Shown: piece after piece, positions 1 through 64,000 of the stretch
Layout: each line of letters begins with the position of its first letter
How positions within the stretch are numbered: the first letter of the stretch is position 1
DNA from: Synechococcus sp. CBW1002
GTDB lineage: Bacteria > Cyanobacteriota > Cyanobacteriia > PCC-6307 > Cyanobiaceae
DNA length: 64,000 nt
Assembly: GCF_015840915.1 (NCBI RefSeq)
Contig: NZ_CP060398.1
Span: forward strand, 1,860,001-1,924,000
Direction: 5' to 3'
Notes under the pieces: model-generated
Told to the model about the DNA's origin: nothing
The model's input: the letters and a program-made list of their open reading frames with translations, nothing else
Database searches by the model: none
Translations under genes and position numbers: made by a program

Positions 1-182
1 CCGAACCCGGCCACTGCCTCTGCGGGCTTCAGGACTCCCGTGGCGATCAAGAGGCCGGCAGCCAGCAGTCCGGTCACCTCCGGTGCCAGCCAGCCTGTGA
101 TGAACAGAACGATCGCCAGGGCAAACACGACCAGGGTGATCAGCGCCTGGGGGTGCAGTGCCGTCTGAAGCAGGGCACTCAT
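1..182 (-). CDS. SLC13/DASS-type anion permease, N-terminal fragment
   Basis: Only about the first 60 residues are in the window; the gene runs off the left edge. The visible part is almost all hydrophobic, with two predicted membrane helices separated by a short W-L-A-P-E-V loop, as at the start of sodium/sulfate (DASS/SLC13) permeases. The ATG at 182 overlaps the TGA of the upstream hflX gene as ATGA, so translation is probably coupled. The family call rests on the N-terminal pattern and on recollection that such permeases neighbour hflX in picocyanobacteria. The substrate cannot be read from this fragment. Confidence 0.6.
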   Translation of the reverse strand, partial: MSALLQTALHPQALITLVVFALAIVLFITGWLAPEVTGLLAAGLLIATGVLKPAEAVAGF

Positions 183-1861
183 GACAGGCGTTCGATCGAG
201 GAATCCGGCCAATCCTGCAATGCCGTCCGCAGCCCCTGGAGGCCCAGCCCTGCCGTGGCTGAGACGAACAGGGCCTGCGGCTCCAGGGCCAGAGCCCTCT
301 CCAGCTCCCCTGCCGGGCAGCGATCGATCTGGTTGGCCACAAGTCTCCGTGGAACGCAGCTGCCGAGCGAATCGAGAATGGCGTTCACCGTGGCGATCTG
401 TTCCGGCCAGCCTGGATCGCTGAGGTCCACCACCAGCAGCAGGCCATCGGCATCGAGGGTCTCCTCGAGGGTGGAGCGGAAGGCTTCGATCAGGGGCGGC
501 GGCAGATCGCGGATGAAGCCCACCGTGTCGGTGACCAGCAGCGCCAGAGGTGGGCCGGTGGCGGGAATCAGGTCGATGCGGCGGGTGGTGGGATCGAGCG
601 TGGCGAACAGCTTGTTCTCCGCCACGACTGCCTGATCGCCCTGGCGGCGGGTGAGGGCATTGAGCAGGGAGCTTTTGCCGGCGTTGGTGTAGCCCACAAG
701 GGCCAGCCGGCGGAGGCCGTGGCGCTGCTGCCGCAGGCGGGCCCGGTGGGCGCTCAGCTGTTTCAGCTTGGCCTGGAGGTGGTCGATGCGGCGGGCGATG
801 GCGCGCCGGTCTTTCTCGAGCTGGGTTTCGCCCGGTCCTCGTGTGCCGATGCCGCCCCCCTGGCGCGAGAGGCTCTGGCCCCGGCCGGTGAGCCGTGGCA
901 GGCGGTAGCGCAGCTGGGCCAGCTCGACCTGCAAACGACCGGCGGCGCTGGCCGCCCGCTGGGCAAAGATGTCGAGGATCAGCTCGCTCCGGTCGCTCAC
1001 CGGCAGATCCAGCAACCGCTCCAGGTTGCGGCCCTGCACCGGGCTGAGTTCCCGATCGGTCACCACCAGGCTGGCGCCGAGCCGCCGCGCTTCCAGGGCG
1101 GCCTCGCTGAGCTTGCCCTCGCCCCAGAGGCTCTGGGGGGACTCCTGCCGGCGGCGCTGGGTCACCAGTCCCACCGGTTCGGCCCCGGCGCTGCGGACCA
1201 GCCCCTCCAGCTCGGCGATCTCCCGGCTGGCCTGCTGCTGGTCATTCGGGGTGAGGACCAGCAGCAGAACCCGCTCCTGCCCAGCGGATGGCGCTCCCCT
1301 GGCTGAAGGCCGATCGCCCGGCGCCATGGCGGCAGGGGCGGTGGAGGCGCAGGGCAGGCTGGCGGGATCACGGCCGCACAGATCGCCCAGATCCCCCTCC
1401 TCCAGGCCCTGCCAGGGCTGCCCGGCTCCGCTGGGCACGAACAGGCCGGCTGGCCAGTGCCCCCCGGCCGCGGGTTGGTCTGCGAAGCGCAGCCACAGCC
1501 GCGGCGCCAGATCCAGCCCCACGATCCCTTCCTGGGTACCGGGTTCGAGCTTGCGGCTGCGGCCGCAGCAGGTGAGCAGCCGCCAGTCTTCCCCCAGGCG
1601 CCGGCTCGATCCCGGCAGCCGCTCCAGCAGCCGGCCTGAGGTTTCCAGGGGGCCCACCCACAGCAGCCGGCCAAGGCCGCGGCCGTCCACCAGCAGGGTC
1701 AGCGGGGTTTCCAGCTCGTGGCTGAGCCCCGCCAGGCGCTGCAGCCCCAGCGTGTCGGCCGTTTCGTCCGGGCGATGGCGGCGATGACAGAGGCGCTCCA
1801 GCTGCCGCCGCTGGGCGGGGCGCAACCCTTCGGTGCGTCCGACCAGAACACCCTGTTTCAA
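179..1861 (-). CDS. hflX: GTPase HflX
   Basis: This is a ribosome-associated GTPase of the HflX family, about 560 residues, longer than E. coli HflX (about 426) because of an N-terminal extension. The HflX N-terminal domain carries the family motif GGIGTRGPGETQLE, followed by a coiled, arginine-rich linker. The G domain starts near residue 388 with the P-loop GYTNAGKSS, then DTVGF (G3) and NQID (G4, a variant of NKxD). HflX proteins bind the 50S subunit and split or rescue stalled ribosomes. The start is a TTG whose last bases overlap the stop of the upstream HAD gene, and the end overlaps the downstream permease start, so the three form one tightly coupled leftward unit. Confidence 0.93.
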   Translation of the reverse strand: MKQGVLVGRTEGLRPAQRRQLERLCHRRHRPDETADTLGLQRLAGLSHELETPLTLLVDGRGLGRLLWVGPLETSGRLLERLPGSSRRLGEDWRLLTCCGRSRKLEPGTQEGIVGLDLAPRLWLRFADQPAAGGHWPAGLFVPSGAGQPWQGLEEGDLGDLCGRDPASLPCASTAPAAMAPGDRPSARGAPSAGQERVLLLVLTPNDQQQASREIAELEGLVRSAGAEPVGLVTQRRRQESPQSLWGEGKLSEAALEARRLGASLVVTDRELSPVQGRNLERLLDLPVSDRSELILDIFAQRAASAAGRLQVELAQLRYRLPRLTGRGQSLSRQGGGIGTRGPGETQLEKDRRAIARRIDHLQAKLKQLSAHRARLRQQRHGLRRLALVGYTNAGKSSLLNALTRRQGDQAVVAENKLFATLDPTTRRIDLIPATGPPLALLVTDTVGFIRDLPPPLIEAFRSTLEETLDADGLLLVVDLSDPGWPEQIATVNAILDSLGSCVPRRLVANQIDRCPAGELERALALEPQALFVSATAGLGLQGLRTALQDWPDSSIERLS

Positions 1862-2520
1862 GACCGATCCAGGCGCAGGCAGCGCACTCCGGCAGCGGCG
1901 GCTCCCAGCTCATCCTCCGGGCTGTCCCCCACGTGCCAGGCCTGCCCGGGCTCCAGCTGCAGCTGATGGAGCGCCTGCCGGAATGGCAGCGGCGAGGGTT
2001 TGGCGGCCCCGGCACTGCTGGACACCACAACCACTTCCAGCCAGCTGGTCAGGCCCAGCCCCTCCAGCAGGCCCTGGAGACGCTGGTCGAAATTGCTGAC
2101 CACGGCCAGGCGGATCCCCAGGGTCTGCCAGCGGGCCAGACAGTCCGGCACCTCGGCGTAGACCATCCAGAGGGCTGGATCGGCGAAACGCTCGAACAGG
2201 GCGCATGGCAGTTCTGGTGGTGCCACCACGCCGCCCGCCTGGTGCAGGGCCGTTGAGATGCGCTCCCCCCACCACTGCCGTTCAGCGGCCAGCAGCTCGG
2301 CGCCCTCCAGGCCCGGAAAGGCCAGGGGTGGAGCCTGCCGGTAGATCTCGCCGAAAACCCGGTCGATGGCGGTCGCCTCCACCGTGAGCCCGTGCTCAGC
2401 GGCCACGGCGGCGTAGGTGTGCCCCACCGACTGGCGCAGGGTGATCAGGGTGCCCATCGCATCGAGCAGCAGGGCCCGCGGCCGGGGCCAGGCTGCGGCC
2501 GTCTTCAGGTCAGCCTGCAT
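1858..2520 (-). CDS. HAD-superfamily hydrolase (haloacid dehalogenase/HDHD3-like)
   Basis: This 220-residue protein begins with the HAD motif I LLLDAMGTL, containing the nucleophilic Asp. The second acidic residue of the phosphatase-type DxD is replaced (D-A-M), as in haloacid-dehalogenase and HDHD3-like members. A helical cap follows, then motif II (VVSNFDQR), a lysine (AAKPSPLPF) and the C-terminal acidic motif HVGDSPEDELGAAAAG. It is probably a cytosolic small-molecule hydrolase; its substrate is unknown. It lies 5 bp after the NDH-2 gene and overlaps hflX by 4 bp, which indicates cotranscription. Confidence 0.85.
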   Translation of the reverse strand: MQADLKTAAAWPRPRALLLDAMGTLITLRQSVGHTYAAVAAEHGLTVEATAIDRVFGEIYRQAPPLAFPGLEGAELLAAERQWWGERISTALHQAGGVVAPPELPCALFERFADPALWMVYAEVPDCLARWQTLGIRLAVVSNFDQRLQGLLEGLGLTSWLEVVVVSSSAGAAKPSPLPFRQALHQLQLEPGQAWHVGDSPEDELGAAAAGVRCLRLDRS

Positions 2521-2525
2521 CGCGC

Positions 2526-3746
2526 TCAGCGTCCATCGGTGAGCCAGCCGGCCGCCACCTTGAGTTGCAGGGGCAGGCCGGGCAGTCGGGTCAGGTAGGC
2601 CAGGCGCCGCAACTGGAAGGCCGCGGCGCCCGCCAAGGTGAAACCACCACCGGTGAGGCTGGCTTCGCCGAGCCCGAGGCTGATCATCTCGCCCAGGTCG
2701 TTCCAGTGGAAGGAGTCCAGCGGTTCGCCGGCCAGGGAGTGCAGCAGGTTGGCGGCAAGGCAGGGGGCCTGCTGAAAAGCCACCTGGGCATTGGCGGGGA
2801 ACGGCTCGCCGTCCTCGTCGGCCACATGGGCGCCATCGCCGATCACAAAGACGTCGTGATGCCCCTGCAGCCGCAGGTCAGGCTGGCCGGGCAGGCGGCC
2901 CAGGCGGTCGCCTGGCACGGGCGGGTTGAGGGCCGGTGGGCGGGCCTGGAAGCCGGCGGTCCAGATCACCGCTTCCGCCGGCAGACGTTCCTGCCGACCG
3001 GCCTCGTTGCCCGGCTCCGGCAGAAGGAGATCCAGGCCGCCGGGATGAATGGCCCGCACCCGGTTGCGGCAGCGCAGGCGCACATCGCGGCGTTGCAGGG
3101 CCAGCCGCGCCTGTTCGCGGTTGAAGGAGCGGGCCTGGGGCAGGAGATCCTCCCCCTGTTCGATCAGCTCGATCAGCGTGCTGCCGCCGAGCAGATCAGC
3201 CAGCTTGCAGGCCAGCTCCACACCGCTGGGGCCAGCCCCCACGATCGCCAGGCGTTGCAACGGCAGCGCCTGCTGCCGCAATTGCCGCACCAGCCCCTGG
3301 AGCCGTTCCACGTCATGAAGCGTGCGGAAGAAGAGGGCGTGCTCGAGGGCGCCTGGCACGTTGAAGGTGGCGGGTTGGCCGCCGCTGGCGATCACCAGGC
3401 GGCCATAGCGGAGTTCATGACCGCTGCGGGTTTTGAGCGTGTGCTGTTCGGTGTCGACCTGGTCCACCCGGTCCTGCAGCCAGGCGATGCCGCGGCTGGC
3501 CAGCAGGCTGTCGTAGCGGGGGGCGATCTCCCAGCTGCGCATCTCCTCACTGAGCAATTCGTACAACAAGGGCTGGAAGACGAAGCGCTCGTTGGGTTCG
3601 ATCAGCAGGATCGGCGGGTGATCGCGGTGCTGGGCCAGGGCCAGGGCGGTGTAGAGGCCACCGAAGCCGCCACCCACGATCACGATGCTGCGATCGATGG
3701 ATCCTGTGGCCGACGACGTGTCAGGTGCGATGGGATCGGAGCTCAC
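2526..3746 (-). CDS. Type II NADH dehydrogenase (NDH-2), FAD-dependent
   Basis: This is a non-proton-pumping NAD(P)H:quinone oxidoreductase of about 406 residues, expected to sit on the membrane surface and reduce plastoquinone. Two Rossmann motifs are visible: an FAD-binding VIVGGGFGGLYTALAL near residue 20 and an NADH-binding LAIVGAGPSGVELA near residue 170. A later VIGDGAH motif belongs to the flavin site. A GTG at 3746 is preferred because the reading frame further upstream is low-complexity and proline-rich. The divergent cysH gene starts about 180 bp away, so both promoters must lie in that interval. Heads a leftward operon with the HAD gene and hflX. Confidence 0.9.
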   Translation of the reverse strand: MSSDPIAPDTSSATGSIDRSIVIVGGGFGGLYTALALAQHRDHPPILLIEPNERFVFQPLLYELLSEEMRSWEIAPRYDSLLASRGIAWLQDRVDQVDTEQHTLKTRSGHELRYGRLVIASGGQPATFNVPGALEHALFFRTLHDVERLQGLVRQLRQQALPLQRLAIVGAGPSGVELACKLADLLGGSTLIELIEQGEDLLPQARSFNREQARLALQRRDVRLRCRNRVRAIHPGGLDLLLPEPGNEAGRQERLPAEAVIWTAGFQARPPALNPPVPGDRLGRLPGQPDLRLQGHHDVFVIGDGAHVADEDGEPFPANAQVAFQQAPCLAANLLHSLAGEPLDSFHWNDLGEMISLGLGEASLTGGGFTLAGAAAFQLRRLAYLTRLPGLPLQLKVAAGWLTDGR

Positions 3747-3924
3747 GTCGGACACGCTGGGTCGGGTATGGGGAGGGCTCGGACGGTGGGCCGCTGGCGA
3801 GGTTGGGAGCTGTTGATGCGGGCGGGGAGGGAGATGGGTGCAGGATTGGAAAACCTGTGTCCTGATCCAGACGTGCCCGATCGGCACCCTAACCAGCCGT
3901 TCCATCGGGGGCGATGATGGAGTC

Positions 3925-4686
3925 ATGGTGACTGCCCCCGCCGCAACCCTCCCCGTTGACATGGCGGGGCGGTCGATCGATCTGGCCGCGGCCCGTGCCG
4001 ACCTGGATCCGCTCAAGGCCCAGGAGCGTCTCCAATGGGCCTTCGATCGGTTTCAGGACGGTTTTGCGCTGACCACCAGCTTCGGGATCCAGTCGGCGGT
4101 GCTGCTGCACATGCTGAGCCGTCTGGATGGCGGTGCCTCCATCCCAGTGATCTGGGTGGACACCGGCTACCTGCCGCCCGAGACCTATCGCTACGCCGAT
4201 CAGCTCACGGCCCGTCTGGGCCTCAACCTGCACGTGGCGCAGTCGGGGCTGTCGCCGGCCCGGATGGAGGCCTTGCATGGCCGGCTCTGGGAAACCGGCC
4301 GTGTCGAAGATCTGGAGCTCTATCACCGCATCCGCAAGGTGGAACCGCTGGACCGTGCCTTCGCTGAGCTGCAGGTGCGCTGCTGGGCCAGCGGTGTGCG
4401 GGGTGGCCAGACCGATCACCGCCGCAGCATGCAGGTGCTCGATCCGATCCGCCAGCGCTGGTCGTTGCGGCCCCTGCTGGTCTGGAGCAATCGCGACGTT
4501 TACTACTACATGGAGGAGCACGGTCTCCCCCAGCATCCGCTGTTCGAACAGGGCTACACGACCGTGGGCGACTGGCATTCCAGTGCCCCCGACGATGGCA
4601 GCACCATTGGCCGGGCCACGCGTTTTGGGGGGCTCAAGCAGGAATGTGGCATCCATCTGCCCGGATTGATGGGTGAGGGCATCTGA
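3925..4686 (+). CDS. cysH: Phosphoadenylyl-sulfate (PAPS) reductase
   Basis: Reduces PAPS to sulfite with thioredoxin in assimilatory sulfate reduction. The nucleotide-binding loop TTSFGIQSAVLLHM is near residue 35, followed by VIWVDTGYLPPETY. The catalytic C-terminal ECGIHLPGL motif is present. The Cys pairs that bind the iron-sulfur cluster in APS reductases are missing: the segment before RKVEPL has no Cys-Cys. This points to the PAPS-specific, cluster-free type. The ATG at 3925 fits the family length (253 aa). The 3' end overlaps coaX by 14 bp. Confidence 0.93.
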   Translation: MVTAPAATLPVDMAGRSIDLAAARADLDPLKAQERLQWAFDRFQDGFALTTSFGIQSAVLLHMLSRLDGGASIPVIWVDTGYLPPETYRYADQLTARLGLNLHVAQSGLSPARMEALHGRLWETGRVEDLELYHRIRKVEPLDRAFAELQVRCWASGVRGGQTDHRRSMQVLDPIRQRWSLRPLLVWSNRDVYYYMEEHGLPQHPLFEQGYTTVGDWHSSAPDDGSTIGRATRFGGLKQECGIHLPGLMGEGI

Positions 4687-5443
4687 GCCGCTGGCAAGCT
4701 GGTTGTTGATCGGCAACAGCCGCTGGCACTGGGCCCAGCGACCGCCCGAACCAGGTGCCGCCCTGCGCTTCTGCCACACCACGCCTGAGGCTGGGTTTCC
4801 GGCGGGCGGCCTGAGGGCCTGGGCGGCGGTCGGGCCCGTTCCGGCCACTGCAATGGCCGGACTGGCCGGTGCCCCGCGGCTGGATCTGAGCCAGGTTCCG
4901 CTGCGGGAGATGCCTGCCTGGCTGGGTGTGGATCGGGCGCTGGCGGGGTGGGGGGCCTGGCGGCAGGATCACAGGCCCGTGCTGGTGGCGGATGCAGGCA
5001 CGGCCCTGAGCCTCACGTTGGTGGATGGCACCGGCCGCTTTCGAGGCGGCCGCCTTCAGGCCGGTGTCGCCCTGCAGCTGCGGGCGCTGGCGGCAGGAAC
5101 AGCGCGGTTGCCACGGATGGAGGCATGGCCTCCGATCCCTAGCAACAGCTCCCCAGTTGGCGCTGCTGCAGCCTGGCCCCAGGAGACCGCCGCCGCCATG
5201 GCCGAAGGCGTGGTGCGGGGTCTGGCGGCGGCGGTGGTGGCGGCCGCTGCGGAAGCTGTGGCTGTCTGTCCTGGATGCCGCCTCTGGCTCACCGGTGGAG
5301 ACGGGGCCCAGCTGTTGCCCCTGATCGAGCCGGCCATGCCAGCGGCAGCACCGCTCCAGCTCATCCATGCCCCGAATCTCTGCCTGGAGGCTCTGGTGCA
5401 GCTGGAGGACCCTCAGGCCAGACCGAGATCTCCAAGGATCTGA
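4673..5443 (+). CDS. coaX: Type III pantothenate kinase
   Basis: First step of coenzyme A synthesis, phosphorylation of pantothenate. The second acidic motif VADAGTALSLTLVDG with the following FRGGRLQAGV matches CoaX, as does LTGGDGAQLL near the C-terminus. The N-terminal motif, normally D-x-G-N-T/S, reads L-I-G-N-S here, so the first Asp that helps bind ATP/Mg is absent. The protein is 256 aa, within family range. The GTG start lies inside the end of cysH, and the 3' end overlaps the convergent bcp gene by 31 bp. Confidence 0.85.
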   Translation: MRASEPLASWLLIGNSRWHWAQRPPEPGAALRFCHTTPEAGFPAGGLRAWAAVGPVPATAMAGLAGAPRLDLSQVPLREMPAWLGVDRALAGWGAWRQDHRPVLVADAGTALSLTLVDGTGRFRGGRLQAGVALQLRALAAGTARLPRMEAWPPIPSNSSPVGAAAAWPQETAAAMAEGVVRGLAAAVVAAAAEAVAVCPGCRLWLTGGDGAQLLPLIEPAMPAAAPLQLIHAPNLCLEALVQLEDPQARPRSPRI

Positions 5444-5880
5444 TCGGCCATTTCCTCCGCCTTGACCTTGAGGTAGACCAGCTCGATCTTCCCCTCTGGG
5501 TCCACCACGAAGGTGTGGCGCATCATGCCCATGTACTCCTTGCCCATGAACTTCTTGAGGCCGTAGCTGCCGTAGGCCTCGGCCACCGGGCAGGGCTCCG
5601 CATCGCTGAGCAGGGTGAAGGGAAGGGTGTACTTGTCGATGAACTTGGCATGGCTGGCGGCGCCGTCTTTGCTGATGCCCAGCACCGTGATGCCATTGGC
5701 GCTGAAGCTGCTCCACTGGTCGCGGAAATTGCAGGCCTCCTTGGTGCAGCCCGGCGTGTCGTCCTTGGGATAGAAGTAGATCACCACGCGTTGTCCGCGG
5801 AAGTCCGCCAGGCTCACGGACTTGCCCTCCTGGTCGGGCAGCGTGAAATCTGGTGCGGGATCACCGATCTGGAGGGCCAT
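5413..5880 (-). CDS. bcp: Thioredoxin-dependent peroxiredoxin, PrxQ/Bcp type
   Basis: Reduces hydroperoxides at thioredoxin's expense. The 155-aa protein begins MALQIGDPAPDFTLPDQ, the usual Bcp opening. The peroxidatic Cys is in DDTPGCTKEAC and the resolving Cys follows five residues later, the C-x4-C spacing of atypical 2-Cys PrxQ enzymes. RHTFVVDPEGKI near residue 120 is also conserved. The ATG at 5880 is preferred over the longer reading frame because the extra 20 residues have no counterpart in the family. The gene is divergent from the phosphopantetheinyl transferase gene (61 bp gap) and overlaps coaX tail to tail. Confidence 0.93.
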   Translation of the reverse strand: MALQIGDPAPDFTLPDQEGKSVSLADFRGQRVVIYFYPKDDTPGCTKEACNFRDQWSSFSANGITVLGISKDGAASHAKFIDKYTLPFTLLSDAEPCPVAEAYGSYGLKKFMGKEYMGMMRHTFVVDPEGKIELVYLKVKAEEMADQILGDLGLA

Positions 5881-5941
5881 GGCAGGGCGGAGTTCGGAGG
5901 GGGTGAGCCTAGAAGCGGACCCCCAGCTGTGGCTGGTCTCC

Positions 5942-6562
5942 ATGGTGACGCCGTCGGATGTGCTGGAGCGGCTGAGCCACCAGGAACGGAGCTGGTGCGC
6001 GAGTCTGGCGGAACCCCGCCGGAGCTGCTATGCGGCCAGTCGTGCCCTGTTGCGCGCCCAACTGGCGGAGCCCCTGCGCTGTGATCCAGCCGCGGTGCCC
6101 CTGCACAGCCCCCCTGGGGAGGCACCGCGTCTGGAGGCCGGGCACGGCTGGACCGGCATCAGTCACAGCGGTGCCGCCCTGCTGACGGCCTGGTCCCCCC
6201 GGCCGATCGGTGTCGACATTGAATCCCTGACCCGTCGTCTGGCGGCAGTCCCGTTGATCCAGCGTCACTTCCCTGCAGCGGAGCGTCGACAGCTTCTGGA
6301 CGGCCCCTGGAGCCAAGATCCCGTAAGCCTGCAGCAGGCCGTGCTGACCAGCTGGGTGCACAAGGAGGCGGCGATCAAGTGGCGCCGCTCCAGCCTGGCT
6401 GCAGAATTGCATCATTGGTGCTTTGACCACGCCCGCTGCGAGCTTCGCCAGTTGGTTGATGGGGCCACTCCCCCCAGCTGCAGCGGTCAGCGGGGGGAGT
6501 GGCTGTGGGCGGCGGTAGGGGAGGGTGTGACGCGGGCCCACCTGCTGGGGCGGATGCCGTGA
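5942..6562 (+). CDS. Sfp-type 4'-phosphopantetheinyl transferase
   Basis: Transfers phosphopantetheine from CoA to carrier proteins; in cyanobacteria a single Sfp-like enzyme can serve both fatty-acid and secondary-metabolite carriers. Motifs: GISHSGAALLTAW near residue 80, the metal-binding IGVDIE near 95 and WVHKEAAIKW near 145, the W-x3-KEA signature. Length is 206 aa from the ATG at 5942. Longer in-frame starts overlap the divergent bcp gene and lack family similarity. A weak 5-bp hairpin with a T run follows the stop at about 6562-6584. Confidence 0.88.
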   Translation: MVTPSDVLERLSHQERSWCASLAEPRRSCYAASRALLRAQLAEPLRCDPAAVPLHSPPGEAPRLEAGHGWTGISHSGAALLTAWSPRPIGVDIESLTRRLAAVPLIQRHFPAAERRQLLDGPWSQDPVSLQQAVLTSWVHKEAAIKWRRSSLAAELHHWCFDHARCELRQLVDGATPPSCSGQRGEWLWAAVGEGVTRAHLLGRMP

Positions 6563-6997
6563 TGCAAAGCACGTGCATTTTTTTCGCGCCTGTGCTGATA
6601 TGACTCGCTGGCCAGGCGGCGTTGAAGGCGAATCGACAACATGAGGATCACGCGTCTCCGGGCACTCATGCGCCGCAATTTGCGACCCAGTCTATCGATG
6701 TGATCATTTGGTGACAATGCAGCGTCGGCCCCGGCTTGCTTCCCGGGCGGCCTTGCACCGTGTGGAGCTGGGACTGAAGAGATTGTCGTTGCTCTGGTCT
6801 CGTTGGAATTCCTTCTGGTATCTGACCTGTCAGCAAGTCCGGAGATATTCGGTTGCGACTGGGCTGCGACGCTGATGGTGTAACGACCGCATTGCTGGTG
6901 TCCATCGTTCGGTGACGGGTTGAGGAGCAGGGGCTTGCAGCGTGGGCGTCTTTGCGGTTGAAGGCTAGTTTTGGAACGAAGTCCCCTTTTATGTCCC
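6563..6997. other. Intergenic region with no recognised gene
   Basis: About 435 bp between the transferase and the DUF1400 gene. I see no tRNA cloverleaf and no convincing coding frame; the leftward open frames here are low-complexity and shadow-like. The first 25 bases contain ATGCA/TGCAT arms followed by a T run, which could be a weak terminator. The remainder is long enough for a 5' leader or small RNA for the downstream gene, but nothing specific can be named. Confidence 0.5.
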
Positions 6998-7663
6998 GTG
7001 CTGAAGCGCCTGCTTGCCGGTCTCGCCGTGGGAACGGCCCTCACCACCGTTGCTCTGCCGGCCTCTGCCGCAGTTGACAACGATCTTCCCGTTCGTTGGA
7101 ACAGCGGCGGTGCCGTCTGGTCCACCAACCTTGATGCCTTCTCGACCTTTATTGATTCCGGTGATGTGACCGATCGCGGTCTTGCCAGCGGTCTGGCCCG
7201 CTCCGGCTGGACCTCCGAAGAGGTTCGCACCGGTCTGTCCAAGACGTACAGCGTCGACCTGGTCGGCGTCTCCCGTTTCCTCTATTCCGATAACGGAGTC
7301 AAGTTCCTCAAGAACGCCACCCGCAGCTACTTCCCCTACTGGACGATGAACACCTACGCCGTCCAGGCGCTGCGTTCGGCGATCATTGCCGATTCCGTGG
7401 ATGGTTCGATCTCCTCGGCCGGGATCATGGCGGCCCTGCCTACTGACTTCCGCCTGGCTGATACCTGCAACACCTACGACGGAAAGCAGAACATCTGTGC
7501 AGAGGGTCGTTGCCAGGGTGAAGCGCAATGCACCTCCCTGCTGTCCTGGTACGTCTTCCTGCCCGCCTGCATCCAGGCCAACCAGATGGCCGATGCTGTG
7601 GCTGCTCCCCGTCAAGCCGCCCCCGCCCCGATGCCCGTTGAGCCCATCCGCGGCCTCTGGTGA
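6998..7663 (+). CDS. Secreted DUF1400-domain protein
   Basis: About 221 residues. An N-terminal signal peptide (KRLLAGLAVGTALTTVALPASA) suggests export. Residues of roughly 40-150 resemble DUF1400, the domain found in front of alpha/beta hydrolases in cyanobacteria: an LDAFSTFIDSG opening, a VSRFLYSD core, then a YAVQALRSA helix. Here the hydrolase domain is missing; instead a cysteine-rich tail (four Cys within about 25 residues) and a proline/alanine-rich end follow. The GTG at 6998 gives a normal signal peptide; a TTG at 6971 is the alternative. The role is unknown. A strong terminator follows. Confidence 0.75.
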   Translation: MLKRLLAGLAVGTALTTVALPASAAVDNDLPVRWNSGGAVWSTNLDAFSTFIDSGDVTDRGLASGLARSGWTSEEVRTGLSKTYSVDLVGVSRFLYSDNGVKFLKNATRSYFPYWTMNTYAVQALRSAIIADSVDGSISSAGIMAALPTDFRLADTCNTYDGKQNICAEGRCQGEAQCTSLLSWYVFLPACIQANQMADAVAAPRQAAPAPMPVEPIRGLW

Positions 7664-7688
7664 TCCTGGGCCGTGTTTGGTCCTTTCC

Positions 7689-7714
7689 GCCTCGGCTTCA
7701 GCCGGGGCTTTTTT
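7689..7714 (+). terminator. Rho-independent terminator of the DUF1400 gene
   Basis: Arms GCCTCGGC and GCCGGGGC (one G-T pair) around a TTCA loop are followed by six T residues. It lies 26 bp after the DUF1400 stop and before the convergent rarA stop. Confidence 0.85.
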
Positions 7715-7746
7715 GTGCCCATCCGCCCCTCCTGTGGCGTGGCTGT

Positions 7747-9987
7747 TCACGCTCCAGTGCGGCGGGCTAGCAGCAGCCGATGTTCGAGGCGCTGGGGCAG
7801 AACGGCATTCGGCAGGCCTTTCAGATCCTGCAGCAGGAGGGCCAGGGCCTCGCCCTCGCCCTGCTCTTGCAGCCAGCGGCAATAGGCGCTGCCGGGAGCA
7901 AACCAGCGCTCCAGCAGGGATGGCGTGAGCGGCAGCGGCAGTGACTCCTCCCAGGCTTCGCTGTTGCATTCCCAACCCCGCTGACCCAGACCTGCCAAGG
8001 CCCAGCCCTCAGCGGCCAGCTCCTGCCGTAACCACTCCTGCTCCCGTGTCTCCAGGCGTGCCAGAACTTCAGACCCGACACCACCTCGGGCTGCAGATGG
8101 CTTGGGTTTCGCCATGGAAGTGCGCAGGCAGCGCAGGGCGCTGGCCGGCCCGATCATCGGTGCGCTGAACAACAGGCGGATCTCGGCCGCTGGGGCCGCC
8201 AGCTGGTCCAGCTGCTGCAGCCAGGTGCTCCAGCCGGAGGCCCCGATGTGCCGCAGTGGTTGGCGCGCCACGATCCATTCGAAACGCTCCTCCTTGTGCA
8301 GAAGGCCACTGGCGGCCCCGAGCCCTGCAGGGCCGGCCCCGAGCAGACGCGGCCGCTGCAGGCTGTCAAGCAGGGCCAGGTGGCTTTGAATCCTTTCTCT
8401 ATCGTCGTCTGTGGCTGGGCCGATCACCACACCACCTTCCGGGACCCGCTGCAGGGGATCCAGCGCCCAGAGCAGCGATCGCGCCTCCAGGACAAGCACC
8501 CGGTCGGTGCGCTTCAGGCAAGCGTCTTTCCAGAATCGTTGCCGCAGTTGATCGAGCCTGGCGCCTTCGGCACTGGCCTGGCGCTGCAGCCATCGCTCGA
8601 GGCGGGGATCCTCCGGGCTGCTGGTGAGCAGCTCCCCGGCCTCCTCGGTGAGTTCCGCCGCCGCTCCCAGCTGGGCCGCCCGCCGCTCCTGCAGCCGCTG
8701 GCGCCGCTGCCCCTCCCAGCCCACCGCCCCTGGCTGCCAGAACACCTCGCCCTGCAGGGCGACTGGCAGGTACTGCTGGGCCACCCAGTGCTCGGCGTAG
8801 GCATGCGGGTAGCGGTAGCCGACCCCATCACCAAAGGCCTGCCCATCGCGGTTGGCATCGCGCAGATGGGCCGGTACCTGTTGCCTGTTGGCGGTGCGCA
8901 CCACCTTGATCGCATCGAACACGCCCAGGGTGCTGTTGCTTTTCTCGGTGCCGGCCAGATACAGGGCCGCCTGGGCCAGCGGGTAGAGACCCTCGGGCAG
9001 GCCGATCCGTTCGAAGGCCGCGGCGCAGGCCTCCACCACCACGATGGCCATCGGATCGGCCAGGCCCACGTCTTCTCCGGCCGAGATCAGCATGCGGCGG
9101 AACAGGAAGCGGGGGTTCTCCCCGGCCTCCACCATCCGAGCCAGCCAGAACAGGGCGGCATCGGGATCGGATCCGCGCAGGGATTTGATGAAGGCGCTGA
9201 TCGTGTCGAAGTGGGCATCACCCTGCTTGTCGTAAAGCACGGCCCGTTGCTGGATCGACTCCTCCGCGATCGCCAGATCGATGGTGACGGTGCCGTGCCG
9301 ATCCGGTTCCGTCGTCTCCACCGCCAGCTCCAGGGCATTGAGCAGGCTGCGGGCATCCCCTCCGGCCACGTCGACCAGGTGCGCTGCGGCCTCGGGCAGC
9401 AGCCGGATCGCCCGGCCGCCATAGCCCCGCTCCACGTCCGTGAGGGCCCGCTGCAGCAGCGCCTCCAGATCGCCGCTCTCCAGCGGTTGCAGCCGGAACA
9501 GCCGCGAGCGGCTCACCAGTGCCTTGTTGACCTCGAAGTAGGGGTTCTCGGTGGTTGCACCGATCAGGGTGACGGTGCCGTTCTCCACCCAGGGCAGCAA
9601 CGCGTCCTGCTGGGCACTGTTGAAGCGGTGCACTTCATCGATGAACAGGAGGGTGCGCAGGCCGTGCCGCTCCAGCCGGGCGCGGGCCTCCTCCACCGCC
9701 AGCCGCAGGTCCTTCACCCCCGCCAGCACGGCGTTGAGGCTGGTGAAGTGGGCGCGGGTGGTGGCCGCGATGATCCGGGCCAGGGTGGTTTTGCCCGTAC
9801 CCGGCGGGCCATGCAGGATCAGGTTGCCCACCCGGTCGGCGCTGATGGCCCGGTGCAGCAGCCGGCCGGGCCCCAGAATCGACTGCTGGCCCACGAACTC
9901 CTCGAGGCGCCGCGGCCGCAGCCGATCGGCGAGGGGAGCAAGCGCCGCGCGCCGCTGCTCGCCGTGATGGCTGAAAAGGTCGCTCAC
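7747..9987 (-). CDS. rarA: RarA/MgsA-family AAA ATPase with long C-terminal extension
   Basis: Replication-associated recombination ATPase, related to the clamp-loader family. The N-terminal part has RPRRLEEFVGQ, Walker A HGPPGTGKTT near residue 55, Walker B LLFIDEVHRFN, sensor 1 GATTENP, and the RarA C-terminal helical domain up to about residue 430 (HAYAEHWVAQQYLP). The protein is 746 aa, against about 450 for bacterial RarA. The extra 300 residues are, as I recall for cyanobacterial homologues, a degenerate SAM-methyltransferase-like domain; no clear SAM-binding loop is visible. GTG 9987 is chosen because MSDLFSHH is a typical start; the frame extends to 10053. Confidence 0.88.
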   Translation of the reverse strand: MSDLFSHHGEQRRAALAPLADRLRPRRLEEFVGQQSILGPGRLLHRAISADRVGNLILHGPPGTGKTTLARIIAATTRAHFTSLNAVLAGVKDLRLAVEEARARLERHGLRTLLFIDEVHRFNSAQQDALLPWVENGTVTLIGATTENPYFEVNKALVSRSRLFRLQPLESGDLEALLQRALTDVERGYGGRAIRLLPEAAAHLVDVAGGDARSLLNALELAVETTEPDRHGTVTIDLAIAEESIQQRAVLYDKQGDAHFDTISAFIKSLRGSDPDAALFWLARMVEAGENPRFLFRRMLISAGEDVGLADPMAIVVVEACAAAFERIGLPEGLYPLAQAALYLAGTEKSNSTLGVFDAIKVVRTANRQQVPAHLRDANRDGQAFGDGVGYRYPHAYAEHWVAQQYLPVALQGEVFWQPGAVGWEGQRRQRLQERRAAQLGAAAELTEEAGELLTSSPEDPRLERWLQRQASAEGARLDQLRQRFWKDACLKRTDRVLVLEARSLLWALDPLQRVPEGGVVIGPATDDDRERIQSHLALLDSLQRPRLLGAGPAGLGAASGLLHKEERFEWIVARQPLRHIGASGWSTWLQQLDQLAAPAAEIRLLFSAPMIGPASALRCLRTSMAKPKPSAARGGVGSEVLARLETREQEWLRQELAAEGWALAGLGQRGWECNSEAWEESLPLPLTPSLLERWFAPGSAYCRWLQEQGEGEALALLLQDLKGLPNAVLPQRLEHRLLLARRTGA

Positions 9988-10131
9988 ACCGGCTGGTCCT
10001 GCTGCTGTGGACGATCCTGGCGCCAGCCACCCCCTCTGGCGGAGAGCTTCCACAGCCTTCAGAATGGCGCCACAGATCAGGGATGGACCTTGTTGGGCTT
10101 GAGACGCGCGACGGGATCCCCTTGTCGGACT

Positions 10132-11244
10132 TTGAGGGCGTCAGGCCGGTTCAACGCCACGGCCTCGAAGACCGCCTCCATGGCCGTTGCCCTGAGCACA
10201 CTGCTCCTGGCGGCCTGTGACAAGCCCGCGCCTCCAGCGGCCAAGCCCCTGGTGGTGAGCACCGCTCCGGTTCAGATCGCTCCCTTCAGCGAGCGGGTGG
10301 AGACGGTCAGCACCCTTGAGGCCATTGATGAGGTTCAGCTGGCCGCCCAGGCCGGCGGCAGGATCCAGCAGCTCGGCATTGGCCAGGGCGACAAGGTCAA
10401 GGCCGGCCAGCTGTTGTTGGTGCTCGATCAGGTTCAGCTCCAGGCTGACTTGGCCACCCTGCTGGCGAGGGAGGAAAAGGACAAACTCAATTACCAGCGT
10501 TACGAATACCTGGTACGTCAGGGTGCTGCCAGTGCAATCCAGCGCGATCAGTTCCGTGCTCAGTACATCGAGTCTCGCGAGGCCGTGCTGGCCAAGCGGG
10601 CCGATCTGGCGTTCCGAGATCTGCGCTCGCCGATCGACGGCACGGTGGCAGACGTTCAGGTGAAGGTGGGCGATGTGATCAGTGCCGGAGATCCCTTCAC
10701 CCGCCTGATTCGCAATGATCGTCTCTTCGCCCGCATCGATGTCCCGGCGATCTTTTCCGATCGAATCCGCCCCGGTCTGCCGGTGACCCTCAAGCAGGCC
10801 GGCTCGGATCGGGTGCTGGTGGAGGGCCGGATCGACTCGGTCGACCCCAACGTGCTGGCGGGTTCCCAGGCCCTGCTGGTCAAGGCGGCGTTCGCCAATC
10901 CGGGCGGCGGCCTGCGCAACGGTCAGCGGCTGCGGGCCACCGTCGAGCTGGATCGGCGTCAGCTGCCCTCCGTGCCCTTCGCGGCTGTCACCCAGTCGTC
11001 TGGTCAGAGCTTCGTCTTCAGGGTCGGCACCCTGGCTGAACTGAAACTGCAGCCGGGCAAGGTGCCGATCGAGCAGTTGGAGGCTCTGCCGCCCAGTGCC
11101 CGCTTCGCCCTGCAGACGCCTGTGCAGCTCGGTGGTCTGCAGAACAATCGATATCCCGTGGTTCAAGGCCTGGATTCCGGCCGTCAGGTGATCACCAGCA
11201 ACCTGCTCAACCTGCGCCACGGCATGCCGATCAAGGTCAACTAA
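10132..11244 (+). CDS. RND efflux periplasmic adaptor lipoprotein (copy 1)
   Basis: Membrane-fusion subunit linking an RND pump to an outer-membrane channel. A lipobox LLLAAC near the N-terminus marks a lipid-anchored protein. Then come the barrel-sandwich half GRIQQLGIGQGDKVKAGQ, a short coiled hairpin, the second half (LRSPIDGTVADVQVKVGD) and a beta-barrel domain. TTG 10132 is given as start because it supplies basic residues before the lipobox; ATG 10180 is possible but leaves only 11 residues ahead of the Cys. It is the first gene of RND module 1; the pump follows 53 bp later. No outer-membrane factor gene is nearby. Confidence 0.82.
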   Translation: MRASGRFNATASKTASMAVALSTLLLAACDKPAPPAAKPLVVSTAPVQIAPFSERVETVSTLEAIDEVQLAAQAGGRIQQLGIGQGDKVKAGQLLLVLDQVQLQADLATLLAREEKDKLNYQRYEYLVRQGAASAIQRDQFRAQYIESREAVLAKRADLAFRDLRSPIDGTVADVQVKVGDVISAGDPFTRLIRNDRLFARIDVPAIFSDRIRPGLPVTLKQAGSDRVLVEGRIDSVDPNVLAGSQALLVKAAFANPGGGLRNGQRLRATVELDRRQLPSVPFAAVTQSSGQSFVFRVGTLAELKLQPGKVPIEQLEALPPSARFALQTPVQLGGLQNNRYPVVQGLDSGRQVITSNLLNLRHGMPIKVN

Positions 11245-11297
11245 GGCGGTCGCGTTCGCCTCCACGCATCAGTGTCGTCTTCGGATTCGAGTGCACC

Positions 11298-14200
11298 GTG
11301 TCGCCTTCCAACGGTTTTATCGTTCGCCCCGTGCTCACCACGGTCTGCAGCCTGCTGATCGTGATTGCGGGATTGATCTCGATCCCGTTGCTGCCGGTCG
11401 AAAACCTGCCTGACATTGCACCACCCACGGTGAACGTGAACGCGAGTTATACGGGTGCCGATGCGATCACGGTGGAGCAGGGCGTCACCACGGTGCTGGA
11501 GCAGCAGATCAATGGTGTGGAGAACATGGACTTTATCAGTTCCAACAGCTCTGCCGATGGTCGCAGCCAGATCACGGTGTCGTTTGCCAGTGGCACCGAT
11601 GGCGATATCAATCAGGTCAACGTTCAAAACCGGGTTTCTCTCGCCAATCCCTCCTTGCCCGAGGAGGTGCGCCAGGCGGGAGTGGTGGTAAACAAGGCTT
11701 CCAACTCCATTTTGTTGGTCTATAACTTCGTCAGTGAAGATCCTGCCAAAATCACCTACAGTGTCGAGACAATCAGCGGGCTGCTGGATCAGAATCTCAC
11801 CGATTCAATCAAGCGGGTGCCTGGGGTCGGAGATCTCACCTATTTCGGCGAACGTAAACTCGCCTTCCGCCTCTGGCTCGATCCCGCCAAGCTCACCGCG
11901 TTTAGCCTCACCTCCAATGACGTGGTCGCGGCCCTCAGCAGTCAGAACCGCCTGGTGCCCTCCGGAAGTGTGGGCGGCGAACCGGCGCCCAAGGGACAGG
12001 AGTTCACGTTCACTGTGCAGCTGCAGGGCCGCTTACTCAGCGTTGAAGATTTTTCGGCCCTGATCGTCAAGACCACCCCTGAGGGTGGAATCGTGCGGCT
12101 GCGCGACGTGGGTCGCGCCAGTCTGGGCGGCGAGAACTATGCCCTGCAGGCCACCGATATCCGCGGCGTTCCTTCCGTGGGCCTGGCTGTCTACCAGCTG
12201 AGTGGCAGCAACGCCCTCAAGACATCCGAGGGTGTGAAGGCTGTACTGGACGAGTTTCAGGCCGTGATGCCTGTGGGCCTGAAGATGGAGCAGATCTACG
12301 ACAACACTGAGTTCATCAATGCCTCGATTCAGGGGGTTGTGGATTCCCTCCGCGATGCCGTGGTTCTGGTGGTGCTGATCCTGTTTCTGTTCCTGCAGGA
12401 CTGGAAAGCCACCCTGGTGCCGGGTATCGCCATCCCTGTGGCCTTGATCGGTACGTTTGCCCTGGTGAATGCCTTCGGCTTCTCGCTGAATCAGCTCACT
12501 CTCTTCGGTCTGGTGCTCGCCACGGGTCTGGTGGTGGATGACGCCATCACCGTGATTGAAGACACCTCCACCAAAAAGGCTTCGGGCCTGACGGCGGCCA
12601 GGGCGGCCATGGCCACGATGGATGAGTTGTTCAGCGCGGTGATCGCCACCTCTCTGGTGTTGTTTGCGGTGTTTCTGCCGGTGCTGTTCTTCCCAGGAGC
12701 CACCGGTACGATCTATAAGCAATTTGCCGCCACGATCATCTTTTCGGTGGCGATCTCCACCTTCAATGCCCTCACCTTTTCGCCGATGCTCTCGGCGCTC
12801 CTGCTCGCTCAGGATTCTGAGCCTCCGGGACGGCGCACCTATGCGATCGCCGGCGGCTCGATCGGATTCATCTATGGCCTGATGGCTGGAGGCAGTGGTG
12901 TCTTGCCCGTGCTCTCGGCTGTGGTGGTGGGACTGTTCGTTGGCTATGTGGCCAAACTTCTCACAGGTCTGCCCCTGCGGTTGCCCTTCACGGTGGGGGC
13001 CGCGGCGGTGGGCCTGGTCTTCGGCGGGGTGGAGACCCCGTTGACGGTGTTGATCTTCGCGGCGGCGGGCCTGGCCACCGGTTGGTTCACCCCGGTGATC
13101 TTTCGCCGTTTCAACGGTCTTTATGCCGGCTTCGAAGACCGCTACAAGGGCCTGCTGGGCTGGGCTCTGAATCGGCGCATTCTGGTGATGGCTGTGCTGG
13201 CAGGGGGCATCACCCTCACCGGTGTGGCCTTCAGCGCCATCCCGGGAGGGTTTGTTCCGATCGAGGACCAGGGCTATGCCATCGGCTTTGTGCAGGCCCC
13301 CGATGGGGGCTCCCTGCAGGTCACGGATCGGATCAACCGGAAGGTGGCCGAGATCCTGCGAACCGAGAAGGACATCACGGCCGCCTCTGTGTTCAGTGGC
13401 GCCAGTCTGGATGGCAATGCCCCGAACAAGGGTCTGTTTTTCTTCGGCACGCGGAACTGGGATGACCGCCAGACCCGCGAGCAGGAGATGGGTGCGATTG
13501 TGGGACGGCTCAACCAGAAGATGGCCTCCCAGATTCAGGAGGCACGGGTGTTTGTGGTCGAACCACCGGCGATTCCGGGGTATGGCACCTCTGGAGGCTT
13601 TGAATTCCAGCTTCTGGACCGCAGCGGCGGCGCCCTTAACCTCCAGAGCTTCTTCCAGGCGGCGGGCACCTTGATCCGCGAGGCCAATGGCAGCGATCTC
13701 TTTCAGCGGGTCTTCACCCTGTTCTCCCCGGAAGCTCCCCAGCTGGCCATTGATGTGGACCGGGATCGCCTGGCATCCCTGGGAGTCGACTTCGGCGATG
13801 CGATGCGATCGTTCAGTGTCAACTTCGGTGGCAGCTACGTCAACGACACCTTCCAGGAGGGCAAGGTGCGGCGCGTCTTCGTGCAGGCCGACGAAGATAA
13901 CCGTGCCACGCCGGAGAAGCTCAAGGCTCTCTATGTGCGCAATGCTTCAGGCGACCAGATTCCCCTGTCGGAGTTTTTCACGGTGAGGTCCACCCAGGGA
14001 CCCAGTGTGATTCCCCACTTCAATCTCTACCGTTCGATCAAAATTGAGGGCAGCCCGGCTGCCGGCAAGAGTTCAGGCCAGGCGATCAATGGCATGCGTC
14101 AGTTGTTCGAGGCGCAGTCGTTGCAGGGCCTGAATTTCGACTGGACCGGCATCTCCCGTGAGGAGGTGAAGGCCGGATCCCTGGCGGTTGTGATCTTTGC

Positions 14201-14723
14201 CCTGGGAATCCTGGTGGTCTATATGGTTCTTGCTGCCCAATACGAGAGCTATACCGATCCCCTGATCATCCTGATGACGGTGCCCACCGCCATGCTGGGT
14301 GCCCTCACCTTCCTCGCCCTGCGCGGCGAAGTGCTCAACATCTATGCCCAGGTCGGCCTGGTGATGTTGATCGGCCTGGCGGCCAAGAACGGCATCCTGA
14401 TCGTCGATCTCGCCAATCAGCGCATGGCCGAGGGGGCCACGGCCCTCGATGCCGCCCGCGACGCGGCCCAGTCGCGTCTGCGGCCGATCATCATGACCGC
14501 CATTTCATCGCTGTTCGGCTTCCTGCCCCTGGTGCTCGCCAGTGGCGCCGGGGCCCGCAGTCAGGCGTCGCTCGGCACGGTGGTGTTCGGTGGATTGCTG
14601 GTGGCCACGGTGCTGTCGCTACTCGTGGTTCCCGTATTTTATGTGGTGGTGAAGACGCTGCTGGCTGGTGGCTCCACCCCATCGCAACCCGCGCCCACCC
14701 TTTCCGGTTCCGATGGCGCTTGA
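11298..14723 (+). CDS. RND efflux pump, HAE1/AcrB family (copy 1)
   Basis: Proton-driven multidrug-type exporter of the inner membrane, 1141 aa from a GTG. Typical features: FIVRPVLTTVCSLLIVIAG first helix, ENLPDIAPPTV, the pore-domain LPEEVRQAGV segment, and GLVVDDAITVIED of helix 4 with the paired Asp residues of the proton relay. AcrB has about 1049 residues. The excess is a hydrophobic block of about 95 residues near 510-605, between the usual helices 6 and 7, with four or so potential extra membrane spans. The substrate cannot be deduced. Confidence 0.93.
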   Translation: MSPSNGFIVRPVLTTVCSLLIVIAGLISIPLLPVENLPDIAPPTVNVNASYTGADAITVEQGVTTVLEQQINGVENMDFISSNSSADGRSQITVSFASGTDGDINQVNVQNRVSLANPSLPEEVRQAGVVVNKASNSILLVYNFVSEDPAKITYSVETISGLLDQNLTDSIKRVPGVGDLTYFGERKLAFRLWLDPAKLTAFSLTSNDVVAALSSQNRLVPSGSVGGEPAPKGQEFTFTVQLQGRLLSVEDFSALIVKTTPEGGIVRLRDVGRASLGGENYALQATDIRGVPSVGLAVYQLSGSNALKTSEGVKAVLDEFQAVMPVGLKMEQIYDNTEFINASIQGVVDSLRDAVVLVVLILFLFLQDWKATLVPGIAIPVALIGTFALVNAFGFSLNQLTLFGLVLATGLVVDDAITVIEDTSTKKASGLTAARAAMATMDELFSAVIATSLVLFAVFLPVLFFPGATGTIYKQFAATIIFSVAISTFNALTFSPMLSALLLAQDSEPPGRRTYAIAGGSIGFIYGLMAGGSGVLPVLSAVVVGLFVGYVAKLLTGLPLRLPFTVGAAAVGLVFGGVETPLTVLIFAAAGLATGWFTPVIFRRFNGLYAGFEDRYKGLLGWALNRRILVMAVLAGGITLTGVAFSAIPGGFVPIEDQGYAIGFVQAPDGGSLQVTDRINRKVAEILRTEKDITAASVFSGASLDGNAPNKGLFFFGTRNWDDRQTREQEMGAIVGRLNQKMASQIQEARVFVVEPPAIPGYGTSGGFEFQLLDRSGGALNLQSFFQAAGTLIREANGSDLFQRVFTLFSPEAPQLAIDVDRDRLASLGVDFGDAMRSFSVNFGGSYVNDTFQEGKVRRVFVQADEDNRATPEKLKALYVRNASGDQIPLSEFFTVRSTQGPSVIPHFNLYRSIKIEGSPAAGKSSGQAINGMRQLFEAQSLQGLNFDWTGISREEVKAGSLAVVIFALGILVVYMVLAAQYESYTDPLIILMTVPTAMLGALTFLALRGEVLNIYAQVGLVMLIGLAAKNGILIVDLANQRMAEGATALDAARDAAQSRLRPIIMTAISSLFGFLPLVLASGAGARSQASLGTVVFGGLLVATVLSLLVVPVFYVVVKTLLAGGSTPSQPAPTLSGSDGA

Positions 14724-15054
14724 TCCCCAGGCCATGGCGTCCTCTTCTCCTCCTGACAACGATCGCAGGCCTGCCGCAGCGCCGGCCAAGCGCCCTTCCT
14801 TTCAGGGCAAGCGGGTGGTGGTGGCCCTGCTGATCGGCATGGTGATCGGCTGGGCCGTGGGGTTGTTCATGGAATCGATCGTGCAGCATTCCCCCACCTC
14901 GATCGACCCAGGCGATCTGGTCTGGCTGCGGCGCCTGCTGGCGGCAGCCGGAGCCCTGAGCGGGCTGGCGATCGAAGCGATGCGGCAGTTGCAGGCCGCC
15001 AATCCCGATCCGATTTACCATCAGAATCGCCAGGGTCTGCGGCGCAGATGGTGA
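14713..15054 (+). CDS. Small two-helix membrane protein linked to RND module 1
   Basis: 113 residues: a polar, proline/alanine-rich N-terminus, a helix VVVALLIGMVIGWAVGLF, a short acidic loop, a second helix LLAAAGALSGLAIEAM and a polar tail beginning RQLQAANPDP. It starts 11 bp inside the pump gene and overlaps the second adaptor gene by 7 bp, so it is embedded in the operon. The 19574-19855 product has the same layout and a matching MRQL...DP segment, which indicates paralogy. I know no named family. It could be a pump accessory subunit in the style of AcrZ, which is inference. Confidence 0.75.
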   Translation: MALDPQAMASSSPPDNDRRPAAAPAKRPSFQGKRVVVALLIGMVIGWAVGLFMESIVQHSPTSIDPGDLVWLRRLLAAAGALSGLAIEAMRQLQAANPDPIYHQNRQGLRRRW

Positions 15055-16205
15055 TCGGACCTGATCCCACCTATCCTCCGCCCAGCCTCCCGGATTCTGT
15101 GAAGTCGCTCGTTGCCCTCAGGTTCGGAGCCGGGCTGGTGGTCCTGGCGTTGCCCCTGCAGGCGTGCAGCCCACCGAAGCCACCGCCACCGCAGGCGCCC
15201 CTTGTTCAGATCGAGCAGCCCACACCACGCACGTTCAACGATCAGGCCACTTATCAGAGCACCCTTGAGGCGATCCGGGATCTGAAGCTGGCGGCTGAGA
15301 TTGATGGGCGGATCGTGGCGATGCCGATGCGGGAGGGGCAGAGCGTCAGCCAGGGCCAGCCCCTCTTCCGCCTGGATCAGGTGCAGCAGCGAGCCGAGGT
15401 GGATGCGGCGGCCTCGGAGGCCCGCAGGGACCTGGTGAACGCCCAGCGCTTCATCTTCCTGAACGAGCAGGGAGCTGTCTCCACCCTGCAACGTGACTAT
15501 TACGTCACCCAGGCCCTCACAAGCAGGGACAAGCTGATCGGCCAGCAGGCCACCCTGGCCTACAAGGATGTCGTCGCACCGATCGCCGGCCAGGTCGGCA
15601 GCATCGCCTTCAAGCTGGGTGACTTCGTGCGGGCCGGCACCGTGGTGACCACGGTGATCGATAACTCCGTTCTCTGGGTGCGTCTTGATGTGCCGGCCTC
15701 CCAGGCCTGGCGGGTGCGCCGAGGACTGCCTGTGATCCTGCAACTACCGGATCAACAGGGGCAGCTGGCCCGGGGCTCTCTCACCTTCGTGGCCCCCTCG
15801 GTGGACAAGACCAGCCAGACCCTGCTGACCAAGGCCACGTTCGACAACCGCGATGGCCTGCTGCGCAACGGGCAGCGGGTGAGCGCCACGCTGGTGTTTG
15901 CCCAGGAGCCCCTGCTCTCGATTCCAGAACGTGCGGTTCTGCTGCAGGCAGGCAAGACGTTTGTGTTCCTGGCACTGCCGGCGGCCGAGGCCAGCCGTCG
16001 ACTTGGCCGTCCCCTGGCGAGCCAGCCCCCATCGGGCGCTCTGGTGGCTGTGCAGGTGCCGGTGCGGGTGGGCACTCTGCAGCAGGGACGCTTTGCGTTG
16101 CTGGAGGGATTGCAGAGCAGTGATCGTTTCATCCTCGGCAACCTGGCCCAGCTGCGTTCCGGCTCGGTGGTGCGCACGACTCCAGCGGGGTCCGCACGTC
16201 CATGA
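15048..16205 (+). CDS. RND efflux periplasmic adaptor lipoprotein (copy 2)
   Basis: Second membrane-fusion protein, about 385 aa from ATG 15048. A GTG at 15099 would give a cleaner lipoprotein signal (KSLVALRF... then LPLQAC). The lipoyl-like halves are LAAEIDGRIVAMPMREGQ and VVAPIAGQVGSIAFKLGD, flanking a short coiled hairpin; the beta-barrel and membrane-proximal domains follow. It is paralogous to the copy at 10132. It overlaps the small membrane gene upstream and its stop overlaps the next pump start (ATGA), a fully coupled operon. Confidence 0.88.
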   Translation: MVIGPDPTYPPPSLPDSVKSLVALRFGAGLVVLALPLQACSPPKPPPPQAPLVQIEQPTPRTFNDQATYQSTLEAIRDLKLAAEIDGRIVAMPMREGQSVSQGQPLFRLDQVQQRAEVDAAASEARRDLVNAQRFIFLNEQGAVSTLQRDYYVTQALTSRDKLIGQQATLAYKDVVAPIAGQVGSIAFKLGDFVRAGTVVTTVIDNSVLWVRLDVPASQAWRVRRGLPVILQLPDQQGQLARGSLTFVAPSVDKTSQTLLTKATFDNRDGLLRNGQRVSATLVFAQEPLLSIPERAVLLQAGKTFVFLALPAAEASRRLGRPLASQPPSGALVAVQVPVRVGTLQQGRFALLEGLQSSDRFILGNLAQLRSGSVVRTTPAGSARP

Positions 16206-19200
16206 GCCTCTCGGACACCTTTATCCGCCGCCCGGTGCTCAGCACCGTGTGCAGCATCCTGATTCTGATGGCTGGCATCATCAGCCTGCCGCTGCTGCCG
16301 ATTGAGAACCTGCCCAACATCGCGCCGCCCACCATTGCGGTGACAGCCAACCTGCCGGGTGCCGATGCCCTCACGGTGGAAAGTGCCGTGACCGGACCTC
16401 TGGAGGAGCAGATCAACGGGGCGCCGGGGATGGATTACATCACCTCCAACAGCACCGGCCAGGGGGTGAGCCAGATCAATGTCTATTTCAAGCCGAACAC
16501 AAACGCCGATATTGATCAGGTCAATGTGCTCAACCGGGTGCAGACGGCCACGGCCCAGCTGCCTGAGCAGGTCAATGCCCAGGGCATCACGGTGCAGCAG
16601 ACGGCGTCCAGTTACCTGCTGGTCTATAACCTCACCTCCACCAAAGGCCAGTTCGACCGCAACTATCTCAACGGTCTGTTTCAGCTCAACCTCCTCTACC
16701 CCCTCAGCCGTGCCGACGGGGTGGGCCAGGTCAATGTCTTTGGAGCCAGCGATCCTGCCTTTCGCCTCTGGGTCGATCCCCTCAAGCTGGCTCGCTTCAA
16801 TCTCAGCATCAATGATGTGATTGATGCCCTCAGCTCCCAGAACCAGGTGGTGATCGCCGGCAGCATCGGCGGCCCCCCTTCGGTTCCGGCCAATCGCCTC
16901 ACCTACCCGTTGCTGGTCAACGGCAACCTGGAAACGGTCCAGGAGTTTGAGAATCTCATCCTGGCCAAAGGCCCGGGCGGGAGCCAGACAGCTGAGGGAT
17001 CGGATGGCGGCCTGATTCGCCTGTCTGATGTGGGCCGTGCCGAATATGCGTTTCAGAACTTCTATCAGTCAGCGATCAACGCCAAGACCGGTTATCCCTG
17101 TGTTGGGTTTGGCGTGATTCAGCTGCCCGGTAGCAATGCGATCTCAACCGCCAAATCGGTGGATACTGTTCTGAAGCAGTTTGAAAGTACCCTGCCTCCA
17201 GGTGTGCGGCTTGAAAAGGTCTTTGATCAGACTGACTTCATCAATGGCTCCATCGAAGCGGCGCTGGATGCCCTGCGCGACGCCGTTGTGCTGGTGCTGT
17301 TGATCATCTTCCTTTTCCTTCAGGACTGGAAGGCCACGGCCGTGCCTGCCCTGGCCCTGCCGATCGCCCTGCTCGGCGCCCTTGTCTTCGTAAAGGCGTT
17401 CGGATTCTCGATCAACGAACTCACCCTGCTGGGGATCATTCTCGCCACCGGCCTGGTGGTGGACGACGCCATCGTGGTGGTGGAAGCAGTCTCGGCCCGC
17501 ATCGAAGCGGGCGACCCGCCGTTCAAGGCGGCCTCGAATGCGATGAAGGAACTCACCGGAGCCATCCTGGCCACCGCCCTGGTGCTGCTGGCTGTGTTCA
17601 TTCCGGTCACCTTCTTTCCTGGGGCGACTGGCGTGATCTACCGCCAGTTTGCCCTCACGATCGTGTTTTCAATCCTGGTGTCCACCTTCAATGCGATCAC
17701 TGGCAAGCCATTGCAGTCGGCGTTGCTTCTCGGAGGCGGCAAGACCAATCCCACCGGATTGAAGTGGACCCTGATTGGAGCCGCCATCGGTGGCCTTTAC
17801 GGCTACATGGTGAATGCCTGGGTCACAATGCTGCTCTTCGGATTGCTGGGTGCCCTGATCGGCACCTTCCTGCAGCCGATCTTCAAGGCCTTCAACGCCT
17901 TCTTTGAGCGCCTGGCTGCCGGCTATGCCCGGTTGCTTGACCAGGTGATCCGCCTGCGGCGTCTGGTGGTTGCTGTTCTGCTCGGTGGCGTGGTGCTCAC
18001 GGGCATTGCCTTCACGGCCGTTCCCACCGGCTTTGTGCCGACGGAAGACCAGGGCTACGGGCTCGGCATCATCCAGCTTCCGCCGCAGGCTTCGATCGAA
18101 GCCACCATGGAAGTTGCTGATAAGGCCAGAAAAATCATCGCCGAAGAACCGGAAGTTGTCTCTGGTGAGTTGATTGGTGGAACCGGATTCAATGGTGGAG
18201 CCTTTAACCAGGCCATCTTCTTCTTCGGTCTCAAGCCGATTGAGGAACGCACCTCTCCACAGCAATCGGCGCAGGCGATCATCCGTCGCTTCAACCAGAA
18301 GTTCCGTGAGATTCCCGGCGCCGTGGTTCTCTCCCAGTCTCCCGCCGCGGTGCCTGGGTTCAGCGCCCAGGGGGGATTCTCGTTTCAGTTCAACGACCTC
18401 AGTAATGGTGGCTATACGCCCACCGATCTCTCCAAGCTGTCTGATCAGCTGATCGTCAAGGCGCGGGCCACGGGGGATTTCTTCAATATCTATACTCAGT
18501 TCGTCAGTGATGCACCGGTCTGGCGGCTGGATGTGGATCGCGATCGGATGGCCTCGCTCGATATCAACTATGGCGATGCCATGGCCACTCTGGGGGCCCT
18601 GGCGGGAGGCCGCTTCGTGAATCCCACCTATGAAGATGGCCAATACCGGCAGGTGTACGTGCAGGCCGAAGGAGAGAGCAGGAGTGTGGTGGAGGATCTG
18701 GCCAATCTCTATGTGACCAACGGCAAGGGTCAGCAGATCCCTCTCTCCAATGTGATTCAGGCCCGGCTGGACAGCGCTCCGCCGATTGTCAGTCACTTCA
18801 ACCTGTATCGCACCGTGCTGATCCAAGGGGCCGAGGCGATCGGCAAGAGCAGTGGTCAGGCGATCGACAGCCTGTCGCAGGCATTCAGCCAGCTTGATTT
18901 CAGCAACATCGGTATGGATTGGTCAGCCTTGTCCCGCTCCGAGGTGCAGGCCGGTTCCCTGGCGATCCTGGTCTTCGCCCTTGGCATTGTGGTGGTCTAT
19001 CTGGTGCTCTCCGCCCAGTACGGCAGCTACATCGATCCGCTGATCATCCTGATGACCGTGCCACTGGCGATGCTGGGGGCCCTGGCCTTCCTGGTGATGC
19101 GCGGGCAGGTGAACAACGTCTATGCCCAGGTTGGGCTGGTCACCCTGATCGGCCTCGCTGCCAAGAACGGCATCCTGATCGTTGATCTGGCCAACCAGCG

Positions 19201-19540
19201 CCTCGAGCGGGGCGAATCGATCCCGGCGGCGGCCAGCGGCGCGGCTCGATCCCGCCTTCGCCCGATCCTGATGACGGCCATGGCGGCTCTGGCGGGCTTT
19301 TTCCCCCTGGTGATCGCCGATGGAGCCGGTGCTCTGAGTCAACGCTCCCTGGGATCGGTGATCTTTGGTGGCCTGCTGGTGGCCACTGTGCTCAGCCTGT
19401 TCGTGGTGCCCTCGTTCTATGTCCTGATGAAGAACCTCGAGCGCGACTGGTTTCCCGCCAGCGCCGACACCTCCGATCCTTTGGCCGACGATCCCGTACC
19501 CGCCGTGCAGCCCCCGGTTCCGCCTCAACCGTCGCCCTGA
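16202..19540 (+). CDS. RND efflux pump, HAE1/AcrB family (copy 2)
   Basis: 1112-residue AcrB-type pump, clearly paralogous to the 11298 copy along its length. It starts SDTFIRRPVLSTVCSILIL, has ENLPNIAPPTI, and carries the proton-relay helix GLVVDDAIVVVEA. A hydrophobic insertion of about 50 residues near 513-563 replaces the larger one in copy 1. It ends in a proline-rich tail. The adaptor and pump genes overlap by 4 bp, and the small membrane protein follows after 33 bp. Duplication of the whole three-gene module is the simplest explanation for the arrangement. Confidence 0.93.
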   Translation: MSLSDTFIRRPVLSTVCSILILMAGIISLPLLPIENLPNIAPPTIAVTANLPGADALTVESAVTGPLEEQINGAPGMDYITSNSTGQGVSQINVYFKPNTNADIDQVNVLNRVQTATAQLPEQVNAQGITVQQTASSYLLVYNLTSTKGQFDRNYLNGLFQLNLLYPLSRADGVGQVNVFGASDPAFRLWVDPLKLARFNLSINDVIDALSSQNQVVIAGSIGGPPSVPANRLTYPLLVNGNLETVQEFENLILAKGPGGSQTAEGSDGGLIRLSDVGRAEYAFQNFYQSAINAKTGYPCVGFGVIQLPGSNAISTAKSVDTVLKQFESTLPPGVRLEKVFDQTDFINGSIEAALDALRDAVVLVLLIIFLFLQDWKATAVPALALPIALLGALVFVKAFGFSINELTLLGIILATGLVVDDAIVVVEAVSARIEAGDPPFKAASNAMKELTGAILATALVLLAVFIPVTFFPGATGVIYRQFALTIVFSILVSTFNAITGKPLQSALLLGGGKTNPTGLKWTLIGAAIGGLYGYMVNAWVTMLLFGLLGALIGTFLQPIFKAFNAFFERLAAGYARLLDQVIRLRRLVVAVLLGGVVLTGIAFTAVPTGFVPTEDQGYGLGIIQLPPQASIEATMEVADKARKIIAEEPEVVSGELIGGTGFNGGAFNQAIFFFGLKPIEERTSPQQSAQAIIRRFNQKFREIPGAVVLSQSPAAVPGFSAQGGFSFQFNDLSNGGYTPTDLSKLSDQLIVKARATGDFFNIYTQFVSDAPVWRLDVDRDRMASLDINYGDAMATLGALAGGRFVNPTYEDGQYRQVYVQAEGESRSVVEDLANLYVTNGKGQQIPLSNVIQARLDSAPPIVSHFNLYRTVLIQGAEAIGKSSGQAIDSLSQAFSQLDFSNIGMDWSALSRSEVQAGSLAILVFALGIVVVYLVLSAQYGSYIDPLIILMTVPLAMLGALAFLVMRGQVNNVYAQVGLVTLIGLAAKNGILIVDLANQRLERGESIPAAASGAARSRLRPILMTAMAALAGFFPLVIADGAGALSQRSLGSVIFGGLLVATVLSLFVVPSFYVLMKNLERDWFPASADTSDPLADDPVPAVQPPVPPQPSP

Positions 19541-19573
19541 GCGGCTCTTTCCCAGGTTCGCTGCCTCTGTGCC

Positions 19574-19855
19574 ATGCCTCTCCCCCCTCCTCCTGGCTAC
19601 CGCCGCGGCCGTCAGCGGCGCGTTGATCGACGCCGCATCGCCCTGGCCGGCACTCTGATGGCCTCGGCGGCCACTGTTCTGGCGCTGCTGGCCCACCGCG
19701 CCATGCGCACCCCTGGCAGCCTGCTCACCCCGATCCCGTTGGTGAAGTTGGCGGTGGTGGTCAGCGTGGCCGGCGCCTGCGGCAGCTGGGGTGAAACGAT
19801 GCGACAGCTGGCTCTGGTGGCCAAGGACGATCCGGACTCAGATCTCGGGGGGTGA
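19574..19855 (+). CDS. Small two-helix membrane protein linked to RND module 2
   Basis: 93 residues: a very basic N-terminus (YRRGRQRRVDRRR), a helix LAGTLMASAATVLALLA, a short proline-containing loop, a helix LAVVVSVAGACGSW and an ETMRQLALVAKDDPD tail. The arrangement and the tail match the 14713-15054 product, and both sit directly behind an RND pump gene. Function unknown; a regulatory or stabilising subunit of the pump is inferred from position only. Confidence 0.7.
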   Translation: MPLPPPPGYRRGRQRRVDRRRIALAGTLMASAATVLALLAHRAMRTPGSLLTPIPLVKLAVVVSVAGACGSWGETMRQLALVAKDDPDSDLGG

Positions 19856-19937
19856 GTGGGCGATGGCCCTGGCGGCTGAAGCCAGGTGCTGGTGGCACGG
19901 GGCTCACTCTCCGGCCAGCTGGTGGCTCGCTCGTTGG

Positions 19938-21695
19938 TCACTCATGACGGCTGCTACCGGCTGGTTCAGTGCCGGATGTCTGGACGTCATCTCTGACTCC
20001 GGCCGAGGCGCAGGCGGGCGGGCTGGAGCGCAGAAACTCCTGCCGGGCGCTGCTCAGGGTGGGGAAGATGTGATCGGCACCGATCGCGTCCAGCAAGCCC
20101 GCCCGCACCAACTGGCCGTAAAGATCCTGTTTCACCCGCGCCAGGCCCAGCACGATCTGCCGATGGCGGAGTTCCTGGATCAGCTCGATCAGCATGTCTG
20201 CCGCTGAGATGTCGATCTCCACGATCGCTTCGGCATTGACCACGAACCAGGCCACCGGTGTGGTTTCGGCCTCGATCGCGGCCAGGGCTCTGCGGCGGAA
20301 ATGGTCGGCATTGGCGAAGCAGAGGGGCGCGTCGTAGCGGTAGATCACCAGCCCGGGCAGTGTCCGTGCTCCCGCCCAGTCGTGGATGTCGTGCAGACCC
20401 GCCAGCTGGGGCACCTCCCCCAGCACCGCATCGTTGGGCCGCACCAGCCGGCTGAACAGATCGATCACCGACAGCGCCACCGCCACGGCCACACCTGTGA
20501 GCAGGTCGGTGAGCAGCACCCCCGCCAGGGTGGCCAGAGCCAGCTGCCATTCGCTGCTGCGAAAGCTGCGCAGCCGCCGAAATTCGCCCAGATCAATCAG
20601 CCGCAGCGCCGCGTAGATCACGATGGACCCCAGGGCCGCCTTGGGGAACAGCGCCAGCACCGGCCGCAGGGCCAGCAGCACCAGGATCACCACCAGGAAG
20701 GCCACCAGGGAAAACACCTGGCTGCGGCTGCCGGCGGTGTCGCCGATGGCGGTGCGGCTGCCGCTGCTGCTCACCGGGAAGCCCTGCAGCAGCCCGTTGC
20801 CCAGGTTCACAGCCCCCAGGGCCAACAGTTCCCGGTTGGCATCGATCCGGTAGCCGTTGCGAGCTGCGAAGGCCCGGGCAGTGAGCACGTTGTCGGAGTA
20901 GCCCACCAGGGCGATGCCTGCCGCGGTGGGCAGCAGGGACCTGAGTGTGGGGAGCGTCTCCCCCAGGGGCAGGCTCAACTGGGGCAGCCCCGCCGGAATC
21001 GGGCCGATCACCGCCACGCCCTGACGGTCCAACTGGAGAGCCGCCACCACTGCCGTGGCCAGAAGCACCGCCAACAGGGGAGCCGGCAGGCTGGGCCAGC
21101 GCCGTTGCAGCACCACCAGGAAGGTCAGCACCGCCGCCGCCAGCGCCAGGGTGGGCCCGTGCACCTCCACGTGCCGTTGCACAAGCTCCTGGATCTGCCC
21201 ACCGATCGAATCGGCCGCCAGGGTGAGCCCGCAGATCCTGCCCAGCTGACTGGTGATCATGATCACCGCCACCCCGGCCATGTAGCCCACCAGGATCGGC
21301 TTGGAGAGCAGATCGGCCAGGAATCCGAGCCGGCCCCAGGCTCCGAGGCAGCAGAGCCCACCCACCACCAGGGCCAGCAGAGAGGCCAGCCCGGCGTAGT
21401 GGCCTGGATCGCCAGCAGCGAGTGGACCGATGGCGGCGGCGGTCATCACGGCCGTGGTGGATTCCGGCCCCACCGACAGCTGGGGTGAGGAGCCCAGGAG
21501 TGCATAGAGCAGCAGCGGCGGCAGGATGGCCCACAGCCCGCTGATCGGGGGCAGTCCCGCCAGCTCGGCGTAGGCCATGCACTGGGGAATCAGGTAGGCC
21601 GCCACGGTGATGCCTGCCACCAGATCGGCCTTCCACCACTCCGGCCTCCCCTGGTGGAGCGGCTGCATCCCTGGCGGAGGCCAGGAGGGCCTCAT
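19938..21695 (-). CDS. SulP-family anion transporter with STAS domain
   Basis: Secondary anion transporter of the SLC26/SulP family, 585 aa. The opening WWKADLVAGITVAAYLIPQ and YAELAGLPPISGLW are the family signature, followed by about 10-12 helices. The cytosolic C-terminal STAS domain starts near residue 440 (PGLVIYRYDAPLCFANAD) and includes VEIDISAADML. Cyanobacterial members include the bicarbonate transporter BicA and sulfate transporters; which substrate applies cannot be decided here. It is convergent with the RND operon. Confidence 0.9.
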   Translation of the reverse strand: MRPSWPPPGMQPLHQGRPEWWKADLVAGITVAAYLIPQCMAYAELAGLPPISGLWAILPPLLLYALLGSSPQLSVGPESTTAVMTAAAIGPLAAGDPGHYAGLASLLALVVGGLCCLGAWGRLGFLADLLSKPILVGYMAGVAVIMITSQLGRICGLTLAADSIGGQIQELVQRHVEVHGPTLALAAAVLTFLVVLQRRWPSLPAPLLAVLLATAVVAALQLDRQGVAVIGPIPAGLPQLSLPLGETLPTLRSLLPTAAGIALVGYSDNVLTARAFAARNGYRIDANRELLALGAVNLGNGLLQGFPVSSSGSRTAIGDTAGSRSQVFSLVAFLVVILVLLALRPVLALFPKAALGSIVIYAALRLIDLGEFRRLRSFRSSEWQLALATLAGVLLTDLLTGVAVAVALSVIDLFSRLVRPNDAVLGEVPQLAGLHDIHDWAGARTLPGLVIYRYDAPLCFANADHFRRRALAAIEAETTPVAWFVVNAEAIVEIDISAADMLIELIQELRHRQIVLGLARVKQDLYGQLVRAGLLDAIGADHIFPTLSSARQEFLRSSPPACASAGVRDDVQTSGTEPAGSSRHE

Positions 21696-21708
21696 GGGCT
21701 GGCGCCGT

Positions 21709-22077
21709 TCATTTCACCGGATACCTTGTCGCGGCCTTGTCCCTGCAGGTGGTGCGGGCCTGGTCGATGTTGCTGCCGGCTTCAACCTGCTCCAGGAAGC
21801 AGGTGCAGGTGAACTCCCCCATGCCAGCGGGTGGTGTCTTGCCGGCGGCGGCCATGGCGGCGTTGAAGCCCGCCATGCAGAGTGCCTTCACCTGATTACC
21901 ATCAACAGCCCCGGCAGGTGCGGCCTGGCCGATCCCCATCAGCAGCACGGCCAGCCCCATCACTCGGACGCGTGGCCATCCGGAGCGTTCGCCTGAGGGA
22001 GACAGGCGGCTTGTGGCGGCAGACGGGCGAACTGCCGCGGCAGACGGGGGAACAGTGGGTGAGGTCATGCCGAGCAA
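21709..22077 (-). CDS. Small secreted protein with four cysteines
   Basis: Up to 122 residues; starts at 22077, 22068 (ATG) or 21963 (GTG) are possible. The segment VMGLAVLLMGIGQAAPAGA is a signal peptide or anchor, followed by about 65 residues with four Cys, including a C-T-C-F motif, and charged helical stretches. No family recognised. It lies 13 bp upstream of the SulP start on the same strand and may be cotranscribed with it. Confidence 0.6.
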   Translation of the reverse strand: MLGMTSPTVPPSAAAVRPSAATSRLSPSGERSGWPRVRVMGLAVLLMGIGQAAPAGAVDGNQVKALCMAGFNAAMAAAGKTPPAGMGEFTCTCFLEQVEAGSNIDQARTTCRDKAATRYPVK

Positions 22078-22172
22078 TTGGACCGTTACTCCTGAGGCTA
22101 GGAGCAGGGACGAGCCTGGTCAGAGTGAGCGGGAGATCACGGATCAGGTGAGCACCGATCAGATGACCATGA

Positions 22173-23837
<1,665 letters not shown>

Positions 23838-23938
23838 CTACGCCTGGCCCCAGAACGGGCTGGCTCCGGCAACCGTCGCTAGCGTTTCTTCATGGCCGGG
23901 TCGCACTCTGCCTGCGCTCCTTTTGCCCCAGCTCGCCC

Positions 23939-24313
23939 GTGCTGCTTCCCTCGTCCCGCCCTGCCGGTCTGGCCCTGGTGCTGGCGGCCATTCTCGTGCC
24001 CCTGGCCCGTCCTGGCCAGGCGGCACCCATGGGGCTCGGCCCGGTCGATTCCTATCCCGCTGCGGTCCAGCAGACCCGCAAGGCAGCAGAAGCTGTGCTC
24101 AGCCATGCCGGCGCTGAAAGCTGCCTGCGGGGCAAGCTCACCAACGCCCTGCTCAAACTCAGCGCCAGCTGCTCGGCCGCTGGTCGTCAGGGCGGAGCCT
24201 GCGAGCTGGCTGACCGGGCCATCGTGGTGACGCCCTGGTCGGTGCCCTTCATGGAGAGCACATCCCGCGCTCTGCTGGATGCGGCAGAGGCTCCAGTGCC
24301 CTCTGCCCCTTGA
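23939..24313 (+). CDS. Small secreted protein, unknown function
   Basis: About 124 residues from a GTG. Signal peptide GLALVLAAILVPLARPGQA, then a helical domain with three Cys (ESCLRGKLTNALLKLSASC and GGACELADRA). The reading frame is open upstream to 23714 but the signal peptide argues for the GTG at 23939. No family recognised. It is convergent with another small secreted protein gene at 24347-24868, with an inverted repeat between the two. Confidence 0.6.
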   Translation: MLLPSSRPAGLALVLAAILVPLARPGQAAPMGLGPVDSYPAAVQQTRKAAEAVLSHAGAESCLRGKLTNALLKLSASCSAAGRQGGACELADRAIVVTPWSVPFMESTSRALLDAAEAPVPSAP

Positions 24314-24362
24314 ACCGTTTCGGCGCTGAATCGGTTCACGAACGGTTCACTGCTGAAACGGT
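24314..24362. terminator. Inverted repeat between convergent genes
   Basis: Arms ACCGTTTCGGC (24314-24324) and GCTGAAACGGT (24352-24362) pair with one mismatch. Between them an inner GAACGG/CCGTTC-type pairing is also possible. There is no T run, so it may be a weak bidirectional terminator. Confidence 0.4.
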
Positions 24363-24868
24363 GACGAAGGTTTGTCGCTGGTCGCAGTCGGTTTGGCCTG
24401 GGCGCGGCAGATCACCATCAGGTCGCCTGCCGCCCTGTTGAGCGCTTCTCGTCTGACGTAGCTGTTGACCGCCGTGACCTCGGAGCCCTCCCGAATCTCC
24501 CAGAGCACGTCTTTGCAGGAGGCCGAAAGGCGCGGGTGATCGATCAGGCGGTCGGCCTGGTCCCGCGCCGGGGTGCAGGTGGCATCGTTGTTCTCACGGC
24601 CACAGTCCTGGGCGGCCAGCTGCAGTTGACGGAACTTGGCGTTGCTGGGGTAAGGGGGCAGATCTTTCCCCAGGGCCGCAGGCAACGGCAGGCAGAGCAG
24701 CAAGGGACTCAGCTGCAGCAACCTCAGCCCAATCCCTGATCGCTGGATCGCAGACTGCCCAGGCTGTGGTGCTCTGGTGCGGGTGGTTGCTTCCCAGGGC
24801 AGATCCAGCTGCGGCTCCACTGGCCTGGCACGGGAAGGGCCAGAGTTGGGGGCAGGGCTGTCAGCCAT
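24347..24868 (-). CDS. Small secreted or anchored protein, unknown function
   Basis: 173 residues from ATG 24868: a proline-rich N-terminus, then a hydrophobic stretch LRLLQLSPLLLCLPLPAALG that looks like a signal or anchor, then a polar domain of about 90 residues with four Cys (DCGRENNDATC, SASCKD, MVICRAQ). A start at the internal hydrophobic segment is possible. No family recognised. It lies 38 bp downstream of the flavin monooxygenase on the same strand. Confidence 0.6.
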   Translation of the reverse strand: MADSPAPNSGPSRARPVEPQLDLPWEATTRTRAPQPGQSAIQRSGIGLRLLQLSPLLLCLPLPAALGKDLPPYPSNAKFRQLQLAAQDCGRENNDATCTPARDQADRLIDHPRLSASCKDVLWEIREGSEVTAVNSYVRREALNRAAGDLMVICRAQAKPTATSDKPSSPFQQ

Positions 24869-24906
24869 CACTCCGCTCGGACAGGCTGTTGCATCATGAC
24901 GGGCCC

Positions 24907-26184
24907 TCACGATTCCAGCAGGCGCGGGCTCTCCAGCAGGTTCAGGGTGGTCACTCCCTGCCGCAGTGGTCGTTGCTGGTCGATCCAGTGATGGCGCAGA
25001 GCCGGAGCCAGCCACGGAGCCCCCGCCAGCAGCAACGCCCTCAGCCAGGGCTGGCCCTGCAGCAGCATCCCCCGTTCGGCCTCCTGGCGTTGCAGGGTCT
25101 GCAGGGTCCGGATCTCCGGCAGACGTTCGGCTGCGATCGCGGCCAGGGCGGCATCAAGCTGGGAAGCCGCTGGCTGGGCACCCTCCGCCAGAAGCGGAAT
25201 CAGATGGTTCGCGGCAGCCAGAGCATCGCGCAAGGCCATGTTGATCCCCTGAGCCCGCACCGGACTCATCGGATGGGCGGCATCGCCCAGCATCAGCAGG
25301 CCAGGCCGATGCCAGCGGGGAGCCAGGCCCACGCGGACGGCCAGGGGCACCGGTGCCGTCGCGTGCACACTGCCGTTGCGCATCCAGGCCCTCAGCTCCG
25401 GCGGGCTCTGGCGGGCCCAGCACTCCGGCCAGGGGCTCTCCGCTGGCGTTGGCGTCGTCTGAACCGGGCCTGTCGCCACGGCGCGACGGGGACGAACCCA
25501 GGCCAGTTGCGCCACGCCGGTGGCCCCGTTGAACAGGCTGAAGATCCCGGCGGGGCCAACCACGGTGGTGAACCAGTCTCCCTGGGGCAGTGGCGGAGCG
25601 GCAGAGGTCGTGGAGGCCGCTGGCAGCCGGAACCAGAGCAGATCGAGGGGGCTGCTCTGCTCCTGCAGCTCCAGGCCGGCCAGGCGTCGCAGCAATGAGC
25701 TGCGCCCATCGCAGGCCAGGACCAGATCGGCCCGCAGCTCCTGGCCGTCCGCCAGCCGGATCCCCGCGATACGGCCGTTCTGCTCCACCAGCCCAGTGGC
25801 AGCGGTGCCTCGCAGAACCTGACAGCCTGGATAGCCCGCCGCCCGCTCCAACAGGCGCTCCAGCAGGGCCGGTTGGCTCACCAGGGTGCAGGCAGGGCCA
25901 GGGGCCAGGGGTTCCGCGGCCCGAAACAACTCCCGGCCGTCCAGCACGAAACGCCAGCCGGCCAGGGGCCGCTGGGGCAGTCCGTCCAGCAGGTCGGCAC
26001 CGCCGATCTGTTCAAGGGCGGCCAGACCGCTGGGCATCAGGGCTTCGCCGCGGAAGACCCGATCCAGATTCCGGCTGGTTTCGATCAGGGTGAGCGGGAT
26101 GCCCTGCTGGCTCAGCAGAAGGGCGAGGGCGGCACCGGTGGGCCCGCCCCCCACGATCAGAACCCGCGCCGGCTCGCGTCTCAC
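24907..26184 (-). CDS. FAD-dependent monooxygenase (PHBH/UbiH-like)
   Basis: 425 residues from GTG 26184. It has the FAD-binding Rossmann motif VLIVGGGPTGAALALLL at the N-terminus, the middle DG motif LVLACDGRSSLLRRLAG, and the second FAD motif LLMLGDAAHPMSPVRAQG near residue 290. Such enzymes hydroxylate aromatic or isoprenoid substrates; the substrate is unknown. The frame is open back to 26373 but the extra residues resemble no family member and cover the small gene at 26213-26473. Confidence 0.85.
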   Translation of the reverse strand: MRREPARVLIVGGGPTGAALALLLSQQGIPLTLIETSRNLDRVFRGEALMPSGLAALEQIGGADLLDGLPQRPLAGWRFVLDGRELFRAAEPLAPGPACTLVSQPALLERLLERAAGYPGCQVLRGTAATGLVEQNGRIAGIRLADGQELRADLVLACDGRSSLLRRLAGLELQEQSSPLDLLWFRLPAASTTSAAPPLPQGDWFTTVVGPAGIFSLFNGATGVAQLAWVRPRRAVATGPVQTTPTPAESPWPECWARQSPPELRAWMRNGSVHATAPVPLAVRVGLAPRWHRPGLLMLGDAAHPMSPVRAQGINMALRDALAAANHLIPLLAEGAQPAASQLDAALAAIAAERLPEIRTLQTLQRQEAERGMLLQGQPWLRALLLAGAPWLAPALRHHWIDQQRPLRQGVTTLNLLESPRLLES

Positions 26185-26212
26185 CCCGTCGATGGCTGGA
26201 AACGGGGGCGGT

Positions 26213-26473
26213 TCAGGTGAAGGAGTTGTAATTGAGACCGTCGTGGGGTTTGTGCGTGGTGCCGCCGCTAAGACCGGTCTTTCGCGCCAGCAGATAGTCG
26301 ACCAACTCCTGCTGCAGGGCCAGCAGTTCCTTGGTACACCCGCGGAAGGCGGCTCTATGGCGGATCTCATCATGCCGGGTGTGGAGATCCCGCAGCATCA
26401 GATTGATCGCATCAATGGTGGCTGACGGGTTGGGATCAGTGGCGCTTCTGTTGGAGGTCGCTGGCTGCTCCAC
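26213..26473 (-). CDS. Small conserved-looking protein, unknown function
   Basis: 86 residues from a GTG that overlaps the stop of the phospholipase-D-like gene. Its helical, charged core (AINLMLRDLHTRHDEIRHR, then ELLALQQELVDYLLARK) reads like a compact soluble protein with a short polar tail ending NYNSF. It fills exactly the gap between the neighbouring lipoprotein and monooxygenase genes. A much longer open frame in the same phase, up to 27442, is a shadow of the phospholipase gene. No family recognised. Confidence 0.65.
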   Translation of the reverse strand: MEQPATSNRSATDPNPSATIDAINLMLRDLHTRHDEIRHRAAFRGCTKELLALQQELVDYLLARKTGLSGGTTHKPHDGLNYNSFT

Positions 26474-27918
26474 TACGGCTCCGGCTCTTCGCGGTCTTCT
26501 GGGATCGTAGTCGCGTGCCCTTGACCGCACGTGCGCCGCAGCCGCTCGATCCGTCGCTCCAGCCCGGCCGTGATTCCCAGCTCGGCGCCGCTCCAGAGGC
26601 GATCGATCTCCTGGGTGAAGTGGCGGGCCAGGACAGGCGAGTCGATCACCAGCAGGGTTTCGTCGTTCTGGTGAGCGGCGGATGGACTCCAGTTGAAGCT
26701 GCCGCTGATCACCCGTTTCCCATCGATCACGGCGATCTTGTGGTGCAGTTTGTCGCCCCCGGCCAGCTGGGGGATGCCTACGCCTGCCAGCGGTTCCGTC
26801 CACTGACGATTGCCAGCCTCGATCTTGCAGCGCCGATCCGGCAGGGCCACCCCCAGCAGATCGAGCACCTCGCTGAAGGAGCGATTGGCGAAGCCGGGGT
26901 CGGCCAGCACCCGCATGGCCACACCGTTCTGATGCTGCTGCGCCAGCACGTTCGTGAGGTTCTGAGCCGAAAACACGAACAGGGCCAGATCGATGCGCCG
27001 CTGGGCCTGGGCGAGAAGCTGGCCCAGCCAGATCAGGCCGTTGTCGGGATCGCTGCGGCGATGGGGCGCAAACAGCACCTGCACCGGTGTGCCCTGCACG
27101 ATCACCCGCTGTGGGGCACCGCCCCCCTTGCCGATCCCGAATCGGCTGTCGGCCTGGCCGCCGGGGCCGTCCCCCCACAGACGTTCGAATTCCGCCAGGA
27201 ACACGGCCGCCAGCTCCCTGCTCTCGAAGCGCAGCAGATGGTTGACGTTGCCGCGGGTGCGTCGATCGTCCGGGTCGCCGTGGATGCCGGATGGGGTGAA
27301 GTTGGCCGAGCCGGTCATCACCACCCGGCCATCGACCACCAGGAATTTGTGGTGCATCAGGCCGCTGCCGGCGCTGCCGTCGGCGGTGTCGTCCAGCATC
27401 AGGACTCCGGCACGCTGCAGGATCAGCAGGGCATCGCCCCATCCCAGCGCCTTCAGCTGGGCCTGTCGATGGCGCAGATGGGGGACCAGATCGACAGGAT
27501 GCTGCTCGCTCCAGGGGGTGCTGTAGGTGTTTTCAAGCACCAGCCTGACCCTCACACCCTGCTGGTGTTTGCGGGCCAGGGCCGCGGCCACCTTCGGCAG
27601 GGACAGCTCCTGGACGGCCACGGCGATCTCGCTGTGGGCCTCCTCGATGGTGCTCAGCAACATCGCTTCGAGGTCGTCGCCCTGTCGCCAGCGACCGTCG
27701 ATGGGGCTGCGGTAATGGCCGGCGGTGCGGTGGTTGAAGCCCACATCGATGCCAGCTGGCAGGGGCAGGCGGGGCGGAGGCTGGCCCTGCAGGCGGGCGT
27801 TGGAGCTGCAGCTTGCCAGCAGCAGGCCCAGGCCCCCAACCAACAGAAGGGACCTCACCTGATGGCCGGCGCACCTGGGTTGAGGGTGGACGGAGGGCGG
27901 TGGGACCAGGTGGGCCAT
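26473..27918 (-). CDS. Phospholipase-D-like lipoprotein with two HKD motifs
   Basis: Up to 481 residues. A lipoprotein signal (RSLLLVGGLGLLLASC) sets the mature N-terminus; GTG 27858 would begin right at this signal, ATG 27918 adds 20 residues. The two catalytic halves are MHHKFLVVDGRVVMTGSAN near residue 190 and LHHKIAVIDGKRVISGSFN near 395, each an HxK(x4)D motif with the following GS. PLD-superfamily enzymes cleave or transfer phosphodiesters in lipids or nucleic acids; the lipid anchor places this one in the periplasm. The substrate is unknown. Confidence 0.88.
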   Translation of the reverse strand: MAHLVPPPSVHPQPRCAGHQVRSLLLVGGLGLLLASCSSNARLQGQPPPRLPLPAGIDVGFNHRTAGHYRSPIDGRWRQGDDLEAMLLSTIEEAHSEIAVAVQELSLPKVAAALARKHQQGVRVRLVLENTYSTPWSEQHPVDLVPHLRHRQAQLKALGWGDALLILQRAGVLMLDDTADGSAGSGLMHHKFLVVDGRVVMTGSANFTPSGIHGDPDDRRTRGNVNHLLRFESRELAAVFLAEFERLWGDGPGGQADSRFGIGKGGGAPQRVIVQGTPVQVLFAPHRRSDPDNGLIWLGQLLAQAQRRIDLALFVFSAQNLTNVLAQQHQNGVAMRVLADPGFANRSFSEVLDLLGVALPDRRCKIEAGNRQWTEPLAGVGIPQLAGGDKLHHKIAVIDGKRVISGSFNWSPSAAHQNDETLLVIDSPVLARHFTQEIDRLWSGAELGITAGLERRIERLRRTCGQGHATTIPEDREEPEP

Positions 27919-27988
27919 GCACAGGGAAGACGCTGGCTTCAGCGTTCCCCGGGTCGGTCAACAGCAGGGTTGCTGTGCTGCTTGGGAC

Positions 27989-28186
27989 TCAGTGCCCGGG
28001 CATTTCGGAGGTGCGCAGCATCAGAGCGAACCAGAGGCAGCCAATGGCCACAGCGGCTCCAACCGCTGCCTGAAGGCTCACGTGCACGATCAGCAGGGGA
28101 ATCAGCAAGGCGAAGCTGACCGCACCCAGCACGGGCGTGATGGCCACGAAAATGCGCAGGCCGCGGCGGGACGAAGAGGAGGTCAT
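27989..28186 (-). CDS. Small two-helix membrane protein
   Basis: 65 residues: a serine/arginine-rich start (TSSSSRRGLR), a helix of about 24 residues (IFVAITPVLGAVSFALLIPL), a second helix (AAVGAAVAIGCLWFALML) and a short polar tail. Lies 19 bp downstream of the DUF4912 gene on the same strand, so probably cotranscribed. No family recognised. Confidence 0.65.
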   Translation of the reverse strand: MTSSSSRRGLRIFVAITPVLGAVSFALLIPLLIVHVSLQAAVGAAVAIGCLWFALMLRTSEMPGH

Positions 28187-28205
28187 CGGGGGGACACGGC
28201 GGGTG

Positions 28206-29354
28206 TCAGAACCACTCGGGGGCGGCCTGATGGGACGGATTGCTGTTGTCTTCCGGGGTCAACCGGCGGAAGTCGAGGGTGATGTTGCGTTTCTGCTCCC
28301 CATCTGCGGCCACGGCCTCGATCGGATAGACCTGCTGGCCGTCGCGGAAGGGCACCTGCACCCGGAAGGTGCCATCGGCGGAGAGGGGTACTTCCTCGCC
28401 GCCGATGGTGAGGCGGGCGGCTGGATCGGTGGCGCCATAGACGATCAGCTCAGCGTCTGCGACCAGCCAGAACGAACGCTGCCGGGGGGCTACCCCGCCT
28501 GCGCCGGAGGACTGGCGTCCGCTGGCCCAGATGCCCGCGCCTGAGGCGTGCTGTCCCTGGTGTTCGCTGCCGCTCTCCTGGAGCTCATGGAAGGCTTCGG
28601 AGCCACGGCCCAGTTTGCGCCAACGAGCTGTAGCCGTCTGATAAAGCCTCTCGTGCAGGCCGGAATCGCTGCTCTCCACGGGTGTCGGCAGCGAAGTGGG
28701 AGCTGCTTCGAGGGTGAAGGGAACGAACTGATCGAGGATCTGCTCGCTCGGATGCAAGGCTGGAACCCGGGCCACCGAGGAGAAGGCCAGAGAGATCCAT
28801 CCGCCGGAGCTGCCTTTGCGGTACCCGAGCTCCACCCGGTAATCACGATCACTGAGCGGCACCGGTAGGTACCACTCGGTGGCATGGCTGTCGACCACCA
28901 CTTCCTGCAGGGTGTGGGGATGGGCTGAGCCTCCAGCCAGGCCGGTCATATCCGCGACCCGCAGACAGAGCTGGCTGGCACCGGCCTGAAGGGCGTGAGC
29001 CAGGTCGGCTTCCGAGATCTCCCAGAACACGTAGGCCCATTGGGGATCACGCGGCAGGAAGACCACGCGGGTCTCTGCATCCGGCTGTGGAGCCGGTTTC
29101 ATCTCGGCTTCAATCGCCTGCAAGGACAGGCTGCCCTCTTCATGGCGCGAGCTGATCGCGTTGAGCAGCTCCTCCTTGGATTTACGGCTGTAGAGGCTGA
29201 CCCCCAGATCGCTGGCCACCTGACGGAGCTGTCTCAGGGTCAGTCGCGCCAAAGTGGTCAGAGACTGGCTCACAGCATCCGGGTACGATTGAGAAACAGT
29301 TTGAAGCACTTTCTCCGCGATTTGCCGGACTGGCCCTGAGGGGTCAGGATCCAC
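28206..29354 (-). CDS. DUF4912 protein with Rho-N-like N-terminal domain
   Basis: 382 residues from a GTG. Residues of roughly 35-75 (LTLRQLRQVASDLGVSLYSRKSKEELL) resemble the SAP/Rho N-terminal helical fold, which often binds nucleic acid. A DUF4912 domain follows near residue 90, recognisable from FLPRDPQWAYVFWEIS and LRVADMTG. The C-terminal half contains a second beta-rich repeat (FWLVADAELIVYGATDP). Common in cyanobacteria; the function is not established to my knowledge. It lies just downstream of the cpcG terminator. Confidence 0.8.
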   Translation of the reverse strand: MDPDPSGPVRQIAEKVLQTVSQSYPDAVSQSLTTLARLTLRQLRQVASDLGVSLYSRKSKEELLNAISSRHEEGSLSLQAIEAEMKPAPQPDAETRVVFLPRDPQWAYVFWEISEADLAHALQAGASQLCLRVADMTGLAGGSAHPHTLQEVVVDSHATEWYLPVPLSDRDYRVELGYRKGSSGGWISLAFSSVARVPALHPSEQILDQFVPFTLEAAPTSLPTPVESSDSGLHERLYQTATARWRKLGRGSEAFHELQESGSEHQGQHASGAGIWASGRQSSGAGGVAPRQRSFWLVADAELIVYGATDPAARLTIGGEEVPLSADGTFRVQVPFRDGQQVYPIEAVAADGEQKRNITLDFRRLTPEDNSNPSHQAAPEWF

Positions 29355-29374
29355 TGACCAGGGGCAGGACCAAC

Positions 29375-29398
29375 AAAAAAGCGGTGCCGAAGCACCGC
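29375..29398 (-). terminator. Rho-independent terminator of cpcG
   Basis: Read leftward, arms GCGGTGC and GCACCGC enclose a TTCG tetraloop and are followed by six T residues. It lies 43 bp past the cpcG stop. Confidence 0.9.
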
Positions 29399-29440
29399 CT
29401 TCTGATCCGGATGACCCAGTGGCGCTGAAGCTGTGAAACC

Positions 29441-30202
29441 TCAGCGACCGATGCTGCGATAGGGGACCTTGGAGAGATAATCCATGCCGGTGTTGCCGGC
29501 GGCGGCGCCACGGGTGCGCATGGCAGGCAGCGTCCGCACCCAGGGGAGGTAATCCTCGGGGAAACCGCCACGGCGTTGGCGGGCACGCTCGGGGTAGGCC
29601 TTGGCGGTACCGGTGTAGACGATCTGGGGGAAGCCCAGAATGCCGCGGTGGTAGGCCTCGTAGCGGGGTGAGGTGATGTTGAAGGGGGTTTCGCCGACGC
29701 TGCGTGAACCAACCACGCGGTTGCGGTGGTAAGGAACCGTGTCGTAGCCGAAGTTGTCCAGGTATTCCTGGCTGTCGAGGATGTCATCCACCATCCCCCG
29801 GACCCCACGGGTCATCAGCACGGCCGACCAGGCGATTTCCTCGGATTTGCCGTAGGTCTGGCGACCCAGCAGCTTTTCCACCAGGTGGCGAGCCACGCGG
29901 TAGTTGCTGTTGAGGTTGTAAAAGCTGCGGGTGAAGGTGTCCGACAGGCACAGGGAGCGGATGAAATCACGCACCGTGATCTGGCCATCGCGCAACTGGC
30001 ACTCAAGGGTGCGGTCGCGGTCCACCTTGAAAGCGTGGAAGAAGATCTGCCGATAGGCGGCCTCAATCACGAAGTTCTGGTCTTCGCGATCCATGGCCTT
30101 GTCCATGGACACGGCCTTGGGATCCTCGTCTGAACCCACCCGGAGGGCATCCACGCGGGAGTTCTGCGTCGTGGGTGCGTACTTCAGGAGAGGAAGGGCC
30201 AC
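29441..30202 (-). CDS. cpcG: Phycobilisome rod-core linker polypeptide
   Basis: 253-residue linker that attaches phycocyanin rods to the allophycocyanin core. The GTG start gives the conserved opening MALPLLKYAPTTQNSRV. The PBS linker domain covers about residues 30-165, including IEAAYRQIFFHAFKVDRDR and FIRSLCLSDTFTRSFYN. The C-terminal part with NITSPRYEAYHRG is typical of CpcG. The gene has its own terminator; the interval to cpcS downstream of its start is 115 bp. Confidence 0.93.
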   Translation of the reverse strand: MALPLLKYAPTTQNSRVDALRVGSDEDPKAVSMDKAMDREDQNFVIEAAYRQIFFHAFKVDRDRTLECQLRDGQITVRDFIRSLCLSDTFTRSFYNLNSNYRVARHLVEKLLGRQTYGKSEEIAWSAVLMTRGVRGMVDDILDSQEYLDNFGYDTVPYHRNRVVGSRSVGETPFNITSPRYEAYHRGILGFPQIVYTGTAKAYPERARQRRGGFPEDYLPWVRTLPAMRTRGAAAGNTGMDYLSKVPYRSIGR

Positions 30203-30317
30203 TCGTGCTCAGGCATCCGTCTCGGGGATCGTAGAAGTGCGGCCCCGTCACGACTCATCGCCCCCTGGCAGGGCTCACAGTCCGTAACGTTCGACACCGG
30301 GTTCACCAGCCCAGACT

Positions 30318-30917
30318 TCACCAGCCCAGTGGAGAGAGCAGGCGTCCGTCCTCCGGCGCTTCAGCTGGGGTGGGCCCGGCGGTCGCCTCAAGCACCCGGG
30401 TCTCCACGCAGAAGGACGCGGTGTTGGAGAGTCCCTCGACGGTGCTGGTGCGCAGCCGCACATCGGGCCCCGCGAAGCTGAACCGCTCCAGGCTGCTCAT
30501 GGTTTCGTAGTCCGTGCTGAGCAGCAGTCCGTCGCGATCGTCCATCTGGAAATGCCCGGCCACCGGGGCCGTTTCGGCATAGCCACGATCGCGCAGCAGC
30601 AGGCCGGTCCTGCCCTTCTCGTCGGTCGGAATCAGCCCGAAGACACTCTCGCCTTCATGGGCTTCCCCGGCCTTGTCCCAGGCCATCGACCCGCTCCAGC
30701 GCACCCGACAGCCGCCCGCCAGCCCGTTCGGATCCTGGCCGTGCAGGGTCGCCACCGCCACCAGCAGGGGGTCAGTGGCGGAGAGTTCCACCACCTCGAT
30801 GTAGGAGCCGCCCGCTTCGGCGCGGCGATGGAGCAGGTGGTGGCTGCTGCGCTGTGACCGCCAGCGGCCGCAGCTGAGGCGGAAGAAGCTGATGGCGTCG
30901 CTGATCGATCCGCTCAC
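30318..30917 (-). CDS. cpcS: Phycobiliprotein lyase, CpcS/CpeS family
   Basis: About 199 residues from GTG 30917. The N-terminal FFRLSCGRWRSQRSSHHLL is the CpcS-type lipocalin signature, and WDKAGEAHEGESVFGLIP and SLERFSFAGPDVRLRTS are also typical. These lyases attach phycocyanobilin to Cys-84-type sites of phycocyanin beta or allophycocyanin. A longer frame reaches 31007 but overlaps the upstream gene. Which of the CpcS/CpcU/CpeS subtypes it is cannot be settled by eye. Forms a leftward run with the unknown gene and sufR. Confidence 0.85.
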   Translation of the reverse strand: MSGSISDAISFFRLSCGRWRSQRSSHHLLHRRAEAGGSYIEVVELSATDPLLVAVATLHGQDPNGLAGGCRVRWSGSMAWDKAGEAHEGESVFGLIPTDEKGRTGLLLRDRGYAETAPVAGHFQMDDRDGLLLSTDYETMSSLERFSFAGPDVRLRTSTVEGLSNTASFCVETRVLEATAGPTPAEAPEDGRLLSPLGW

Positions 30918-30954
30918 GGGACCTCGGGTTGCTGCAGCGATGATGGCAAGGCGC

Positions 30955-31380
30955 TCAGCCCGCAGGCGGTCGCGCATCTGTCTGCGGCGGGTCAGTCTGC
31001 GGCGCATCTGTCGACAGGCGAGCCGTGGCCTGCTCGCAGCTCCAGCGGATCAGATCCTCCAGGGTCAGCGCCAGCGGCGTGCAGGCTCTCTGGCGGGCCA
31101 GGTCCTCCAATTGCTGCCCCAGTTGCCCCAACTGGTCCAGGAACGCTTCGGCGAAGTCAGCATCGGCGGCAAGCAGCGGCTGACTCCAGACCCAGAGCTG
31201 CACCTGTTCGGGTCTCGGCAGGGGGCCGTGCTGCGCGCCGGCAATGGACTGGAACGTCCGCAGGCCGTGGGCCAGCAGGCGGAGGTGATGGCGGTCGAGC
31301 GCCGGCAGCAGGGTGGTTTCGATCGCCTCGAGCTCCTCGATCAGGAGCGGGCCGCGGGGCGCGGGATCCGTTGGGCTCAC
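30955..31380 (-). CDS. Uncharacterised protein between sufR and cpcS
   Basis: 141 residues from a GTG 3 bp after the sufR stop. Mostly helical and soluble; LRLLAHGLRTFQSIAG and the segment LGQLGQQLEDLARQRACTPLALT look like amphipathic helices. The tail is a repeated T-D-P-P-Q-T-D-A type. I recognise no domain. The tight spacing suggests cotranscription with sufR, and hence possible cluster-dependent control. Confidence 0.7.
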   Translation of the reverse strand: MSPTDPAPRGPLLIEELEAIETTLLPALDRHHLRLLAHGLRTFQSIAGAQHGPLPRPEQVQLWVWSQPLLAADADFAEAFLDQLGQLGQQLEDLARQRACTPLALTLEDLIRWSCEQATARLSTDAPQTDPPQTDARPPAG

Positions 31381-31383
31381 GGC

Positions 31384-32064
31384 TCAGGGATTGGCTGAGG
31401 CGGCCGCCACATCGCTCGGATCAGGCCTGGGGGTGAGGCGGAAGCCACAGGAATGACCCTCCGCCAGGCGCCAGTGCACCCGCTCGACGCTGCAATCGGG
31501 AAAGGTGTGACGGATCATCTGCAACTCCTGATCACAGACGCAGGGGAACTGTTCGGCGATCCGCATCACCGAACAGTGGTATTCGCTGAAGACCCAGCTG
31601 TCGTCGTCCGCCACGCACTCGGCCACGTAGCCCTCACGCCGCCTCAGTTCCACCAGGCGATCCAGGCGCTGCGGCAGGCTGCCAACACCGATCTGGAGCT
31701 GGTAATCGCCGGCCTTGTCGATCGCCTGGCGGTTGAGCAGATCTTTGATGGTATCGGGCGGCAGGCTGTTGGCCATCGAGCTCAGCAGGCTGAGGGTGAA
31801 CTGCTCACTGCCGTTCGGGAACTGGTTATGGCCGCTGGCGGTGAGGCTCCAGTGATTGCAGGGACGGCCAGGGCCATCCTGCGAGGGACTGGAAACGACC
31901 AGGCCTTCCTCCTCCAGGCTGCGCAGATGGCGGCGCATCACCTGAACGGAGACCGCCAGCTTCTGGGCCAGGGTCGCGGCAGTGGCATGTCCATGGCGCA
32001 GCAACAGCGTGAGCGCCGCCTCGCGGGTGCTGGCCTGGTTGGATACCGGGGCTGGGGCGGTCAT
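31384..32064 (-). CDS. sufR: SufR, iron-sulfur-dependent repressor of suf genes
   Basis: DeoR/ArsR-like winged-helix repressor of the sufBCDS operon. The N-terminal HTH is AATLAQKLAVSVQVMRRHL near residue 30. The C-terminal ligand region has four cysteines in the spacing C-x12-C-x13-C-x14-C, exactly that described for cyanobacterial SufR cluster ligands. ATG 32064 gives MTAPAPVSNQ, 226 aa. The gene is divergent from ftrC-sufB, with a perfect palindrome in the shared intergenic region that is the likely operator. When the cluster is lost, repression is expected to ease and suf expression to rise. Confidence 0.93.
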   Translation of the reverse strand: MTAPAPVSNQASTREAALTLLLRHGHATAATLAQKLAVSVQVMRRHLRSLEEEGLVVSSPSQDGPGRPCNHWSLTASGHNQFPNGSEQFTLSLLSSMANSLPPDTIKDLLNRQAIDKAGDYQLQIGVGSLPQRLDRLVELRRREGYVAECVADDDSWVFSEYHCSVMRIAEQFPCVCDQELQMIRHTFPDCSVERVHWRLAEGHSCGFRLTPRPDPSDVAAASANP

Positions 32065-32187
32065 GGCTCGCCACTGACCGTCACACCATGCCACGCACGA
32101 CAGGTGGATGGGGGGCGCGCCGCGGCAGTCGTGGGGTCACAATGAACCTTCACCCCAAGGCTCGGACCCCTGCCCTAGGCTCGGGCA

Positions 32188-32213
32188 GATACGAAACCAG
32201 ACGGTTTCGTATC
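32188..32213. promoter_or_regulatory. Perfect palindrome, probable SufR operator
   Basis: Eleven-base arms GATACGAAACC and GGTTTCGTATC flank AGAC. The core can be read AAAC-N6-GTTT, close to the CAAC-N6-GTTG reported for Synechocystis SufR. Outer CTCGG and CCGAG extend the symmetry with a 3-base bulge. It lies 44 bp before ftrC and 124 bp before the sufR start. Confidence 0.75.
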
Positions 32214-32256
32214 CGAGTGATCCGTCCTGGGCTGGGTGCCCTCTACCTCCTGCTTC

Positions 32257-32610
32257 ATGTCCGACGCCGCTGCCGCCCCCTCCGCTGAGAGCCTTGAGGT
32301 GATCCGCAAGTTCGCGGAAACCTATGCCCAGCGCACGGGGACCTATTTCTGCAGCGATCCGGGGGTGACGGCCGTGGTGCTGGAGGGTCTGGCCCGCCAC
32401 AAGGATGATCTGGGCGGTGCGCTCTGCCCTTGCCGTCACTACGAGGACAAGCAGGCGGAGGTCTCCCAGGCTTTCTGGAACTGCCCCTGCGTGCCGATGC
32501 GCGAGCGCAAGGAGTGCCACTGCATGCTGTTCCTCACCGAGGACAACCCCTTCCGCGGCGACAGCCAGACGATCAGCATGGAAGAGATTCGCAGTCATAC
32601 CGCCGGCTGA
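32257..32610 (+). CDS. ftrC: Ferredoxin-thioredoxin reductase, catalytic subunit
   Basis: Transfers electrons from photoreduced ferredoxin to thioredoxin through a 4Fe-4S cluster and an active-site disulfide. All seven diagnostic cysteines are visible: C-P-C, 16 residues, C-P-C, 8 residues, C-H-C, plus an upstream Cys in YFCSDPG. 117 aa from ATG 32257. It is the first gene of the suf transcription unit here, with 33 bp to sufB; control by SufR would link thioredoxin reduction to cluster supply. Confidence 0.93.
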   Translation: MSDAAAAPSAESLEVIRKFAETYAQRTGTYFCSDPGVTAVVLEGLARHKDDLGGALCPCRHYEDKQAEVSQAFWNCPCVPMRERKECHCMLFLTEDNPFRGDSQTISMEEIRSHTAG

Positions 32611-32643
32611 TCACTACTGAACTCCCGTCCGCCGCATCCATCC

Positions 32644-34086
32644 ATGAGCAGCACCGCCACCGTTGGGGATCTGGTTTCGCAGCCGTACAAGTACGGCTTC
32701 GTCACCGATATCGAGACCGACAAGATCCCCAAGGGGCTCAGTGAAGATGTGGTGCGCCTGATTTCGGCCAAAAAACAGGAGCCAGACTTTCTGCTGCAGT
32801 TTCGTCTGCGCGCCTACCGGCAGTGGCTGGAGATGGCTTCTCCCGACTGGGCAGCACTGGGTTTCTCGCCGATCGACTACCAGGACATCATCTATTACGC
32901 GGCACCACGGCAGCAGGAGAAAAAGGCCAGCCTGGAGGAGGTGGATCCCAAGCTTCTCGAAACCTTCGACAAGCTTGGCATCCCCTTGAGCGAGCAGAAA
33001 CGGCTTTCGAATGTGGCCGTCGATGCGGTGTTCGACAGTGTCTCGATCGCCACCACCTACCGCGAGAAGCTGGCCGAGCATGGTGTGATCTTCTGCTCGA
33101 TCAGCGAGGCGGTGAAGGAATTCCCCGAACTGATCGAGCAGTACCTCGGCACGGTGGTGCCCAGCAACGACAACTACTTCGCGGCCCTGAACTCAGCGGT
33201 GTTCAGCGATGGCTCGTTCGTGTTCATACCCAAGGGGGTGGAGTGCCCAATGGAGCTCTCCACCTATTTCCGCATCAATTCCGGCGACACCGGCCAGTTC
33301 GAGCGCACCTTGATCGTGGCGGAAGAGGGGGCTTCGGTGAGCTACCTCGAGGGCTGCACGGCGCCGATGTTTGACACCAATCAGCTGCATGCCGCGGTTG
33401 TGGAGCTGGTCACTTTGGAGGATGCCGCGATCAAGTATTCCACCGTGCAGAACTGGTATGCCGGTGATGAGAACGGCAAAGGTGGGATCTATAACTTCGT
33501 CACCAAGCGCGGCCAGTGCCGTGGTGCGCGCAGCAAGATCAGCTGGACCCAGGTGGAAACAGGCTCGGCGATCACCTGGAAATACCCCAGTTGTGTGCTT
33601 CAGGGTGCTGATTCAGTGGGCGAGTTTTATTCCGTCGCCCTGACCAACAACTGTCAGCAGGCCGACACTGGCACCAAGATGATTCATGTTGGGCCCCGCA
33701 CCCGCTCCACGATTGTCAGCAAGGGCATCAGTGCCGGGCGCTCCTCCAACAGTTATCGCGGTCTTGTGCAGGTGGGTCCCAAGGCTGTGGGGGCCAAGAA
33801 TTACAGCCAGTGCGACTCGATGCTGATCGGCGACCAGGCTGCCGCCAACACCTATCCCTACATCCGATCGCAGCAACCTGACGCTGCGATTGAGCATGAG
33901 GCCAGCACCTGCCGCATCTCGGAAGACCAGCTTTTCTACCTCCAGAGCCGTGGGATCGGTTTTGAAGAGGCGGTGTCGATGATGGTGAGCGGCTTCTGTC
34001 GTGATGTGTTCAACCAGTTGCCGATGGAGTTCGCGGCTGAAGCCGACAAGCTCCTCGCCCTGAAACTCGAGGGATCGGTGGGTTGA
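32644..34086 (+). CDS. sufB: Fe-S cluster assembly scaffold SufB
   Basis: 480-residue scaffold subunit of the SufBC2D complex on which Fe-S clusters are built. Begins with the usual [18 protein letters not shown], has EYLEGCTAP-type and [20 protein letters not shown] motifs, and the C-terminal [14 protein letters not shown] shared with SufD. Length and motifs are fully normal. Followed by sufC after 71 bp. Confidence 0.97.
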
Positions 34087-34157
34087 TCTCCTTCAGCTGC
34101 TGCCATCCCTAGACAACATTTTCTCCGTTCAGTCTTTCCTCTGCCTTCCCTGTTGCT

Positions 34158-34975
<818 letters not shown>

Positions 34976-34976
<1 letters not shown>

Positions 34977-36238
34977 TGGTGACGTTGCCTGTTTCCATGC
35001 CATCCACGGCCGTGCGCTCCTCCTCGACCCTCGAGGCCTGGACGGGTGATCTCATCGCCTCTCTGCCCCCTGCGACCGGTCCGCTGGCACCGTTGCAGGA
35101 GCAGGCCCGTGCGGCCCTGTCGGAGCTTCCTGCCCCCCATCGCCGCCAGGAAAACTGGCGCTTCACCGATCCGGCCCTGTTGGCGGCCACCTCACCGCGA
35201 TTGCTGCGGCCTGAGCAGGCTGCTGGCACGGCGTCGGCTCATCTGTGCCTCCGTTTGGATGGCAGCGCCGACCCTCTGGATGGGGTGGCGCTGCCCGCGG
35301 GGCTCGAACCGATCGCCGGGGCAGAACTGCATCAGCGCCTCGGCGCGGTGCTTGAGGCGACCGGTTGCGCCCACCACTGGCTGACCCAGCTCAACCAGGC
35401 GGCAGCCCAGCAGGTGCTGGCTCTCCGCGTTTCCGGGGTCGTGGCATCGCCACTGGAGCTGCTGCTTCCCGCTGGGGCCAGCGATGGGCTGCTGCCCCTG
35501 AGGGTGTTGCTGCTGCTGGAGGACGGGGCCGAACTGGAACTGCTGCAGGTGCATACCGCCAGTGGTGCCAGCGCCACCAGCCTGGTGCTGGAAGCCCATC
35601 TGGGTCGTGGCGCCCGTCTGCGTCATGGGCTGCTGGCTCAGGGACATGCCCAGGCGTCGCTGCTGGCTCAGTGCGCCTACGTGCAGGAGAGTGGCAGTGA
35701 CCTCAGCGTCGTGAGCGGCTGTGCCGGTTGGGGCCTGCTGCGCCTCGAGCCGCGGGTGAACCAGCGCGATGGTGCGGCCCACACCAGCCTGCGGGGCCTG
35801 CAACGGGTGATCGATCGCCAGATCGCAGACACCCACAGCCAGGTGACCTTTTCAGGACCCGACGGCCAGCTTGAGCAGGTCCACAAAGCCGTGGCCGATG
35901 GCCAGGCCCGTAGCGTGTTCAACGGAGCCGTGCGGGTGCCTCGCCAGGCGCAGCGCACCAATGCCTCCCAGATCAGCCGCAATCTGCTGCTGTCCGATCG
36001 GGCGCGCATCGACACCAAGCCCGAGCTCGGGATCGTGGCGGACGACGTGCGCTGTGCCCATGGCGCCACCGTGAGTCGCCTGCAGCAGGACGAACTGTTC
36101 TATCTGCAGAGTCGTGGCATCGCGGCCGACCAGGCGGCCCGTCTGCTGCAACGGGCCTTCTGTGAGGAGGTGCTGCGGGAGCTGCCGGCCATCGCCGCCG
36201 CCTGGCGCCCGATCGATCGTCTGCTGGGGGAGGCCTGA
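34976..36238 (+). CDS. sufD: Fe-S cluster assembly protein SufD
   Basis: 420-residue partner of SufB. The core RQENWRFTDP near residue 60 and the C-terminal block VRCAHGATVSRLQQDELFY with the ligand-region Cys-x2-His are typical SufD. A stretch of alanine/leucine-rich beta-helix repeats lies in between. Overlaps sufC by one base and precedes sufS by 4 bp. Confidence 0.96.
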
Positions 36239-36242
36239 GCTG

Positions 36243-37610
36243 ATGACCCCAGCTGCTGATGCTCTGCTGACGCCCGACGCTGCCGTCTCGCCGGCGGCGC
36301 GTGACACCGCCCCATCCATCTCCACACCGCCGGAGCCTCAGGATTCCGCCGCGGCGCCACAGTCCTATGAAGACCTGGCCAGCCTAACCCGTCCTGATTT
36401 CCCGCTGCTCGCCCAGACGGCCTGCCTCGGCGAGCCCCTGATCTATCTCGATCATGCCGCCACCAGCCAGAAGCCCCGCCAGGTGCTGGAGGCTCTGCAG
36501 CACTACTACTCCCACGACAACGCCAATGTGCACCGGGGCGCCCATCAGCTGAGTGCGCGAGCCACCGAAGGTTTTGAAGGAGCCCGTGGCAAGGTGGCTG
36601 CCTTCGTGGGGGCGGCCAGTGCCCGCGAGATCGTCTACACCCGCAACGCCAGCGAGGCCATCAACCTGGTGGCGCGCTCCTGGGGTGAGGCCAACCTGCG
36701 CTCCGGCGATGAAGTGCTGCTCTCGGTGATGGAGCACCACAGCAACCTGGTTCCCTGGCAGCTCCTGGCGGCCCGCACCGGGTGCGTGCTCCGCCATGTG
36801 GGCCTCACCGAAACGGGCGAGCTGGACCTCGCCGACCTGCGCCGCCAGATCAACGAGCGCACCCGCCTGGTCAGCCTGGTTCAGGTCAGCAACACCCTCG
36901 GTTGCCTCAACCCGGTCGCGGAGGTCGCCCCCCTGGCCCACGCCGCCGGTGCGCTGCTGCTGGTGGATGCCTGCCAGAGCCTGCCCCATCTACCCGTGAA
37001 TGTGGCCCAGCTGGGCTGCGATTTCCTGGTGGGCTCGTCCCATAAGCTCTGCGGCCCCACCGGCATGGGCTTCCTCTGGGCGCGCGAGGAGTTGCTCGAG
37101 GCCATGCCTCCCTTTCTGGGGGGCGGCGAAATGATTCAGGACGTCTACCTCGACCACAGCACCTGGGCGGAGCTGCCCCATAAGTTTGAAGCCGGCACCC
37201 CCGCCATCGGTGAGGCGATCGGCATGGGTGCCGCTCTGGATTACCTCCAGGGCCTGGGGCTGGAGCGCATCCACGCCTGGGAGCAGCGGCTCACCCGCCA
37301 GTTGTTCCAGCGCCTGCAGGCGATCGAAGGGGTGCGGATCCTCGGACCCACCCCGGAGCAGCAGCCTGATCGGGGGGCGCTGGCCGCCTTCACCGTCGAT
37401 GGCCTGCATGCCAATGACATCGCGGCCCTGCTTGATTCGGCCGGCATCTGCATCCGCAGCGGCCATCACTGCACCCAGCCGCTGCATCGCCTGTATGGCA
37501 TTCCCGGTTCAGCCCGGGCCAGCCTCAGTTTCACCACCACTCCCGAGGAGATCGACCGCTTTTCTGATGAGTTGAGCGGCACGATCGGTTTTCTGCGGGA
37601 GCACAGCTGA
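36243..37610 (+). CDS. sufS: Group II cysteine desulfurase SufS
   Basis: PLP enzyme that delivers sulfur for Fe-S assembly. The PLP lysine is in SSHKLCGPTGMGF, the catalytic Cys in SGHHCTQPLH, and N-terminal LDHAATSQKP and NVHRGAH are standard. From ATG 36243 the protein has 455 aa, with a variable alanine/proline-rich N-terminal extension of about 45 residues before the conserved part. Last gene of the suf run; the methyltransferase gene converges 10 bp away. Confidence 0.95.
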   Translation: MTPAADALLTPDAAVSPAARDTAPSISTPPEPQDSAAAPQSYEDLASLTRPDFPLLAQTACLGEPLIYLDHAATSQKPRQVLEALQHYYSHDNANVHRGAHQLSARATEGFEGARGKVAAFVGAASAREIVYTRNASEAINLVARSWGEANLRSGDEVLLSVMEHHSNLVPWQLLAARTGCVLRHVGLTETGELDLADLRRQINERTRLVSLVQVSNTLGCLNPVAEVAPLAHAAGALLLVDACQSLPHLPVNVAQLGCDFLVGSSHKLCGPTGMGFLWAREELLEAMPPFLGGGEMIQDVYLDHSTWAELPHKFEAGTPAIGEAIGMGAALDYLQGLGLERIHAWEQRLTRQLFQRLQAIEGVRILGPTPEQQPDRGALAAFTVDGLHANDIAALLDSAGICIRSGHHCTQPLHRLYGIPGSARASLSFTTTPEEIDRFSDELSGTIGFLREHS

Positions 37611-37620
37611 GCCCCAGGCT

Positions 37621-38340
37621 TCAGATCGGCTCCAGCTGGGCCAGTCCTTCAGCCCGCTGTGGGCCGTTCCAGAGCCAGGTCCAGCGCCAGCCTGCTGCTT
37701 CGGCCTGTCGCACGATCACGGCACGATCGGCTGGGTGGTCCAGCTGATCGATGTGGTCGATCACCTGGGTGCGGGCCTCGGCGGGCAACACCGACCATTG
37801 GCTGTGGATCCGGTGTCTGTAACGCCCCAGGTAGTCCTGACGGGATTCGCCTGGATCGCGGAAGACATCAGCCCAGAGAAGGAGTCCGCCGGGGGCGAGG
37901 CGCTGGCGGGCCTGGCGCAGAAACTCCGCTTTTTCGCTGTCTGAGAGATGGTGGAGCGCAAAGGCCGTGTGGATCAGATCCACGGGTTCGTCGTTGCTGG
38001 CTGCCCAGACACGCAGATCTGCCGCCTGCCAGCGGCTGGGATAGGGCACGGCTCCCAGGGCCTGGCGGGCCAGGGGTAAGACCTGGGCGGTGAGATCGAT
38101 CCCCTCGTAGCCCCCCAGGGGGAGTTGCCGCCAGACAGGCGCGAGTGCGCTCAGATCGCCGCAGCCCAGATCCACGGCAAGGGGCGGCCGGGTGCCGGGG
38201 GCACGTGCCTCAAGCCAGGAGCGCAGGGCCAGTGCGGTCGCTGCGGTGAGGTCAGCGTGTCCCATCAGATCGTGCTGCACCACGGCCCGGTAGATGCTCC
38301 AGTTCTGTTCGAACAGGTCCATCGGCACAGCAGAGTGCAT
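37621..38340 (-). CDS. Class I SAM-dependent methyltransferase
   Basis: 239 residues from ATG 38340. SAM-binding motif I is LAVDLGCGDLSALAP near residue 55, followed by YEGIDLTAQVL, and motif IV-like DLIHTAFALHHLSD. The remaining helices carry no specific substrate signature. It opens MDLFEQNWSIYRAVV, which resembles small-molecule methyltransferases. The methyl acceptor is unknown. Convergent with sufS. Confidence 0.85.
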   Translation of the reverse strand: MHSAVPMDLFEQNWSIYRAVVQHDLMGHADLTAATALALRSWLEARAPGTRPPLAVDLGCGDLSALAPVWRQLPLGGYEGIDLTAQVLPLARQALGAVPYPSRWQAADLRVWAASNDEPVDLIHTAFALHHLSDSEKAEFLRQARQRLAPGGLLLWADVFRDPGESRQDYLGRYRHRIHSQWSVLPAEARTQVIDHIDQLDHPADRAVIVRQAEAAGWRWTWLWNGPQRAEGLAQLEPI

Positions 38341-38483
38341 GGTCACAGTCTTGTCGACAGGGCCCCGACCGCACCCTGCCTGACCAGCCGCGTCCCCAAG
38401 CTTCGGAGATTGTCCCCTGTTGGGGGCATCGCAGCCTGGCCTGCTTGCCGAAACTGGAGCCAACGAGAGCCAGGAAGCCCGCC

Positions 38484-38675
38484 ATGGCAGAACCCACCAT
38501 GACGACGAACAGCAGCAGCTGTCTGGGGCGCACCTGTCTGAAGTGGGAAGCCGATGGCGACCTCACCGCCCTGGATCTGAAGCTGGTGCTGGAACGTCTG
38601 GCTCAGGTGGATGCTGATGTGGCGGCCCTGCTCCAGGGCTCTCTGGATCGCGAAGCATGGCCATCGATGATCTGA
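38484..38675 (+). CDS. Small protein, unknown
   Basis: About 63 residues from ATG 38484, or 58 from ATG 38499. A short Ser/Cys-containing N-terminus (SSSCLGRTCLKWEADGD) is followed by one amphipathic helix (LTALDLKLVLERLAQVDADVAALL). No family recognised. It is followed by an overlapping short open frame with a Gly-Gly motif and by the Nif11-type gene, so it may belong to a small-peptide cluster. Coding status is moderate; the evidence is an open frame with plausible composition. Confidence 0.45.
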   Translation: MAEPTMTTNSSSCLGRTCLKWEADGDLTALDLKLVLERLAQVDADVAALLQGSLDREAWPSMI

Positions 38676-38770
38676 TCACCGGGTCTCTAGTCGACGAAGT
38701 CTCTGGCGGCAAGTTGCTGAGACTCTTCGGCCAGAGGGCGGGCCGGGCCAACGGGGTTGTGCGCTGGTAA
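38657..38770 (+). CDS. Possible 37-residue peptide with Gly-Gly leader motif
   Basis: An ATG-to-TAA frame overlapping the end of the previous gene. The first half is acidic and leader-like (IDDLITGSLVDEVSGG); the second half after Gly-Gly is basic, with KLLRLFGQRAGR and a C-terminal R-W. That layout is the one expected of a double-glycine-type secreted peptide. The frame is short enough to occur by chance in GC-rich DNA and no ribosome-binding site is obvious. Confidence 0.35.
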   Translation: MAIDDLITGSLVDEVSGGKLLRLFGQRAGRANGVVRW

Positions 38771-38851
38771 CGAACTACCCGCTGCCCCGCGCTGCGATGG
38801 GCATCTTGAATCAGCACTCCTAGGCTGGTATCACTCTGAGATGGAGGCCCC

Positions 38852-39088
38852 ATGGCCACCTGCGATCGATCGACCCCGGCTCCGGCGGTTCCCGCGGCGG
38901 ATGCCCTGCACCACCTGAAGGATCTGCTGCAACACGACCCAGCCTTCGCCAAGGACCTGCGCGCCACCGACTCCACCGAGGCGGCGGCGCGCCTGGCAGC
39001 CAGGCACGGCGTTGCGGTGACTCCGGCAGCCCTCTGGCGCAACCGCGGCACCCTTGTGGGCGGTGGTCTGCCCACCTGGCGCGGCTGA
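38852..39088 (+). CDS. Nif11-type small peptide ending in a GGG-LPTWRG tail
   Basis: 78 residues. Residues of about 16-68 match the Nif11 domain pattern: ALHHLKDLLQHDPAFAKDL, then a helix, then the GVAVTPAALW end. The tail is TLVGGG followed by LPTWRG. Nif11 domains serve as leaders of peptide natural products, but they also occur as stand-alone small proteins in picocyanobacteria, and the short tail leaves little core. Translation begins at ATG 38852. A hairpin follows and a haem-oxygenase-like putative iron enzyme gene converges on it. Confidence 0.7.
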   Translation: MATCDRSTPAPAVPAADALHHLKDLLQHDPAFAKDLRATDSTEAAARLAARHGVAVTPAALWRNRGTLVGGGLPTWRG

Positions 39089-39105
39089 AGCCGCGGCCTG
39101 GCTCT

Positions 39106-39132
39106 GGCCCCTCGGTTGCAGTCCGAGGGGCC
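39106..39132. terminator. Strong hairpin between convergent genes
   Basis: Perfect 10-bp arms GGCCCCTCGG and CCGAGGGGCC around a 7-base loop, 18 bp past the Nif11-type stop. No T run follows on either side, so it may act as a transcript-stabilising hairpin rather than a classic terminator. Confidence 0.5.
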
Positions 39133-39143
39133 ATGGAGTCGGG

Positions 39144-39965
39144 CTACACAGGCCCGCCACCACCCCGAAGAACACGCTCGTACAGCCAGTCCCAGAACGA
39201 ATTCCGCAGGGCGAGGGCCATGTGCATGCCCTTGGACAGGTCGGCCTGGCCGCCTGGGGTCATGGCAAAGTCGATGGCGATGGCGTTGATCCTGGCCTGG
39301 CGCTGATCGTGGATCGCTGTACGCAGCGGGAAGAACACAGTGTCACGGGGCTCAAGCGTGCCCAATCGGCCGATTGCATCCAGGAAGGGCTGGTAGATCG
39401 CCGGCACGATGCTTTCGCTACCCAGACCCAGGGCGCCCAGGGCTTCGGCTGGAGACCCGCTGCTCAACAGGCTGAGCAGAAGATCTCTCCAAGCGACCAC
39501 ATAAACGTGATCGATGCTGGGATCGGTGCCAATCATCCCCAGAGCCTGCCGGAAACGCTGGAACAGTTCGGGGTGCGGGACCCCCACGATCCAGTCGGCT
39601 TCAATGCCGCAGCGGTGCAACCCCGCGAGCTCCTCAGGCTCATAGTGGCCCGATTCCTGAAGGAGGTTGGCCAGCAGGGGATTGCGGTGGTCCGGGTTCT
39701 CCAGTCGTGAAATCAGCGCCGTCAGATAACGGGGGAAGTGGGCCGAGTAGCCGTAGTAATGCCGGGAAAAATCACCCAGAGCAAATCTCAGGTCAGGCAG
39801 CGTTCCCGCCGAGAGGGCTGTGAGGTAAGGATGCCTTGTCGCCCGGTGCATCAGGGCCTGGCTCACCAGATCGTCGACATACTGAGCTGCAATGTGTTGA
39901 TCCTGAGAATCTTCAGGATCAACATGGGGAGAGGAATTGAGTTCGTTGCTTGGGCTGTTCTCCAC
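39144..39965 (-). CDS. Iron-containing redox enzyme, haem-oxygenase-like fold
   Basis: 273 residues, mostly helical. It resembles the TenA/PqqC/CADD group of haem-oxygenase-like di-metal enzymes: DLRFALGDFSRHYYGYSAHF near residue 60 supplies D/H ligands, QESGHYEPEELAG near 105 an E-x2-H, and a late DFAMTPGGQADLSKGMHMAL a further candidate ligand. Such enzymes oxidise amino acids, fatty acids or peptides; the reaction here is unknown. It converges on the Nif11-type peptide gene, a link that may be coincidental. Confidence 0.7.
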   Translation of the reverse strand: MENSPSNELNSSPHVDPEDSQDQHIAAQYVDDLVSQALMHRATRHPYLTALSAGTLPDLRFALGDFSRHYYGYSAHFPRYLTALISRLENPDHRNPLLANLLQESGHYEPEELAGLHRCGIEADWIVGVPHPELFQRFRQALGMIGTDPSIDHVYVVAWRDLLLSLLSSGSPAEALGALGLGSESIVPAIYQPFLDAIGRLGTLEPRDTVFFPLRTAIHDQRQARINAIAIDFAMTPGGQADLSKGMHMALALRNSFWDWLYERVLRGGGGPV

Positions 39966-40201
39966 TTGCCTGTCGTTTTGTCTGTCGTTCCGGATCGCGT
40001 TGCCACCACCGGTTTTCTGTAGGGCGCGGGCCTCGTCAGGACCCAGCAGCCCCGGCTCCTGGCTGGCTGAACGATGACGGCACTGGTTGTGCAGTCGCCT
40101 CCTCCATCAGTCCCCTGTGACCGCCAGTTCATCCTGAAATGCCGCTGGGTTCCTCGACCAGTCCCCAAGCGGGGGTATCGGCCCCGGCTGCATGGGCTCG
40201 A

Positions 40202-40591
40202 TCAAGGCCAGGCCATGAAGCTGACCGGCTCGTACTTGGCGATCGTGATCCGCCAGGCCCTGATGGCCAGGTCCCCAAGGCTGCTGAGCAACGCCTCCGT
40301 GTCACCTCCACCCACCCAGTTCGCCTTCAGTTGTGGCAGCTGGTCGCGCATCGCTTCCATCGGCAGTTCGACCAGCAACAGGCTGGGATCCCCAGCAGCC
40401 CGTTGCAGAGGGCCTTCGTCGCTGCGCTGCCAGAGGCGCAGCAGCAGCTCCAACGCCAGGGTGCGACCGTCATCGCCGGGATCGATGGCGTCAGCAGCAG
40501 CTGCTGACTGGGATTTTCCGGAAAGAGGCAACGCACGCTTCCCCCCAAACTCCACCAGGGCCAGGGCCACGAGATAGGGAGCGTCGGTCAT
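40202..40591 (-). CDS. Uncharacterised protein
   Basis: 129 residues from an ATG. Alternating polar and hydrophobic helices: PYLVALALVEFGGK, then a variable glycine/aspartate-rich loop, LALELLLRLWQRSDE, and an AIRAWRITIAKYEPVSF end. No domain recognised and no signal sequence. The neighbouring intergenic stretches of about 220-235 bp on both sides contain nothing I can identify. Confidence 0.6.
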   Translation of the reverse strand: MTDAPYLVALALVEFGGKRALPLSGKSQSAAAADAIDPGDDGRTLALELLLRLWQRSDEGPLQRAAGDPSLLLVELPMEAMRDQLPQLKANWVGGGDTEALLSSLGDLAIRAWRITIAKYEPVSFMAWP

Positions 40592-40812
40592 CGATGCAGC
40601 GTGCGGGGAGACTCCACCCTGCAGGTTCGCCGGGCGGCGCTGGGATCCTGCGGCGACAGATGAGCAGACGTCCCTGAGATGTCACAAGCTGCCCATCGAT
40701 TCAGGGCTTTGGGGGCTGGTCCTGGGATCTGTCGGACCTCGCAGCGCCTGCCGCCCAACGCCTAAGTTTGCCCAGGCTTTCATTGCTCCCAGCCAGGGGC
40801 CATCCGCGGAGC

Positions 40813-41508
40813 ATGGATCTCACGCCCTTTCTGGCCAATGCTGGTCTTGGCACCCCTGAGGAGGGTCTCGAATCGATCGAGATTCCGGGCCGTGTTGCGG
40901 TGGTGGCCAAAGGTCGCTTTCTGCTGCGGGCCTTGTGCCGCAGCTTCGGGGGGTATTCCCGCATCACCTGTGCTGTGACCGATCAGGAGATGTGCCTGGA
41001 TTATCTGGCGGCGGAAGCCAGTGATCCCTATGAATTGCTCGTCTGTACCGATTATCTGGAAAGTGGCAATGGTTTCGATCTGGTGCGTCAGGCCCGCCAG
41101 CTTCATCCGAAACTTCATGCCGTGATCCTGGCGCTGGGTGATGCTATTCCTGCCGAGTGCATCGAAGCACCATGGCTGGAAGCCGTGGTCGCCGAGGCGG
41201 ATTTCGTGGATGATCAGCAACCGCTTCAGGCCGCCGTGATGGCGGTGCTGGGCGGGCACTCCTACCGCAGCCCCTCCCTGCGGACGGGCATTCTTCCCTA
41301 CCTGAGCTGTCCCAGACTCACGCCGCGTGAGTATGAAGTTCTCGACCTGCTCGCCAGTGGCCTCAGCGATCGGGAGATCGCCAAGCGACTGGTGGTGAGT
41401 GATGAAACCGCCCGCACCTACACCAAGCGCTTGCTGCAGACCCTCAACGTGCACAACCGGCTCCAGGCGGTGCTCAAGGGAATGCGCTGCGGCATGGTTC
41501 AGGTGTGA
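40813..41508 (+). CDS. LuxR-type response regulator with atypical receiver
   Basis: 231 residues. The N-terminal half resembles a receiver domain: VAVVAKGRFLLRALCRSF, an Asp in LVCTDYLESGNG at the phosphoacceptor position, and LHAVILALGD. The acidic pair that normally binds Mg is absent (A-K-G in its place), so phosphorylation is doubtful. The C-terminal LuxR HTH is well preserved: LTPREYEVLDLLASGLSDRE, then ETARTYTKRLLQTLNVHNR. ATG 40813 is chosen because the upstream frame is unconserved in character. Targets are unknown. Confidence 0.8.
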   Translation: MDLTPFLANAGLGTPEEGLESIEIPGRVAVVAKGRFLLRALCRSFGGYSRITCAVTDQEMCLDYLAAEASDPYELLVCTDYLESGNGFDLVRQARQLHPKLHAVILALGDAIPAECIEAPWLEAVVAEADFVDDQQPLQAAVMAVLGGHSYRSPSLRTGILPYLSCPRLTPREYEVLDLLASGLSDREIAKRLVVSDETARTYTKRLLQTLNVHNRLQAVLKGMRCGMVQV

Positions 41509-41680
41509 TCGGTGGGATGGGTTGGGTCAGAGGATGAGGGGAGACATGATGGAGTGACAGGGCTGCAAGTGCATTTTTTGGTGCCATGGTCAGCCCACGA
41601 AGACCCTCTACCCCCAGCCCAACGCCACCGCGATCTCAGGATCGTGAAGAAGCGAGCGTTTCTGCGCCGGCTGGCCGGGA

Positions 41681-42451
41681 TCAGGCGTCGTGCAGCTGCC
41701 TGATCCCGGCCTCGCGCGCTGACTCCCCATTGCCCTGGAGCCACAGTTCCGCCTGGGCGCTGTGGGCCACATCAAAAAAGCGTGTCTCCGCCGACGTGAA
41801 GCGCGACAGCAGCTTCTGCACCAGTTTCTGCCAGTTCTGCTGGCCCACCACGGCCACCCGGCGCGGGGCGCTGCGATGCTCCCGGATCAGCGACAGATGA
41901 TCACCGAGGGCGGCCAGGCCCGACCAGCCGTCGAAGGCGCGCAGATCGAGCAGCAGTTTCACCGGCGTCACCCGGCTGAACAGGGCGGCGATGTCTGCGT
42001 CGATGTGGTCGTAGGCACTGGGCTCCAGCCTGCCGATCAGGCGCACTTGAATCACACCGTTGTGTTCATCGAGATGGATGCTGCCCAGCGACTCGCCCAG
42101 CCAGATCCGGGCCTCCTGCTCCTGCTCCGTCGGGAAGTTGCGGATCGGGCAGGGCATCAGGGCGCCGATGGCCCGGATGGTGGTGCGCAGCCAGGGCACA
42201 TCGCTCACCACCGCGATCCGCTCGAAGCCGCGCCAGTGGCGCAGGCCGAGCAGGGTGTCGTCCCAGGCGGCGGCGAGGTCATAGCCCTCGAAGGCCGGCC
42301 CGAAGCGCAGCAGGGTCTTGATGCGGTCGTGCTCTTCGATGGCCCGCTCCATGGCGGGGACGAGCACCGTGTCGTAGTCGTGGCCACTGATCTGGCCGCT
42401 GAAGGCGAAACCCAGGGTGCCCTCCGGCAGACCTTCGATCGTCTCGATCAT
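41681..42451 (-). CDS. Tandem SpoIIAA-like (STAS-fold) protein
   Basis: 256 residues with two similar halves of about 120 residues. Each has a beta strand opening (LGFAFSGQISGHDYDTVLVP and IQVRLIGRLEPSAYDHIDAD), a leucine strand (TLLRFGPAFEGYDL and KLLLDLRAFDGWSGL), then a helix and an I/V-AVV strand. This is the SpoIIAA-like/DUF3478 pattern, usually found as a single unit. Function is not established. The gene is divergent from mtnA with about 130 bp between starts. Confidence 0.75.
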   Translation of the reverse strand: MIETIEGLPEGTLGFAFSGQISGHDYDTVLVPAMERAIEEHDRIKTLLRFGPAFEGYDLAAAWDDTLLGLRHWRGFERIAVVSDVPWLRTTIRAIGALMPCPIRNFPTEQEQEARIWLGESLGSIHLDEHNGVIQVRLIGRLEPSAYDHIDADIAALFSRVTPVKLLLDLRAFDGWSGLAALGDHLSLIREHRSAPRRVAVVGQQNWQKLVQKLLSRFTSAETRFFDVAHSAQAELWLQGNGESAREAGIRQLHDA

Positions 42452-42578
42452 CGTGATCCCCCGCTGCGCCCGTCCTGTTCGCAAGCTAGGCAGAGCTGCT
42501 GAGGTTGCCCATTGTCGTTCGCGCCGGCCGCGATGATCGGGGCCTCAACCCATCGCCGCTTCCTCGGCGCCCACTCCC

Positions 42579-43670
42579 ATGAACATCGACGGCAAGGCCT
42601 GGCGCACCGTCTGGCTGGAGCCGGGTGGTCGCTCGATCGGTGTGATCGATCAGACGCGGCTGCCCCACCAGTTCGAGACCCGCTCGCTCTCCACCGTCGA
42701 GCAGGCCGCCGAGGCCATCGCCACGATGGTGGTGCGTGGCGCGCCGCTGATCGGTGTGACGGGCGCCTATGGCCTGATGCTGGCCCTGCAGGCAGATCCG
42801 AGCGATGGGGCGCTGGCGGTGGCGTTCGAGCAGCTCAACGCCACCCGTCCGACGGCCATCAACCTGCGCTGGGCCCTGGAGCGGGTGCGGGATCGTGTGG
42901 CTCCACTGCCGGAGACCGAGCGGGCCGCGGTCGCCAGGGAGGAGGCCGCGGCGATCGCGGAAGAGGATGTGGCCATGTGCGAGGCGATCGGAGCCCACGG
43001 GCTGAAGATCCTGCAGGGGCTGGCGCTGGCCCGGCCGGCTGAGCGGCAGGGCCAGCCTCTGAATGTGCTCACCCACTGCAACGCCGGCTGGCTGGCCACG
43101 GTCGACTGGGGCACGGCCCTGGCGCCGATCTACAAGGCCCACCGGGCTGGCCTGGCCGTGCATGTGTGGGTGGATGAGACCCGCCCGCGCAACCAGGGCG
43201 CCAGCCTCACCGCCTTCGAGCTCGGCAAGGAGGGCGTGCCCCACACCGTGATCGTCGACAACGCCGGTGGACACCTGATGCAGCACGGCCAGGTGGATGT
43301 CGTGATCGTGGGCACCGACCGCACCACGCGCCGCGGCGACGTGTGCAACAAGATCGGCACCTATCTCAAGGCCCTCGCCGCCCACGACAACGGCGTCCCC
43401 TTCTATGTGGCCCTGCCGGCCTCCACGATCGACTGGACCCTGGCCGATGGCGTGGCGGAGATCCCGATCGAGGCGCGCTCGGCCGCTGAAGTGACGTCCA
43501 TCCAGGGCCGCGTCGCTGCAGAAGCGGTCACGGTGCAGCTCACCCCCGCTGGCAGCGCCGGCTTCAATCCGGCCTTCGATGTGACGCCGGCCCGGCTGGT
43601 GACGGGCCTGATCACCGAGCGCGGTGTGGCTCCCGCCAGCGAAGCAGGTTTGCAGACCCTCTATGCCTGA
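42579..43670 (+). CDS. mtnA: Methylthioribose-1-phosphate isomerase
   Basis: Methionine salvage enzyme that converts methylthioribose-1-phosphate to methylthioribulose-1-phosphate. 363 aa, normal length. Motifs: [16 protein letters not shown] near residue 50, the catalytic-Cys region [12 protein letters not shown] near 163, and the catalytic-Asp block [19 protein letters not shown] near 248. The last 10 bp overlap the end of the convergent histidine kinase gene. Confidence 0.95.
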
Positions 43671-46060
43671 TCGATCCGGGCCTGATCGAGTCCTGGATGC
43701 AGAACCGCATAGGCATGGTGGATGGCGGCGACCAGAGCGTCCGTTTCAATCGGTTTACTGAGAAAGTCGTTGATGCCGTCAGTGAGGGCGGCGCGGCCGG
43801 TGCTGGGGGCGACATCGGCCGTGACCGCCAGGATCCAGGGATGAATCGGATCGCCACTGCTGGAGCGGATCCGCCGTGTTGCCTCCAGGCCATCGAGCCG
43901 CGGCATGTGCAGATCCATCAGGATCAGATCCGGCTGCTCGGTGGCCTGCATGGTCACCGCTTCTTCCCCGTCGACGGCGAAGCTGGGGGTGTAGCCAAGG
44001 CGGCGCAGCACCAGTTCGCAGACCCGCCGGTTGACGGCATTGTCGTCCGCCACCAGCACCCGCAGGGGGTGGCTCTCCGCCATCGTGCCCCGAACCGGCT
44101 GGTCAGGAGACGGGCCGCTCGCCACGGCGGCGCCGTCGCCGTCTGTTGGGGGTGGTTCCAGCGATCGCATCAGAATCTGCCCCAGGGCGACCGGTTTGAT
44201 CGGCTTGCTCAGCACGGCCTGGACGTTGCTCCCATCCACCTCCTCCCCCACCCAGCGGATCACGATCACGGGCCGAGGCTGCCGCTCCGATCGCTCCCGC
44301 AGCGTCGTCACCAGGGTGCTGATTCCCTCTCCGGGCAGGGCTGTGTCCAGCACCACAGCCTCGATCGTCTGTTTCTCCAGCTGGCCCAGGACCTCGCCTG
44401 CCGTTGAGGCTGCGTGGGGCACCATCCCGAGGAGGCGGCAGTGGCTTTCCAGCAGGCGCTGATTGGTGGGGTTGGCCATCGCGATCAGAACGCCGCGCTT
44501 CTCGAAGAGCCTTGCCTGGGGGAGAGGATCACTGAGCGGGATGGCCTGGGTTCGGAACGTCAGAGAAAAGACACTGCCTTCTCCCTCGGTGCTCGTCACG
44601 CTGATGTCTCCACCGAGGGCGCGGGCCAGTCTCCGGCAGATCACCAGGCCAAGGCCGGTACCGCCATGAATGCGCGTGGTGGAGGCGTCGGCCTGGGAAA
44701 AGGCCTGAAACAGGCGGGCGATGCGATCGGCAGGAATCCCGACACCGGTGTCGCGCACGGTGATCTCGAGTTTGCAATGGTCCTCAGGCAGGGATCCATG
44801 GCTGGTCACCTCCACCACGATCTCTCCCCGCTCTGTGAATTTGGTGGCATTGCCCACCAGGTTCATCAGGATCTGGCGCAGGCGGGTGGGGTCGGTGAGG
44901 ATGACGCTGGGTACTTCCGGGGCCAGCAACAGCACAAGTTCGATCCGCTTTTCCCGTACCTGGGGGGCATAGAGATCGAGCACGTCTTCGATCAGGGGGC
45001 GCAGAGCACAGGGCTGCTCCTCAAGCTCGAGCCGGCCGGCCTCGATCTTGGAGAAATCGAGGATGTCGTTGAGCACACTGAGCAGGGTCTTGCCGCTGCT
45101 TTTCACCGTGTCGAGGCACTCCCGCTGGTGATCGGTGAGCTCGCTGGCCAGGACCAGATCGGTCATGCCCAGCACGCCGTTGAGGGGCGTGCGGATTTCG
45201 TGGCTGAGGGTGGCGATGAAGTCGGTCTTGGCCTGGTTGGCCAGGTCGGCAGCGGCAGCGGCGGCCTCCGCCAGCTGGCGTGCATCGGTCTGTTCCAGCA
45301 GGGCCTGGGCTCGGGCCTTCAAGGATCGATAGGCATCGAAGCCCGCCAGAAAGGCCAGGCCGCCGCTGCCGACAAGAGCGAGGATCAGGGTGATCCGCAG
45401 CGGCAGCACCTTTTCCTCGATCTGAGTCGTGGACAGATCGAGGCCAACCAGGCCGATCACCTGGCCGCTTGCATTGCGGAACGGTGCGTAGCTGCTCAGG
45501 AAGGTGCCCCATCTGTCGGTGTAGGGGGTCTGGCTCACCTGAGTTGTTCCCTGCTGGAGCGCCCGCTTGGCCGCTGGGAGTGCGTCGGTGTACAGCTCGC
45601 CGAGCTTGGCGACGTCTGTGTCGTCGCCATGGTTTTTCACGTAGTACGAGGTGTCCACGCCGAAGCGCAGGCCCTCGGAGGAGGGCCGAAGGGTGTAGGC
45701 GTAGTAGATCTCCGGCACCTCCGAGCGCAGTTGGATCAGGGGCTGGCTCACCTGTTGGTAGAGCGGGCCGCCGAGCTGATCGGCCCGCTGCAGCTGGGCG
45801 ATGGCCTTGGTGTCGATCTCGGCGGCGGCGATGCTGGCGAGGCTGCGCAGATGCTCCCGCAGCTGGTTCTGCATCGTGCGGGTGGCGACCCGATAGGTGA
45901 CCGTGAGGGCCGCGGCGGCCACCGAGAAGATCGTGATGCCTGTGAGCAGCGCTTCCCGGCGGATGCGCCGTTCTGACGGCACCGGAGGCGTGGGAAGGGG
46001 CACGGGGAGCCGATCGTGGCCGAACCCAAGCCTGCCACGCAAGATCGTGCGGTGTAGCAC
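43661..46060 (-). CDS. Hybrid sensor histidine kinase with two receivers
   Basis: 799 residues. Two membrane helices (near 40-60 and 235-255) enclose a periplasmic sensor of about 170 residues of the Cache type ([37 protein letters not shown]). The H-box [17 protein letters not shown] is near 287, followed by N, D and G boxes ([23 protein letters not shown]). A first receiver near 505-610 has lost the acidic pair (IAMANP) and is likely inactive. A second near 665-785 is complete ([18 protein letters not shown]). The signal is unknown. Confidence 0.9.
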
Positions 46061-46109
46061 CGCGAGCAGCCTGATGTCCGAGAGGACCTGGGCTGCCTAG
46101 CCTGAGGCC

Positions 46110-46442
46110 GTGCCGGAGAAATGGGCTGCCGTGGCTTTTGCCGACCCACGTGACTCTCGCGCTGTTCACCTGTCTGTCGAGGCCTCCAGCGTCAGAGTCG
46201 CTTCCACTGGGGCGGTGACTGCCGCCGCTGTGTTTCTCTTCCTGGCGGGTGGCCTGCCGAGTCGGGCGCAGGTGGTGTCGCCTGATGGTCAGGGTGCCTG
46301 CCCGGAGGGCTTCCTGGCCATTGGAGAGGCCTGCGTCAATCCCACTTCTCCCCCAGGCTGGACCTATCCAAAGCCGGCGGATCTGGACTGCCTGCCCGAG
46401 TGGATGGATATCCCAGCCAACGACGAATGCCTGCGGATCTGA
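46110..46442 (+). CDS. Small secreted protein with cysteine-rich tail
   Basis: 110 residues from GTG 46110 (GTG 46131 also possible). A hydrophobic TGAVTAAAVFLFLAGGLPS segment ending S-R-A-Q looks like a signal peptide. The mature part of about 58 residues is proline-rich with four Cys (GACPEGF, GEACVN, LDCLPEW, DECLRI), suggesting disulfides. No family recognised. It is divergent from the histidine kinase gene (about 50 bp). Confidence 0.6.
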   Translation: MPEKWAAVAFADPRDSRAVHLSVEASSVRVASTGAVTAAAVFLFLAGGLPSRAQVVSPDGQGACPEGFLAIGEACVNPTSPPGWTYPKPADLDCLPEWMDIPANDECLRI

Positions 46443-46540
46443 GGATCGACCTGGCTCTGCGGCCTTTCCCACTCCGACTGGGTGATGGGATCTCCGATCC
46501 GTAGCCTCGGTCCGTCCCCTGTGCCCCCAGGCCGCCGCCC

Positions 46541-48706
46541 ATGCCCGTGCTCAACCGCTGGTCGGATGCCGACGCGGCCGCGGCGGTCGCCCGCTATGGC
46601 GCCGAGGGCGTCAGCGAAGACCTGGCCCTGCGCACCTACTCGGCCCGCCTGCTGGGCGCCGATCCGGAGCTGGTGCTGCACGGTGGCGGCAACACCTCGG
46701 TGAAGACCAGCTGCACCGGCCTGCTGGGGGAGTCGATCCCGGTGCTGTGCGTCAAGGGGTCCGGCTGGGATCTGGCCACGATCGAGCCACCGGGGCATCC
46801 GGCCGTGCGGCTGGAGCCGCTGCAGGCCCTGCGGGCCCTGAAGGCCCTCAGCGACGAAGACATGGTGGCCGCCCAGCGCCGCAACCTGATCGATCCGGCG
46901 GCCCCCAACCCCTCGGTGGAGGCGCTGCTGCATGCCTTCCTGCCCCACAAGTTCGTGGACCACACCCACGCCACCGCCCTGCTGGCCCTGGCGGATCAGC
47001 CGGATGCCGAGGCCCTCTGCCGCGAGCTGTACGGCCCGCGGGTGGCCCTGGTGCCCTATGTGATGCCCGGCTTCGATCTGGCCCTCGCCGCCGCCCGGGC
47101 CTATGAGGAGGCCGCCGCCGCCGCGGCTGAGCAGTCCATCGAGCTGGAGGGCATGGTGCTGCTCCAGCACGGGCTGTTCTCCTTCGGCGCCACGGCCCAG
47201 CAGAGCTATGAGCGGATGATTGCGCTGGTGCGCCAGGCCGAGGAGCGCATTCAGCGCGCGCGTGGCGCGGCAGGGCCGAGCCAGCCGGCTGCCGTGCCGG
47301 CGCCCGCCACCCCTGCGGCGGCTGTGCTGCCGATCCTGCGCGGTGCCTTGAGCCGTGCCGCCGTGGCCGAAGCCGGCCCGGCCGCCGCCGCTCCAGTGCC
47401 CCGCCGCTGGCTGCTGGCCCTGCGCGACACCCCCCTGACCCGGAGTGTGGTGGACGATCCGCGCCTGGCGGACTGGGCGCAACGGGGTGTGGCCACCCCC
47501 GACCATGTGATCCGCACCAAGGCCCGCCCCCTGGTGCTGCCGCCATTGCCCGCCACGGCGGAGCCGGCCGTGCTGGCGACCTGGGCCGCCGAGCTGGAAC
47601 GGGCCCTGGCGGCCTACCGCGCCGACTACAAGGCCTACTTTTCGCGTCAGAACGCCCGTGTCGGCGGCGGGCGCCAGCCGCTGGATCCGCTGCCTCGCCT
47701 GGTGGCGATCCCCGGCCTGGGCCTGGTCGGCCTTGGGGGCAGCGCTGCGGCGGCGGCAGTGGCGGCGGATCTGGCGGAAGCCTGGGCCCAGACCCTGCTG
47801 GCGGCCGAAGCCGTGGGTCGTTTTCAGCCCGTGAACGAAGACGACACTTTTGATATGGAGTACTGGAGCCTGGAGCAGGCCAAGCTCGGCAAAGGGCGCG
47901 AGAAGCCCCTGGCCCGCCAGGTGGTGCTCGTGACCGGCGGCGGCGGTGGCATCGGTGCCGCCACGGCCCGGGCTTTTGCGGCCCAGGGCGCCGAGCTGGC
48001 GGTGCTGGATCGCGATGGTGCGGCGGCGGCGGCCACGGCAGCCGCCTGCGGCAAGAAGGCCCTGGGGATCGCCTGCGATGTGACCGATGCCGCCCAGTTG
48101 CGGCGGGCCATGGAGCGGGTCTGCCTCCACTTCGGCGGCCTCGACATCGTGGTGAGCAATGCCGGCGCCGCCTGGACTGGTGCCATGGCCGATCTGGAAG
48201 ACGAGGCGCTGCGGGACTGCTTCGAGCTCAACTTCTTCAGCCATCAGCAGGTGGCCCAGGCGGCCCTGGCGGTGTTCCGCGCCCAGAACGGCTGGCGCCG
48301 CAATGATCTGGCCGGCGATGCGCCGCGGCTGGGCGGCCAGCTGCTGTTCAATGTCAGCAAGCAGGCCCTCAATCCAGGCCCCAACTTCGGTGCCTACGGC
48401 ATCGCCAAGGCGGCCCTGCTCGCCCTGATGCGTCAGTACGCCCTCGAGGCCGGCGAGGAGGGCGTTCGCGCCAATGCGATCAATGCCGATCGAATCCGCT
48501 CCGGCCTGCTGGATGAGGCCATGATCAAGCAGCGTTCTTCCGCCCGTGGCGTCAGCGAAGACGTCTACATGGCCGGCAATCTGCTGGGCGAGGAGGTCCG
48601 CGCTGCTGATGTGGCCGATGCCTTCGTGGCCCTGGCCCAGCTGGGCCGCACCACCGGCGCCGTGCTTACCGTCGATGGCGGCAACGTGGCGGCGATGGTG
48701 CGCTGA
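46541..48706 (+). CDS. Bifunctional class II aldolase/short-chain dehydrogenase
   Basis: 721 residues. The N-terminal half is a class II aldolase (RhaD/FucA-like): LHGGGNTSVK near residue 47, zinc-ligand HATAL-region DHTHATALLAL near 140 and a later LLQHGLFSFG. A short alanine/proline-rich linker leads to a C-terminal SDR domain: nucleotide motif VLVTGGGGGIGAATA near 462, NAG motif VVSNAGAAW and active-site YGIAKAA near 617. The arrangement equals rhamnulose-1-phosphate aldolase/alcohol dehydrogenase fusions. Physiological substrate in cyanobacteria is uncertain. Confidence 0.9.
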   Translation: MPVLNRWSDADAAAAVARYGAEGVSEDLALRTYSARLLGADPELVLHGGGNTSVKTSCTGLLGESIPVLCVKGSGWDLATIEPPGHPAVRLEPLQALRALKALSDEDMVAAQRRNLIDPAAPNPSVEALLHAFLPHKFVDHTHATALLALADQPDAEALCRELYGPRVALVPYVMPGFDLALAAARAYEEAAAAAAEQSIELEGMVLLQHGLFSFGATAQQSYERMIALVRQAEERIQRARGAAGPSQPAAVPAPATPAAAVLPILRGALSRAAVAEAGPAAAAPVPRRWLLALRDTPLTRSVVDDPRLADWAQRGVATPDHVIRTKARPLVLPPLPATAEPAVLATWAAELERALAAYRADYKAYFSRQNARVGGGRQPLDPLPRLVAIPGLGLVGLGGSAAAAAVAADLAEAWAQTLLAAEAVGRFQPVNEDDTFDMEYWSLEQAKLGKGREKPLARQVVLVTGGGGGIGAATARAFAAQGAELAVLDRDGAAAAATAAACGKKALGIACDVTDAAQLRRAMERVCLHFGGLDIVVSNAGAAWTGAMADLEDEALRDCFELNFFSHQQVAQAALAVFRAQNGWRRNDLAGDAPRLGGQLLFNVSKQALNPGPNFGAYGIAKAALLALMRQYALEAGEEGVRANAINADRIRSGLLDEAMIKQRSSARGVSEDVYMAGNLLGEEVRAADVADAFVALAQLGRTTGAVLTVDGGNVAAMVR

Positions 48707-48816
48707 GGTGGCCCCAGTCGTATTGATTGGATGCGCGATCTTTACATAACGCAAGGGACCGTGCGGATGCAAAGGCTTGTAGTACCGTAGGGTTGTTGGG
48801 CACCAAGGCTAAGACC

Positions 48817-49092
48817 ATGGACCAAGAACAGCTTTCCAAGATATTCGCCGAAAATCCCACTTATCTTGAAGACATCGGCAAGCTCGGTACTCCTGATGAA
48901 ATTGTGGTTTATCTGTCACAGAAAGGCGTCACCGTTACAAGTGGCGATTTGATTCGCTACGCTTCAGAATCGGTTACGGAGCTCGATGATGCAGCGCTTG
49001 CGTCCGTTGCTGGTGGGGCTTGGACGAACAGTGATGACAATGATAGAGCGGTAGTGAGCGGCGTTATATCCTTCGGCATGATGGTAAAATAA
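48817..49092 (+). CDS. Nif11-leader precursor peptide 1
   Basis: 91 residues. A 67-residue Nif11-type leader (LSKIFAENPTYLEDIGKL, KGVTVTSGDLIRYASE) ends in TELDDAALASVAGG, the classic double-glycine cleavage site. The predicted core has 24 residues: it begins AWTNSDDNDRAVV and ends MMVK, with three Ser/Thr in polar positions and no Cys. It lies alone in AT-richer DNA after the aldolase gene, with precursor 2 following 46 bp later. The NHLM transporter 7 kb away is the likely processing protease and exporter. ATG 48817 is preferred to an upstream frame. Confidence 0.88.
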   Translation: MDQEQLSKIFAENPTYLEDIGKLGTPDEIVVYLSQKGVTVTSGDLIRYASESVTELDDAALASVAGGAWTNSDDNDRAVVSGVISFGMMVK

Positions 49093-49138
49093 ATTTTAAT
49101 CCACTTAGTACTTAGTATCCAATCAGCTACCTAAAACA

Positions 49139-49453
49139 ATGTCTTTCCAGCAGCTTGTTGACGCTTGCCAAACAGATACAACATTGGCGGAGGCGATAAA
49201 GACTTCAGAATCCATTGATGGCATTTGCGCTCTTGCTCTCCAGCATGGAATTAGTGTGACGCCAGAAGAGGTCATCAAAGGAACTGCGGCAATTACATCT
49301 GAATTGTCAGATGCAGATCTTGCTGGCGTAGCAGGAGGGTCTTGGTCTGGAAATGAGGGAGTAGATTCAGGCCTCGCGTGGGCGGGTGGAGTTGTTGGTG
49401 CTGGTGTAGCTGTACCAGCAGCAATGGCAGCCACTGCGATTCTTATTAAGTAA
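49139..49453 (+). CDS. Nif11-leader precursor peptide 2
   Basis: 104 residues. The leader is again exactly 67 residues, with the pattern QQLVDACQTDTTLAEAI, LALQHGISVTPEEVIKG and SELSDADLAGVAGG. The 37-residue core starts SWSGNEGVDSGLAW and continues as a hydrophobic, Gly/Ala/Val-rich stretch with GxxxG-like spacing, ending in ILIK. It has no Cys, so thioether or lanthionine rings are unlikely. The composition suits a membrane-active peptide. A strong terminator lies 56 bp downstream, so the two precursors probably form one transcript. Confidence 0.88.
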   Translation: MSFQQLVDACQTDTTLAEAIKTSESIDGICALALQHGISVTPEEVIKGTAAITSELSDADLAGVAGGSWSGNEGVDSGLAWAGGVVGAGVAVPAAMAATAILIK

Positions 49454-49508
49454 TCCCGAAGACCTTGCCCGCTTTCTGCTGGCAAATTTTAGGAAAGCTA
49501 TCATTTTT

Positions 49509-49533
49509 GGCCGCCATTTGGGCGGCCTTTTTT
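49509..49533 (+). terminator. Rho-independent terminator after precursor 2
   Basis: Arms GGCCGCC and GGCGGCC enclose ATTTG and are followed by six or more T residues. The IS3-type fossil begins immediately beyond it. Confidence 0.92.
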
Positions 49534-49544
49534 GTTGTAAGCCA

Positions 49545-49593
49545 ATGCCTGCTGCTGCCTCCGCTAGAGCCTTCTCCTTGCGCTGCAGCTCCT
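49545..49593 (-). pseudogene. End of a fossil IS3-type orfA
   Basis: Read leftward the bases encode ELQRKEKALAEAA, which matches ELQKKEKALSEAA at the end of the intact OrfA at 52894-53403. It is cut off from the rest of the fossil (50935-51348) by a small dispersed repeat and two IS630 pieces. Confidence 0.6.
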
Positions 49594-49621
49594 CCTACTC
49601 CTTCGGAGCAGTCTTCGGCTA
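49594..49621 (-). repeat. Small dispersed repeat, copy 1
   Basis: Leftward copy beginning TAGCCGAAG and ending GGAGTAGG, 28 bases. It lies head to head with copy 2, the IS630 element sitting between them; the TA at its start is the IS630 target. Confidence 0.6.
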
Positions 49622-50766
49622 GTGTGCCGTCCTGCAAATAACAGCTAGAAACAGGAGTGTCACCCGAGGTGCCCTGTGGCGCTTGGTCGTCCGATGCCTC
49701 CGCTGGTCCTCAGCGAGGACGAAGTTCAGCAGTTGCGGGCCCTTGCGAATTCCCGGTCGCTGCCGCATTCGATCGTGCAGCGAGCCCAGATCGTCCTGGC
49801 CTGCGGAGCAGGCGAAACCAATACGGCGATCGCCAAACGAATGGGACTGACGGGCATGACCGTTGGCAAGTGGCGCAAACGGTACCTGGAGCTGGGCTTG
49901 GAAGGCCTCCATGACGAGCTCAGGCCTGGCCGGCCCCGCACCTATGAAGACGACAAGGTGGCTGAGGTGATCAACCGGGCCCTGCAGACCAAACCCACCG
50001 ACGGCAGTACCCAGTGGTCCGCGCGCTCACTCGCGGCTGCCACTGGCGTCTCCAAGACCACCGTTCACCGCTGGCTGCAGATCTTCTCGGTGCAGCCGCA
50101 CCGCCAGAAGACATTCAAGTTGTCGACGGATCCTTTCTTTGTCGAGAAGGTCAGGGGCATCGTCGGCCTCTATCTGAATCCTCCGGATAAGGCGATGGTG
50201 CTCTGCGTCGACGAGAAGACGCAGATCCAGGCCCTGGACAGGACTCAGCCGCTGCTGCCCATGGGCCTCGGTTACGTCGAGGGCGTCACCCATGACTACA
50301 TCCGCCACGGCACCACCACCCTGTTCGCCGCCTTGGACGTGGCCACCGGTGAGGTGATCAGCCAGTGCAAGCCCCGGCACCGGCATCAGGAGTTCCTGGG
50401 CTTCCTGCGGCAGATCGAGACGTCCGTCCCCGAGGACCTTGATGTCCACCTGATCGTGGACAACTACTGCACGCATAAGCACGCCAAGGTCCGTGCCTGG
50501 CTGGCACAACGGCCCCGCTTCCACGTGCACTACACACCCACCTACGCCTCCTGGCTGAACCAGGTGGAGCGCTGGTTCGGGATCATCACCCAGCGGGCGA
50601 TCCGGCGCGGCAGCTTCTCCAGCGTCAAAGAGCTGATCGCCAAGATCGAGCAGTTCGTGGCGGCCTACAACAAGACCAAGGCCCCGTTCAACTGGACGGC
50701 AACCGCCGACTCGATCCTGGAGAAGCTCCAGCGACTTTGCTCACAAATCTCCAGGACGGGACACTA
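49620..50766 (+). mobile_element. IS630-family insertion sequence
   Basis: Ends are marked by inverted repeats starting AGTGTGCCGTCCTG on the left and, on the opposite strand, AGTGTCCCGTCCTG on the right. A TA dinucleotide flanks both, as expected for IS630/Tc1 elements. It contains one intact transposase gene. It landed between two head-to-head small repeats; restoring the target joins them at a single TA. Confidence 0.85.
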
Positions 50767-50767
50767 G
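49676..50767 (+). CDS. IS630-family transposase
   Basis: 363 residues. N-terminal helix-turn-helix region (TNTAIAKRMGLTGMTVGKW) followed by a second HTH (AATGVSKTTVHRWL). The DDE catalytic core is complete: Asp in LCVDEKTQIQALD, Asp in LIVDNYCTHKH and Glu in WLNQVERWFGI. A GTG at 49676 or the ATG at 49694 may start it. The stop codon lies in the right terminal repeat. The gene appears intact, so the element could be mobile. Confidence 0.9.
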   Translation: MALGRPMPPLVLSEDEVQQLRALANSRSLPHSIVQRAQIVLACGAGETNTAIAKRMGLTGMTVGKWRKRYLELGLEGLHDELRPGRPRTYEDDKVAEVINRALQTKPTDGSTQWSARSLAAATGVSKTTVHRWLQIFSVQPHRQKTFKLSTDPFFVEKVRGIVGLYLNPPDKAMVLCVDEKTQIQALDRTQPLLPMGLGYVEGVTHDYIRHGTTTLFAALDVATGEVISQCKPRHRHQEFLGFLRQIETSVPEDLDVHLIVDNYCTHKHAKVRAWLAQRPRFHVHYTPTYASWLNQVERWFGIITQRAIRRGSFSSVKELIAKIEQFVAAYNKTKAPFNWTATADSILEKLQRLCSQISRTGH

Positions 50768-50792
50768 CCGCAGGCTTCCGCGAAGCGGTAGG
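50765..50792 (+). repeat. Small dispersed repeat, copy 2
   Basis: 28 bases, TAGCCGCAGGCTTCC through GAAGCGGTAGG, with an internal GCTTC/GAAGC hairpin. It joins the IS630 element to a truncated IS630 tail. Confidence 0.65.
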
Positions 50793-50928
50793 AGCTGATC
50801 GCCAAGATCGAGCAGTTCGTGGCGGCCTACAACAAGACCAAAGCCCCGTTCAACTGGACGGCCACAGCAGATTCAATCCTGGAGAAGCTCCAGCGACTTT
50901 GCTTGCAAATCTCCGGGACGGCACACTA
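50793..50928 (+). pseudogene. Truncated second IS630 tail
   Basis: This segment repeats the last 130 or so bases of the adjacent IS630 transposase gene (ELIAKIEQFVAAYNKTKAPF), with several silent differences, and ends in its own terminal repeat and TA. It has no start, so it is the remnant of an older copy. Confidence 0.85.
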
Positions 50929-50934
50929 GAGGGC

Positions 50935-51348
50935 CTTGATCTCCCGCTGGTCCTGGAGCCTTTCGAGCTCCTTCTGCTCAGCCATCGTCAGCACCGGCTT
51001 GGCATTGGCATCCTGGGCTGCCTGCCGCCAAGGGTTAACCTGCTCAGGGTACAGCCCTCGCTCCCGGCAGTAGGCACTGAGCGCGGTGGCGTACTGCTTC
51101 GCAGGCCTACGGCTACAGCCCTGCCGTCTCCAGCACCACCGTGAACTTGTCGGTGGCGACGCCCCAGCCCTCAGGATCCTTCTCGGATGCCGGCACCACC
51201 TCCCCCTGCAACCGCCAGGTCTTCCTCCATTTGTAGAGGGTGATCACGTGGCTGCCCAGTTCTTCTGAAATCCGGGCCACGCTCTGGCGTTGCGGCGGGT
51301 CATCCGCCTTCTCAGATCAGCCTTGACGGCCTCGCTGTAACGACGCAT
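50935..51348 (-). pseudogene. Fossil IS3-type orfA
   Basis: From ATG 51348 leftward the frame reads MRRYSEAVKADLRRRMT, then after a frame change QSVARISEELGSHVITLYKW and, further on, SAYCRERGLYPEQ and WRQAAQDANAK. These match the intact OrfA at 52894-53403 in order (YDQAVRAEIRNRMS, AYCRERGLYPKQ, WRQAAEDANG). At least one frameshift and an inserted small repeat destroy it, and its end is cut by the IS630 insertions. It is not a copy of the neighbouring IS3 element but a diverged relative. Confidence 0.75.
51090..51114 (-). repeat. Small dispersed repeat, copy 3
   Basis: About 25 bases, TAGCCGTAGGCCTGC to AGTAC leftward. It is inserted inside the fossil orfA between the codons for TAGL and SAYCRERG of the ancestral protein. 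Confidence 0.6.
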
Positions 51349-51376
51349 CGAACCACTCCATCAAGCCTACTCTTGA

Positions 51377-51626
51377 TTAGGTAGCAAGCTCCGCATTCCT
51401 GAGGTGACGCTCGGGACGTGCGGTGCAGATACAGACGGCATGAACCACCCGGTCCGTCATCGCCGAAAGATTGAAGCGCCGGTTGAAGCGGTAAGTGAAG
51501 GCGCCCAGGTAGCGGTCGGCGTACTTATCGAATCGCAAGGCGTGAAACGTGCCGCTGAAGCTGGTTTTCAGGTTGCTGAGTATCGTGTTGATCCAGTGGA
51601 ATTCAGGCAGCTCATTGCGGGACCTA
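51377..51626 (-). pseudogene. C-terminal fragment of the IS1595-like transposase
   Basis: Reads RNELPEFHWINTILSNLKTS, FSGTFHALRFDKYADRYLG and YRFNRRFNLSAM, the standard C-terminus of ISXO2-like transposases. The N-terminal part is at 53460-54184, on the other side of the inserted IS3-like element. Confidence 0.85.
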
Positions 51627-51838
51627 TCAGGGAAGTTGTCCGCTCGGGGTGCTGAGCTGAGCACCGAACTTGAGTGTACTGCGGGTTGAGGTTCAGGGTC
51701 GCCGTGGCCGGGGTGTCGTTGTCATCGATGGCTGTCTTTGGTCGGGGTTGGGGCGTCCGGCCCCTGTTCGCGGCTGTGTCCGATGGCGCCCACCGAGGGG
51801 CGCCATCGGACAGCCACGGGGGCCTGGATTGTTGAGGG

Positions 51839-52918
51839 TCAAGTAGCGATAGGTTGCTGCGGACGGGGATGGTTGATGCTCACAACCTGTGGCTGGCTCC
51901 AGTCACGGATGTGACGACTCCAGCGCTGCGGATTCTTCTGCCGAGCTTCTTCGTAGGTCTTCTGCCGGATGGCACAGATCCCATCGGCCTGGCCGTAGTG
52001 CCGCTGATTGGGCGTCACGTACTTGATGCCGCTGTGCCGGTGCTCAGCGTTGTACCACTCGACAAAGCCATCCACCCAGGCTTTTACCGAGAGCAGTTCC
52101 CGGAAGCGCCGTAGCGGATAACTCTGGTGGTACTTCATGGTACGGAACCATGATTCAGCGTAGGCGTTGTCGTTGCTGACGCGCGGCCTGGAGAACGAGA
52201 GCGAAACACCCAGCTCCGCCATCTTGGCCGCCAAGGCGAATGAGCGCATGGGGGCGCCATTGTCCGAGTGCAGGACCGCAGCAGTCTCCTTGTTGATTCC
52301 TTCATCGCGGCAGACGCGATCAAAGAATGCGCTGGCGAGCACGCTGCATTCGCGCTCATGCACTTCCACTCCAAGGATGCGGCGGCTCCACACATCCATC
52401 ACCATGTAGAGGTAGTAGAATTGACCCTTGACATGGCCGGGCAACAGGGTGATATCCCAGGCCAGCACTTGGTAAACTCCTGTTGCCTCCAGCACCGGGA
52501 CTGGTCTTGGCTCGCGGGGAGAGCGGGCCCTGCCACGATGATTCAGCAGGCCTTCCTGCCGCATGATGCGATAGATCGTCGACTCTGAACCCACATACAT
52601 TCTCTCCTCAGCAAGAATGGCCACGATCTGAGCAGGCGCAAGATCGGCAAAGCGCGGATCATTGACGGAGTCAATCACCCGCTGCCGCTCTTTTGCCGTG
52701 AATCTGTGAGCCACTTCACGTGGGGCACCCTTGCGGCGGTCCACACTGAATCCCTGGCCGCTGATATCAAGCCCCCAGCGCCGCAGAGTGCGTGAACAGA
52801 TGCCGATCAGATCAGCAACAGCCTTGATGGAAGCTCCTGCATTGAGGCCTTCATGGAGAAAGTCCATGGCTTTATTTCTCTGCTCTGACGGAATCAGGAC
52901 TCCTCTTCTTGCAGCCAA
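51839..52918 (-). CDS. IS3-family transposase OrfB
   Basis: 359 residues. The DDE core is complete: Asp in VLAWDITLLPG, Asp in AVLHSDNGAPM, Glu in YAESWFRTMKYH. The usual IS3 features flank it: RIMRQEGLL before and FVEWYNAEHRHSGIKYVTP after. The frame begins inside the end of orfA (25-bp overlap, TTG start), so OrfB is probably made as a fusion by programmed frameshifting, as in other IS3 elements. Confidence 0.9.
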   Translation of the reverse strand: MAARRGVLIPSEQRNKAMDFLHEGLNAGASIKAVADLIGICSRTLRRWGLDISGQGFSVDRRKGAPREVAHRFTAKERQRVIDSVNDPRFADLAPAQIVAILAEERMYVGSESTIYRIMRQEGLLNHRGRARSPREPRPVPVLEATGVYQVLAWDITLLPGHVKGQFYYLYMVMDVWSRRILGVEVHERECSVLASAFFDRVCRDEGINKETAAVLHSDNGAPMRSFALAAKMAELGVSLSFSRPRVSNDNAYAESWFRTMKYHQSYPLRRFRELLSVKAWVDGFVEWYNAEHRHSGIKYVTPNQRHYGQADGICAIRQKTYEEARQKNPQRWSRHIRDWSQPQVVSINHPRPQQPIAT

Positions 52919-53403
52919 AGCTGATCGAGCTTTTTTGACAGCATCAGCAATGTTGCCGCCTCCGAAAGAGCTTTTTCCTTCTTCTGCAACTCACGTTCAA
53001 GGCGCCGGATCTGGCGTGCCTGCTCCTGGTTTTTGCGCTGTAGATCCCTGTGGTCGGTCATGGTCGGCGCGCTGGGGCCATTGGCATCCTCAGCGGCCTG
53101 GCGCCAGCGGGCAAGCTGTTTGGGGTAGAGGCCCCGCTCACGGCAGTAAGCGCCGAGATCGGGGCCGCTGAGGCCTGCGGCCTGGATCACGGCGGCCAGT
53201 TTGTCGGATGCGCCCCACTGCTCCGGCGGCTTGCTGGTGGCCGGCACCAGCTGGCCCTCTTTCTGCCACTGACTGCGCCAGTTGTAGAGGGTCTGGGTAG
53301 TGATGCCGGTGGAGCGAGCGATCTCGGCCACGCTCTCTCGGTTGGGCGGGCTCATGCGATTGCGGATCTCAGCCCGCACGGCCTGGTCATAAATCGGTTT
53401 CAT
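52894..53403 (-). CDS. IS3-type transposase OrfA
   Basis: 169 residues, starting at an ATG. The helix-turn-helix (ESVAEIARSTGITTQTLYNW) is near residue 25. A second domain AYCRERGLYPKQLARWRQA and a coiled-coil, leucine-zipper-like C-terminus (RRLERELQKKEKALSEA) follow. The end overlaps orfB in a purine-rich stretch (AAGAAGAGGAG) suited to a shift of frame. Related to the fossil orfA at 50935-51348. Confidence 0.88.
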   Translation of the reverse strand: MKPIYDQAVRAEIRNRMSPPNRESVAEIARSTGITTQTLYNWRSQWQKEGQLVPATSKPPEQWGASDKLAAVIQAAGLSGPDLGAYCRERGLYPKQLARWRQAAEDANGPSAPTMTDHRDLQRKNQEQARQIRRLERELQKKEKALSEAATLLMLSKKLDQLWLQEEES

Positions 53404-53459
53404 GGTCCTCGGTTTGGCCCCCTAGTGGATGGGTCAGACCGAGCGGACTTCTTTCCTGA

Positions 53460-54184
53460 CGCAGGGGGTTGGGATGGCGTCCGTTCACTACCACAGGGTG
53501 ATGGAAGCAACCGACTTCTGCCACGGCTCGGAAGCAAGCCAGTCCATCAGATACCACTTCACACCCTATCGCCAATGAATCCTGGGCCCAGTCAGCGATA
53601 GCTGCAAACGAGAACGTCGGGACTGTTGAAAGCTTCACATGAACCGGGCAGCCAGTGTCATCAAGGGAGACGGCGGCAACGATGGGGACCTTGTTTTCCG
53701 ATCCTCGACCTGTCTTGCCACCACGTCGTTCTCCCCCAAGGTAGGCATCATCCACTTGCACCTTTCCCCGCAGGACATAGGCCTCCTCCCGCTCGCTCAT
53801 CGCCTGCATGATCTTGTTGTGAACCAGCCACGCGGTGCGGTAGTTCACTCCGAGATGGCGCATCAGGGCGAGGGAGGAAATGCCGGTCTTGGCCTGTCCC
53901 ACCAAATAGAAAGCGAGGAACCAGGTCGTCAGGGGTAACTTGGTCGCCTCCATGATGGTACCGGCCGTGAGGGTGGCCTGATGGCGGCAGTTCCGGCACT
54001 GGTAGCGCTTGTGGCGCCGGCCATGGATGATCCCATGCTCCTGAGTGTGACAACGTGGGCAACGAAAGCCATCTGGCCAGCGCGCTTGCTCAAGTGCGGC
54101 CTCACACTTCTCCTCTGTGCCGTAGAGCTCTATGAACTGAGGCAGAGAAAGACTCGGCTGGAACTGGATCCGATTCATGGCCAT
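53460..54184 (-). pseudogene. N-terminal part of the IS1595-like transposase
   Basis: The first 240 or so residues of an ISXO2-like transposase. A zinc-finger pair (FRCPRCHTQEHG, YQCRNCRHQATLT) leads, followed by the catalytic Asp region GKVQVDDAYLGGERRGGK and VVSDGLACFRAV. The sequence is intact up to VNGRHPNP, where the IS3-like element interrupts it. The C-terminal piece is at 51377-51626. Confidence 0.87.
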
Positions 54185-54268
54185 AGCGATCCCGACGGGT
54201 ACATGTGTATCAGTCTACGCGCTGGAAGGGCTCTGACGGAGCTTGCTACCTAATCAAGAGCCTACTTG

Positions 54269-56035
54269 GGGACTCCTGAAAAAGATTCTCGGCCCATCGG
54301 CGCCGGATTCGTCCGTTTGCTTCGCGTTAATCAGGCTGGCAAGCGCGGTGACATCAAGTCGGCCAGATCTCAAAAGCCTGGCCTGCAGATGCCCTCAGGC
54401 GCTCTGATCGCTGACCAGGCCATAAAAAAGCTGTAGATCCACCCAAAAAGAAGGACAAAAAGGAGGCGCAGCAGCCTCAAGACCTTTTCCGCGCACATCA
54501 CGACAAAGGCCATCGAGATGGAGGATTCGGCACCAGCTGGTAGACGAGCCATGATCAGATCCAGGGAATACTTGCGCTTTCCAGAGCCAAAGACGCCTTC
54601 CACTTCATTGCGTCGAGCTTGATCAGATCGGAGCTGGTGCTTGTGTGCAGTGGTGACATCAGGATCCTTGGGCGGGCGACCCAATCGCTTGCCGGAGAGG
54701 CGAATACCGTTCCTCGTGCAGAAATGCCTATTCTTGGCCGTGATATAAATCCGGTCGGCGCAGATGCGCTCTGGGTAAGATCCTGTATCCAGCTTGTATT
54801 TTTCCGCCTGAGCGATCAGGTCTTCTCCTTCGTTGTAGGGGTTCCAGCTTATGCGGTGCAGGAACGGAAAGCCGTTTTGAACCGAAACACTGACTTTGGC
54901 TCCAAACTCCACCGCAGCACGTGCTTTGCCTCGCACCATTGGGCGGATATGGGTCTGCACAAGATTCACTAGGCGGTCTGGAATGCTGTTGGTCTGAGAG
55001 GCGAGCAGAAGGCCCTGTTGCCGCTCCAACTCGCTGCAGGCCAACAACTTCTGCCACCAATGCCTCTTAAGCTCGGAAAGCCTTGCCCCGCAGCCGATCA
55101 GAGCATCAATGGCCTTGAGATTCTGCCGCACATAGCCAAGCTGATGTTTAATGGCAGCCTTCACTTTGCGGCGACGTGGTCGTTTTTGCTTCGCCACTCT
55201 CAGGAAATGAGCACGAGCAAGGCCACGGTCGTAGCGAGGTCGATGTCTCCTGAATCCCGATGACTGACTGCACAGATCATCAATGACTCGCTCGGTCGTT
55301 GTGCGAGCCTCGTTGAGGAGCTTGAGGTCTCTGGGATAGGTGATGTCGGCTGGAGTGCAACTGGCATCAATCGTGAGAGTGCCCCAATTCTTTCCTTCTG
55401 GCCAGTCAGCAGGCTTGATCAACGCATCAAGTTCTAGCTGAGCGCCTCCTCCACTGGAATCACGATCATCATGGTCGTCATCGTCTGCTGCCTGAGCAAG
55501 TGCTTCCAGAAGGATCTCTTTGCCGCGCTGCACCACCAGCTCGTTGATAAGGCGCAGATCCTCGTCAGAGAAACGCTTGCGAAAGTGCACCATCATCGAG
55601 GCATCAAACGGTGCCTTGGCTGTGTAGCCCGCAAAGCCGAGAAAGAACTGAATATAGGCGTTCTCTCTGATCTGATGGACTGTCTCTTCGTCGGTGAGCC
55701 CTAACTTCTGTTTGATGTAGAGAGCACCAAAGGCCATTCTCACTGATTTGGCTGGAGCGCCAATTGTGGCGCTGAATTGAGGGGCATAGGTTTCTTCCAG
55801 CTCACCCCATGGGATCAGCCCCTCCAGTTGAACCCAGCGATTCTCGGGATCAAGTGTGCCGCCAAATGGCAGGTGGAACTCCTTGATTGAGATCTGACCG
55901 TTATTGTGCCTCCGGTACATATGGAGCGATCAGGAGTAAAGGCAATCACGGATTGCCTGATTCACGGCCACTTTAGCGGTTTCTCATGCTTGAGACCAGC
56001 TGCGGCGCAATGGATCTGGATTTTTCAGGAGTCCC
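54269..56035 (-). mobile_element. IS5/IS1182-like insertion sequence with target duplication
   Basis: Perfect 15-base inverted repeats GGGACTCCTGAAAAA stand at both ends. TACTTG directly outside each end (54263-54268 and 56036-56041) is the target duplication. It abuts the IS1595-like element; removing both restores a GCCTACTTGTGG target. It carries one intact transposase gene. Confidence 0.9.
54370..55920 (-). CDS. IS5/IS1182-like transposase
   Basis: 516 residues. N-terminal DUF772-type domain (KSVRMAFGALYIKQKLGLTD, YIQFFLGF, FRKRFSDEDL), then the catalytic DDE region beginning GTLTIDASCTPADITYPRDL. Late motifs ERICADRIYITAKNR and RNEVEGVFGSGKRKYSLD follow. The frame is intact. The family is placed between IS5 and IS1182 by eye. 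Confidence 0.85.
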   Translation of the reverse strand: MYRRHNNGQISIKEFHLPFGGTLDPENRWVQLEGLIPWGELEETYAPQFSATIGAPAKSVRMAFGALYIKQKLGLTDEETVHQIRENAYIQFFLGFAGYTAKAPFDASMMVHFRKRFSDEDLRLINELVVQRGKEILLEALAQAADDDDHDDRDSSGGGAQLELDALIKPADWPEGKNWGTLTIDASCTPADITYPRDLKLLNEARTTTERVIDDLCSQSSGFRRHRPRYDRGLARAHFLRVAKQKRPRRRKVKAAIKHQLGYVRQNLKAIDALIGCGARLSELKRHWWQKLLACSELERQQGLLLASQTNSIPDRLVNLVQTHIRPMVRGKARAAVEFGAKVSVSVQNGFPFLHRISWNPYNEGEDLIAQAEKYKLDTGSYPERICADRIYITAKNRHFCTRNGIRLSGKRLGRPPKDPDVTTAHKHQLRSDQARRNEVEGVFGSGKRKYSLDLIMARLPAGAESSISMAFVVMCAEKVLRLLRLLFVLLFGWIYSFFMAWSAIRAPEGICRPGF

Positions 56036-56154
56036 TACTTGTGGAAAGAATGGTCGGGATGGAGAGGTGGCAACGTTTCCTGGCAGAAGGGGACGCGCCC
56101 GAGTATTGTGAGCTCGGACGCTGGTGTCTTCGTGCTTAATGACAAGACTGCACT

Positions 56155-58359
56155 CTAACTGGTGTAGCTTGTAAGACTGTCAGTCAAGAGCCCCTGCGCG
56201 ACTAGTTCATGGAAGGATCCAGTTGCCTTAAGGCGATGATCTTCGATGTAAAGGATCTGATCTGCTTCTTGAATGGTTGAAAGCCGATGAGCTACCACAA
56301 TTCGGGTACAACCTGCATCCCTAATATTCTTGCTAACGACTTCCTGAGACATGGCATCCAAAGCGCTCGTGGCTTCATCTAACAACAAGACCTTAGGCTT
56401 TGAAATAAGAGCTCGGGCTATCCCTAGCCTTTGACGCTCGCCACCAGATATACTGGAACCAACTTCGGTTATGATTGTATCAAGCCCCATTGGCAGTTTT
56501 TGAATCCTCTCATCAATAGCTGCCTGTTTCAAAGCATGCCACACTTCTTCTTCTGTATAATATTTACCAGCACTAACAATTTCGAAAATGCTTCCCGGCG
56601 GAAGTCTTGTTGATTGAATGACGACTCCAACTTGCTGACGATAGTATTTAATGTTCAGCTTAGACAACGGAGTCCCATCAATTGCGATGGAGCCCGACCA
56701 TGGCTCGTACAGGCCAAGAAGCAATTTGAGTATAGTTGTCTTACCGCAACCACTTTTCCCGGTTATGGCCGTAAAACTGCCCGGCTGCACAGAAAAAGAC
56801 AACTCTTTAAATAGAAAGTCACTATCGTTTTCATAGATAAATGAAACATTGTTGAAAGATATTGCCCCCTTGATATTAGCCATCACTGCAGAAGGAGAAT
56901 AACCTTGTTCTTCTTGAGCAAAAATGACTGGCTTAGCGCGATCCCATTCAACCACCGCCTGAGACGCGACGCTAGAGAGGCTGCTTACAGCTGAATGCAG
57001 CTGAGAATTGAATGCCACATAAGCACTGTAAAAAGGAACAAAGATAATGATAGACTGGACAAGTTGCTTGGGATCGGCTTGGCCTGGTGAGAGTATAAAA
57101 TTATAGACTAAATAAAAATAAATTGCAAGTGTTCCTAGAGGATTCCAAATCGAGTTAAAGCTGCTTAATAAGCCACTCCAGTACATGATTCGACGATCAA
57201 GATTGGTTGCCAATGAAATCTTACTTGTCCACTCTTTGAAAACAAAGGGCTCACTTCCTGTGGAGCGGATCTGAGGCATTCCAAATATTGTTTGGTACGA
57301 AAAGTCGGCCATATCTGCATAGGCTTTAGCCTTGGGTAGCTGTAGAAGTGATTGCCTATGAATTAAAAATACAGTAACTACAATGCTTACAAGGGTCACT
57401 CCTGCTGCAACAAAAGCTAGATTTCGATCATATGTAAACATCAATACAAAGTAGACAGCCGAAAATACTAGCGTAAGCAGGGCCAGTAGTACTTGGTTCC
57501 CAAGAAGTTGCCTGATTGTCGATATAGATGATACGCGCATCATTAAGTCAGCTGCCGTATATTTTTGAAAGAATTTAAAAGGTAACTTAAGTACCTTGGT
57601 CCACACGGCAGTCTGCAATTTGGTATTGACGCTAAACTCAATGGCCAAGAGAGAAAGCGACTGAAAATGTCTACATATTGCCGAACTAATAATGATAAGA
57701 GTCGCTGGTATAATGCTTTGAATTAAAAGCGAAAGGCTTGACGAAGGGATGACCGTCTGCACTAGAAAGCTGGTAATCCATGGTACCGCTAATCCAAGTA
57801 TGGCCACCAAGAGCGAGGCAAATACGATAACGAGCAATTTAATAGTATCTGTTCGGAACGCGTATTTGAGTAATGAAAATGGAGATGTAACACTACTCGG
57901 AAAGTGCGAATATGCCTCAAAGATCTTATTTGGCTTTCTTAGGATATTGGGATCAGGATTTTTTGCTATGGCGCCATCATATGGATTGTAGGTGTAGCTT
58001 TTTCCTTTGCGTGTAAAGAATACGACATGGGAGCCATCATCCCGAATGACGAGAGTAGGCAAGGTGGGAGGATCGGCTATTGATACCCCAATCGTATCAA
58101 TGGATGTTCGACGCAAATGGATCTGGTTATACTCATATAAATCTACAAGACTGGTATCCTTGACGAGGCGAAGGGTAGTATCTATTGCAAGTAAAGAGTG
58201 GATAAAAGCAAGGGCATCATAGGCATCAATATTGGTTCGCTCTGGCAAGGACTGATCAAGTAACGATGGATCATCGGTGCAGTCTAAAATGGCCTGCAAT
58301 GTTTGAATCCTTGATTGAGAAAAGGAGTCGTTATTGTCATTCATGCTGTTATTGATCAT
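56155..58359 (-). CDS. NHLM-type ABC transporter, second subunit (no peptidase)
   Basis: 734 residues. The N-terminal 150 residues (VIRDDGSHVVFFTRKGKSYT) resemble the cyclic-nucleotide-like or degenerate domain of NHLM bacteriocin ABC2 proteins, followed by six helices and an ATPase. Walker A GKSGCGKT, signature SISGGERQRLG, Walker B KVLLLDEATSALD and H-loop VVAHRLS are all intact. The gene is AT-rich compared with the core genome. It overlaps the peptidase-containing transporter gene by 4 bp and is the last of three coupled genes that would export the Nif11-leader peptides. Confidence 0.9.
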   Translation of the reverse strand: MINNSMNDNNDSFSQSRIQTLQAILDCTDDPSLLDQSLPERTNIDAYDALAFIHSLLAIDTTLRLVKDTSLVDLYEYNQIHLRRTSIDTIGVSIADPPTLPTLVIRDDGSHVVFFTRKGKSYTYNPYDGAIAKNPDPNILRKPNKIFEAYSHFPSSVTSPFSLLKYAFRTDTIKLLVIVFASLLVAILGLAVPWITSFLVQTVIPSSSLSLLIQSIIPATLIIISSAICRHFQSLSLLAIEFSVNTKLQTAVWTKVLKLPFKFFQKYTAADLMMRVSSISTIRQLLGNQVLLALLTLVFSAVYFVLMFTYDRNLAFVAAGVTLVSIVVTVFLIHRQSLLQLPKAKAYADMADFSYQTIFGMPQIRSTGSEPFVFKEWTSKISLATNLDRRIMYWSGLLSSFNSIWNPLGTLAIYFYLVYNFILSPGQADPKQLVQSIIIFVPFYSAYVAFNSQLHSAVSSLSSVASQAVVEWDRAKPVIFAQEEQGYSPSAVMANIKGAISFNNVSFIYENDSDFLFKELSFSVQPGSFTAITGKSGCGKTTILKLLLGLYEPWSGSIAIDGTPLSKLNIKYYRQQVGVVIQSTRLPPGSIFEIVSAGKYYTEEEVWHALKQAAIDERIQKLPMGLDTIITEVGSSISGGERQRLGIARALISKPKVLLLDEATSALDAMSQEVVSKNIRDAGCTRIVVAHRLSTIQEADQILYIEDHRLKATGSFHELVAQGLLTDSLTSYTS

Positions 58360-60512
58360 TGGCTTACCTTCTCAAGCTCTACCATTTTGTTAAAGGCTCC
58401 GTTCATTTGTAGAAGTTTAGAAGGGGGACCAGATTCAATAACTTTTCCGCCATCCATAACATAAACATAGTCACTACTAAGGGCTGAGTATAGCCTGTGA
58501 GCCACTGTAATTGTTGTAATCTGACGAGATCTTATGTTGTTAAGGACAGCTTGTTCGGTTGCATCGTCGAGTGCACTCGTAGCCTCATCAAGAATCAAAA
58601 TGCTGGGATTTCTGGCAAGAGATCTAGCTATTGTCAGCCTCTGCTTCTGGCCTCCACTTAAGATTGACCCGAAGGAACCAAGACGCTTTGAATAAGATTC
58701 AGCATACTCTAATATTTTGGATTCAATCTCAGCATCTTGACATGAGGAGTAAATCTGCTCCTTTGGTATGCGCGTATCCCAGAGAGCAATATTATCATAA
58801 AAGTCAGTATCAAATAGCATAACGTCTTGAGGTATGTAGCCAAGAAACTTGCGAAAGTAATCTGTATCAATCTCTTGAATCTTCAGCTTGCCAACATAGA
58901 TATTGCCTGATTCAGGCTCAATCAAGCCAGAAATTATCTTTAAGAGCGTCGACTTACCTGATCCACTCGGGCCAACAATTGTTGTATGCGACTTTTCAGG
59001 AATAATCATAGATAAATCTTTAAAAAAATAATCTTCATAGAGGCTAAATTTAAAATTAATATTACGGATCTCCAAAGAGGAATCCTGTGGAAGTATCCCA
59101 AATGTTGAATCTAAATTTGCTACAAGGGAACGCACGTTGGGGTCCTTGTCAGATCCGTTAATGTCTTGGACCCTTCCAATCACACCCTCAAGGCTTTGCA
59201 TGGCTGGACCTAATTGTACCAAGGCTGTGATTGGAGCTTGCAAAATACTGCTAAGGAATTGAAATGCTAATAGTCCACCAACAGTAAACTCACCGACGAG
59301 TATTAAGTATCCACCCAGTAAAATTGAGCCAATATCGAGAAATAACGTGCTAGCAAAGCTCAGGGTGGAAAGATTTGTTTGCTTGATCCCTAGTTCTTGA
59401 GAAGTCTGATTAACGGGGACAAAGTAGTCCATCCATGAATTAAGAGAAGACGACTCCATCCCGGTAGACTTAACTGTTTCTATATCAACGATAGAAAGCA
59501 ATCCCTTGGAATAGAGAAGTCCTTGATCCATGGCGAGCTTCTTATTGTCGTCTGCAGTTCCTGCAATTTGCCTATTGGTAAAGTACATGTTCAGCATGGT
59601 ACCAAACAAGGTCAATAGAGTTAAGGGCCAAGAGATAAGAAAGACTGCAAATAAAACAATTGCAGCTTGAAGCAATGTTGTTCCATAAGAGTATATAATG
59701 CTGATAACGCTCTGAGAATAAACCAATCCTAGCGTCATTCGACTTGATAGCTCGGATGCAGAGCGCTGAGCTATGAATTTATAATTGGCCTCGAAAAGCT
59801 TTGAAAAAATAGCGGCGCTATAGCGCCTGCTCAGGTTAAATTGCAAACGGCGAGCAATTGCCGAGCTAATATTGGAGGAAGCAAAGATAAAGATAATGGC
59901 CAATAAGATAAGAATGACAATTGGCATTCCATAGTATGCACGCTGCTTGCTTAGGAAAGAGTTGACAAATTCGGACGTAGATGACGAGAGGAATAGCGTT
60001 GGGACAATTCCTATTACTCCTATCGCTAGATTTACTAGAGTAATCTTGGGATAGTAAAAAGGTACCCTGAATATCTCTTTCAAGAGATTAGTAGGCGCTC
60101 CACTCTTCTTGAATTCTGGGCCGGGTTTGATTACAAGAGCTACACCGGTATAGAATTTAAGAAATTCAGAGGCTGGCAAGGACCAACGACCCTGTGACGG
60201 ATCGGACAGATAAGCGCGCCCATTCTTGAAGCCTTCGAGGATAAGAAAATGATTAAAGTTCCAAAAGATAATGCAAGGCAGTTTATCATCGGTTAGTTGA
60301 TCAGCGGGAATTCGAAAGCCCCTCGCCTCCATGCCTTGTGTACGGGCCGCCTTCAGGAGATTGAGTGCATTAGAGCCATCTCTGGAGACGCCGCAGACAT
60401 CTCGCAATTCCGAAATACTCTTGTACTTTCCATAGTAAGCAAGAATTGCAGAGAGCGAGGCAGCGCCACACTCAACCACGTCATACTGTAAAACCGGCTT
60501 GACGTACTTCAT
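58356..60512 (-). CDS. C39-peptidase ABC transporter (NHLM type)
   Basis: 718 residues. The N-terminal C39 peptidase cuts after double glycine: catalytic Cys in YDVVECGAASLSAIL near residue 15, His in NFNHFLILEG near 90, Asp in LSDPSQGRW near 105. Six membrane helices follow, then the ATPase with Walker A GPSGSGKST, signature ILSGGQKQRL, Walker B ILILDEATSALDD. This fits the GG-ended leaders of the precursors at 48.8-49.5 kb. It begins one base past the adaptor gene's stop. Confidence 0.93.
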   Translation of the reverse strand: MKYVKPVLQYDVVECGAASLSAILAYYGKYKSISELRDVCGVSRDGSNALNLLKAARTQGMEARGFRIPADQLTDDKLPCIIFWNFNHFLILEGFKNGRAYLSDPSQGRWSLPASEFLKFYTGVALVIKPGPEFKKSGAPTNLLKEIFRVPFYYPKITLVNLAIGVIGIVPTLFLSSSTSEFVNSFLSKQRAYYGMPIVILILLAIIFIFASSNISSAIARRLQFNLSRRYSAAIFSKLFEANYKFIAQRSASELSSRMTLGLVYSQSVISIIYSYGTTLLQAAIVLFAVFLISWPLTLLTLFGTMLNMYFTNRQIAGTADDNKKLAMDQGLLYSKGLLSIVDIETVKSTGMESSSLNSWMDYFVPVNQTSQELGIKQTNLSTLSFASTLFLDIGSILLGGYLILVGEFTVGGLLAFQFLSSILQAPITALVQLGPAMQSLEGVIGRVQDINGSDKDPNVRSLVANLDSTFGILPQDSSLEIRNINFKFSLYEDYFFKDLSMIIPEKSHTTIVGPSGSGKSTLLKIISGLIEPESGNIYVGKLKIQEIDTDYFRKFLGYIPQDVMLFDTDFYDNIALWDTRIPKEQIYSSCQDAEIESKILEYAESYSKRLGSFGSILSGGQKQRLTIARSLARNPSILILDEATSALDDATEQAVLNNIRSRQITTITVAHRLYSALSSDYVYVMDGGKVIESGPPSKLLQMNGAFNKMVELEKVSQ

Positions 60513-61877
60513 CTATTGATTTCCTGGGAAGGTCGTGGGGCCTTCAAGTCCTGTATACTTCTTGAAATACGGTATTGCAATCTGCAGCGGAGTTTGGGTG
60601 TCGACAGCTATACTAATGTCAAGTTGAACCCCAACTCTTGGGGCGGCGTCGGGGCTGCTATTACCCGTCCATCTGTATTGATTGTCTGCACCAACTTTCT
60701 CTAGGGCCATTAGTATAACAGTAGGAGTTTGATCGGAATTTGATGCCGCACCCACTGCAGACTGTAGGCCACTTAGTTTGGCGATGGTCTCGCGATCTTT
60801 TGAGTAAGGCAAGACCTGCGTGATGTATCCCTTAATCCCTCCGTATTGAGACTTGTCTACCCCTTGTGGTGTGGCGACGACTTTCATGCCTGTCCGGACA
60901 AGGCTTGAGTAATTATCATCAACAAAGCCGATGACTTGATCGGGAAGCTGGCTTGGGGGGACGGAGGAAATGGACATTACAGTTGTGCCTGCCTCTACAA
61001 GTTGCTGAGTTCCCAAGTCAAGACTAACGACATACCCTTCGGCCGGGGAAATGATATAGTGCTTATTGATAAATCCTTTCAGTGTTGTGAACAATTCAGC
61101 CTGTGCCGATTTTTCTTTGGCTTCTAACTCCGCAAGGCGGGACTTAAGATTAGTTATTTGAGTGGCAGTCTGCGCGGCTGCAGATTTGGCAGAAAGCACT
61201 TGCTGGTTGTCTGAGGCACCTTGCGTCAATAATCCCTCGTATGACGAAACTAAATCACTCTTGAGGCGCAACTCTTTTTGATACATCTCTATATCAGTGA
61301 GTGCGGCTCTGCGGGCTGCTCGAATCTCGTTAAGGCCTGAATAGGTTCTGCCAACGCTCGTGCGCAGGTCGGCGCGTTCAGTCTCGTTAATAATAAGTCC
61401 CAGAATCTGGTGTTCTTTGACTGCGAAGCCGGATGTGCCAATCGTTTCCGCTAATGACGTTGTACTAGTTAATGCCGCGTACTTTCTAAAGCTTTGGTCT
61501 GTCGAGTCTTCGAGGAGGGCGTTGGCCAGCTGGATCATCTGCTCTGTGCTCGGCAATTGAGATATCCGCTGAAAATAGAATGAGATTATTTCTCGGTCAA
61601 CAGTTTGGCGCAATGTAATAATTTCAGGGCTAAAGAGAATAACTCTTCCGGAGGAGTTTGTGGAGACTGGGATGTTTTGATTGACATCAAGAATGATCCC
61701 GCTTGCGGGAACTCTAATCGGAATGGGTGCAACGGCTGCCCAGGCTGTTGCAAGAAAGGCCGCGGTAAAAAGTGTTCCAATCACCAAGCGCGTAGGAAGC
61801 AGCAGTAATGAGGCCGGTCGTGAAATGGGAGTCGATCGACGAGCATCGAGAGCTTCCTTGGAAAATATGCTATCCAA
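60513..61877 (-). CDS. HlyD-type adaptor of the NHLM export system
   Basis: 454 residues from a TTG start giving DSIFSKEALDARRS, close to the usual opening of NHLM secretion proteins. One membrane helix follows (LVIGTLFTAAFLATAWAAV), then a lipoyl half (IPVRVPASG-like, NSSGRVILFSPE), a long coiled coil and the second lipoyl half (ISPAEGYVVSLDLGTQQLVE). It bridges the inner-membrane ABC transporters to an outer-membrane channel. No channel gene is in the window. First gene of the three-gene export operon. Confidence 0.9.
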   Translation of the reverse strand: MDSIFSKEALDARRSTPISRPASLLLLPTRLVIGTLFTAAFLATAWAAVAPIPIRVPASGIILDVNQNIPVSTNSSGRVILFSPEIITLRQTVDREIISFYFQRISQLPSTEQMIQLANALLEDSTDQSFRKYAALTSTTSLAETIGTSGFAVKEHQILGLIINETERADLRTSVGRTYSGLNEIRAARRAALTDIEMYQKELRLKSDLVSSYEGLLTQGASDNQQVLSAKSAAAQTATQITNLKSRLAELEAKEKSAQAELFTTLKGFINKHYIISPAEGYVVSLDLGTQQLVEAGTTVMSISSVPPSQLPDQVIGFVDDNYSSLVRTGMKVVATPQGVDKSQYGGIKGYITQVLPYSKDRETIAKLSGLQSAVGAASNSDQTPTVILMALEKVGADNQYRWTGNSSPDAAPRVGVQLDISIAVDTQTPLQIAIPYFKKYTGLEGPTTFPGNQ

Positions 61878-62155
61878 TGCGTCCTGAGATCGAGGGTGTG
61901 ACTATCTCTCATTATGCGGATGAAGCCCCTCCCTTGTCAACACAGGCCTGATCCAACGCTGACTTCCCGTCTGCTTGGTGTCAACATACCTAAAAGTGAG
62001 CTCAATCCGTGCTCGTGGCCGCTCGCACGCCTCCTAGGAGCCCGTCGCGCAGAGATCACCGTCTGCACTCTCCACAAACGCTCCTAAATCTGCCCAGATC
62101 CCAGTGACTGCAATGGATCTGGGTGAGAAAATAGGGCATTAAGAAGCCCAAATCC
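61878..62155. other. Intergenic region upstream of the export operon
   Basis: About 280 bp between the export operon start and a transposase fossil. It must hold the leftward promoter for the transporter genes, but I can define no clear -10/-35 pair, operator or small coding frame with a Gly-Gly motif. Its composition is intermediate between the core genome and the AT-rich transporter genes. Confidence 0.5.
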
Positions 62156-62700
62156 TTGCGCCCCTGCCAGCCGGAGCAGGCCACCTTGCTGCCGCCATCA
62201 CCGAGTGACTGGCTCTCGGATGACCACCAGGTGTATTTCCTGCTCGATCTGGTCGATGAGCTCGATCTCTCGGCGATCCTGATCCCCGCTCAGGCCAAGG
62301 ATCCCCGCGGAGAGAAGGGCTTTGATCTGCGGGATGTAGCCACAGGCTTCCGCGCAGCGGTTGACGATGCTTTTGCTTTACGCCTACTGCGTGGGCATCG
62401 TCTCCTCCCGCAAGATCGAGCGTGCCTGCTGCGAGGATCTGGCGTTTCGCGTGCTGACCGGTCATCAGCAACCTGATCACAGCCGTATCAGTGAATTCCG
62501 GCGCTGCAACCTTGATGCCCTCAAGGGCCAGTTCATTCAGATCCTGCGGCTGTGCCAGAAGGCTGGGATGGTGCAGGCCAAGTGCCTCCAAGCACAAGGC
62601 GATAGTCACGAGCGGATGCTCAGGGTTGAGAAGGAACTGGAGAAAGAGATCAAGTCTGAACACCTTCGTGCCCGAGAGACTCACGCGCAAGGCTTGAATT
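62156..62700 (+). pseudogene. Fossil IS1182-family transposase
   Basis: The frame starts RPCQPEQATLLPPSPSDWLS, then DHQVYFLLDLVDELDLSAI. After a small dispersed repeat it resumes in another phase as MTMLLLYAYCVGIVSSRK, CCEDLAFRVLTGHQQPDHS and FIQILRLCQKAGMVQ, ending near residue 190 of the ancestral protein. The catalytic C-terminal part is gone, so it is non-functional. Confidence 0.85.
62337..62362 (+). repeat. Small dispersed repeat, copy 4
   Basis: 26 bases, TAGCCACAGGCTTCCGCG through GCGGTT. It breaks the IS1182 fossil between codons for FDLR and MTMLLLYAYC; excising it would nearly restore the frame, so it inserted after the transposase gene. Confidence 0.65.
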
Positions 62701-62865
62701 CTTTGTATGAATCTACAGTGGTTGCACTGGGCAATGTTGAGTTGCCTCGGGGAACGGCCTCCCGAGGCGCTCATGACAGTCAGCTTTTGGTCCAGCTAAG
62801 TGAGGTGCTACAATTTTGTAAATTTCTGTGGTTCAACTGGATCACAAGGCTAAAGTCAAAGCATT

Positions 62866-63729
62866 ATGCAAAGATCAGCCCTACGTATACCTCGGTGTTT
62901 ATCTGCAGCGCTGTCTATCACCGCATGGCTTTCGCTAGCAGCATGCACTACGTCCAGCCAGCAAAAAGATCTGATTTTGGGAATTCAAGGTGCTGGTGGA
63001 CTGACTGAAACAGAGCGCCAATTTAAGCCGCTGGCAGACTACCTGTCTCAAAGTCTATCTCGCAATGTAAAGGTTGAGGTCATGCCCTCCTATCAAGCGG
63101 GCATGAACAGCATTAAAATCCATAAATATGCAATGGCGAAGCTTGGCCCCTATGCTTATGCCACTCTTCCGGTTAATTCGGGCTACAAGCTATTTGCGGG
63201 CGAGAGCTCTAAGGGTCTACCCTACTATTACTCCGTCTTCATAGCTCGCGCTGACTCTAATATCAAAGAGCTATCAGACGCCCGCGGCAAGAGAGTTGCA
63301 CTTGGGGATCCTCTGTCGGCATCTCAGTCTGTCCTTATCAACCGAGAATTGGCTTCTCTAGGCCTTTCAGCGGGAGTTGACTATACGGTCGTTAGGCTTG
63401 ATAATCATAAAGCCATTCTTAATGCCTTGGCATCCAATAAGGCCGATATTGGCCCAGTCTCTTCGCGTTTTCTTCCCAAGATTCTAGCCGCTAGTCCTAC
63501 GCTTTTTTCTGATCTAGTTGTTATTGGCAACTCAAGGCGTATTCCAAATGATGCCTGGGTCATCGACAGCACGCTTCCCAGCGACCTGAAGAGCAAGATT
63601 GAAGATGCATTCTTCTCCCTTGATGACACCAAAGTTACTGAAGAAATAGAAAATGTTGATCTGTTCAGGAATGTCTCCGATGACGAATATGATTTTTTGC
63701 GCACCACTCCTAGGTCTGCCAAGAAGTAG
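62866..63729 (+). CDS. PhnD/SsuA-like substrate-binding lipoprotein
   Basis: 287 residues. A lipobox LSLAAC near residue 25 marks a membrane-anchored periplasmic protein. The fold follows the phosphate/phosphonate-binding PhnD pattern: LILGIQGAGGLTETERQFKP, then KLGPYAYATLP, RGKRVALGDPLSASQS, ADIGPVSSRFLP. PhnD-like proteins bind phosphonates, phosphite or other oxyanions, but the lack of an ABC permease here leaves the ligand open. AT-richer than the core genome; the oxidase gene starts 6 bp later. Confidence 0.85.
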   Translation: MQRSALRIPRCLSAALSITAWLSLAACTTSSQQKDLILGIQGAGGLTETERQFKPLADYLSQSLSRNVKVEVMPSYQAGMNSIKIHKYAMAKLGPYAYATLPVNSGYKLFAGESSKGLPYYYSVFIARADSNIKELSDARGKRVALGDPLSASQSVLINRELASLGLSAGVDYTVVRLDNHKAILNALASNKADIGPVSSRFLPKILAASPTLFSDLVVIGNSRRIPNDAWVIDSTLPSDLKSKIEDAFFSLDDTKVTEEIENVDLFRNVSDDEYDFLRTTPRSAKK

Positions 63730-63735
63730 CTCTTG

Positions 63736-64000
63736 ATGTCTGCAATTGAAGCTGGTCAATATGACTTAATTATTGTAGGAGCCGGCTTGTCCGGATTAAG
63801 TCTTGCTTCCTCTTTGCCAAATCATTCAATCCTGATTCTTGAAGCGGAAGACTATGTTGGAGGACGAGTTTGCTCGCATCAGCTAGATGGGGTGTTCGCT
63901 GAACTCGGAGCCATCTTCCCTTTCAAATCAGCCAGACTTTCAGATTCTGATTCTATCCCACTTGCTAAGCCGCTTGGTTTGTATGAGAATGGCGTTCTCT
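63736..64000 (+). CDS. FAD-dependent amine-oxidase-like protein, N-terminal fragment
   Basis: The first 88 residues before the right edge. The Rossmann motif DLIIVGAGLSGLSLASSL and the following LEAEDYVGGRVCSHQL are typical of flavin amine oxidases and phytoene-desaturase relatives. Six bases separate it from the PhnD-like gene. The substrate and full length are outside the window. Confidence 0.85.
   Translation, partial: MSAIEAGQYDLIIVGAGLSGLSLASSLPNHSILILEAEDYVGGRVCSHQLDGVFAELGAIFPFKSARLSDSDSIPLAKPLGLYENGVL

What the first reader, a model, noticed from the sequence alone, without database searches (positions are those of the whole stretch)
48817..49453. Tandem Nif11-leader precursors with unusual, cysteine-free cores
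Seen: two adjacent small genes whose products share a 67-residue leader, both ending VAGG, then differ completely. Core 1 is polar and 24 residues long; core 2 is 37 residues, hydrophobic and Gly/Ala-rich with GxxxG-like spacing. Neither has Cys. Established: Nif11-type leaders direct peptides to modification and C39-ABC export. Inference: two complementary peptides without Cys look more like a two-peptide bacteriocin than a lanthipeptide.
Basis: partly seen in the sequence, partly recalled or inferred. Interest (0 to 1): 0.85.

Follow-up and report, generated by a model that had tools for sequence, protein, structure and literature searches.

The report
Paired precursors of a YcaO peptide pathway
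Two neighbouring small genes in a cyanobacterium encode the starting peptides of a rare natural-product pathway that probably alters the peptide backbone with a YcaO enzyme and exports the product; they are not simply an unmodified two-part bacteriocin.

Summary
ORF1 (48817-49092) and ORF2 (49139-49453) each have a 67-residue leader ending VAGG and a Cys-free core. The leaders are homologous, not identical (23/67). The cores are not wholly different: both end hydrophobic-[VI]-K.

The pair recurs intact in one other complete picocyanobacterial genome (G045), again with all the enzymes (dN/dS 0.13 and 0.41). In samples of 350-400 family genomes, close homologues of pair and enzymes occurred only in these two.

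Both genomes link the pair to a YcaO (the only one in the window's genome), a 2-oxoglutarate-oxygenase-like protein, a Rossmann protein, a FAD oxidoreductase and two unknown proteins. An NHLM-type C39 exporter lies inside the window. IS elements separate peptides from enzymes here.

The YcaO is sister (100/100) to YcaOs of Rhizobium, Sinorhizobium and Mycetohabitans, each beside a Nif11-leader precursor ending T[IP]MAAAL[VI]K and with the same oxygenase. Of 101 Nif11-like ORFs examined, only the eight from this clade end in [VI]K.

Best reading: precursors of a TfuA-less, LanM-less branch of a YcaO/Nif11 pathway, backbone-modified in the hydrophobic tail (thioamide likeliest, unproven), cleaved and exported. 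An unmodified two-peptide bacteriocin is not supported.

The parts
48817..49092 (+). ORF1, precursor 1 (91 aa): leader 48817-49017, core AWTNSDDNDRAVVSGVISFGMMVK 49018-49089
   Evidence: ortholog in G045 74% identical, dN/dS 0.13; leader 19.9 bits to TIGR03798, below cut-off
49057..49089 (+). ORF1 tail SGVISFGMMVK, proposed modified segment
   Evidence: resembles Rhizobium core TGTIMAAALVK, shuffle p 0.0003 (0.00005 for the G045 ortholog)
49139..49453 (+). ORF2, precursor 2 (104 aa): leader 49139-49339, core SWSGNEGVDSGLAWAGGVVGAGVAVPAAMAATAILIK 49340-49450
   Evidence: TIGR03798 43 bits, over cut-off; G045 ortholog 80% identical
49418..49450 (+). ORF2 tail AAMAATAILIK, proposed modified segment
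   Evidence: shuffle p about 0.02
49509..49527 (+). intrinsic terminator ending the two-gene unit
   Evidence: a stem with different sequence at the same place in G045
49676..55920 (.). block of insertion sequences (IS630-type 49676-50767 and further transposases to 55920) separating peptides from exporter
56155..58359 (-). ABC transporter without peptidase (NHLM ABC2-like)
   Evidence: TIGR03797 516 bits, below cut-off 709
58356..60512 (-). C39 peptidase/permease/ATPase (NHLM ABC1-like), proposed to cut after VAGG and export
   Evidence: PF03412 E 6.6e-32; TIGR03796 595 bits, below cut-off 853; catalytic Cys, His and Asp visible in the sequence
60513..61877 (-). HlyD-like adaptor
   Evidence: TIGR03794 88 bits, below cut-off 156
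62866..63729 (+). PhnD-like binding lipoprotein, directly upstream of the FAD gene; membership of the pathway uncertain
   Evidence: TIGR01098 136 bits; broken by stops and split by an IS in G045
63733..64000 (+). start of the FAD oxidoreductase gene (C1:1923733-1924977); the other enzyme genes lie beyond the window: toroid-like 1925013-1925954, YcaO 1929550-1930809, PhyH-like oxygenase 1930836-1931765, Rossmann protein 1931762-1932610, 381-aa protein 1932648-1933793 (minus)
   Evidence: orthologs 69-81% identical beside the peptide pair in G045

Best explanation
ORF1 and ORF2 are the two precursor peptides of one YcaO-dependent RiPP pathway, a TfuA-less and LanM-less cyanobacterial branch of a Nif11/YcaO/2-oxoglutarate-oxygenase pathway also found in Rhizobium, Sinorhizobium and Mycetohabitans. 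The Nif11 leader recruits the enzymes. The lone YcaO uses ATP to activate backbone amides in the hydrophobic C-terminal stretch (VISFGMMVK, MAATAILIK), most likely giving thioamides (chance about 0.4; azoline at the conserved Ser/Thr, or an amidine perhaps with the terminal Lys, are alternatives). The PhyH-like oxygenase, the FAD protein and the Rossmann protein tailor the product. The C39 transporter then cuts after VAGG and, with ABC2 and HlyD, exports it. Shown: gene pair, linkage, enzyme families, shared tail. Inferred: leader recognition, order of steps, chemistry, and an antagonistic or signalling role outside the cell.
For: Same pair and same six enzyme genes together in G045; close relatives of ORF1, ORF2, YcaO and oxygenase only in these two of 350-400 sampled family genomes; purifying selection; the only YcaO of the genome, with conserved Glu/Arg positions; YcaO sister to those beside Nif11 precursors in proteobacteria, 100/99 and 100/100, whose clusters share the oxygenase; [VI]K tail in 8 of 8 precursors of this YcaO clade and 0 of 93 others; C39 exporter in the window.
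Against: No product is known. Peptides and YcaO are 20 kb apart in the window's genome, separated by IS elements. TfuA, ThiS, MoeB and LanM of the proteobacterial clusters are not in the linked set. ORF2's tail matches the proteobacterial core only weakly (p about 0.02) and its core dN/dS is 0.77 over 35 codons. Only two genomes carry the system, so co-occurrence counts rest on two cases. Long branches in the second YcaO tree are flagged by the program.
Confidence: 0.75

Rival explanations
1. The YcaO makes oxazolines (LAP/TOMM chemistry) on the conserved Ser/Thr residues, as proposed for other Synechococcus YcaO clusters.
For: Hydroxyl residues are conserved at core position 3 of both peptides and before Gly in each; YcaO/SagB clusters are reported in Synechococcus (PMC10783134).
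Against: The YcaO is a stand-alone 419-aa type, outside the clade of 756-778-aa YcaOs of other picocyanobacteria (100/100); nearest NCBIfam and PDB hits are the McrA thioamidation model TIGR03266 and MJ1094; no SagB-like protein among the linked genes.
Confidence: 0.2
2. An unmodified two-peptide (class IIb) bacteriocin: both cores are cut at GG, exported, and pair through GxxxG contacts to make a pore.
For: Two adjacent genes, always together in 2 of 2 genomes; core 2 is Gly/Ala-rich with two conserved GxxxG and a 19-residue stretch of mean hydropathy 2.16; C39 exporter.
Against: Strict linkage to a YcaO enzyme set; both cores net -1; no GxxxG and no long hydrophobic stretch in core 1; no recognised immunity gene; [VI]K tail shared with single-precursor YcaO loci.
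Confidence: 0.07
3. A modified two-component product: both peptides pass through the YcaO pathway and act jointly.
For: One-to-one pairing and a common terminator in both genomes; both tails fit the same signature.
Against: Multi-precursor clusters with one promiscuous enzyme set and independent products are common for Nif11 peptides (PMC2887384); each genome also holds another Nif11-type precursor or remnant nearby.
Confidence: 0.3
4. Small secreted matrix or biofilm proteins with a GG secretion motif, like EbfG of Synechococcus elongatus, retained as structural proteins.
For: GG-motif small proteins serve biofilm development in S. elongatus (PMC4997328); core 2 is Gly/Ala-rich.
Against: Linkage to YcaO, oxygenase and FAD enzymes; very patchy distribution, 2 of about 400 genomes.
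Confidence: 0.05

Closest known systems
Nif11-leader precursors beside YcaO/TfuA in Rhizobium, Sinorhizobium and Mycetohabitans plasmids (product unknown)
   Same: Nif11 leader, sister YcaO, PhyH-like oxygenase, a Rossmann protein after it, C-terminal hydrophobic-[VI]-K
   Different: There: one precursor type with a 9-residue core, plus TfuA, second YcaO, MoeB, ThiS, methyltransferase, LanM. Here: two precursors with long spacers, none of those genes linked, but FAD, toroid-like and 381-aa proteins
Thioamitides (thiostreptamide S4, thioviridamide)
   Same: YcaO plus PF05721-type oxygenase acting on hydrophobic Met/Ala-rich core (PMC8153245)
   Different: No TfuA, no phosphotransferase/HopA1/cysteine decarboxylase recognised, no Cys, no His; Nif11 leader
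Synechococcus YcaO/SagB Nif11 clusters (PMC10783134)
   Same: Picocyanobacteria, Nif11 or NHLP-like leaders, YcaO
   Different: Those have SagB, often LanM, and Cys/Ser/Thr-rich cores; their YcaOs are described as related to LynD/TruD
Prochlorosins
   Same: Nif11 leader ending in double Gly, multiple precursors per genome
   Different: No Cys, no LanM marker found, YcaO set instead
Class IIb two-peptide bacteriocins
   Same: Two adjacent GG-leader genes, C39 export
   Different: Net negative cores, GxxxG in one core only, YcaO enzyme set, no recognised immunity gene

Membership tests
Nif11-derived precursors (N11P, TIGR03798) | Leader scores over the family cut-off | tested here: inconclusive
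   ORF2 43 bits (cut-off 32.3), met; ORF1 19.9 bits, not met, though homologous to ORF2's leader
Nif11-derived precursors (N11P, TIGR03798) | Double-Gly cleavage motif at leader end | tested here: met
   VAGG in both and in both G045 orthologs
Nif11-derived precursors (N11P, TIGR03798) | Nearby NHLM-type ABC/HlyD exporter | tested here: met
   Best NCBIfam models TIGR03796/03797/03794, below equivalog cut-offs
YcaO-modified RiPP | YcaO with ATP-site residues linked to the precursors | tested here: met
   PF02624 E 4.9e-34; linkage conserved in G045; conserved Glu/Arg columns
YcaO-modified RiPP | Modified product observed | not testable with these tools
   needs mass spectrometry
Thioamidated RiPP (YcaO-TfuA) | TfuA partner | tested here: not met
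   No TfuA in G000 or G045; found in G129, G299, G392 by the same search
Thioamidated RiPP (YcaO-TfuA) | Thioamides in the product | not testable with these tools
   needs exact mass
LAP/TOMM (azol(in)e peptides) | YcaO fused or paired with a ThiF-like C domain, with or without a SagB dehydrogenase | tested here: inconclusive
   Stand-alone 419-aa YcaO; linked proteins show no ThiF or SagB hit; outside the 756-778-aa YcaO clade. The whole genome was not searched for an unlinked partner
Class IIb two-peptide bacteriocin | Two cationic cores with GxxxG motifs | tested here: not met
   Both cores net -1; GxxxG in core 2 only
Class IIb two-peptide bacteriocin | Adjacent immunity gene | tested here: inconclusive
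   None recognised between ORF2 and the IS block or in G045
Lanthipeptide (prochlorosin) | Cys in the core | tested here: not met
   no Cys in either core
Lanthipeptide (prochlorosin) | LanM synthetase | tested here: inconclusive
   No DUF4135 hit in the genome, but no control genome rang either

The most novel reading that the evidence does not exclude
A TfuA-independent YcaO that modifies a Cys-free, Lys-terminated hydrophobic tail carried by two co-transcribed Nif11 precursors with long acidic or Gly-rich spacers: a RiPP class with its own backbone chemistry (TfuA-free thioamides, or an amidine using the invariant terminal Lys), and possibly a modified two-component product.
Probability: 0.3. 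Interest if true: 0.8.

Novelty: new variant of a known kind. Interest (0 to 1): 0.6.

Why it matters
It assigns substrates to an otherwise orphan YcaO/2OG-oxygenase enzyme set. It gives a testable signature (hydrophobic-[VI]-K tail on Nif11 precursors) that joins cyanobacterial and rhizobial/Mycetohabitans clusters. It offers a natural system without TfuA, ThiS or a second YcaO in the cluster, in which the chemistry of this YcaO clade can be read directly. It also shows that Cys-free Nif11 cores need not be unmodified bacteriocins.

Tried and rejected
LanM-based lanthipeptide (no Cys; no DUF4135 hit, no positive control). Unmodified class IIb bacteriocin. LynD-like azoline YcaO. Two genome-contig scans (YcaO, then the 381-aa protein) and one viral-contig scan found no relative, so the host species could not be named. 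PDB searches for the 381-aa, oxygenase and Rossmann proteins gave no significant hit; a guess that the 381-aa protein is a prenyltransferase found no support and was dropped. No plasmid match for ORF2 or the 381-aa protein, no phage match for the YcaO. No Rfam hit in 46-64 kb. The oxygenase homologues in G005 and G417 lie in unrelated contexts.

Full report
Observation. ORF1 (48817-49092) and ORF2 (49139-49453) exist as described. Both products have a 67-residue leader ending VAGG and Cys-free cores of 24 and 37 residues. The leaders are homologous (23/67 identical; alignment score 79 against shuffles 24.6 +/- 4.7) rather than shared. ORF2 passes the Nif11-leader model TIGR03798 (43 bits, cut-off 32.3) and ORF1 does not (19.9). 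The cores share an [AS]W[ST] start and a hydrophobic-[VI]-K end.

Reality of the genes. A genome of the same family (G045) encodes orthologs of both in the same order: ORF1 74% and ORF2 80% identical. dN/dS is 0.13 and 0.41 (core values 0.20 and 0.77 rest on 24 and 35 codons). An intrinsic terminator follows ORF2 in both genomes with different stem sequences. The homologous DNA block begins at ORF1 and ends about 150 bp after ORF2, so the pair looks like a cassette.

Surroundings. In the window, insertion sequences fill about 49.7-55.9 kb. Then come, on the minus strand, an ABC2 subunit, a C39 peptidase ABC transporter and an HlyD adaptor. These are best matched by the NHLM models TIGR03797/03796/03794, all below the equivalog cut-offs. 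The C39 domain is the strongest in the genome. Beyond the window's edge (C1:1923733-1933793) lie a FAD oxidoreductase, a toroid-like 313-aa protein (weak squalene-hopene cyclase similarity), a YcaO, a 309-aa PhyH-like protein, a 282-aa Rossmann protein and a 381-aa protein with no family. This is the only YcaO in the genome. No LanM marker was found, but that search had no positive control.

Linkage. In G045 the same six genes (69-81% identity) flank the peptide pair on both sides. Across family samples, close relatives occur only in G000 and G045: ORF1 in 2 of 350 genomes, ORF2 in 2 of 350, the YcaO in 2 of 400, the oxygenase in 2 of 400. The 381-aa protein has one distant relative, in G178, beside a run of Nif11-leader precursors. 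The exporter is only 25-40% identical between the two genomes, so export modules appear exchangeable while peptides and enzymes stay together.

Wider kinship. The closest YcaO proteins in the plasmid collection lie in Rhizobium, Sinorhizobium and Mycetohabitans clusters that also hold a Nif11-leader precursor. In two trees the window's YcaO joins the precursor-adjacent YcaO1 of these clusters (100/99; 100/100) and not the second YcaO. The program warns that long branches meet in the second tree. The same clusters encode the PhyH-like oxygenase with HxD...H conserved (32-40% identity in the matched part), followed by a Rossmann protein whose kinship rests on two short colinear patches. They also have TfuA, a second YcaO, MoeB and, where annotated, ThiS, a methyltransferase and LanM, which are not in the cyanobacterial sets; TfuA is absent from both cyanobacterial genomes.

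The shared tail. The proteobacterial precursors end ...[ST]GTIMAAALVK or ...VGTPMAAALIK. Aligned from the C terminus, ORF1 (SGVISFGMMVK; G045 TGAIAFGVMVK) and ORF2 (AAMAATAILIK; G045 MPAIGLAILIK) follow the same pattern, with Lys invariant. Of 101 distinct Nif11-like ORFs in the fetched loci, all 8 from this YcaO clade and none of the other 93 end in [VI]K. Collapsed to three peptide lineages, a simple count gives about 7e-6; this assumes independence, and the 101 ORFs were not sampled at random. The ORF1 tail beats composition-preserving shuffles at p 0.0003 and 0.00005, ORF2 at 0.01-0.02. Hence the modified part is probably the hydrophobic C-terminal stretch, and the polar start of core 1 may be a spacer (inference).

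Mechanism. Shown: two constrained precursors, linkage to one enzyme set, homology of the set and of the tail to other Nif11/YcaO loci. From established knowledge: YcaO proteins activate backbone amides with ATP; C39 domains cut after GG motifs; a PF05721 oxygenase hydroxylates a thioamitide residue (TsaJ, PMC8153245). Inferred: leader-guided YcaO action on the tail, tailoring by the oxygenase, FAD and Rossmann proteins, then C39 cleavage and export. Thioamides are likeliest because the nearest models are thioamidation YcaOs (TIGR03266, MJ1094) and sister loci carry sulfur-transfer genes. TfuA is missing, however; TfuA-independent thioamidation is reported for a subset of archaeal YcaOs (PMC6511847) and for E. 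coli YcaO (PMC13063428). The YcaO1 clade itself is untested.

Compared with what is known. Nif11 precursors with YcaO are known in Synechococcus, with SagB and Cys-rich cores (PMC10783134), and Nif11 precursors with TfuA are noted in rhizobia and cyanobacteria (PMC8120280). I found no paper holding the MAAALVK core or describing a TfuA-less two-precursor branch; the library is partial. Verdict: a new variant of a known kind. The unmodified two-peptide bacteriocin reading is not supported; joint action of two modified products remains possible.

Noticed in passing
G000:C1 about 1909000-1961000 (window 49.7 kb onward and beyond): Dense accumulation of insertion sequences of many families, several nearly identical copies, around the RiPP genes.
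   Followed up: no
G000:C1:1939189-1939500 and 1959593-1959739: Two further Nif11-type precursor genes: one with core AWQGPDNV... ending RIGQ, one a remnant whose core stops after SWAGNE; they look like decayed paralogs of ORF1/ORF2.
   Followed up: partly
G045:C1:2630897-2631247 (minus): A third Nif11-type precursor inside the G045 cluster, core FNIRPPVTLPGPLAGAVAAVAGTSGMNPTFNINNTANITINIG, without the [VI]K tail.
   Followed up: no
G178:C1:1448507-1452473: Distant homologue of the 381-aa protein next to at least four Nif11-leader precursors with Cys-containing cores: an unassigned family that recurs beside Nif11 peptides.
   Followed up: partly
G299:C71:127246-129430 (L118) and G129:C1:111390-114364 (L117): YcaO-TfuA pairs with small GG peptides of very hydrophobic core (VNVVAIVVVVVVGASSAAAACV; DTCGWVAVGVGVAALF) and NHLM-type exporters, likely thioamidated peptides in picocyanobacteria.
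   Followed up: partly
window 62866-63729: PhnD-like binding lipoprotein 3 bp upstream of the FAD gene; in G045 its homologue is a pseudogene with stops and an IS insertion.
   Followed up: partly
G000:C1:1953281-1954927: Ferredoxin and an AurF-like diiron protein adjacent to each other, 20 kb downstream of the YcaO; relation to the pathway unknown.
   Followed up: no
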